From NCBI GenBank assembly GCA_020849425.1, contig JADLGH010000076.1:1-36590 (forward strand): a DNA stretch of 36,590 nt. Reading direction: 5' to 3'. Shown here piece after piece: positions 1 to 36,590 of the stretch; position 1 is the stretch's first letter; every line of letters begins with the position of its first letter. The position numbers and the translations under genes were made by a program. The DNA is from Candidatus Dadabacteria bacterium. GTDB lineage: Bacteria > Desulfobacterota_D > UBA1144 > Nemesobacterales > UBA2774. The notes under the pieces were generated by a model that was given only the letters and a program-made list of their open reading frames with translations, had not been told where the DNA came from and made no database searches.

Positions 1-1
1 C

Positions 2-424
2 ATGGTCGGCGAGGTGGAGTCCGTCAACCCTCACCTCATAAAAGTCCTCGAAGATGCGGGCTTCATCCCCGTGATCGCCCCCATAGGGTTCGACAAGGAA
101 GGCAGGACGTACAACATAAACGCCGACCACGTGGCCGGGAAGATAGCCGGCGCGCTCAAGGCCGTAAAGCTCATACTCATGACGAACGTCCCGGGCATAT
201 TCGACAGGGAGAAGAACCTCCTTTCGAGCATCACCGAACCCGAAGCCCGCGAGCTCATAAGGCAGGAAGCGATCCAGGGCGGGATGATTCCAAAAGTCAT
301 GTGCGCCATAGAGGCCCTTCACGACGGGGTCGACAAGGTGCACATAATAGACGGCACGATAGACCACGCGCTAATTCTCGAGATATTCACCGACGCGGGC
401 GTGGGAACGGAGATACTACTTTGA
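2..424 (+). CDS. argB: Acetylglutamate kinase, C-terminal part (5' end outside window)
   Basis: ArgB phosphorylates N-acetyl-L-glutamate with ATP, the second step of arginine (ornithine) biosynthesis in the cytoplasm. The visible 140 residues are the C-terminal half of an amino-acid-kinase fold. They contain the VGEVESVNPHLI segment, the NINAD motif around residue 39 (nucleotide/substrate region), the LMTNVPGIFD segment and the GGMIPKVMCAIEAL helix typical of ArgB. The first Met in view is internal; roughly half of the usual ~290 residues lies upstream of the window. The stop codon TGA overlaps the TTG start of argD, so the two are translationally coupled. Thirteen of nineteen Ile codons here are ATA by hand count. 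Confidence 0.96.
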   Translation: MVGEVESVNPHLIKVLEDAGFIPVIAPIGFDKEGRTYNINADHVAGKIAGALKAVKLILMTNVPGIFDREKNLLSSITEPEARELIRQEAIQGGMIPKVMCAIEALHDGVDKVHIIDGTIDHALILEIFTDAGVGTEILL

Positions 425-1623
425 GCAGCGAAGAGACGATAGCCGAAAGCGGCGAGTACCTGATGAACACGTACGGCCGCTACCCCATAGCGCTCGCGCG
501 CGGGAAGGGGTGCAGGGTCTGGGACGAGGACGGGAAGGAATACCTCGACTTCATCACGGGCATCGCCGTCAACAACCTCGGCCACTGCCACCCCAACATA
601 GTCCGCGCCGTCACCGGGCAGTGCAAGACCCTGATGCAGGTCTCTAACCTCTTCCACGTCGAAAAGCAGGCCGAGCTCGCGCGGCTCCTCGTCGAGAACT
701 CCTTTGCAGACAAGGTATTTTTCTGTAACAGCGGGACCGAGGCCAACGAGGGCGCGATAAAGCTCGCCCGCAAATGGGGCGGGGCCAACGGCGGCCGGTA
801 CAAGATCGTCCACGCGCGCGATTCCTTTCACGGAAGGACGCTCGGGGCGCTTAGCGCGACGAACAAAAAATACCAGGCCGGTTTCAAGCCGCTCCTTCCG
901 GGGTTCAAGGCGGTGCCCTACGGGAAGATAGAGCCGATCGAAAAGGCCCTTTCCGACGAGAAGGTCTGCGCCGTTCTGCTGGAGCCCATACAGGGCGAAA
1001 ACGGCGTAGTGATACCGTATGAAAATTATCTTCGTGACGTAAGGCGTCTCACCAGGAAGAAGAAAGTGCTCCTCATGCTCGACGAGATACAGGTCGGAAT
1101 GGGCAGGACGGGAAAGCTCTTCGCGTACGAGCATTACGGGATCGAGCCCGACATCATGACGCTCGCGAAGGCGCTCGGCGGCGGCATACCCTGCGGCGCT
1201 TTCCTGGCGACGGACCGGGTGGCCAGGCACTTCACGCCCGGAGTCCACGGCACTACGCTCGGGGGAAACCCTATCGCGATGAGCGCGGGTCTCGCCGTTA
1301 TAAGGACGATCATGGAAGACGGCCTTCTCGACCGGGCCGCGTCGTCCGGGGCGTATTTCCTCGAAAGGCTCGCCGCGATCAAAGAAGCGCACCCCGGCCT
1401 CGTAAAGGACGTAAGGGGCAAGGGGCTCATACTGGGCGTAGAGTTCAAATCCCCCGGGATCGCAAAGGACGCGGTATCGAGGGCCGTCGGCAAGGGGCTC
1501 CTGACGATACTCACGGAGCAGAGGGTCATGAGGCTCCTACCCCCGCTCATAGCGGGCGAAAAGGAGATAGACGAGGCGATAGAGATTATCGGCGAAACAC
1601 TCGGCGAGGCCGGGAATGCCTAG
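421..1623 (+). CDS. argD: Acetylornithine aminotransferase
   Basis: Class-III PLP aminotransferase converting N-acetylglutamate semialdehyde to N-acetylornithine; many ArgD proteins also act as succinyldiaminopimelate aminotransferases. About 400 residues, a normal length. Visible motifs are FCNSGTEANEGAIKLAR (PLP phosphate binding), HARDSFHGRTLGAL, LMLDEIQVGMGRTG with the cofactor Asp, and TLAKALGGG whose Lys near residue 250 forms the Schiff base. The start is taken as TTG at 421, because it gives the expected N-terminus and overlaps the argB stop as TTGA; the open frame upstream of it is only the other reading frame of argB. The 3' end overlaps argF by 8 bases, so argBDF is a tightly coupled operon. 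Confidence 0.96.
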   Translation: MSSEETIAESGEYLMNTYGRYPIALARGKGCRVWDEDGKEYLDFITGIAVNNLGHCHPNIVRAVTGQCKTLMQVSNLFHVEKQAELARLLVENSFADKVFFCNSGTEANEGAIKLARKWGGANGGRYKIVHARDSFHGRTLGALSATNKKYQAGFKPLLPGFKAVPYGKIEPIEKALSDEKVCAVLLEPIQGENGVVIPYENYLRDVRRLTRKKKVLLMLDEIQVGMGRTGKLFAYEHYGIEPDIMTLAKALGGGIPCGAFLATDRVARHFTPGVHGTTLGGNPIAMSAGLAVIRTIMEDGLLDRAASSGAYFLERLAAIKEAHPGLVKDVRGKGLILGVEFKSPGIAKDAVSRAVGKGLLTILTEQRVMRLLPPLIAGEKEIDEAIEIIGETLGEAGNA

Positions 1624-2518
1624 AAACTTCCTCAGGATTTCGGACATAGACAAAGAGGATTTCGAACATCTCTTCAGGCGCTCTGCCGAGCTCAAGGCCG
1701 CGAAGAAGGCCGCCAGGACTACGCCCACTCTCGCCGGGAAATCGATAGCGCTTATCTTCGAGAAGCTCTCGACGAGGACCCGCGTTTCTTTCGAAGTCGC
1801 GATAAACGACCTCGGCGCGAACGCGCTTTATCTTAACCCGAACGACCTTCAGCTCGGGCGCGGCGAAACGGTCGAGGACACGGCGAAGGTGCTCTCGTCC
1901 TATCTCGACGGCGTCATACTCCGGCTCTTCGAGCAAGAGAAGCTCGAAGAATTCGCGAAACACTCGACTATCCCCGTGATAAACGCGCTTACCGATATCG
2001 GGCACCCGACGCAGATCGTGGCCGACCTCTTCACGATAAAGGAGAGGGGGCTCGACGTCGGCGACATGAAGCTCGCCTTCATCGGCGACGGCAACAACGT
2101 CGCCAACTCGTTCATAGGCGCGGCGGCGATACTGGGCTTTAAGCTCGCGATCGCGACCCCGCGCGGATACGAGCCCGACTTCTCGTCGCTCGGCGTAAGC
2201 GGCGAGGGCGTAGAGGTGACGAACGACCCGGACGAAGCCGTAAGCGGCGCGGACGTCATATACACCGACGTCTGGGTAAGCATGGGCCAGGAAGAGGGGA
2301 CCGACAAGAGGATGAAGATGTTCAAACCCTACCAGGTAAACGCCGGGCTTTTAGCGAAAGCGTCGAAAGACGCCCTCGTCATGCACTGCCTCCCGGCGCA
2401 CAGGGGCGAGGAAATAACGGCGGAAGTCGCCGACGGCCCGCGGTCGATAATCTTCGACCAGGCGGAGAACAAGCTCCACGCGGGCAAAGCCATACTCGAA
2501 ATGTTCATGAAGGACTGA
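1616..2518 (+). CDS. argF: Ornithine carbamoyltransferase
   Basis: ArgF transfers the carbamoyl group of carbamoyl phosphate to ornithine, giving citrulline. The 300-residue protein has the carbamoyl-phosphate motif STRTR (residues 52-56, in EKLSTRTRVSFE), the GHPTQIVADL helix, the D-x-W-x-SMG ornithine segment (VWVSMGQE) and the HCLPAHRGEE catalytic loop with Cys near residue 258. The ATG lies inside the last codons of argD. It is the last gene of the visible arginine operon and is followed within 10 bases by an intrinsic terminator. Confidence 0.97.
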   Translation: MPRNFLRISDIDKEDFEHLFRRSAELKAAKKAARTTPTLAGKSIALIFEKLSTRTRVSFEVAINDLGANALYLNPNDLQLGRGETVEDTAKVLSSYLDGVILRLFEQEKLEEFAKHSTIPVINALTDIGHPTQIVADLFTIKERGLDVGDMKLAFIGDGNNVANSFIGAAAILGFKLAIATPRGYEPDFSSLGVSGEGVEVTNDPDEAVSGADVIYTDVWVSMGQEEGTDKRMKMFKPYQVNAGLLAKASKDALVMHCLPAHRGEEITAEVADGPRSIIFDQAENKLHAGKAILEMFMKD

Positions 2519-2524
2519 GCGTTT

Positions 2525-2563
2525 CCGGAGGCGGCGCGCAAAGCCCGAAGCCGCCCCGGTTTT
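2525..2563 (+). terminator. Intrinsic terminator after argF
   Basis: The arms CCGGAGGCGGC (2525-2535) and GCCGCCCCGG (2550-2559) pair over 10 base pairs with one bulged A, around a 14-base loop, followed by TTTTCCCC. It ends the arginine operon just before the convergent small gene at 2576. Confidence 0.7.
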
Positions 2564-2575
2564 CCCCATGTTCCC

Positions 2576-2839
2576 TCAATAATCGGCGTCGATATTCATC
2601 GAGGGGTCGCTCTCTATATTAAACGCCCTGTTTATGGGATCGACGTCGAGAACCCAGTAGGTGCCCTTTACGAAGAGGCTCGCAAAGCCGAGCGGGGGCC
2701 TCGCGGCGAGGCTTATGAGCTTGAACGGATGAAGGGCGTCGCTCGGGCTATAGTTATAGTTCGTGATCCTCGTCGAGTCCGCCATAGCAGCCGAAGCGAA
2801 AACCATGATTCCAAGAAGCATTCCGGCAAAGTATTTCAT
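2576..2839 (-). CDS. Small secreted protein of unknown function
   Basis: I do not recognise this 87-residue protein. It has a convincing signal peptide: a Lys, a hydrophobic core (YFAGMLLGIMVFASAAMA) and an Ala-x-Ala cleavage site near residue 20, without a lipobox Cys. The mature part (~67 residues) holds an amphipathic stretch PFKLISLAARPPLGFASLFVKGTYWVLDVDPI and an acidic tail, so it is probably periplasmic or envelope-associated. The ATG at 2839 is preferred over the GTG six bases upstream, because AGGAGGT sits at correct spacing from the ATG and would overlap the GTG. A near-consensus promoter lies just upstream. Confidence 0.75.
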   Translation of the reverse strand: MKYFAGMLLGIMVFASAAMADSTRITNYNYSPSDALHPFKLISLAARPPLGFASLFVKGTYWVLDVDPINRAFNIESDPSMNIDADY

Positions 2840-2877
2840 GTCCACCTCCTCGAGCGGTCATCGAATTCCTACGCCAA

Positions 2878-2906
2878 ATTATAATAATCGTCCCGAAAAT
2901 AGTCAA
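2878..2906 (-). promoter_or_regulatory. Sigma70-type promoter of the small secreted protein
   Basis: On the minus strand, TTGACT (2901-2906) and TATAAT (2878-2883) are separated by exactly 17 bases. The -10 matches consensus fully and the -35 at 5 of 6. The start codon is about 40 bases downstream. Confidence 0.7.
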
Positions 2907-3038
2907 TGGGATAAACCCGCCCCGGCAAACGGTTAAACGGCATACTTAAAGCGGCTAATCATAAAAGCTCCGGGGTTATATTAAAGAACGGGAATTTCCG
3001 GCCTCTCCCGGGCGGAGGGGGTATAATATAGGCATAGC

Positions 3039-3066
3039 TTGAAAAGACTGCCAGAATTCTTAGAAT
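3039..3066 (+). promoter_or_regulatory. Candidate promoter of the clpX-like/rimO operon
   Basis: TTGAAA (3039-3044), a 16-base spacer and TAGAAT (3061-3066) precede the ClpX-like start at 3089. Spacing and -10 are the same as in the tRNA promoter at 26884. A GAGG Shine-Dalgarno lies at 3077-3080. A second possible -10, TATAAT at 3022-3027, has no good -35. Confidence 0.45.
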
Positions 3067-3088
3067 AATAATCCGTGAGGCGGCGCTT

Positions 3089-4207
3089 ATGAGAAGAGGA
3101 GAGAAGGTTTACTACGTTAAGGATTTCATTCAGACAGTCCCTCTCCCCTCACCGAAAAAGATATACTCGGAGCTCGAAAAGCTCGGATACAGGGGCCAGC
3201 CTCTCGCCCGGAAGGCCGTCTCCCTCGCCTCGTACAGGCACGTCAAGAGACTGAAGCTCCTCCATACGAAAAATATGCCGCGCACCGTTCTGCCGCCCCG
3301 CCCGAACACCATACTCATGGGGCCGACGGGCTGCGGAAAGACATACCTGATAGAGCTACTCTTCGGCGAGATATTCAAGCTCCCCTACGTCATCATAGAC
3401 ATGACGAAGTTCACCGAGTCGGGGTACGTCGGCGACGACGTCGTCAACATACTCGTACAGCTCGTCTACGCCGCCAACGAGAGCATAGACATCGCCGAGT
3501 GCGGCGTCATAGTGCTCGACGAGTTCGACAAGATAGCCGGGGCGTACAGCAGCGCGAGGTTCGCCGGGCAGGGGACGACGAAGGACGTGTCCGGGTACGG
3601 CGTACAGAGGGAGCTCCTCAAGATCCTCGAAGGGACGGACGTCCAGATACCTCTCGACTTCGGATTTTCGAGCCGGGGGCCGAGGGCGCTCATCTCGACC
3701 CGCGACATAACGTTCTTTTCCGTGGGCGCGTTCTCGGGCATACGGAGCCTCCTCGAAAAGCGAAACCTCGGTTTCATGCAAAAGCTCGAAGAGGGACGCG
3801 GCGACGAAGATTCCATCGCCTACAGCATGACGGAAGACGAAGCGGACGACATATCGAAGTTCCACATGTTCGGGTTCCTCCCCGAGCTGATTTCGAGGTT
3901 CAACCGCATAGTGCCGTTTTCGCCGCTCAACAAAAATACGCTCATGGAGATAATCCACATCAAGACCCGGAACTACCAGAGGGAATTCGAGGAAGAGGGT
4001 TTTCAGCTCCGCATCGAGCCGGGCGTCGCCGAATTCATAATCGACGAAGCCGTAAGGCGCCAGACGGGGGCCCGCGGCCTGGATGTTATAATATCTAGGC
4101 ACCTCGAAGAGGTAGCGTTCGAGAACTTCGGCAAGGGAGACGAGGGAGAGATAATCCTTGCGATGGACTCGGGCAAGGTCTCTCACATCTTGAAAAAACG
4201 CGCATGA
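3089..4207 (+). CDS. ClpX-like AAA+ ATPase lacking the zinc-binding domain
   Basis: A 372-residue AAA+ unfoldase-type ATPase closest in motif order to ClpX. It has Walker A GPTGCGKT (78-85), pore loop GYVG (112-115), Walker B VIVLDEFDK (140-148), DVSGYGVQRELLKILEG (166-182), an arginine-finger region PELISRF (Arg270) and sensor-2 TGARGLDVII (Arg329). An LGF tripeptide (227-229) sits where ClpX carries the IGF-type ClpP-docking loop. Two ClpX features are absent: the N-terminal four-Cys zinc domain that recruits adaptors (there is no Cys cluster) and an RKH-like loop, replaced by GFSSRGPRA. It is shorter than the usual ~420 residues. It is co-transcribed with rimO (ATGA overlap). It is probably an accessory ClpX paralogue with altered substrate choice; no clpP is in view. 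HslU is less likely given GYVG and LGF. Confidence 0.85.
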   Translation: MRRGEKVYYVKDFIQTVPLPSPKKIYSELEKLGYRGQPLARKAVSLASYRHVKRLKLLHTKNMPRTVLPPRPNTILMGPTGCGKTYLIELLFGEIFKLPYVIIDMTKFTESGYVGDDVVNILVQLVYAANESIDIAECGVIVLDEFDKIAGAYSSARFAGQGTTKDVSGYGVQRELLKILEGTDVQIPLDFGFSSRGPRALISTRDITFFSVGAFSGIRSLLEKRNLGFMQKLEEGRGDEDSIAYSMTEDEADDISKFHMFGFLPELISRFNRIVPFSPLNKNTLMEIIHIKTRNYQREFEEEGFQLRIEPGVAEFIIDEAVRRQTGARGLDVIISRHLEEVAFENFGKGDEGEIILAMDSGKVSHILKKRA

Positions 4208-5508
4208 AGATATCCATAGTGAGCCTCGGCTGCTCGAAGAACCTCGTCGACAGCGAGATCATGAGCGGAGCTTTAACAAGGTCCGGTCACGAAATCTCGC
4301 CCGAAGACGAAGCCGACGTAATAATCGTAAACACCTGCGGCTTCATAGGAGACGCGAAGAAGGAGTCCATCGACACGATCCTCGAGCTCTCCGAAAGGAA
4401 GGTGAGCGGGAGCTGCCGAAAGCTCATCGTAACGGGATGCCTCGTCGAGAGATACTCCGAGACGCTCAGGAACGAGCTTCCGGAAGTGGACGCCTTCTGG
4501 GGGACGGGGAACCTCCTTAAAATACACGAGGTCCTCGAAGACAGGCGGCCCGGGGCCATACACAAGAACCCGCCGGGGACGATATACGACCCCGACACGC
4601 CGCGCGTCATGCTGACGCCGAGGCACTACGCGTACGTGAAGGTTTCCGAGGGCTGCTCGCGTACGTGCTCCTTCTGCATCATCCCTAAAATGCGCGGCAT
4701 TATGAAGAGCAGGCCCGTCGCCTCGATAGTCGGCGAAGCCGAGGGCCTCGCCAGGCAGGGCGTCCGTGAAATCAATCTCATCGCGCAGGACATGACGAGC
4801 TACGGGCGCGACATCGGGACGAGCCTCGAAACGATGCTCCGCGAATTGGCCGCGGTGGACGGCCTCGGGTGGATAAGGATCCACTACTGCTACCCGTGGG
4901 GGATAACCGATTCGCTCGTCGAGCTCATAGCGCGCGAGGAAAAGATACTCCCCTACATCGACATGCCGCTCCAGCACATAAACGGTCGCGTGCTGAGGGC
5001 GATGGACAGGAAGACCCCGCCCGAGCGAATCAGGGATATATTGAAGAAGCTCCGGGACGGGATAGACGGCGTCGTTCTGAGGACCACCTTCATCGTCGGC
5101 TTTCCCGGCGAGACGGACGACGAATTCGAAGAGCTCCTCGAATTCGTGGAGGAGACGGGATTCGACAGGGCCGGGGCGTTCAAGTACTCGCAGGAAGAAG
5201 GGACGCCGGCCGGCTCGATGGACGGGCAGGTGCCCGAAGAGGTGAAGGAAGAGAGGTACGAGCGGCTCCTCGAAGCGCAGTCGGAGGTTTCGCTCGGGAA
5301 GAACCTCTCCCTCATAGGAACCGTCCACGAAGGGTTCATCGAAGGCGAGGAAAACGGCGATTATATAGCCAGGATACCCTCGCAGGCCCCCGAGGTGGAC
5401 GGATACACGTACGTGAAAAAAACGGGAGAGTTTAAAACCGGCGACCTCGTGAATATAAAAATCACCGACGCCGACGTCTATGATTTGAGGGGAGAGATAA
5501 TCCCTTAA
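4204..5508 (+). CDS. rimO: Ribosomal protein S12 methylthiotransferase RimO
   Basis: Radical-SAM methylthiotransferase that modifies the conserved Asp of ribosomal protein uS12 (beta-methylthiolation). The 434-residue protein has the UPF0004 domain with cluster Cys10, Cys45 and Cys79, then the radical-SAM triad CSRTCSFC (Cys151, 155, 158). IIPKMRG follows the triad, as in RimO rather than MiaB. A TIM-barrel core and a C-terminal TRAM domain (about 370-434) complete it. Its ATG overlaps the stop of the ClpX-like gene, so both are made from one mRNA. The gene runs convergently into cofH with a hairpin between them. Confidence 0.95.
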   Translation: MKISIVSLGCSKNLVDSEIMSGALTRSGHEISPEDEADVIIVNTCGFIGDAKKESIDTILELSERKVSGSCRKLIVTGCLVERYSETLRNELPEVDAFWGTGNLLKIHEVLEDRRPGAIHKNPPGTIYDPDTPRVMLTPRHYAYVKVSEGCSRTCSFCIIPKMRGIMKSRPVASIVGEAEGLARQGVREINLIAQDMTSYGRDIGTSLETMLRELAAVDGLGWIRIHYCYPWGITDSLVELIAREEKILPYIDMPLQHINGRVLRAMDRKTPPERIRDILKKLRDGIDGVVLRTTFIVGFPGETDDEFEELLEFVEETGFDRAGAFKYSQEEGTPAGSMDGQVPEEVKEERYERLLEAQSEVSLGKNLSLIGTVHEGFIEGEENGDYIARIPSQAPEVDGYTYVKKTGEFKTGDLVNIKITDADVYDLRGEIIP

Positions 5509-5576
5509 CGCCGCCCGTGCGAGTCATCCGCACACTGCCCCGGAAAGCCGTCAGCCCCCCGCATGCAGCGCCCGCG

Positions 5577-5602
5577 AAGAAGCCGCGTTCCGGCTTCTTT
5601 AA
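5577..5602. terminator. Hairpin between convergent rimO and cofH
   Basis: AAGAAGCCG (5577-5585) and CGGCTTCTT (5591-5599) form a perfect 9-bp stem with a 5-base loop. On the plus strand it ends in CTTCTTTAATT, a usable U-rich tail for rimO. Its 3' arm touches the cofH stop codon at 5599-5601, so it may serve both transcripts. Confidence 0.55.
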
Positions 5603-6801
5603 TTCACCCCGTCCTTATCGAACATCTGGCGAATGCCGTATGTGGTGGTCCTTTCAGCGGGGATTCGGCCTATCTCCCTCGTGAGACGCCTGAACTCCTC
5701 GGGCGGGAAGTACTGCCCGTAGCTGGCGCCGGCGGAGCGCGAAATCTGCTCCTCCATGAGGGTGCCGCCGAAATCGTTAGCCCCCGCCGTGAGCGAGAAC
5801 TGCGCGAACTCGGGCCCCTGCTTCACCCACGACACCTGGATGTTGTTTATCCATCCGCGGAGCATGAGGCGCGAGACGCCGTACATCTTGAGCTGGTTGA
5901 CGTCGCCCGGCCCCTCCTGCACCTTGCCCTTCGAGTGCTTGAAGAGCCTCGTGTTCCAGGGGATGAAGCGGAGCGGGACGAACTCGGTGAATCCGCCGGT
6001 CTCTTTCTGTATGTCCCTCAGTATGCCTATGTGCTCCGCCCAGTGGTGCGGTTTGTCCACGTGCCCGTACATTATCGTGGACGTCGTCCGCATCCCGGCC
6101 TTGTGAGCCTTCTTGACGATCCTTATCCACGCCTCGGTCGGCATCTTGCGGGGGGCGATTATCTTCCTCACTTCCTCGACCAGTATCTCGGCCGCCGTGC
6201 CCGGGAAGGTGTTGTGGCCGACGTCCTTTAACTTCACGATGAAATCTTCTTCCGAAATGCCGAGCGTCTGCGCGCCGTAGAATATCTCGAACGGCGAAAA
6301 GGCGTGCGTGTGCATCTCGGGGACGGCCTTCTTGACGGCCTTTATGAGCTCTACGTAAAAGTTCCCGTCTATGTCGGGGTGCATCCCGCCCTGCATGCAG
6401 ACCTCGGTCGCCCCTATTTCCCAGGCCTCCTTCACCCTGTCCGCTATCTCGTCCATGGAAAGGAAATACGCCCTCTCGTCCCCCTCGGGGGCCATGAAGT
6501 TACAGAAGCCGCAGTACGTGTTGCATATGTTCGTGAAGTTTATGTTCCTGTTGACGACGTAGGTAACGACGTCGCCCACGTCCTCTTTACGGATGGCGTC
6601 GGCCGTTACGGCCAGGGCCGTAAGCTCGTCCGGGTCGGTTATGGCGAAGAGGTGAATAGATTCCTCGACTGAAATCTCCTCCCCCGAGAGCGCCTTGTCC
6701 AGAATCCTTCCCGTGGCGCCGTTCACCCTGCCGAGAACGCCGTCGAGCCCGAGGCCCCTCGTGTCCTGTATGTATGATATGGCGTCTTCAATTCGATCCA
6801 T
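5599..6801 (-). CDS. cofH: F420 biosynthesis: FO synthase subunit 2 (CofH)
   Basis: CofH is the radical-SAM enzyme that makes the tyrosine-derived radical adduct with 5-amino-6-ribitylamino-uracil. Together with CofG it builds the deazaflavin FO, the chromophore of coenzyme F420. The radical-SAM triad is CNTYCGFC (Cys93, 97, 100). Family segments include EVCMQGGMHPDI, TTSTIMYGHVDKPHHWAEHI and FVPLRFIPWNTRLF, which separate it from the MqnC/MqnE relatives. The ATG at 6801 is preferred (400 residues): GAGGAG lies 10 bases upstream, and it overlaps the end of cofG by 14 bases. It is the last gene of cofD-cofG-cofH. In actinobacteria CofG and CofH are fused as FbiC; here they are separate. Confidence 0.92.
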   Translation of the reverse strand: MDRIEDAISYIQDTRGLGLDGVLGRVNGATGRILDKALSGEEISVEESIHLFAITDPDELTALAVTADAIRKEDVGDVVTYVVNRNINFTNICNTYCGFCNFMAPEGDERAYFLSMDEIADRVKEAWEIGATEVCMQGGMHPDIDGNFYVELIKAVKKAVPEMHTHAFSPFEIFYGAQTLGISEEDFIVKLKDVGHNTFPGTAAEILVEEVRKIIAPRKMPTEAWIRIVKKAHKAGMRTTSTIMYGHVDKPHHWAEHIGILRDIQKETGGFTEFVPLRFIPWNTRLFKHSKGKVQEGPGDVNQLKMYGVSRLMLRGWINNIQVSWVKQGPEFAQFSLTAGANDFGGTLMEEQISRSAGASYGQYFPPEEFRRLTREIGRIPAERTTTYGIRQMFDKDGVN

Positions 6802-8068
6802 CTGGGTCTGTCTCCTCAAGCGGCACGTAGCCGAGCTCATCGACCGCCGCCCTCACCCTTTCGAGAAGGGGCGCGTCGATGTATTTCCCATCTATGAATT
6901 CCGGATACACGGGCAGCCTTTCCCTGAGCGTAAAGCCCGCCGCCCCGGAAAGCTCTCTCATGCTTTCGAGCCTCGGCCACGGGGCCTCCGGATTCACGTA
7001 GTCGATCGTTATGGGCGAAACGCCGCCCAGGTCGTTCACGCCGGAATATAAAAAGAGCTGGTACGTCCCCGGGTTAAGATTGGGCGGAATCTGTACGTTC
7101 ATGTCCTTTCCGAAGACGAGCCTCGTTATCGCGACTATCTTCAGCATGTCCACGAAGTCGGGGGGCGGGTATTTCTCCATGATTATCCCCTGCTTCGGGC
7201 AGAAGTTCTGTATGATTAATTCCTGTATGTGCCCGTAGGCGTCGTCGAGGTCCTTTATAGCGAAGAGGGAATCCACCCTCTCTTCCCACGTCTCGCCTAT
7301 GCCGACGAGTATCCCCGTCGTCCACGGGATGCCGAGCTCGCCCGCCGTTTCCATCGTCTTCATACGCTGCTTCGGAACCTTGTCCGGGCACCTGTAATGC
7401 GCCTCGCCTTTCTTTAAAAGGCGCATGCTGATGTTTTCGAGCATGAGCCCCATGCTGGGGTTCGATTTCTTAAAGCCGAGGAGCTCGTCGTGCGTCGCGA
7501 GCCCGAGATTCGTATGGGGGAAAATCCCCTCGTCGAGCGCCGCCGCGCCCATGTCGATGAGATACTCGGCGGTGGTTTCGTAGCCGATAGCGCCGAGGGC
7601 GTCCCTGTACTCCCCGTATTTTAGCTCGGGCTTGTCCCCCGTGACGAAGAGGAGCTCCGTACAGCCGAGCCGGGCCCCTTTGGATGCCATGTCGATTACC
7701 TCGCCGGGCTTCAGGAACAGCGCACCTTCCCCGGGCTCGTATTTAAAGGTGCAGTATCCGCAGTGGTTCCTGCAGAGCTGCGTCAGCGGGACGAAGACGT
7801 TCCGGGAGAACGTGAGCACCCTTCCCTTCCCCCTGTCCCTTATCTCGGACGCGGCGAGGAGTATATAGGGAAGCTCGTCGTTCCCCAAACCGGCGATCGT
7901 AAGGGCGTCTTCCCTGTTTATCGTCTCGCCCGAGAGAGCCTTCTCTATTATGCCCGCCGTCCTTACCGGCGCGGACGCCTCGGCCCCTAGCATGTCCGTA
8001 ATGCCGCGCAAACGGTCGGGAAGGGGAGTATTGTCCCCCGAAGGTATGAGCGCTTCTATATTCTTCAT
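6788..8068 (-). CDS. cofG: F420 biosynthesis: FO synthase subunit 1 (CofG)
   Basis: CofG is the second radical-SAM half of FO synthase (7,8-didemethyl-8-hydroxy-5-deazariboflavin synthase), closing the deazaflavin ring after CofH. The protein has FVPLTQLCRNHCGYCTF with the cluster Cys triad (99, 103, 106 from this start), GCTELLFVTGDKPE, PHTNLGLATHDELLGFK, GIGETWEERVDSLFAI and LNPGTYQLFLYSGVNDLGGVSPIT. From the ATG at 8068 it is 426 residues. An in-frame GTG at 8116 would add 16 residues but has no ribosome-binding site. It is downstream of cofD by about 126 bases, with a weak internal promoter possible there (TTGACT at 8175-8180). Confidence 0.92.
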   Translation of the reverse strand: MKNIEALIPSGDNTPLPDRLRGITDMLGAEASAPVRTAGIIEKALSGETINREDALTIAGLGNDELPYILLAASEIRDRGKGRVLTFSRNVFVPLTQLCRNHCGYCTFKYEPGEGALFLKPGEVIDMASKGARLGCTELLFVTGDKPELKYGEYRDALGAIGYETTAEYLIDMGAAALDEGIFPHTNLGLATHDELLGFKKSNPSMGLMLENISMRLLKKGEAHYRCPDKVPKQRMKTMETAGELGIPWTTGILVGIGETWEERVDSLFAIKDLDDAYGHIQELIIQNFCPKQGIIMEKYPPPDFVDMLKIVAITRLVFGKDMNVQIPPNLNPGTYQLFLYSGVNDLGGVSPITIDYVNPEAPWPRLESMRELSGAAGFTLRERLPVYPEFIDGKYIDAPLLERVRAAVDELGYVPLEETDPDGSN

Positions 8069-8194
8069 ATCAAGAGGCTTTCCCCCGCGGCCCCGCGGAA
8101 GGAATTGTTTTAACACCTGAAAGGCGCTTTCACCCCAAGCGTATCAAGTAATATTCTCACAAACGGGCGGATAAAGTCAAGCCGAACGAAGGCG

Positions 8195-9121
8195 TCAAAG
8201 GAGCGCTGTTACAGCCCTGGCCAGCGCCGCGGCCCTTTCCGGGACGGGCATAAGTATGTCGGTTACGAGGGGCTCGATCCCGAGGTTTTTTATCTCGTCC
8301 GCCTCGTGGGCGTCCCGGGTATCGATGATCATGACGTCGAGGAAATCCCTGTACAGCTCGGCCACCTGCACGGAGGTCACCCTGAGCCCGAGCCCTTTCA
8401 TGAGCCTGTCGGCGGGCCCCTTGAGCGGCGCGTCGCCGATGAGAGGGCTTATGGCTATCTTCCTGGCCCCGGATTCCATTATGGCGTCTCTCACGCGCCC
8501 GAGGCCGAGGATAGGCCCTATGCTGATTATGGGGTTACTCGGGCAGATTATTATCCCCCTCGCCCCCCGGATGGCGTCCAGAACCGCGGGCGTCGGCGCG
8601 GCGTTCTCTATATTTTTAAGGACGACGCCCAGGACCTCGGGCCTCATCCTCTTCTTTACGAGATATTCCTGAAAGTGCATCTCCCCCTCGGGCGTCTCTA
8701 TCCACGTCTCGACGTCGTCGTCGGTCATGGGGAGGACCTTTATGTTGCCGGGCAGGCCGAAAGCGGCCGCGATTTTCGACGCCGTCTCCGTGGCCGTAAC
8801 CCCGCCCGCGCGGAGGTGCGTCCTGAAAATGTGGGTCGCGAAGTCCGAATCCCCGATATTGAACCAGGTTTCCCCGCCCAGCCTCGACAGCGCCGAAAGA
8901 CACCTGAACGTGTCCTCCTCGAGGCCCCACCCCCTCTGCCTGTCCACGTGGCCCGAGAGCCGGTATATGACGGTATCGACGTCGGGAGAGACCCTGAGAC
9001 CGTGGAGAGTTACGTCATCCCCCGTGTTTACGACCGCGTTAAGGGGTTCACTGCCGATTACGGCGGAAAGGCCTTCAAGGAATTTCGCGGCCCCGACCCC
9101 GCCCCCGAGAGCAGTTATCAT
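8195..9121 (-). CDS. cofD: 2-phospho-L-lactate (or phosphoenolpyruvate) transferase CofD
   Basis: CofD joins the activated phospholactyl or phosphoenolpyruvyl moiety to FO, giving (dehydro)F420-0. The 308-residue protein opens with MITALGGGVGAAKFLEGL and continues VVNTGDDVTLHGLRVSPDVDTVIYRLSG, GWFNIGDSDFA-like (TWFNIGDSDFATHIFRT) and IICPSNPIISIGPIL, the hallmark segments of the family. It is the first gene of the F420 operon, with AAAGG about 9 bases before the ATG and a strong promoter upstream. The other F420 genes (cofC/fbiD-type guanylyltransferase, cofE gamma-glutamyl ligase) are not in the window. Whether it uses phospholactate or PEP cannot be told from sequence. Confidence 0.93.
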   Translation of the reverse strand: MITALGGGVGAAKFLEGLSAVIGSEPLNAVVNTGDDVTLHGLRVSPDVDTVIYRLSGHVDRQRGWGLEEDTFRCLSALSRLGGETWFNIGDSDFATHIFRTHLRAGGVTATETASKIAAAFGLPGNIKVLPMTDDDVETWIETPEGEMHFQEYLVKKRMRPEVLGVVLKNIENAAPTPAVLDAIRGARGIIICPSNPIISIGPILGLGRVRDAIMESGARKIAISPLIGDAPLKGPADRLMKGLGLRVTSVQVAELYRDFLDVMIIDTRDAHEADEIKNLGIEPLVTDILMPVPERAAALARAVTALL

Positions 9122-9193
9122 GAGGTTAAACCTTTAAAGAGAGAAGATTGACTGCGTCTCTCGGCCGAATGCGGCCGGGAGATTGAGCCGGTA

Positions 9194-9222
9194 AGCATAT
9201 TTGACCCCCCTGGGGCTGTCAA
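9194..9222 (-). promoter_or_regulatory. Promoter of the cofDGH operon, with an operator-like dyad
   Basis: On the minus strand, TTGACA (9217-9222, perfect) is followed after 17 bases by TATGCT (9194-9199). The 22 bases 9201-9222 form an imperfect dyad: TTGAC/GTCAA arms with a CCC/GGG core, 8 of 11 pairs matched. This overlaps the -35 and spacer and could be a repressor site. Confidence 0.6.
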
Positions 9223-9396
9223 GTTGCCCCGCGCCCGGGGACCTTCACGCGCCCCCCTCCCCGGGAAAACCCCCTCCTGCCCGCTCCTCGTCCCGGGCCG
9301 CGCCAATCGGCCCGTTATTCCCGCCCTCAGTTGAAACTGAATCCGAAGTGATATAGATTTTTATATAAATTATCCGCCCGAGGGGTATATACACAG

Positions 9397-10995
9397 ATGA
9401 GTCTCGATATTATAAGGAGTAAAAACGCCTGGTTCGTAAGGGGAGTTCTGATTTTACTTGCAGTAATAATGGTGCTCGGACTGGGGTTCATGTCCGACGA
9501 TTTCGCCGGAATGATGGGGACGCCCGTGAACGTCGCGGCCGAGGTCAACGGCGAAGAGATAAGCGCGGCGGATTTCGCAATCATGCGCGACATGATAAAG
9601 GCGCAGCTCAGCCCGGACGCCGACCTCACGCCCGACCAGATGCTCCAGTTAAACGCCATAGCCCTTAACCAGCTCATAAATACGAAGCTCCTGGCCCAGA
9701 AGGCAAAAGAGCTCGGGCTCAGGGTAACGGACGAAGAGCTGGTCGAGTCCATAACATCGAACCCGGCCTTCCAGATAGACGGGCAGTTCGTGGGCGGCGA
9801 GATGTTCGCGAACTTCATACGGCAAACCCGGAACCAGTCCGTCGAGGATTTCGAGGCGAGCTACAGGGAAGAGATGCTCGCCGATAAAATGTCCGGGATC
9901 ATACAGAACACGGCCGTCGTCACGGACGAGAATCTCCTCAGCTCCTACACCATGGAGAACGAGAAGGTAAACATCGCGTACATACAGCTCTCGGCGGAAG
10001 ATTTCGCGAGCGAAGAAAACCCGGCCGAAGACGAGATAAAGAGCTATTACGAAAAGAACAAGGCGAAATTCGTAATGCCCGAAACGAGAAAGATACGGTA
10101 CGTCGAGCTCACCCCCGAAGCCTTCGAGTCCAGCATAAAAATCACCGACGAGGAAATCAAGTCCTATTACGACGCATATTCGGACGAGTTCCAGACAGAG
10201 GACGGCAGGGTCCGCCCGTTGGAAGAGGTCAGGGGCGACATCGAGGCCAGGCTCAAGTCCGGGCGCGCCGATGCGGCGAGGCAGCGGCTTTCGGGCGAGG
10301 CGGGGAGCGCCTCCGCCAAGTCGGTGGACGCCGTGGCCGCCGAATACTCCGCGGGGCCCGTGCTCGAAGCGGGGCCGTTCAGGCAGGCCAGGGTTATCGA
10401 CGACGTCCCTCCCGTAATCGCGCGGAGGGCCTTCGAAACCGAATCCGGGCAGACGTTCCTCATCCCTGTCGGGAACACCGTCTGGGCCGTCGAGGTAACG
10501 GAGGTAACACCGAAGCGCGAGCAGACGTTCGAGGAAGCGAAAGAAAAAGCGGCACTGGAGCTAAAAGAGGAGAAGGCCTCCTCGGCCGCGTCCGGAAAAG
10601 CCGCCTCGATAGTCAAGGACCTTAACGCCGCGGGCAGGGCGAACCTCCAGGCCGAGGCGAAAAAGCTCGGGCTCGAGATAGAGGAAACGGGCTACTTCTC
10701 CCGGAGGGATAACGTCCCCGGGATAGGCTCGGCCGAGCTCAGGGCCGATGCCTTTCAGATAGACCCCGGGCTCGCGGTATCGAACAAGGTCTATACTAAC
10801 GGTGAGAACTTCTACATAGTTTCGTTTAAAGATAAGCAGGGCGTTTCGATGGACGAGTTCCAGCAGGAGAAAGAGGAAATCAGGGCGCATCAGCTCGACC
10901 GCCAGCGCGCCGAGATCATGCAGAGCTGGCTTCAGGACATGAGGCGGAGGGCCGAGATAATACCGAACGCCCAGTTATTCCCCGTACAGGGATAA
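9397..10995 (+). CDS. PpiD/SurA-like membrane-anchored periplasmic foldase without a parvulin domain
   Basis: A 532-residue protein with a cytoplasmic N-tail, one transmembrane helix (about residues 14-33, FVRGVLILLAVIMVLGLGF) and a large periplasmic part, the topology of PpiD. Residues ~45-190 form a SurA_N-like chaperone domain (VAAEVNGEEISAADF...LNQLINTKLLAQKAKELGLRVTDEEL). Normal PpiD proteins have a rotamase (parvulin) domain with ASHIL and GG-x-LG motifs next. Here residues ~225-275 pass directly from YYEKNKAKF...YYDAYSDEF to the post-parvulin helix RPLEEVRGDIEARLKSGRADAARQ. It is therefore probably a chaperone, not an isomerase. The start is ATG at 9397 with no good Shine-Dalgarno; a TATATA five bases upstream suggests a leaderless mRNA. 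The J-domain gene follows 26 bases downstream. Confidence 0.8.
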   Translation: MSLDIIRSKNAWFVRGVLILLAVIMVLGLGFMSDDFAGMMGTPVNVAAEVNGEEISAADFAIMRDMIKAQLSPDADLTPDQMLQLNAIALNQLINTKLLAQKAKELGLRVTDEELVESITSNPAFQIDGQFVGGEMFANFIRQTRNQSVEDFEASYREEMLADKMSGIIQNTAVVTDENLLSSYTMENEKVNIAYIQLSAEDFASEENPAEDEIKSYYEKNKAKFVMPETRKIRYVELTPEAFESSIKITDEEIKSYYDAYSDEFQTEDGRVRPLEEVRGDIEARLKSGRADAARQRLSGEAGSASAKSVDAVAAEYSAGPVLEAGPFRQARVIDDVPPVIARRAFETESGQTFLIPVGNTVWAVEVTEVTPKREQTFEEAKEKAALELKEEKASSAASGKAASIVKDLNAAGRANLQAEAKKLGLEIEETGYFSRRDNVPGIGSAELRADAFQIDPGLAVSNKVYTNGENFYIVSFKDKQGVSMDEFQQEKEEIRAHQLDRQRAEIMQSWLQDMRRRAEIIPNAQLFPVQG

Positions 10996-11021
10996 AATGC
11001 ACCAGGGAGCAGCCGGCAACA

Positions 11022-13994
11022 TTGTCTAAGAGAGCTCTTGTCATCGGTTCCGACAGGGATTACTGCTACGTAATCAAGGAATTCCTGGAGTTAAGAGAGT
11101 TATATACAACAGTGGTCCTGAACTACAAGGACGGCCTCGACAGGCTGTTCTACGAGAAGCCCGACCTCGCGGTCCTGGAGCTCATAGACCAGGAGCTTAG
11201 CCCCGCCCTCATCGCGTCCCTCAGGTCCTCGGACAGCTTCGAGGCGGTCGATTTCGCGCCCGGCGGCGCCCCGGCCCCCGGGCGAAGGCCCGTTCTTATA
11301 TTCGACGACAAAAACCGCCTGACCTCTCTCTTCGACTTCATCAAACAGAACTATTCCGAAAAATCCTCGACGAAGGAGCCGGCGAATACGGAGAACGAGG
11401 GGAGCATGAAATCGACATTCTTCCCCTGCATCCTCGCCGATATATACGAAAAGAAAAAGACGGGAATACTCTCGATCAGGTCGAACTCCAATCTCGACGT
11501 CTATTTCACGGCCGGCGTTCCGACGTTCGCCGAGGGCGGCGACGTGGAGACGGCCATAGGGCGTATACTCCTCGACAGGGGGAAAATAGACCGCGCGAGC
11601 TACGAAAAGGCGATAGACATTTCAGCCGGCACCGAACAGAAATTCGGAGAGGTGCTCTTCGGCATGGGCATCACATCCCCCCACGAGCTCAACAGCTACC
11701 TCGAGCTCCAGATAGAAGAGAAGATACTCCGGGGGTTTTATTATCTCCAGGGCAGGTACGAATTCAGGGAGGGCGTTAATTCGCCGGGGGAAGCCGTATC
11801 GTACCAGCTGAATCTCCCGCGTCTCGTATACGAAGGCATAAAAAGATACGTCGATGTCGAGGACCTCGTGGGCAGGAACCCCGTCGTCGAAGTCAGGCCG
11901 AGGCTAAAGGCCGAGGCCGGCAGCCTCGGGCTCAAGCCCAAAGAGCTCAGATTCGTACAGCTTTTAAAACCGAGGGCGCATTTAAGAGAAGCACTCGAAT
12001 CCTCGCGCCTCGAAAAGGACGAAACGCTCAAGCTCCTCTACTTCCTCTCGCTCTTCAGGCTCCTCTCCATACCCGGCCTCGCGCTCGACAGGGTCGGGCG
12101 GTCCTCGATTGAAAAGAGGCTCGGCGAAATGGAGCCCGAAAGGGATGACGCCGCAGTGGCGGGCATCGCCGCCGAAGAGGCTTCACATGCGGCCGCCGGG
12201 ACGGAAGAAACGCCGGGTTTTACGCCGGAGACGCCCGGCGCGGCCGAAGAGGAGACCGGGGAAAAGGTTTGGGAAATAGAGATGGACGAGTCCCTCGAAG
12301 ACGCCGGAGATACGGACGAATTCGCCCTTAATCTCGAAGAAAGCGCGCCCGGACCCGGCGAAAGCGATCCGCCGACCGGGGACAACCGGGAGGAGCTGTC
12401 CCTCGATACGGAGCTCGATTCCGGGATGGAGCCCGAGCTCTCGCTCGAAGAGACATCCGAAACGAACGAGGCCCCGGAACCCGGGGAAGAAGGCCCCCTC
12501 TCCGGGATAAAAGACCTCCTTCCCGACCTGCCGGGCGACGACGCCGAAAAGCCCTCCGGGGAAGCTCCCGGCGGCTGGAAGCCCTTTCGGAACGACGAGT
12601 CTCCGATGCCGTGGGAGACGGAGAGCGAAGATATCTCCATAGAGCCTATATCGACGGAGTCCCGCGGCGAAGAGACGGGAGAGGTCTTCGAAATCGAAAC
12701 AGGGGCCCCGGCGGGCGAGCCCGGGATCGAATTTACGTCCCCGGCCGAATCCGCCCGGAGCGACGCCGAAGAAGGCGAAGACGACTCACCCGGGCTCACG
12801 CTCGAAACCGGCCCCCCGGCGAGCGAAACGGAGCCGTGGCTCGCTCCCGGCGAGGCCATTGAAACAGGCGAGGCCCCGGAGACCGAGGAAGAGCAGAGAA
12901 AAGAAGAGGAAGAGCAGAGAAAAGAAAAGGTATGGGAGATCGATTTCAGCTCTTTCGACGAGCCGGAAGATAGCGGCGGCGGGGAAGAATCGACGGCCGC
13001 CGAGGCGGGCTTCGGGAGCACATTTTACTTCGAGAAAGACGAGCCCGGGGCATCCGGCGCGGGGAATGCCGCAGAGTCCGGCGAAGCCGGGGGCGCCGGC
13101 GCCCGGGACCCGTCCCGGCCCTCCGCCGGGCCCGACACCGAGCCCGAGCTCGTCCTCGATTTCGACAGGGACGCCGCCCGCGACGAGAACGAAGCCGTGG
13201 AAGAAGAACCGGCCGACGAGCCCTTCGAGCACAACTGGGGAATCCCCGGCAACAATACCGGCGACGCCTTCGCGGAGCGGGTCAACGGCTTTTACGAAGG
13301 CCTCGAAGCGAGGGACCATTACGAGATACTCGGCGTCGAAAAAGGCTCTTCGGGCGAGCGGATACGCGACGCCTACTACAAGCTCGTAAAGAACTATCAC
13401 CCGGACGTAAACCCGGGCGCCGACCACGATACGAGGGTAAAGGCGGAAGAAATTTTCACGCGCATAACGTCGGCGTACGAGACACTCTCGCAGAGCGACA
13501 AGAGGGAGAAGTACGATTCCCAGGAAGAGCTCGCCGACCTCAAGAGCCAGGCCAAGTACATATACGAGGCCGAAATGGCGTTTAAAAAGGGGGTCACGCT
13601 CCTAGTGCAGCGCGACTATGCCGAGGCGGAAAAAAATATCCGCGAGGCCGTCAGGATGAACCCCGACGAGGCCGCCTACATAGGCGCCCACGGGTGGACG
13701 AAGTATCTCGCCGCCGAAAACAAGTCGAGCGTGCTCGGGGAATCCGTAAAGACGCTCGAAAAGGCGATCAGCATGAACGTGAAGATACCGGAGAACCACT
13801 ACTATCTCGGGTCCATATACAAACACCAGAACGACCTCAAGAACGCCGAGAAATGCTTTCAGAAGGCCATAGAGATCGAGCCCGATTACATCGAGGCCAA
13901 AAGAGAGCTCAGGCTCATAAACACGCGCAAGTCCAGCGCGCGGAACGAGAAGAAGCCCGAAAAGAAGTTCTGGTCGAGCCTTTTCAAGAGGTAG
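11022..13994 (+). CDS. Pseudo-receiver / DUF4388 / acidic linker / J-domain / TPR protein
   Basis: A 990-residue multidomain cytoplasmic protein. Residues 1-115 resemble a receiver fold (RALVIGSDRDYCYVIKEFLELR...KPDLAVLELID), but the phospho-acceptor Asp position reads Glu, so it looks non-phosphorylatable. Residues ~129-265 look like DUF4388 (STFFPCILADIYEKKKTGILSIRS...VYFTAGVPTFAEGG). Residues ~365-750 are a long, acidic, low-complexity linker with a recurring KVWEI motif. A DnaJ domain starts near 765 with HPD at 793-795. Two or more TPR units lie at ~850-970 (YAEAEKNIREAVRMNPD, LKNAEKCFQKAIEIEPD). The TTG start follows the foldase gene closely. The J domain implies recruitment of a DnaK/Hsp70; the other domains suggest a signalling or polarity scaffold. 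The function is unproven. Confidence 0.85.
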   Translation: MSKRALVIGSDRDYCYVIKEFLELRELYTTVVLNYKDGLDRLFYEKPDLAVLELIDQELSPALIASLRSSDSFEAVDFAPGGAPAPGRRPVLIFDDKNRLTSLFDFIKQNYSEKSSTKEPANTENEGSMKSTFFPCILADIYEKKKTGILSIRSNSNLDVYFTAGVPTFAEGGDVETAIGRILLDRGKIDRASYEKAIDISAGTEQKFGEVLFGMGITSPHELNSYLELQIEEKILRGFYYLQGRYEFREGVNSPGEAVSYQLNLPRLVYEGIKRYVDVEDLVGRNPVVEVRPRLKAEAGSLGLKPKELRFVQLLKPRAHLREALESSRLEKDETLKLLYFLSLFRLLSIPGLALDRVGRSSIEKRLGEMEPERDDAAVAGIAAEEASHAAAGTEETPGFTPETPGAAEEETGEKVWEIEMDESLEDAGDTDEFALNLEESAPGPGESDPPTGDNREELSLDTELDSGMEPELSLEETSETNEAPEPGEEGPLSGIKDLLPDLPGDDAEKPSGEAPGGWKPFRNDESPMPWETESEDISIEPISTESRGEETGEVFEIETGAPAGEPGIEFTSPAESARSDAEEGEDDSPGLTLETGPPASETEPWLAPGEAIETGEAPETEEEQRKEEEEQRKEKVWEIDFSSFDEPEDSGGGEESTAAEAGFGSTFYFEKDEPGASGAGNAAESGEAGGAGARDPSRPSAGPDTEPELVLDFDRDAARDENEAVEEEPADEPFEHNWGIPGNNTGDAFAERVNGFYEGLEARDHYEILGVEKGSSGERIRDAYYKLVKNYHPDVNPGADHDTRVKAEEIFTRITSAYETLSQSDKREKYDSQEELADLKSQAKYIYEAEMAFKKGVTLLVQRDYAEAEKNIREAVRMNPDEAAYIGAHGWTKYLAAENKSSVLGESVKTLEKAISMNVKIPENHYYLGSIYKHQNDLKNAEKCFQKAIEIEPDYIEAKRELRLINTRKSSARNEKKPEKKFWSSLFKR

Positions 13995-14017
13995 CCGGCC
14001 CGTCGCCGCCCTTTCGT

Positions 14018-14053
14018 CCCGCCGCGCTTTTCCCCGGCGGGTTATTTACTTTT
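14018..14053 (+). terminator. Intrinsic terminator after the J-domain gene
   Basis: CCCGCCG (14018-14024) pairs perfectly with CGGCGGG (14035-14041) around a 10-base loop, followed by the T-rich tail TTATTTACTTTT. It separates the foldase/J-domain operon from smc. Confidence 0.6.
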
Positions 14054-14090
14054 GCCCCGGTTTTGATTATCTTGAACGAGACTCTCAGCA

Positions 14091-17000
14091 ATGAAAATAA
14101 AGTCACTGGAAATATCCGGCTTTAAATCCTTCTACGACAAGACGCGTATCCACTTCGACCACGAGCTCAACGCAATCGTGGGGCCGAACGGCTGCGGCAA
14201 GTCGAATATCATCGACGCCATAAGGTGGATTCTCGGCGAGCAGAACCCGAGGCAGCTCCGTGCGAACGTCATGGAAGAGGTGATCTCGAACGGAAGCGAA
14301 TTCTTAAAGCCCCTCGGCATGGCCGAAGTGTCGCTCGTGATGGAGAAGGTGCAGAATTACAATTTCGAGCAGGTCGAGATAAAGCGCCGGGTCTTCCGTT
14401 CGGGCGAGAACGAATATTACCTTAACGGCGTCCAGTGCAGGCTGAAGGACATAACCGACATATTCATAGACACGGGCTCGGGCGCGAGGGCGTTCTCCAT
14501 CATCGGGCAGGGCCGCGTAGACCAGCTCATAACGGCCAAGCCCGAGGACAAGAGGACGGTGATAGAAGAGGTCGCCGGGATAAGGAAGTACAAGCTCAGG
14601 CGCCGCGAGACCGAAACCCGGATCAAGACCACGCGCGAGAACCTCTCGCGCGTCAAGGACATGACGAACGAGGTAAAGCGCCAGATGGAAACCCTGAGCC
14701 TCCAGGCCAGGCAGGCCGCCGAGTTCAGGGAGCTTTCCGAGGAGGCCCGGGTTCTCGAATTCCACATACTCCGCGCGAAGACACGGAAGCTCGAAGCCAG
14801 GAGGCAGAAGGTCCTCGCCGACAAGGCGGACCTCGACCGCCGCGTCTCGGAGGCCGAGGCCGAAATCCTGCAGGCGGCCGGCGTCCAGAAGGCCCTCGGC
14901 CAGCGCGCGTCCGAATCCGAGGAAGCGCTCAGGGGCCTCGAAGAAGCCATATTCAGGACGAGGACCGAGCTCAACCAGAAGATCTCCTCCCAGGAGCTCA
15001 TCAGGACCGAGATATCCAGCATCGACAGGTTCATCGAAAAGATAGAAAGCGAGGCCGGACTCATGACGAACGAGCGCGCGAGCCTCCTTTCGCAGATCGA
15101 CTCCAAGAAGGCCGCCCTCGAAGGGGTGAGGGAAGAGCTCGGGACGGGCCGCGAGGACATTGCCGGGAGCGAGGAGAAGCTCGCCGGCGTGAAGGCGGGC
15201 TTCGCCGAGATAAGGACCGAGCACAGGGAGATAAGAGACTCCCTTTTCAAGACGCTCGACGAGTACAGCTCGCTCAAGGGCGCGGCGCTCGGATACGAAA
15301 AGGAGCTCGAAGAGCTATATTCGAGGAAGGAATCCATAGACAGGGAGGTATCCGAGGCCGGCGAGGAAAGGGAGCACCTCGTCCTCGAAATCTCCGGGAC
15401 TGAGCGGGTGCTCGCCGAATACGAGGCCCGGAAGGCCGGGATAAGAGAGAAGAAAGAAGGGCTCGCGGCGGCCATGTCGTCGGCCCGCGAGGAGATGTCC
15501 CGGCACGCCGCCGAGAACGAATCTGCGAAGGAAGAGCTCAAGGAAAACGCGTCCCGTCTGAACGCGCTCAACCAGATAGAAATAAATTACGAATGGCTCC
15601 CCGAGGGCATAAGGGACTTCATACTCGAAAACAAGGGGAACGGGGTTCTCGGCACGGTGTCCGACTTCATTTCCACTTTCGAGGGTTACGAAAGGGCGGT
15701 CGAATCGGCCCTCGGCGAGAAGATAAAGTGGATAGTCGTCGGCGGACACGACGAGGCCATCCGGGCGGTCGGGGCGCTCCGCGAAAGATCGCTCGGGCGC
15801 GGGACGTTCATACCCGGAGGGCCCGCGAACGGCGCTGGACACGCGAGCCCGCTCCCAGGCTGCAGGCCGCTCTCCGAGCTCGTCGAGCTCGGCCCGGACG
15901 GCCCCGAATCGGTGAGGGAGATGCTGAAGAGCATATACCTCGCGCCCACGCTCGGCCGGGCGGTCGAGTTAAGGGCGTCGGCCACGGAGAACGCCTCTTT
16001 CGTTACGGCCGAGGGCGACTACGTGCACCCGGACGGCGCCGTTTCCGGCGGCACTGCGCAGCCGGGCGTCCTCGAAAGGAAGCGCGAGATCGAGAACCTT
16101 AAATCCTCGGTCGAGGCCCTTCAGAAATTCATAGACGCGAAGACGGCCGAAATAGAGGGCCTCGACGCCCGGATAGGGGGCCTCGACGCCGACATAAAGG
16201 GCCTCGAGGGAGAGCTCGCCGGGCTGGATATAAAAGAGGCCGAGACGCGGAAGGACGTACACAACTTCAAGAGCAACCTCGAAAAGCTCGAAAAGAGGAT
16301 CGAGATCATAAACCGCGTCCTAGCCGAAACCTCCATCGAGACGGACAAGAAGCTCGCCCTCATGGAAGAGACGCGGAAGAAGCTGGAGAAGCTCGACGCC
16401 GAGAAGGCCGTTTTGGAGCAGAGGTTCGGCGACGTCGAGGCCCGGATAAAGAGCGCCGAGGACGAGGAGCGCGCCATCGAGCGCGAGATAGCCGACAAGA
16501 AAGTCAGCTGCGCCTCCCTCATGCAAAAGGAAACCGGCATCACCGAGGACATCGCCGAGCTCGGAAAGCGCGTACAGGCCATCGACAGGCGTCTAGAACT
16601 CGAATCCCAAGGCATCGAGGAGAAAAGGCTCGAAAAGCTGAGATTCATCGACAGGGACAAGAGCACCGTAGACGAGATAGAAGGGATAAAGAAAGCGCTC
16701 TCTGAGAGCGAAGGGAAGCTCGGCGTAATGAGAGACGACAGGGCAGGGATACTCGCCGGGCTGAGAGCCGCCGAGGAGAAGCGCGAGGCCGTGAACGCCC
16801 GACTCTCGGAGCTCAGGATAAAGAACAACTCTTTAGAGCTCGACCTCAACAGCCTCCAGATCGAAATCGAGAACATCGGCGAGGCGATGAGAAGGAGCAG
16901 CTTCCCGGCGGCCGGATCCGGAGAAAGCCCGGCCGTGCCCGAAGACGAGGGCGATGAGGAGATCGACCTCTCCGCCGAGGAGCCCCGCCTCCGGAAGCTC

Positions 17001-17612
17001 CAGGCCCGGATCGAAAAGTTCGGCCCCGTAAACCTCCTCGCGCCCGAGGAATACGAGAAGCTCGAAGAGAGGCACCAGTTCTTAAACGAGCAGATGGACG
17101 ACCTCCTCCAGGCGATTTCGTCGCTCGGAAAGGCCATAAGCAAGATCGACAAGGAATCCGAGAAACGGTTCGCCGAGACGTTCGAGATAATGAACACGAA
17201 GTTCCAGGAGATCTTCAGCAGGCTCTTTAAGGGCGGCGAAGGAAAGCTCATCCTCACGGACCCCGAGAACCTCCTCGAATCGGGCGTCGAGGTGATGGTA
17301 AGGCCGAGGGGGAAGAAGTTCCAGTCGATTACGCTCCTCTCGGGCGGCGAAAAGGCCCTTTCGGCCATTGCGCTCATAATCGCGGCGTGCCTCATCAAAC
17401 CGGCCCCGTTCCTCCTGTTCGACGAGATAGACGCCCCGCTCGACGACAGGAACACGTCCTATTTTCTCGAGCTCGTAAAGGAAATCGACGACCATTCGCA
17501 GGTCATACTCATCACCCACAACAAGAAAACCATGCAGGAAGTAAACTCCCTCATAGGCATAACGTCCAACAAAACCGGCACCTCCACGGTCGTTTCCGTG
17601 GACCTCGGCTGA
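14091..17612 (+). CDS. smc: Chromosome partition protein Smc
   Basis: Smc is the ATPase of the bacterial condensin complex (with ScpA and ScpB) that organises and segregates the chromosome. The 1173-residue protein has Walker A GPNGCGKS (31-38), an N-terminal coiled coil (~170-495), a hinge domain (~500-655, starting NYEWLPEGIRDFI), and a returning coiled coil (~660-1000). The ABC signature LLSGGEKALSAIAL is near 1083 and Walker B FLLFDEIDAPLDD near 1107. The length is standard. The ATG at 14091 gives the conserved start MKIKSLEISGFKSF; the Shine-Dalgarno is weak. scpA and scpB are not in the window, and no replication or segregation partner is adjacent. Confidence 0.97.
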   Translation: MKIKSLEISGFKSFYDKTRIHFDHELNAIVGPNGCGKSNIIDAIRWILGEQNPRQLRANVMEEVISNGSEFLKPLGMAEVSLVMEKVQNYNFEQVEIKRRVFRSGENEYYLNGVQCRLKDITDIFIDTGSGARAFSIIGQGRVDQLITAKPEDKRTVIEEVAGIRKYKLRRRETETRIKTTRENLSRVKDMTNEVKRQMETLSLQARQAAEFRELSEEARVLEFHILRAKTRKLEARRQKVLADKADLDRRVSEAEAEILQAAGVQKALGQRASESEEALRGLEEAIFRTRTELNQKISSQELIRTEISSIDRFIEKIESEAGLMTNERASLLSQIDSKKAALEGVREELGTGREDIAGSEEKLAGVKAGFAEIRTEHREIRDSLFKTLDEYSSLKGAALGYEKELEELYSRKESIDREVSEAGEEREHLVLEISGTERVLAEYEARKAGIREKKEGLAAAMSSAREEMSRHAAENESAKEELKENASRLNALNQIEINYEWLPEGIRDFILENKGNGVLGTVSDFISTFEGYERAVESALGEKIKWIVVGGHDEAIRAVGALRERSLGRGTFIPGGPANGAGHASPLPGCRPLSELVELGPDGPESVREMLKSIYLAPTLGRAVELRASATENASFVTAEGDYVHPDGAVSGGTAQPGVLERKREIENLKSSVEALQKFIDAKTAEIEGLDARIGGLDADIKGLEGELAGLDIKEAETRKDVHNFKSNLEKLEKRIEIINRVLAETSIETDKKLALMEETRKKLEKLDAEKAVLEQRFGDVEARIKSAEDEERAIEREIADKKVSCASLMQKETGITEDIAELGKRVQAIDRRLELESQGIEEKRLEKLRFIDRDKSTVDEIEGIKKALSESEGKLGVMRDDRAGILAGLRAAEEKREAVNARLSELRIKNNSLELDLNSLQIEIENIGEAMRRSSFPAAGSGESPAVPEDEGDEEIDLSAEEPRLRKLQARIEKFGPVNLLAPEEYEKLEERHQFLNEQMDDLLQAISSLGKAISKIDKESEKRFAETFEIMNTKFQEIFSRLFKGGEGKLILTDPENLLESGVEVMVRPRGKKFQSITLLSGGEKALSAIALIIAACLIKPAPFLLFDEIDAPLDDRNTSYFLELVKEIDDHSQVILITHNKKTMQEVNSLIGITSNKTGTSTVVSVDLG

Positions 17613-17667
17613 CACCGCGGGAAGCCTGAAAGTCATATATACACCCTATAGCGGCAGCCATTTACAT

Positions 17668-17696
17668 TTGTGATAGGGGGTTTTTACACATATACT
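17668..17696 (+). promoter_or_regulatory. Candidate secA promoter
   Basis: TTGTGA (17668-17673), a 17-base spacer and TATACT (17691-17696) precede secA. A GGAGG Shine-Dalgarno lies 12 bases before the ATG. The 10-mer GGTTTTTACA occurs twice in this leader, once in the promoter spacer and once after the GGAG of the Shine-Dalgarno; no SecM-like leader peptide is visible. Confidence 0.45.
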
Positions 17697-17736
17697 TTTA
17701 TATTTTCTCAGGGTAACCCGGAGGTTTTTACAGGAA

Positions 17737-20601
<2,865 letters not shown>

Positions 20602-20610
20602 GGATCCGTC

Positions 20611-21552
20611 TTGGACTCGCTCGAATTCACCGACAGGATAAAGAGCCTCGAAAGAAACATCGGCGGCGTGGTAAGGGGCAAGCCCCGCATAGTGAAGACG
20701 GCTGTCATAGCCCTTTTGTCCCGCTCGCACATGCTGATAGAGGACGTCCCCGGCGTGGGGAAGACGACCCTCGCCCAGGCCCTCGCGAGGTCTACGGAGC
20801 TCTCGTTCAAGCGCATACAGTTCACGAGCGACCTCCTTCCGTCCGACATTCTCGGCGTCTCGGTCCTCGACCGGCCCACGGGCGACTTCAAGTTCAAGCC
20901 CGGACCGATATTCGCCAACATAGTCCTCGCCGACGAGATAAACAGGGCGACCCCGAAGACGCAGAGCGCGCTACTCGAAGCGATGAACGAGGCCCGCGTG
21001 ACGATAGACGGCGTCGAGCACACGCTGCCCGCGCCGTTCATGGTAATCGCGACGCAGAACCCCTTCGAGTACAAGGGCACCTTCCCTCTCCCCGAAAACC
21101 AGCTCGACAGGTTCGCCGTCAGGATAAGCATCGGCTACCCCGACAGGGAAAGCGAAAAAGAGATACTCTCGTCCTTCGGCCCGACGAACACGTGGAGCGG
21201 CATACGGCCCGTCATATCGAGGGACGACATCCTCGCCCTCCAGGTCATGTCCGGGAAGGTCAGGCTAGACGATTCCATACTCGACTACATCCTGGCGATA
21301 ATAAACGAAACGAGGAACCGGAAGCTCTTTACGCTCGGGGCCAGCCCGAGGGGGGCCATAGCGCTCAAGAGCGCGGCCCAGGCCCGCGCGCTCACGGACG
21401 GGAGGACGTACTGCATCCCGGACGACGTGAAGGAAATGGCCGTCCCCGTGCTCGCGCACAGGGTGGTCCTGAGAGACGAGCGCATCGGCGGGCAGGGCGG
21501 AGAGGAAGAGGCGATAGAGGAAGTTCTCAGGAACGTCCCCGTGCCGGTTTGA
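20611..21552 (+). CDS. MoxR-family AAA+ ATPase
   Basis: A 313-residue MoxR-type AAA+ chaperone ATPase. Walker A is DVPGVGKTT (residues 45-53), Walker B is IVLADEINRATPKTQSALLEAM (from about 108), and TQNPFEYKGTFPLPENQLDRF contains the sensor-1 and arginine-finger region. MoxR proteins usually act with DUF58 or VWA partners in maturation of complexes; neither is next to this gene. The start is TTG at 20611 with AGGGA six bases upstream, and the gene follows secA by 9 bases, so it is probably co-transcribed with it. The true client is not indicated. Confidence 0.92.
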   Translation: MDSLEFTDRIKSLERNIGGVVRGKPRIVKTAVIALLSRSHMLIEDVPGVGKTTLAQALARSTELSFKRIQFTSDLLPSDILGVSVLDRPTGDFKFKPGPIFANIVLADEINRATPKTQSALLEAMNEARVTIDGVEHTLPAPFMVIATQNPFEYKGTFPLPENQLDRFAVRISIGYPDRESEKEILSSFGPTNTWSGIRPVISRDDILALQVMSGKVRLDDSILDYILAIINETRNRKLFTLGASPRGAIALKSAAQARALTDGRTYCIPDDVKEMAVPVLAHRVVLRDERIGGQGGEEEAIEEVLRNVPVPV

Positions 21553-21635
21553 CCACGGACGCATCCGGCTCGTGGTAAACTATATGTACCCCGGACGCCG
21601 GGCCTTTCGGGACCGCGTCTTTAACGGAGGCAAAA

Positions 21636-21932
21636 ATGAATTCAAACAGAAGAATATTTTTCTACCGGGGAGGGAGCCAGGGCAAGCCGCCGGTATATTT
21701 CCTCCCGCTGGCGATTATCATAGGGCTCGTCATATTCGCTCTGCTCGCTGTTTTCGGACTCGTAATCGGCATAGCCATAGGGATTGCCGTAATCGTATTC
21801 GGCGCGGCGAGGTTCATCTCGTCGTTCGGAAAAAAGAAGAAAGTCCACACCGCCACGCGTGAAAACGGCAGGACGACCATTATCCTGGATACCGAGGACT
21901 ACGAAGTAATAGAGAAGAAAAAGGGCTCCTGA
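21636..21932 (+). CDS. Small membrane protein of unknown function
   Basis: A 98-residue protein I do not recognise. A basic N-tail (MNSNRRIFFYRGGSQGKPP) is followed by a long hydrophobic stretch (about residues 20-58, rich in Ile, Leu and Gly, enough for one long or two short membrane helices). A Lys cluster FGKKKK then leads into a short polar tail with TIILDTEDYEVIEKK, which may fold as a small beta hairpin. It has a clean GGAGG five bases before the ATG, supporting that it is translated. It lies 83 bases after the MoxR gene and may belong to the same operon. Confidence 0.7.
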   Translation: MNSNRRIFFYRGGSQGKPPVYFLPLAIIIGLVIFALLAVFGLVIGIAIGIAVIVFGAARFISSFGKKKKVHTATRENGRTTIILDTEDYEVIEKKKGS

Positions 21933-21946
21933 GCGGGGCCCGCCCT

Positions 21947-22225
21947 TTACGACAGCCCGTCTATCTCCTTTGCTAGGCTGAAATCCTTTTCCGTGAGCCC
22001 CCCGGCGCTGTGCGTCGAAAGCGTGAGGGTGACGTTCCTGTACTGAATCAGTATGTCGGGATGATGGTCCGCCTTCTCGGCCAGAACCGCGACCTCGTTA
22101 ACGAAGCCGACGGCCTCGACGAAGTTTTTGAGCTTAAAGGCCTTGACGATTTCTTTATCCCTGAGCTCCCACCCCGAAAGCCCCCCGAGCCCCTCGGCTA
22201 TCTCTTTTTCATTTAGCAGCGGCAT
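21947..22225 (-). CDS. Pterin-4a-carbinolamine dehydratase (PCD/DCoH family)
   Basis: A 92-residue PCD/DCoH fold. The family pattern is complete: EKADHHPDI with His54, His55 and Pro56, Tyr62, His72 in LTLSTHSAGGLTEKD, and Asp81. The enzyme dehydrates 4a-hydroxytetrahydrobiopterin in pterin recycling. GGAGGT about 8 bases before the ATG supports the start. No aromatic amino-acid hydroxylase is nearby, so the role may be in pterin or molybdopterin metabolism. It is divergent from folK, another pterin gene, 74 bases away. Confidence 0.93.
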   Translation of the reverse strand: MPLLNEKEIAEGLGGLSGWELRDKEIVKAFKLKNFVEAVGFVNEVAVLAEKADHHPDILIQYRNVTLTLSTHSAGGLTEKDFSLAKEIDGLS

Positions 22226-22299
22226 AACTTCACCTCCCTTTTCACAAGACTAATTAACGGCGGCTGGATAGTCAAAGGAATCTCGATTAGCATTATCCC

Positions 22300-22818
22300 G
22301 TGGCCAGGGCCTGGATCAGCATGGGATCGAACCTCGGGGACAGGACGGCGAACTGCATGCTCGCGGTGTCGATGCTGTCCGCGTTCGCGCGGGTGACGGC
22401 CGTCTCGTCCGTATACGAGACGGAGCCCGTCGGCCCGAAGGACCAGCCCGATTTCATCAACTGCGCCGCCTGCATAGAAACGGACATCCCGCCGGAAGGG
22501 CTCCTCGCCGAGCTCCGGTCGATCGAGGACGCGCTCGGGCGCGTCAGGAGCGGTAGGTGGAGGGAAAGATCGATCGACCTCGACATCGTATTTTACGACG
22601 GGCTCATAATGAATACGGACGCGCTCACGATCCCCCACCCCCGCGCGCACCTCCGGCGCTTCGTCCTGGAGCCGCTGGCCGAGATAAGCCCCGGGCTCGT
22701 CCACCCCGTCCTCGGGGTCACGGTGTCAGGGCTCCTCGGTATGCTCAAAGGCGGGGAGAGGGTCGTCAAAACGGCCCCGCCGTCCGTCTTATTTCCACAG
22801 AAGCCCACAGGTTATTAA
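22300..22818 (+). CDS. folK: HPPK: 6-hydroxymethyl-7,8-dihydropterin pyrophosphokinase
   Basis: FolK transfers pyrophosphate from ATP to 6-hydroxymethyl-7,8-dihydropterin, a step of folate synthesis. The 172-residue protein has MGSNLGDR (8-14 region), SSVYETEPVG, DQPDFINCA, the RSGRWRERSIDLDIVFYDG signature (83-101) and IPHPRAHLRRFVLEPLAEI. A GTG at 22300 is the only start available after an in-frame stop at 22288. There is no Shine-Dalgarno; a weak TGGATA-N17-TAGCAT lies 6 bases upstream, so it may be leaderless. Its stop lies at the edge of the DnaA-box region. Confidence 0.94.
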   Translation: MARAWISMGSNLGDRTANCMLAVSMLSAFARVTAVSSVYETEPVGPKDQPDFINCAACIETDIPPEGLLAELRSIEDALGRVRSGRWRERSIDLDIVFYDGLIMNTDALTIPHPRAHLRRFVLEPLAEISPGLVHPVLGVTVSGLLGMLKGGERVVKTAPPSVLFPQKPTGY

Positions 22819-22975
22819 CAGGCGCGCTTTTGTTGCCCGCAAAACTATCCACCGATCCATGCACAGGCTTTTTACGGAATATCCGTTTATCGGTGGAGGG
22901 TTACAGGCAATTCCGGGTGCACAGGCTTAAAGACTGTGGATAATTTTAGCCTGTCGGAGGCCACGTTATCCACAG
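22789..22975. promoter_or_regulatory. Cluster of DnaA-box-like sites
   Basis: Two perfect 9-mer DnaA boxes face each other: TGTGGATAA (22935-22943) and TTATCCACA (22966-22974), extended to a 10-bp inverted repeat CTGTGGATAA/TTATCCACAG. Degenerate boxes (7 of 9) occur at 22791 (ATTTCCACA), 22812 (TTATTAACA) and 22845 (CTATCCACC). The stretch also holds an inverted repeat TCCACCGAT (22848-22856)/ATCGGTGGA (22889-22897), a palindrome around 22874-22886, and an 11-bp direct repeat TGCACAGGCTT (22860, 22918). It is less GC-rich than its neighbours. It could be an origin or a DnaA regulatory site; no dnaA is in view. Confidence 0.45.
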
Positions 22976-23018
22976 CCCGGCGGACGACACGGCCGCGACA
23001 CCCCGTTTCTTTATAGGT

Positions 23019-23348
23019 TGTAATTCCCAACGATTTCGAGCGAGTGAGAAATCGGACGCCGCTGATTTATTACACAAACGCTTATCCAGTACCGAGCGAG
23101 ACCTACCTATACATCGGGAATCCAGCACGCCACGCGTGCATGAATCCGACGTCGCGGCGCACAGCCGCGACACCACCCTTCCGTCATTCTGAACTTGTTT
23201 CAGAATCTCATCTTTTACTTTGTCATCTCGAACAACGGTTTCGAGCAAGCGAGGAATCAGACGCCGTTCCCAATGTTTGTCATTCCCAACGGTGCCGAGC
23301 GAGCGCAGGAACCGGAAGCCCTCTCTTATCTTCTCAGCTATCTTCTCA
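23019..23348. repeat. Cluster of extragenic palindromic repeat units
   Basis: Four related units lie in this gap: 23019-23061, 23183-23212, 23218-23266 and 23276-23320. They begin with variants of TGTCATT(C) and carry CGAGCGAG or CGAGCAAGCGAG cores flanked by short inverted arms (for example GATTTC/GAAATC). The second has a perfect hairpin ATTCTGAA/TTCAGAAT with a 5-base loop (23186-23206). The sequence GCCGCGACACC precedes two of them (22992 and 23164). A short tandem TATCTTCTCA is at 23327 and 23339. No plausible coding sequence was seen in 22819-23467. Confidence 0.6.
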
Positions 23349-23467
23349 ACGTGAATCCAGTACCGGTACCGGACCCAAATCAAAGTAAAACAGGGGGATT
23401 TATTTTTGTGGATGTATTTAATTCCCAATACATCCTCCTCAAATCTCCACCTTGCCGCGTGCCCGGG

Positions 23468-24328
23468 CTAACTCTTCCCCGCGGCAAAAGACTTCGCCGA
23501 TTCGAGCGTGTTCCATAATAGCATGGATATCGTCATCGGCCCTACCCCGCCCGGGACGGGCGTAATCCAGGACGCCTTTTCCTTTACTGCCTCGAAGTCT
23601 ACGTCCCCGGCGAGCTTCCCCTGCTCGTTACGGTTGATGCCGACGTCTATCACGACGGCCCCTTCCTTCACCATGTCCGCCGTGATGAAGCTCGCGCGCC
23701 CGATGGCCGCCACGAGTATGTCGGCCCGCCTAGTGACCTCGCCGAGGTCCCTCGTCCTCGAATGGCATATCGTCACCGTCGCGTGCGAGTGGAGGAGGAG
23801 AATCGCGACCGGCTTTCCGACGATGTTGCTCCTCCCGACGACGACGGCCTCCTTCCCCTTGACGTCGATGTCGTAATATTCGAGCATCTTCATTATCCCG
23901 TGCGGCGTACACGAGATGAACCTCGGGTGACCCTCGACGAGGAGGCCGACGTTGTAGGGATGAAACCCGTCCACGTCCTTGAGAGGCGTGACGGCGCGGA
24001 GTATGTTCGTTTCGTTTATGTGGCCGGGGAGAGGGAGCTGTACGAGTATGCCGTGGACCTTGTCGTCCGTGTTCAGCCTGTGGACGAGCGCGAGGAGCTC
24101 CTCCTCGGTCGTCTCCTCGGGGAGCCTGTGCTCCTCGGAATACATGCCCGCGTCCTCGCACGCCTTCCGCTTGTTCCTGACGTATATCTCGGACGCCGGG
24201 TCTTCCCCGACGAGCACCGCCGCGAGCCCGGGCGTTATACCGGCGGATTCCGAAAGCCCCTTCACGCCGTCGGCGACCTGCTTCCTCACGTGCGCCGATA
24301 CGGCCTTTCCGTCTATTATCTCAGCCAT
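23468..24328 (-). CDS. folD: Bifunctional methylene-THF dehydrogenase/methenyl-THF cyclohydrolase
   Basis: FolD interconverts 5,10-methylene-THF and 10-formyl-THF, with NADP reduction, in one-carbon metabolism. The 286-residue protein shows [26 protein letters not shown] (substrate Tyr and Lys), [28 protein letters not shown], the Rossmann motif [15 protein letters not shown] and the terminal [15 protein letters not shown]. It is separated by only 6 bases from thiD upstream and is therefore probably its operon partner. The 3' side opens onto the repeat-rich gap. Confidence 0.97.
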
Positions 24329-24334
24329 GGCCAG

Positions 24335-25144
24335 CTATTCTCCTTCTTTCATGTTCCAAAAATGATTGAGGGGCCCGTTCCCCGCGCCGAGCCGGAACGC
24401 CCTTTCTATCGCCCCCGTCACGTACTCCTTGGCGGCCCTTACGGCCTCGCGGGGGGACGCCCCCTTCGCCAGCGACGCACACGCCGCCGCCGAGAACGTG
24501 CAGCCGGTCCCGTGCGTGTTCTTCGTGTCCACCCTCGGGGCCCTGAGCTCGAAAAACCCCTCGTCGTCCAAAAGTACGTCCACCGCGTCCGGCCCGCCCG
24601 CGAGGTGCCCGCCCTTTACGACGACGCACTCCGGGCCGAGCCCCCTCATCGCCAGCGCGGCGTCCTTCATCGCAGCGACCGAGCCTATGCGGAGCCCCGT
24701 GATTACCTCGGCCTCGGGGATATTCGGGGTTATTATCCGAACGAGCCCGAAGAGATCCTTCTTGATGGCCTCGCGCGCCGCGCTCTCCATGAGGACCGCG
24801 CCGCCCTTGGACACCATCACCGGGTCGAGGACGACGTTCCCCTGCCCGTGCTCGCGGAGCTTCCGGGCGACGACCGAGACTATCCCGGCGTTAGAGAGCA
24901 TCCCTATCTTTACGGCGTCGGCCCCTATGTCGGACAGGACGGCGTCTATCTGGAGCCCTACGAATTCCGGCGGGAGGTCGTTTATCCCGAGCACCGAAAC
25001 GGTGTTCTGCGCCGTTACGGACGTGACGACGGACATACCGTACACGCCCAGCGCGGTAAAGGTCTTGAGGTCGGCCTGGATGCCCGCGCCGCCCCCCGAA
25101 TCGGACCCCGCTATCGTAAGTGCCCTTGCCGGAAATTGCCCCAC
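24335..25144 (-). CDS. thiD: Hydroxymethylpyrimidine/phosphomethylpyrimidine kinase
   Basis: ThiD phosphorylates HMP and HMP-P for thiamine synthesis. The 269-residue ribokinase-fold protein has [22 protein letters not shown] near its start, [17 protein letters not shown] and the anion-hole GTGCTFSAA. The GTG start at 25144 has no ribosome-binding site, but a -10 (TAGAAT) ends 8 bases upstream, pointing to a leaderless or near-leaderless transcript. No TPP riboswitch can fit in such a leader. folD is downstream in the same operon. Confidence 0.95.
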
Positions 25145-25152
25145 GCGGATTT

Positions 25153-25181
25153 ATTCTACTAAGCTTTCCGGCGGTTTACAA
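25153..25181 (-). promoter_or_regulatory. Promoter of thiD-folD
   Basis: On the minus strand, TTGTAA (25176-25181) and TAGAAT (25153-25158) are 17 bases apart. The GTG start codon of thiD begins 9 bases after the -10, so transcription would start almost at the codon itself. Confidence 0.5.
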
Positions 25182-25258
25182 ACGGCCCGCGCCCGGCTGG
25201 ACTAAAAATTTTTTAAATGTAATATATAGATGCTAAAAATCGCAGAGGAGACTAAGTC

Positions 25259-25672
25259 ATGGCAGAGATTACTGAAAACGATGAGGTTCTATTCCCGGAG
25301 CTCTTTAAGGTAGAAGGCTCGGGCGAGGTAAGGCTCGTCGCCGGATACTCGAAGGAAGCCGACAACTGGACCTTCCCGAAGTACCTGGCCGACCCTGTCA
25401 GCTTCTCGGACGACGTCGAGGAAAGGCTCCTCAGCCCGTTCGGCGAGCTCCATTCCTTCACCGTCGTAAGAAGGAGCCTCCCGGAATTCCCGGTTCCCTA
25501 CGCGCTCGCCCTGGTGGACTTCCCCGAGGGCGTGAGGGTTATGGCGCAGGTCGAGACTGACGACCCCGAGGGGCTCAAGATCGGCCAGAAAATGGGCGTG
25601 ACCGTAGGGGCGGTAAAGAAGTCCCAGAACGGTAAGGACGTAAAGTCGTACAAGTTCTACCCAGTGAAGTAA
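25259..25672 (+). CDS. DUF35-type OB-fold protein with a degenerate (Cys-free) zinc ribbon
   Basis: A 137-residue protein resembling the DUF35 family (N-terminal rubredoxin-like zinc ribbon, C-terminal OB fold) that usually partners thiolase or acyl-CoA enzymes. The OB part is typical: GELHSFTVVRRSLPEFPVPYALALVDFPEGVRVMAQVETDDPEGLKIGQKMGV. In the ribbon region, YSKEADNWTFPKYLADPVSFSDD lies where CxxC...CxxC is expected, and the whole protein has no Cys. It probably cannot bind zinc. GAGGAG 8 bases before the ATG supports the start. No thiolase gene is adjacent, so the partner is unknown. Confidence 0.7.
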   Translation: MAEITENDEVLFPELFKVEGSGEVRLVAGYSKEADNWTFPKYLADPVSFSDDVEERLLSPFGELHSFTVVRRSLPEFPVPYALALVDFPEGVRVMAQVETDDPEGLKIGQKMGVTVGAVKKSQNGKDVKSYKFYPVK

Positions 25673-25773
25673 ACCTCCGGCAGTCCGAAGCACATCACAG
25701 GCGGAAATGTCCCGCCCTGCGTATTTGCGCGGGGCCCGGGCACGGCTCTGCCCGGCCGGATATCTTAATCCCT

Positions 25774-25791
25774 GCGCCCCGGCGGGGGCGC
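25774..25791 (+). terminator. GC-rich hairpin in the gap before the lytic transglycosylase
   Basis: GCGCCCC (25774-25780) and GGGGCGC (25785-25791) form a perfect 7-bp stem with a GGCG loop, followed after GCCC by the A/T-rich AAAATTTAATATT. It lacks a clean U-run, so it is a weak terminator candidate for the OB-fold gene. Confidence 0.3.
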
Positions 25792-25868
25792 GCCCAAAAT
25801 TTAATATTTACTTTTATGTATTTATCGTATATGCTGGAATTATAACGACTAATATTATAGTCAGCCCG

Positions 25869-26756
25869 ATGAGAACTCCCCTCTTCATAGTCCTGTTTCT
25901 TACAGGATTCGTCATCACCGGCAAGGACGTATCCGCTGTAAACACCGAAAACGTCTATTCGGAAGAGAGGGCCTACACCGAAAGGCCCGCGGGCGACAAC
26001 AGGATACTGGCCGTGGACGTTTCCAAGTCCGATCTCCACGTTGACCTCCTCGGCACCGTCGTAAACGGCAACACATCGAAGGCACTCGTCAAGAACCCCG
26101 TAACGGGAGAGATAGCCAACTACGTCGCGGGCGAAGTGCTCGACCTCGTCCGCACCGAGACGGTCGTGGTCGTCGAGGTCGCAAACTGCGTGGTCCTCCT
26201 CGAAAGGGCGAGCGGAATGTTCGAAACGATAGAGTGTAACAACAAAGTGCCCACCGTCGTCTTCACGGGGCCAGCCTTCCTCGCCAAGTACAGGATAGTC
26301 CGCCCGGGCGAAAAGGAAGATGCATTCGCCCTCTCGGCTAATTTCTCGTCCGACTACGACAACGAAATCCTGACCGCGAGCGTAAAGCACGACGTGGACC
26401 CGTACCTCGTAAAGGCCGTCATAAAGGCCGAGTCCAATTTCGACCCGAACGCAGTCTCGCCGAAGAACGCCCAGGGCATGATGCAGCTCATCCCCGCGAC
26501 GGCCAGCGACTACGGAGTAAACGATCCCTTCGACCCCATCTCGAACATAGAAGGCGGCGTGAGGTACCTGAAGGACCTGATGGAATATTTCGACGGGGAC
26601 ATGAAGCTCTCCCTCGCGGCTTACAACGCCGGGAAGGGCGCGGTCATAAAGCACGGATTTACCATCCCGCCCTACCCCGAAACGACGGACTACATAACGA
26701 AGGTGCTCGGGTATTACAAGATAATGAAGGCGAAGAACTATGTCTCGAAAAACTAG
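25869..26756 (+). CDS. Secreted lytic transglycosylase (Slt/MltC-like goose-lysozyme fold)
   Basis: A 295-residue cell-wall enzyme cleaving the MurNAc-GlcNAc bond of peptidoglycan with 1,6-anhydro-MurNAc formation. A signal peptide covers residues 1 to ~23 (MRTPLFIVLFLTGFVITGKDVSA). A ~130-residue N-terminal region of unknown fold follows. The SLT domain spans ~168-290: DPYLVKAVIKAESNFDPNAVSPKNAQGMMQLIPATA with catalytic Glu188, then GGVRYLKDLMEYF and LSLAAYNAGKGAV. The ATG at 25869 is chosen because it opens directly into the signal peptide; the open frame upstream is low-complexity GC-rich DNA. No Shine-Dalgarno is seen; a TATTAT lies 10 bases upstream. Confidence 0.9.
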   Translation: MRTPLFIVLFLTGFVITGKDVSAVNTENVYSEERAYTERPAGDNRILAVDVSKSDLHVDLLGTVVNGNTSKALVKNPVTGEIANYVAGEVLDLVRTETVVVVEVANCVVLLERASGMFETIECNNKVPTVVFTGPAFLAKYRIVRPGEKEDAFALSANFSSDYDNEILTASVKHDVDPYLVKAVIKAESNFDPNAVSPKNAQGMMQLIPATASDYGVNDPFDPISNIEGGVRYLKDLMEYFDGDMKLSLAAYNAGKGAVIKHGFTIPPYPETTDYITKVLGYYKIMKAKNYVSKN

Positions 26757-26883
26757 CCGGACCGGGCGATGGAAAAAGAGGCGGGAGTGAGACGCCCGCT
26801 TAAATTCCGGACGCCGCGCATTCCGAACGGGAGCTGCTCTCGCCGTTATAGAGAGGAATTTAAAAGGCTTACGCACGGCTGAT

Positions 26884-26911
26884 TTGACAAAATGCTATTT
26901 TCATCTAGAAT
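26884..26911 (+). promoter_or_regulatory. Promoter of the tRNA gene
   Basis: TTGACA (26884-26889, perfect), a 16-base spacer and TAGAAT (26906-26911, 5 of 6) place a start near 26918, about 20 bases before the tRNA. Confidence 0.65.
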
Positions 26912-26938
26912 ACTAAATTCACTAAACAATTTTTTTGA

Positions 26939-27012
26939 GGGCCCATAGCTCAGTTGGTTAGAGCGACGGACTCATAATCCGTTGGTCCCTGGTTCGAGTC
27001 CGGGTGGGCCCA
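26939..27012 (+). tRNA. tRNA with CAU anticodon, probably tRNA-Ile2 (lysidine type)
   Basis: The cloverleaf is complete: acceptor GGGCCCA/TGGGCCC, D-arm GCTC/GAGC, anticodon stem ACGGA/TCCGT with loop CTCATAA, and T-arm CCTGG/CCGGG with TTCGAGT. CCA is not encoded. A CAU anticodon can mean elongator Met or Ile2, in which TilS converts C34 to lysidine to read AUA. The C4-G69 and C5-G68 pairs are reported TilS determinants, and the overall similarity to E. coli tRNA-Ile2, including the TTGGTC variable region, favours Ile2. The dominance of ATA codons in the window fits. A T-rich tract follows at 27025-27033. Confidence 0.9.
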
Positions 27013-27166
27013 CACATCAAGCCTTTGTTTTTTGACTCAATATGGAAGTCGAGATAACACATAACCTCGCAATAACAGCCTCGACCGAAGTCCCCGCTAT
27101 AGTACAACCCTTATACATTCCGTTTATCCCATACAGGATCAAACCCACTAAAAGAAGGAGAAAAAA

Positions 27167-27895
27167 ATGAGGGAACAGCTCGTTGTTCTCGATACGCTCC
27201 GGCGCATTGACCTGGAGCTGAGTAAGCTGGAACAGAATTTAAACGACTACCCAGAGAAGATTTCGGATTTCGAGTCAGAATTAGAAACCGCCAAAGCAAG
27301 ACTGGAAAGCCTTCACGGCGAAAACCAGACTCTCCAGAAAAACAAAGCCGGCCTCGAGCTTGAAATTTCAAGCAACGAAGATCTCATCAAGAAAGCCGAG
27401 CAGAAGCTCTTCGAAATCAAGACCCACAAAGAGTACGAAGCCCTTCAGAAAGAAATAGCGGACACGAAGCGAAGAAACGCCGAGCTCGAAGACAAGGTGC
27501 TGGAGCACATGACCAGGCTCGAGCAGGTCGAGGCCGAAATCGCGGCGGGCAGGGAAGACCTCGCCGCCAAGGAAGCCGAATACGGCGAGAAGATAAACAG
27601 CTACAAGGAAAAGCTCGAAGAGATCAGGAGCCTCTACGAGCCCAAGAAGGAAGAGAAAGAAAAGATCGCCTCGCGCATCAGCCCCGAGCTAATTCCTATC
27701 TACAAAAAAATAGGCAAGAGAAACGGCGGCGTTATCGCGCTGGCGAAGGCGGAAGTCTGCACCGGGTGCAACATGAAGATACCGTCCCAGCTGTTTAACG
27801 AGGTGCTCACTCACACGCGATTCATACAGTGCCCCAACTGCCAGAAGATCCTCTACACGGAAGACGAACTCAATAGTGCCGCAACGCCAGAATAG
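27167..27895 (+). CDS. Coiled-coil protein with C-terminal C4 zinc ribbon
   Basis: A 242-residue protein with a long charged coiled coil (~10-170) and a C-terminal C4 zinc ribbon, CTGC (Cys198, 201) ... CPNC (Cys222, 225), connected by NMKIPSQLFNEVLTHTRFIQ. This architecture is a widespread bacterial family often next to the RNase HI gene and rnpB, as here. A nucleic-acid or ribosome-related role is plausible but not shown by the sequence. It has a strong GGAG 7 bases before the ATG. It overlaps the following RNase HI-family gene by 20 bases. Confidence 0.9.
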   Translation: MREQLVVLDTLRRIDLELSKLEQNLNDYPEKISDFESELETAKARLESLHGENQTLQKNKAGLELEISSNEDLIKKAEQKLFEIKTHKEYEALQKEIADTKRRNAELEDKVLEHMTRLEQVEAEIAAGREDLAAKEAEYGEKINSYKEKLEEIRSLYEPKKEEKEKIASRISPELIPIYKKIGKRNGGVIALAKAEVCTGCNMKIPSQLFNEVLTHTRFIQCPNCQKILYTEDELNSAATPE

Positions 27896-28319
27896 CCTGC
27901 CTTTCAAAGACGGCTCCGGCGGGCGCGTCGAGATATTCATAGACGGCGCGGCAAGGGGCAATCCGGGTGAATCCGGCATCGGTATATTCGTCACCGAGGG
28001 CGGGAAAACCCTCCGCGAGATAAAGAAATACCTCGGCACGGCCACAAACAACCAGGCCGAGTACACGGCCCTCATCACGGCCCTCGAATCCGTTAAAGAC
28101 CTTAAAAACAGGCAAATCCGGATATTTACCGACTCCATGCTGCTCGCGAACCAGATAAACGGCCTCTGGAAGGTGAAGCACCCCGGCATAGCCGAGCTTC
28201 ACAAGAAGGCCAAAAACCTGCTGAAGGAGTACGCATCCATATCCATCAGCCACGTAAGGCGCGAGTACAACCGCGATGCCGACAGACTTGCGAACGAGGC
28301 CATAGATGAATATCTTTAA
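27876..28319 (+). CDS. RNase HI-family protein
   Basis: A 147-residue protein of the RNase HI fold, which cleaves RNA in RNA-DNA hybrids. The catalytic acidic residues are in place: Asp23 in FIDGAARGNPG, Glu62 in NNQAEYTAL, Asp86 in RIFTDSMLL and Asp136 in NRDADRLANEA. It belongs to the shorter RnhA-like group lacking the basic protrusion of E. coli RNase HI. The GTG start at 27876 lies inside the preceding gene, so translation is probably coupled. Its stop codon is 3 bases before the RNase P RNA gene. Confidence 0.9.
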   Translation: MPQRQNSLPFKDGSGGRVEIFIDGAARGNPGESGIGIFVTEGGKTLREIKKYLGTATNNQAEYTALITALESVKDLKNRQIRIFTDSMLLANQINGLWKVKHPGIAELHKKAKNLLKEYASISISHVRREYNRDADRLANEAIDEYL

Positions 28320-28322
28320 GCT

Positions 28323-28714
28323 GTAGAAGCGAGCAGGCCGGGCAGCCGCCGGCGCGCGCTTTCGGGCGCATGCCGGAGGAAAGTCCGAACTCCGCAGGGC
28401 AGAGCGCTGGGTAACGCCCAGGTGCCGCGAGGCAACGGAAAGTGCAACAGAAAACATACCGCCAACGCCCTTCTCACGGAGGGCACGGTAAGGGTGAAAA
28501 GGCAGTGTAAGAGACTACCGCGCCGGCCGGTGACGGCTGGCGGCATTGTAAACCCCGCTCGGTGAAAGACAAAATAGGGAAGCGCTTTTCCTCGTGAAAA
28601 ATATGGCGGCCCGTCGAAGCTTCCGGGTATGTCGCTAGAGGCGTTCAGTAATGAGCGTCCCAGATGAATGGCTGCTCAAGACAGAATTCGGCTTACAGGC
28701 AGGCTTGCTTCTAC
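28323..28714 (+). ncRNA. rnpB: RNase P RNA (bacterial type A)
   Basis: The catalytic RNA of RNase P, which matures tRNA 5' ends. Conserved elements are in the right order: GGAGGAAAGTCC (28375-28386, P4 5' strand region), ACAGAAAACATACCGCC (from 28447), the L15-type GGTAAGGGTGAAA (from about 28487), and the 3' core AGATGAATGG (28662-28671). The outer P1 helix pairs GTAGAAGCGAGC (28323-28334) with GCTTGCTTCTAC (28703-28714). The length of ~392 is normal. The 5' end follows the RNase HI-family stop by 3 bases, and no separate promoter is visible in the gap. The 3' end overlaps the tyrS stop codon on the opposite strand. There is no clear U-run terminator. Confidence 0.95.
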
Positions 28715-29916
28715 CCCTTAAATTTAACCCTCACGAATTCCTTCTTGCCTATCCGGAGCCGGAGCTCGTCACGCACGGGAGCCGGGGCGCTGGCGTCGGT
28801 GAGCTTCTCGCCGTCCGCGCTCACTCCCCCCTGCGCTATGAGCCTCTTGGCCTCCTTCCGGCTGGGAACCTTCTGCGAGGCCCTGACGACGAGGTCGAGG
28901 ACGGTGATATCTTCGCCGGCCGCGAGCACGACCTCCCTCGCGTCCTCGGGGAACTGCCTGTCCGAGAACTTCGTGTCGAAATCCTCCGCCGCGGCCTTTG
29001 CGCTTTCGTCCCCGTGGAGCCACGCGGTGAGCTCCCTCGCGAGGGACTTCTTGGCGTCCATCGGGTGCCCCCGCTTCAAGGCCCCGATCTCTTCTTCGGG
29101 CCTTCTCGTAAGGAGCTCGTAGTAAAGCCACATCACGTCGTCGGGGAGGGACATGACCTTCCCGTACATATCGACCGCCGTGTCGTCGACGGCAATATAA
29201 TTGCCGTACGACTTCGACATCTTCCGGACGCCGTCGAGCCCGGGGAGTATCGGGAGCAGTATGGCGATCTGCGGCTCCTGCCCGAAATGCTTCTGGAGCT
29301 GGCGCCCGAGGAGTATGTTGAACGTCTGGTCCGTCCCGCCGAACTCGGCGTCCGACTTCATCTCCACCGAGTCGTACGCCTGTATCAGCGGATACATGAA
29401 CTCGCTTATGGATATGGGTGTCCCCTCGCTATACCGTTTGCTGAAGTCGTCCCTTTCGAGCATACGTGCTACGGTTTCGAGCGTCGAGAGCCTGACGAGG
29501 TCGGCGGCGCTAAGCTTCCCGAGCCAGGCCGAGTTGAAGACGACCTCCGTCCTCTCCCTGTCGAGTATCCTGAACACCTGCCTCTCGTACGTCCGGGCGT
29601 TGGCCCTCACCTCGTCCTCGCCGAGGGCGGGGCGCGTTTCCGAGCGCCCGGAAGGGTCGCCTATCATCGCCGTGAAGTCGCCTATGAGGAAGAGGACGGT
29701 GTGTCCGAGGTCCTGGAAGTCCCGGAGCTTCCGGAGGAGGACGCAGTGCCCGAGGTGGAGGTCAGGCGCCGTCGGATCGAACCCCGCCTTTATCCTGAGG
29801 GGGGCGTTCTTTTCGGCGGATTTTTTCAGCTTCGCCAGGAGCTCCGCCTCGGAGATTATGTCGCTCGTCCCTCGTTTTATTATCGAAAGCTGTGCCTCGG
29901 GGTCCTCAAAGCTCAA
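28711..29916 (-). CDS. tyrS: Tyrosyl-tRNA synthetase
   Basis: Class I aminoacyl-tRNA synthetase charging tRNA-Tyr. The 401-residue protein has HLGH (54-57), [18 protein letters not shown] (232-236) and a C-terminal S4 RNA-binding domain (about 335-401, [24 protein letters not shown]). The motifs match the TyrZ-like group. The start is TTG at 29916, with AGGAG 10 bases upstream. An ATG at 29921 with better spacing opens only a two-codon frame (ATG-TTT-TGA) that overlaps the TTG. The stop lies in the complement of the rnpB 3' end. Confidence 0.95.
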
Positions 29917-29992
29917 AACATTTACGCTCCTCTCTATAGATTATCGCTCGGTATGCCGAAAAAAATATCCGTATACGGACAAGTCGCTCAAG

Positions 29993-30020
29993 AATATAGA
30001 ATATCAGGGGGCTTAGTCAA
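29993..30020 (-). promoter_or_regulatory. Promoter of tyrS
   Basis: On the minus strand, TTGACT (30015-30020), a 16-base spacer and TATATT (29993-29998) give a ~70-base leader. The leader contains a 12-bp perfect palindrome TCCGTATACGGA (29968-29979), followed two bases later by seven T. Confidence 0.6.
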
Positions 30021-30080
30021 TCCCCGTCGTAAACCGGAGCGGCACAAACCATCTTCAGCACTATCACACTCCGCGAAATC

Positions 30081-30089
30081 TGATAAAAT
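30081..30089 (+). promoter_or_regulatory. Extended -10 promoter of hpt
   Basis: TGATAAAAT fits the extended -10 pattern TGnTAnAAT and ends 7 bases before the GTG start codon of hpt at 30097. There is no recognisable -35 and no Shine-Dalgarno, so the mRNA is probably leaderless. Confidence 0.4.
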
Positions 30090-30096
30090 AAACGCC

Positions 30097-30627
30097 GTGA
30101 CTTACGAGATAGGAGGAAAGAACCCGCGCCTCATAATATCCGCCGGAGAGATACGCGCGCGAATACGGGAGCTCGGGGTGGAGCTCACCGCCGCCTACAG
30201 TGAAAAGAAGCCCATAGTCGTCGGGATACTCAAGGGCTCGTTCATCTTCCTCGCCGACCTCGTGCGCGAGATGGACTTCGAGATCGAGATAGACTTCGTC
30301 CAGACGTCGAGCTACAGGGAGGGCATGTCGCCCGGCGCGCTCGAGCTCCTCATGGGCCCGTCCATACAGCCTTCCGGGAGGCACGTCATTCTCGTCGAGG
30401 ACCTCCTCGACACGGGGGTCACGTCCAGCTTCGTGGAGGACCTGATACTATCGAAAAACCCGGCGTCCTTCGCCCTGTGCGCGCTCGTGGATAAAAAGGA
30501 AAGGCGCGAGGTGCCGATAGAAGCGGACTACGTCGGGTTCGCCCTCGAGCGCGGCTTCATCGTCGGCTTCGGCACCGACTACGCCGAAGCCGGGAGGAAC
30601 CTCCCCGGTATCTACGTCCTCGAATAG
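30097..30627 (+). CDS. hpt: Hypoxanthine phosphoribosyltransferase
   Basis: Purine salvage enzyme making IMP (or GMP) from hypoxanthine (or guanine) and PRPP. From GTG at 30097 it is 176 residues, typical of the family. Motifs are LIISAGEIRARIRELG, VVGILKGSFIFLADLVR, FVQTSSYREG and the PRPP loop VILVEDLLDTGVT (97-109), then LVDKKERR and YVGFALERGFIVGFGTDYAEAGRNLPGIY. The very long open frame that runs into it from the left is antisense to tyrS and is not real coding. AGGAGG at ~30111 is inside the gene and precedes no usable start. Confidence 0.92.
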   Translation: MTYEIGGKNPRLIISAGEIRARIRELGVELTAAYSEKKPIVVGILKGSFIFLADLVREMDFEIEIDFVQTSSYREGMSPGALELLMGPSIQPSGRHVILVEDLLDTGVTSSFVEDLILSKNPASFALCALVDKKERREVPIEADYVGFALERGFIVGFGTDYAEAGRNLPGIYVLE

Positions 30628-30710
30628 CCCGCCCCGGCGCCCGATATACCTGCGCGGATGGGTATAATTAATTTCGTACCCCAGGATTACACGGCGAAAC
30701 GGAGAACACT

Positions 30711-31166
30711 ATGAGCTTACGCGAGCAGATTCCGCAGGACTTGAAGGACGCCCTCAGGAGCAGGAACAGCCTCGAGCTGTCGGTCCTGAGGATGCTCGAG
30801 TCCGCGATAAAGAACAGGGAAATCGAAAACCGGAAGGAGACGCTCACCGACGAGCAGATAATAGGCGTCGTCGCGGCCGAGATAAAGAAGCGGAGGGACG
30901 CCGCCGCCGAGTTCGAGAAGGTGAACAGGCAGGAGGCGGCCGACGCCGAGAAGAAGGAAATCGAAGTGCTCATGAAATACATGCCCGCCCAGATGAGCGA
31001 GGACGAGATACGGGCCGCGGTCGTAAAGGCCGTCGGCGATTCCGGGGCGGCCGGGATAAAGGACCTCGGCAAGGTGATGAAGCTCGTCATCCCCGCGGTC
31101 AGGGGCAAGGCCGACGGGACCATCGTCAACAGCATAGTCAGGGAAGAGCTCGAAAGGCTCGGCTAG
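30711..31166 (+). CDS. GatB/YqeY domain protein
   Basis: A 151-residue YqeY-type helical protein related to the C-terminal tRNA-binding domain of GatB/GatE amidotransferase subunits: MSLREQIPQDLKDALRSRNSLELSVLRMLESAIKN, EIKKRRDAAAEFEKVNRQ, EIEVLMKYMPAQMSEDEI and GKVMKLVIPAVRGKADG. YqeY is widely conserved, and its exact role (a tRNA-related function is assumed) is uncertain. GGAG 7 bases before the ATG supports the start; TATAAT at 30663-30668 may be its -10. Confidence 0.92.
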   Translation: MSLREQIPQDLKDALRSRNSLELSVLRMLESAIKNREIENRKETLTDEQIIGVVAAEIKKRRDAAAEFEKVNRQEAADAEKKEIEVLMKYMPAQMSEDEIRAAVVKAVGDSGAAGIKDLGKVMKLVIPAVRGKADGTIVNSIVREELERLG

Positions 31167-31186
31167 CGTCGGCGCGTTGTTTTCAG

Positions 31187-31205
31187 CGCCCGCGGAATGC
31201 GGGCG
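31187..31205. terminator. Hairpin between yqeY and pepF
   Basis: CGCCCGC (31187-31193) and GCGGGCG (31199-31205) form a perfect 7-bp stem with loop GGAAT. No U-run follows, so it may be a weak terminator or an mRNA-stabilising hairpin. Confidence 0.25.
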
Positions 31206-31258
31206 GACGCTAACCGCGGCGCGCGAAAGATCATCGAACCAACCAACAGGAGACAATC

Positions 31259-33100
31259 ATGGCGGAAACGGTTAATCATCATCACGGGACGGGCTCTGAA
31301 GGCGTCACGTGGGACCTCTCGGACCTCTACTCGGGGCTCGGCGACGAGCGCATAGAAAAAGACCTCTCGGCGCTCCTCGCGAAATCACGCGCCTACGAAA
31401 AAAGGCACAGGGGCCAAATAAACTCCCGGTCCGTCACGGCCGAGGCGCTGCTGAAGGCGACGAAGGAGCTCGAGGCCCTTAGCGAGCTTTCGGGGAGGCT
31501 CCTCTCCTTCGCGTATCTTATCTTCGCCGCCGATACGGGCAACCCCGAGCACGGCGCGTTCCTCCAGAGGATACAGGAGAAGGCGACCGAGGCGAGAAAA
31601 CACCTCCTCTTCTTCGAGCTCGAGCTCGTCGCGATTCCCGAGTCCAAGATGAAGAAGCTCCTCGCCGACGAGAAGCTCGAACACTACCGTCACTTCCTGG
31701 AGCAGGAGAGGCGCTACAAGCCCCACAGGCTGACGGAGCCCGAGGAGAAGATACTCGACGAGAAGGCCAACACGGGGTCCCGCGCGTTCAGGCGGCTCTT
31801 CGACGAGGTGCTCAACAACGTCCGCTTCAGCGTCAGGATAAGGGGCAAGGCGAAGGAGCTCTCCGAGACGGAGACGCTCGCGCTCCTTTACGACCCCGAC
31901 CGCGAGAAGAGAAAGGCCGGCGCCGAGGGGCTGACGAAAGGGCTCCTCGACAACGCGCACGTCCTCACGTTCATATTCAACACCCTCGTACAGGACCACT
32001 ACGTAAACGACCGCCTCCGGTCCTTCACGGACCCGATGCAGTCGCGTCACCTCGACAACGAGATCGACGCCGAAACGGTCGGGGCGCTGATGACGTCCTG
32101 CGAAAAGAACTACGACATGGTCGAGACCTACTACAAGCTCAAGAAGAAGCTCCTCGGCCTTAAAGATTTTTACGACTACGACCGCTACGCCCCGACATTC
32201 AGCGAATCGAAGACCATACGATACGACAGGGGAAGGGACATCATACTGTCCTCGTTCGGCGATTTCTCGCCGAGGGTTGCGGGCATAGCGAAGGAGTTCT
32301 TCGACAAGAGCTGGATAGACGCCGAGCTAAGGGACGGAAAGCGGGGCGGCGCGTTCAGCCACGGCACCGTTCCGGGCGCGCACCCATACGTCTTCATGAA
32401 CTATACAGGCAGGCTCCGCGACGTGATGACGCTCGCCCACGAGCTAGGCCACGGAGTGCATCAGTATCTATCGCGCAGGCAGGGCTACTTCCAGTCGAAC
32501 ACCCCGCTGACGACCGCCGAGACGGCGAGCGTCTTCGCAGAGATGCTCGTATTCCACAAGCTCGCCGAAATGGAAGAGGACCCCAAGACGAGGCTCGCCC
32601 TCATATGCAGCAAGCTCGAGGACATATTCGCGACGGTGTTCAGGCAGGTCGTTCTGACGCGCTTCGAGGAAAGCCTCCACGAAGCGAGGAGGGCGAGGGG
32701 CGAGCTCACGCAGGACGACGTAAACGGGCTCTGGATCGACGCCAACCTGCCGATGTTCGGAAAGTCCGTAAAGCTGACGAATAACTACAGGGTCTGGTTG
32801 ATGTACATACCGCACTTCATACACTCGCCCTTTTACTGCTACGCATATTCCTTCGGCGAGCTCCTGGTGCTGGCGCTCTATAACATGTATCTGAACGAGG
32901 GCAACAGGTTCGTACCGCGCTATATAGAGCTCCTATCCTCGGGAGGGAGCGAATCTCCTGACGTTCTCCTCGAACGGGTCGGCGTGGACATAAAGGACCC
33001 CGGGTTCTGGCAGGGCGGGCTCGACCTTCTGAGGGTCATGGTGGACCAGGCGATAGAGCTTTCAGGGCAAGTGCAAAAATCCGGGAAGCGGAGGAAATAA
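31259..33100 (+). CDS. pepF: M3-family oligoendopeptidase F
   Basis: Cytoplasmic zinc metallopeptidase degrading short peptides. The 613-residue protein has the M3 zinc motif HELGH (394-398, in LAHELGHGVHQYLS) and the downstream ligand region TTAETASVFAEMLVF. GAFSHGTVPGAHPYVFMNYTG, typical of PepF, precedes the zinc site. GGAG 7 bases before the ATG supports the start, which opens with His-rich MAETVNHHHGTG. It converges with the histidine kinase gene, 22 bases away; a perfect palindrome CCGGGCGCCCGG lies between them (33104-33115). Confidence 0.94.
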   Translation: MAETVNHHHGTGSEGVTWDLSDLYSGLGDERIEKDLSALLAKSRAYEKRHRGQINSRSVTAEALLKATKELEALSELSGRLLSFAYLIFAADTGNPEHGAFLQRIQEKATEARKHLLFFELELVAIPESKMKKLLADEKLEHYRHFLEQERRYKPHRLTEPEEKILDEKANTGSRAFRRLFDEVLNNVRFSVRIRGKAKELSETETLALLYDPDREKRKAGAEGLTKGLLDNAHVLTFIFNTLVQDHYVNDRLRSFTDPMQSRHLDNEIDAETVGALMTSCEKNYDMVETYYKLKKKLLGLKDFYDYDRYAPTFSESKTIRYDRGRDIILSSFGDFSPRVAGIAKEFFDKSWIDAELRDGKRGGAFSHGTVPGAHPYVFMNYTGRLRDVMTLAHELGHGVHQYLSRRQGYFQSNTPLTTAETASVFAEMLVFHKLAEMEEDPKTRLALICSKLEDIFATVFRQVVLTRFEESLHEARRARGELTQDDVNGLWIDANLPMFGKSVKLTNNYRVWLMYIPHFIHSPFYCYAYSFGELLVLALYNMYLNEGNRFVPRYIELLSSGGSESPDVLLERVGVDIKDPGFWQGGLDLLRVMVDQAIELSGQVQKSGKRRK

Positions 33101-33122
33101 GAACCGGGCGCCCGGGAACGGG

Positions 33123-35072
33123 CTAGTTGTTCCTCTGCGAAAGGACGTAGTGGAGCACGTCGCTCAGCTTCTCCATCTCGTAGGGCTTGGGCAGGACGCC
33201 CTTAAACCCGTACTTCTCGTACTTTTCGAGTATAGGGTCGCTCGAATACCCGCTCGACACTATGGCCTTCACCTCGGGGTCGAACATGAGGAGCTTCTCT
33301 ATGGCCTCTTTCCCGCCCATGCCGCCCGGAACCGTGAGGTCCATGATCACGGTGTCGAACGGACGGCCCTCCTGCTTGGCCTTCTTGTAAGCCCGCAGGA
33401 GCTCGCTGCCGTCCCTCGCGAACTCGACCTCGTATCCGATGTGCGAGAGCATCTCCCCCGCGGCCTCGCGGACTTCCATCTTGTCGTCCATTATGAGGAC
33501 CCTGCCGCTCCCGCGCTTTATGACGGCGTTGATTCTCGATTCCATCGTCACCGCGTCCCCCCTGGCCGGAAGGTATATGAAGAATTTCGTTCCGACGTGC
33601 AGCTCGGATTCGACCGCGATATATCCCCCGTGGTTCTTTATTATCGAATACGAAGTGGCGAGGCCGAGGCCGCTGCCCGACTGCTTCGTCGTGAAGTAGG
33701 GATCGAAGATACGCGATATATATTCCCTTGGTATTCCGATCCCCTGGTCCTCGATCGTCGTTTTTACGTAATACCCCTCCGCGAGCGGCACCCCCTTTTC
33801 GTTCTTCGCATCCACGTTTTCCATCGTTATGGTTATCTTCCCGTCGTTCGTCATGGCCTGCGACGCGTTTATTATCATGTTGCTCACGACCTGGCTTATC
33901 TGCGCCTCGTCGGCCTCGACGGCCCACACCCTGTCGTTTACGAAGAACTGAAAATCGACGTTAGACCCGCTCATCGTGAAGCTGACGGTATCCCTTATCA
34001 CCCTTTCGAGGTTCGTCGGCTCCTTGTTTTCGAGCGGCCTCCCCTTCGAGAACGTCAGGAGCTGCGAGGACAAATCCCTCGCCTTGTGACAGGCGCGGAG
34101 CGCTTCGAGGAGCCTCTGCTTCACCTTGTCGCCCGAGATGTCGGGAAGCGAGCTCAGCGAGATATTCCCCATGATGGACGTGAGGAGGTTGTTGAAGTCG
34201 TGCGCGACGCCGCCCGCCAGGACCCCGATCGATTCCAGCTTCTGGACCTTGAGCAGCTCCTCTTCGAGCTTCTTGAGCTCGGTGATGTCCCTGAACACGA
34301 GGACGACGCCGATGATGATCCCGTCCTTGTCCCTTATGGGGGAGCTGCTCGCCGAAACGTACCGGCACCCTTCCCTTTGCTTCGTGACTAGAACCGTGCC
34401 GCTTTCGAGGCCGACGACGCTGTTGGCCCTTATGGCCTTGCTCACGGGGTTTACCTTTATCTCGCCCGTCTCGACGTTCACTATGAAGAACACCTCGTTT
34501 ATGAGCCTCCCGACGGCCTCCGTCCTGAGCCACCCGGTAAGCCTTTCGGCTACGCCGTTTATGAGCACCACCCTGCCCTCGGTGTCGGTCGCGATGACCC
34601 CGTCCCCTATGGAGCTCAGCGTGACGGCGAGGCGTTCCTTTTCCTCGAACAGCTCGCGCTCGATTTTCTTCCTGTGGTCGATGTCCTTCTGGCGCTCGAG
34701 CGCATACCTTATCGAACGCGTGATCCTGTCCTTGTCCGCCTCGCCCTTGACGAGGTAGTCCTGCGCCCCGAGCTGAACGGCCTTTACGGCGCTGTCCTCA
34801 TCGGCGACCGCGGTGAGAACTATTACGGGTATCCCCGGGAAGTGGCCGCGTATCTTTTTGAAGGTGTCGAGCCCCCCGGAGTCCGGCAGCAAAAGATCCA
34901 GCAGTATCAGGTCCGCCGGCTTTTCTTCGAGCGCCTCTATACCCTCGACGAGCGTCCCTGCCGTCCTGGTATTGAATTTTATATTCTCGGCATTCTCGAG
35001 GTTCCGGACGACGAGCCTCGCATAGCTCTCGTTATCCTCGATAAGCAGTAATTCTACGGGCGATGCAGTCAT
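33123..35072 (-). CDS. Hybrid histidine kinase: REC-PAS-HisKA-HATPase-REC
   Basis: A 649-residue soluble two-component protein with no membrane segment. The N-terminal receiver (5-125) has Asp59 in LLDLLLPDSGG. The PAS domain is at ~143-265. The HisKA domain has phospho-acceptor His291 in GGVAHDFNNLLTSI. The HATPase_c domain has the N-box NMIINASQAM, G1 DQGIGIP (442-448) and G2 GSGLGLAT (466-473). The C-terminal receiver (524-645) has Asp578 in VIMDLTVPGG and Lys629. All catalytic residues are present, so it should phosphorylate itself and relay internally. The final output partner is not evident; the neighbouring gene encodes a diguanylate cyclase with a similar receiver. The ATG is preceded by a purine-rich GGGGTAGG. 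Confidence 0.95.
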   Translation of the reverse strand: MTASPVELLLIEDNESYARLVVRNLENAENIKFNTRTAGTLVEGIEALEEKPADLILLDLLLPDSGGLDTFKKIRGHFPGIPVIVLTAVADEDSAVKAVQLGAQDYLVKGEADKDRITRSIRYALERQKDIDHRKKIERELFEEKERLAVTLSSIGDGVIATDTEGRVVLINGVAERLTGWLRTEAVGRLINEVFFIVNVETGEIKVNPVSKAIRANSVVGLESGTVLVTKQREGCRYVSASSSPIRDKDGIIIGVVLVFRDITELKKLEEELLKVQKLESIGVLAGGVAHDFNNLLTSIMGNISLSSLPDISGDKVKQRLLEALRACHKARDLSSQLLTFSKGRPLENKEPTNLERVIRDTVSFTMSGSNVDFQFFVNDRVWAVEADEAQISQVVSNMIINASQAMTNDGKITITMENVDAKNEKGVPLAEGYYVKTTIEDQGIGIPREYISRIFDPYFTTKQSGSGLGLATSYSIIKNHGGYIAVESELHVGTKFFIYLPARGDAVTMESRINAVIKRGSGRVLIMDDKMEVREAAGEMLSHIGYEVEFARDGSELLRAYKKAKQEGRPFDTVIMDLTVPGGMGGKEAIEKLLMFDPEVKAIVSSGYSSDPILEKYEKYGFKGVLPKPYEMEKLSDVLHYVLSQRNN

Positions 35073-35153
35073 GTATACCTACCCCTTTCACGTCTCGTAT
35101 TGAATACCCCACAACTGCCAATCAAACGTCGTCGAACGTCGTCAAGACATATT

Positions 35154-35169
35154 TGCAAGAATCATACCA
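35154..35169 (-). promoter_or_regulatory. Possible sigma54-type promoter upstream of the hybrid kinase
   Basis: On the minus strand, TGGTATGATTCTTGCA has the GG-N10-GC spacing of sigma54 promoters and a perfect TTGCA half; the -24 half is imperfect. It lies ~80 bases before the kinase start in an A/T-rich gap (35073-35411) in which I see no gene. Confidence 0.25.
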
Positions 35170-35411
35170 CCCAAACTTTTCAACCCCTAACCATTTTAAA
35201 ATAAAAAATATTCGAGCGGTCCTGTGCAACATTTGTACACTTGGCGATTACAAATTCTGTAACACTCGTGCCGGAAAGCGACAAACTTTTGTCCGCAGTG
35301 GAGAGCAATCATTAACGATGGAGACGGTTGAGTAAGCCTGAGAAAGTCGTGAAGGGATACCGTAACGAGAGGGCCCGGGGGAAATGAATAAAAGCCCGTG
35401 ACTACCTGCCG

Positions 35412-36590
35412 CTAGCTGTACTTGCTCATATCGATGACATTACCCTTCGGAGTCCTTTCGTATTTTTTGTTCTTCTCGGAATACATAAGCTCGTCGGCCT
35501 TTAAAAGAAGCCTGTCGATGGTGCCGTTCGCGCCCGGGTCGTGGATGGCTATGCCGATGCTCATGGACAGCCTGTAGGGCCTCATGCCCTTGGCGTTATG
35601 CGCGTCGATGCTTTCGCGAAGCCGCTTTCTTATCGATTCCGCGCCCTTTCCGTCCGAGTCGGACGTGATGGCTACGAACTCGTCGCCGCTCACCCTCGCC
35701 GTCACGTCGGAATTCCGGAACGTCAGCTTCATGACGCCGGCGGCGTCGATGATAGCCTGGTCGCCGATGTTGTGGCCGAATGCGTCGTTTATCTGCTTAA
35801 GGCCGTCTATGTCGATGAGTATAAGAAGGGACTGCTCCCTTCTCCTCTCCGCCGCCTTTATGTGATGCTCGGCGAACGTGAGGAACCCCCTCCGGTTGTA
35901 AAGCCCCGTGAGGTCGTCCGTTATGGACAGGCTCCTGAGCCGCTCCTCCATCTTCTTCCTCTCGGTCACGTCGCGCGAGTTGACGACGACGCCGAGCCCC
36001 ATTTCGGCCGGGCAGAGCTTGCCGATGGACTCTATCGTAAGCCAGTAGCCTTCCTTGTGCCTTACGCGGAATTCCGCCGAATAGAGGCTGTCCTCGTTCT
36101 GGAGCCCCTCGGTGAACACGTCGAAGACGCGCGGGAAATCCTCGGGATGAACGAAGTCGAACACGCGCCTTCCGAGGAGCTCCTCGTCTTCGTACCCCAG
36201 TATACGGCGATGCGACGGGCTCACGTATTTCATCGTGCCGTCCACGTCGAGGATCGTAATGAGGTCGAGCACGTTTTCGATCATCAGCTTGAACCGCTCT
36301 TCCGTGCTCTTGAGGGCGTCGTCGGCTCTCTTCCTTTCGATCGCATATCTTATGGAGCGGACGAGGAGCCTGGCGTCCACCTGCCCCTTCATCAGATAGT
36401 CCTGCGCGCCCATCTGAACGGCCTTGAGCGCGAGATTTTCGTCGTCCGTGCCGGTGAGAACTATTATCGGGACTTCGGTCGCCCCCTTGATCGCCTGGAG
36501 CGTGTCGATGTTCCCGCTGTCGGGAAGGTCGAGGTCGAGCAGTATGAGATCTATCTCGCCCCCCTGCGCCCTGTCGAACCCGCCGGCGAA
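35412..36590 (-). CDS. REC-PAS-GGDEF diguanylate cyclase (N-terminus outside window)
   Basis: The reading frame stays open to the window edge; 392 residues are visible. It starts inside a receiver (LILLDLDLPDSGNIDT with the phospho-Asp, IIVLTGTDDE, MGAQDYLMKG), then has a PAS domain (~80-215) and a GGDEF domain (~225-385). The catalytic signature is SGDEF (in TARVSGDEFVAI) rather than GGDEF, with ILIDIDGLKQINDAFGH intact. The inhibitory c-di-GMP I-site RNSD lies five residues before it. It most likely makes c-di-GMP under receiver control with product inhibition. It is on the same strand as the hybrid kinase and upstream of it, separated by 339 bases. Confidence 0.92.
   Translation of the reverse strand, partial: FAGGFDRAQGGEIDLILLDLDLPDSGNIDTLQAIKGATEVPIIVLTGTDDENLALKAVQMGAQDYLMKGQVDARLLVRSIRYAIERKRADDALKSTEERFKLMIENVLDLITILDVDGTMKYVSPSHRRILGYEDEELLGRRVFDFVHPEDFPRVFDVFTEGLQNEDSLYSAEFRVRHKEGYWLTIESIGKLCPAEMGLGVVVNSRDVTERKKMEERLRSLSITDDLTGLYNRRGFLTFAEHHIKAAERRREQSLLILIDIDGLKQINDAFGHNIGDQAIIDAAGVMKLTFRNSDVTARVSGDEFVAITSDSDGKGAESIRKRLRESIDAHNAKGMRPYRLSMSIGIAIHDPGANGTIDRLLLKADELMYSEKNKKYERTPKGNVIDMSKYS

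Follow-up and report, generated by a model that had tools for sequence, protein, structure and literature searches.

A ClpX-like AAA+ protein of a distinct clade, lacking zinc domain and RKH loop, probably handles its own set of proteins beside ClpX in Candidatus Dadabacteria

The usual picture for most bacteria is a single ClpX that recognizes its substrates through the zinc domain, the RKH loop, and adaptors. A 36,590-nucleotide stretch of contig C76 from a MAG (G000, 77.6% complete) of Candidatus Dadabacteria, an uncultured bacterial group, here called the window, encodes a ClpX-like protein for which an earlier note claimed that both of these recognition parts were missing while a ClpP-docking-like motif remained. 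The locus raises the question of whether a second ClpX-like motor operates beside ClpX and, if so, on what partner and substrates it would act. A conserved clade in which both recognition parts are missing but the heart of the plug for ClpP is retained would serve as a natural experiment in substrate choice by AAA+ unfoldases.

A ClpX-like AAA+ core

The clpX-like gene (3089–4207; this and all coordinates below refer to the + strand of the window unless marked otherwise) encodes a 372-residue AAA+ ATPase, which we assign to a zinc-domain-less clade on the basis of its open reading frame and translation, Pfam and NCBIfam matches, orthologues, and a tree. The open reading frame is real: it starts with ATG behind a Shine-Dalgarno-like GTGAGG (3076–3081), and its reading frame is conserved at 76–88% identity in the 22 relatives whose orthologue is complete or nearly so, all of them from families f1, f2, and f4. 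Pfam recognizes AAA_2, AAA, and the ClpB_D2-small lid. The best NCBIfam matches are ClpX models, although the score of 200.1 bits against TIGR00382 falls well short of the cut-off of 370.75, as it does for two other members of the clade (198–199 bits). The closest solved structures by sequence are those of ClpX (E 1e-50), and the top matches to the predicted fold are all ClpX or ClpXP chains (best E 1.9e-25, TM about 0.75; AlphaFold2 model with a mean pLDDT of 80.1 and a pTM of 0.79).

The earlier note claimed Walker A and B, the GYVG pore loop, and sensor 2; all of these are found, together with an arginine finger. Walker A (GPTGCGKT, aa 78–85; 3320–3343) is invariant in A1 and A2, and the pore-1 loop GYVG (aa 112–115; 3422–3433), set within SGYVGD (aa 111–116), does not vary among the 22 members from Dadabacteria and the 19 from Myxococcia. 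Walker B (LDEFDK, aa 143–148; 3515–3532) and the sensor 2 motif GARG (aa 327–330; 4067–4078) occur in 22 of 22 Dadabacteria members, and the arginine finger Arg-270 (3896–3898) is likewise invariant. In an alignment with E. coli ClpX, these motifs and an LGF tripeptide match column by column. The likeness to ClpX extends to the overall fold and the DVSG region; the identity between the proteins is about 33–36%.

Absence of the parts that recognize ClpX substrates

The zinc domain of ClpX binds adaptors and some substrates, and the RKH loop grips the ssrA tag. At the place of the zinc domain, the window protein has only a short N-terminal segment (MRRGEKVYYVKDFIQTVP, aa 1–18; 3089–3142), conserved in Dadabacteria and aligned here against the canonical ClpX of sister genomes, which carry CxxC...CxxC. 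No C4 zinc-binding domain was found: the 18 residues that precede the core contain no cysteines, and there is no upstream frame. With just 389 codons from stop to stop, the frame leaves no upstream room in which such a domain could have been overlooked. The RKH position is occupied by a different loop, DFGFSSRGPR (aa 190–199; 3656–3685), and not one of the 41 clade rows from Dadabacteria and Myxococcia has the RKH motif. Instead, FGF(S/T)SR is shared by most Dadabacteria rows and all Myxococcia rows. Both of the claimed absences hold. A further departure from ClpX is the pore-2 region (GAYSSARFAGQGTTKDVSG, aa 151–169; 3539–3595), which the alignment shows to be some 4–5 residues longer than in ClpX and which is disordered in the AlphaFold2 model at aa 153–167.

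Replacing RKH by AAA in E. coli ClpX abolishes degradation of ssrA substrates (PMC7112951), and from this precedent it is reasonable to infer that the substrate set of the clade differs from that of ClpX. Given that two substrate-recognition parts are gone and the core of the likely ClpP plug is kept, this second ClpX-like motor probably handles its own set of proteins.

A clade separate from ClpX, ClpX3, and HslU

A phylogeny of ClpX and HslU, proposed in the earlier note as a check, places the protein outside both. In the IQ-TREE analysis, the members from Dadabacteria, Myxococcia, and the loci L063, L064, and L065 form one clade (bootstrap/SH-aLRT 100/100), separate from HslU and from the ClpX side of the tree, which includes the ClpX3-like rows of the Myxococcus xanthus type (83/40). 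A quick tree of wider scope reproduces this division. The clade has a long stem, so that how it is placed relative to ClpX at depth is uncertain; its separation is not. In whole genomes, a family profile scores members mostly at 395–525 bits versus about 200–220 for canonical ClpX, and at 280–360 bits those rows that are truncated or belong to the most distant members from the Lentisphaerae class. Beyond Dadabacteria, sampling found members in 63 of 145 genomes from the Anaeromyxobacter class (Myxococcia), among them many large genomes, in 5 of 147 from the WOR-3 phylum, and in 4 of 146 from the Lentisphaerae class, where some form tandem pairs. In a search of mostly open literature on Dadabacteria ClpX and on zinc-less ClpX-like families, we found no published work on the clade. 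The clade is a real and uncharacterized ClpX-like variant whose mechanism we infer.

A close described parallel is ClpX3 of M. xanthus (MXAN_2743), an extra copy beside the essential ClpX1 that has neither the N-terminal domain nor RKH and whose deletion renders cells heat-sensitive (PMC11423568). The window protein shares both absences, but equivalence with ClpX3 was rejected on a census of Myxococcia and on the tree. All 11 of the 11 Myxococcia genomes encode four ClpX-like proteins, scoring about 659, 625, 345, and 176–202 bits, and it is the fourth that is the true relative of the window protein. The 345-bit group, matched with ClpX3 by its features (a match starting beyond the N-domain, the absence of RKH, and third place in closeness to ClpX) and not by locus tag, forms a 100/100 group of its own away from the clade and joins ClpX weakly. 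Myxococcus-type hosts carry a clade member that apparently lies outside the published study of three ClpX proteins (PMC11423568). Membership of the HslU family is also ruled out by score and tree. The resemblance to HslU is confined to the AAA+ core, with partial similarity over its first 110 residues, whereas the score against hslU (TIGR00390) is 82 bits for a cut-off of 362.45; the genome has its own separate HslU on contig C31.

Canonical ClpX and ClpP in the relatives

The claim that this is a second ClpX-like protein is upheld by the relatives, 21 of 22 of which have a canonical ClpX alongside the clpX-like orthologue (in G005 and G015 only as a partial match). In those relatives for which its sequence was examined, the canonical ClpX has its zinc domain and adjoins ClpP. 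Only G026 departs from the pattern, with no ClpX or ClpP of canonical type in its assembly. The clpX-like gene itself is not adjacent to clpP in Dadabacteria. We also considered a dedicated second ClpP and rejected it: a single ClpP with a canonical score is present in the relatives, G030 adds a distant partial match (1.6e-21), and no ClpP2 tracks the clpX-like gene.

A candidate loop for docking on ClpP

The feature on which a partnership with ClpP would depend is an IGF-type loop at aa 219–246 (3743–3826), in which LGF (aa 227–229; 3767–3775) aligns with Ile-268, Gly-269, and Phe-270 of E. coli ClpX and Leu-233 is the equivalent of Val-274. In E. coli ClpX, the side chains of Ile-268, Phe-270, and Val-274 pack into the ClpP clefts, the I268L, F270L, and V274A mutations each cause severe ClpP-binding defects, and changes in the length of the docking loop lower the affinity for ClpP (PMC7112951).

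The docking-like character claimed for LGF stands for part of the loop. Gly-228 and Phe-229 are the only invariant residues across aa 218–248 (50 of 50 clade rows, four phyla), and in 21 of the 22 members from Dadabacteria position 233 holds a hydrophobic residue; most members outside Dadabacteria in the analyzed set have no hydrophobic residue there. The tripeptide as a whole drifts, with VGF in 12, MGF in 4, LGF in 3, and AGF in 3 of the 22 Dadabacteria members (window protein included), whereas canonical ClpX from Dadabacteria genomes with a clade member has IGF in 19 of 20 cases. Nor is LGF peculiar to the clade: it is one of the usual motifs of canonical ClpX, as in ClpX1 of the Myxococcus type. 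The loop from GAF to the tripeptide is 11 residues long versus 15 in the ClpX of the same genomes, a shortening by 4 residues. The predicted structure was checked for burial of residues 227–229 and has instead a long, disordered loop at aa 219–246 (pLDDT < 50), so that these residues are not buried, although such low confidence is no proof of a docking loop. The ClpP docking cleft, including Arg-192, is conserved in these Dadabacteria genomes. It is alike in those with and without the clpX-like gene and so gives no sign of co-adaptation.

Docking is partly supported by the invariant Gly-Phe pair, the hydrophobic residue at the Val-274 position, and the conserved ClpP cleft; it is counted against by the severity of I268L in E. 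coli, when the first residue in the clade drifts to Val, Met, or Ala, and by the shorter loop. On balance these sequence features make docking on ClpP somewhat likelier than its absence, and the interaction would probably be weaker than that of ClpX.

Non-proteolytic roles of ClpX exist, such as the remodeling of MuA, and the same observations could describe a chaperone that works independently of ClpP, disassembling or reactivating complexes without proteolysis, with the Gly-Phe pair kept as a structural relic or as a relic of some other partner. The shortened docking loop, the loss of the optimal first residue, and the lack of linkage to clpP in Dadabacteria all favor such a protein. It would leave unexplained why Gly-Phe alone, in a loop that varies elsewhere, is the same in all members from four phyla and why hydrophobicity at the Val-274 position is so well kept in Dadabacteria, and we regard it as possible but doubtful.

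A proposed role as a second ClpP partner

The explanation that we favor, with somewhat more confidence than doubt, is that the protein is a hexameric AAA+ unfoldase and translocase of a clade akin to true ClpX but long since diverged from it, and that it serves as a second, probably minor, ClpP partner alongside ClpX with clients of its own. Substrates would be threaded by its pore loops, and it would most likely dock on the single ClpP of the genome through the shortened loop with its hydrophobic residue-Gly-Phe core. As the zinc domain and the RKH loop are both missing, ssrA-tagged or adaptor-delivered substrates of ClpX should not be taken. Its own clients may be selected by the conserved loop FGF(S/T)SR at the upper end of the pore together with the lengthened pore-2 loop. 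In Dadabacteria, co-translation with RimO (below) would probably reflect sharing of an operon and not a fixed functional pair. A broader form of this proposal, which we put forward tentatively, as less likely than not, is that a hitherto unrecognized clade of ClpP partners, spread over at least four phyla, works with neither zinc domain nor RKH and would therefore degrade substrates separate from those of ClpXP, bearing a degron of their own read by FGF(S/T)SR, and that the Dadabacteria set may include ribosome-assembly proteins.

The link to rimO

Directly downstream lies rimO, encoding the ribosomal protein S12 methylthiotransferase (4204–5508; TIGR01125, 500.8 bits for an equivalog cut-off of 356.95), which overlaps the clpX-like gene by 4 nucleotides (ATGA, 4204–4207). 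The coupling noted earlier is therefore real, and a comparison of gene order across relatives finds rimO directly downstream at 18 of 20 assessable Dadabacteria loci, 15 of them with the 4-nucleotide overlap, while the genes upstream change between Dadabacteria families. It was, however, observed in Dadabacteria alone, and it is dispensable there. Two genomes (G022 and G028) retain the clpX-like gene and have no rimO that we could find, and the clpX-like gene is missing from families f3 and f7 and from genome G029, all of which have rimO. No rimO adjoins the clade member at the WOR-3 loci or is among the recurrent neighbors in Myxococcia, where most copies adjoin a treZ-like gene; WOR-3 copies lie elsewhere. 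As an obligate partner, RimO is contradicted by these genomes. An accessory unfoldase specific to RimO, which would open S12 or a pre-30S particle or service the Fe-S enzyme itself, would account for the persistent overlap amid changing upstream genes, but given the genomes in which either gene occurs alone and the copies in other phyla, we consider it unlikely.

The two genes likely form a unit with its own promoter. Six aligned upstream regions share a TATAAT −10-like element (3022–3027), in which GGTATAATA is invariant and which in several relatives is an extended −10 with an upstream TG, and a second promoter-like element, TTGAAA-16 bp-TAGAAT (3039–3066), whose core positions are invariant in the six genomes.

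Several minor observations concern this neighborhood. An 89-residue open reading frame (2576–2845, −), divergent from the clpX-like gene and kept in several f1 relatives, has a start that looks like a signal peptide by eye and has no Pfam match. On the other side, rimO adjoins an F420 cofactor biosynthesis cluster, with cofH, cofG, and cofD in a row (5599–9121, −), all above their NCBIfam cut-offs and syntenic in family f1. Farther along the window are a tRNA (26939–27012, +) and a class A RNase P RNA (28330–28711, +). No RimO match at E 1e-60 was obtained in f5, f8, and most of f6, mostly smaller genomes, in contrast to most of f1, f2, and f4.

Distant clade loci and the assembly gap

Some distant members of the clade keep company with defense-type genes. 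In an Anaeromyxobacter MAG (L065, 6649–9029), two adjacent members of 441 and 352 residues, with overlapping genes, lie near an oppositely oriented CARF RtcR-PspF2 regulator; a tandem pair also occurs in the Lentisphaerae-class genome L265. In L064 (5248–7149 and 11539–14376), a 633-residue member with a long N-terminal extension has both an SMC-like ATPase and an MzaC/Z1-type protein close by, in a setting that resembles a defense island, and in L063 an apparent AbiE-like pair, judged by eye, stands beside the clade member. These loci could suggest a defense-associated AAA+ ATPase that was domesticated in Dadabacteria, but the copies in Dadabacteria and Myxococcia are widespread and stable beside metabolic genes, PADLOC gave no strong match (best E 4e-7 over 80 residues of the AAA lid, to DolB, a generic AAA similarity), and phage and plasmid records yielded nothing above the level of identity shown by canonical ClpX, which makes such an origin very improbable. 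A phage or plasmid origin of the gene was rejected on the same matches.

A search of the G000 assembly itself, as suggested by the earlier note, returned no ClpX above the cut-off and no ClpP. The 8.2-kb tig-clpP-clpX-lon region of G001, from the same genus, is matched in G000 only by 660 flanking bases (C71, 571–1230) at the end of that contig and by dispersed repeats; the block is wholly missing, and the operon is unassembled in G000. The absence from this assembly would be all that speaks for the protein as the organism's own, merely divergent ClpX, a reading we find scarcely credible given an incomplete assembly with a gap exactly here, a same-genus genome (G001) that has clpP-clpX as well as a C-terminal fragment (94%) of the clpX-like gene, and a tree position outside ClpX. 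On the gap and the relatives we rejected the idea that the genome has no other ClpX, and the tree and the relatives refute the form of it in which a zinc domain has escaped annotation. A dispersed repeat of about 150 bp, in tens of copies that are roughly 75–88% identical, occurs on contigs C57, C79, C3, C74, C99, and others, with none reported in the window contig, and it also flanks the lon/clpX/tig region of G001.
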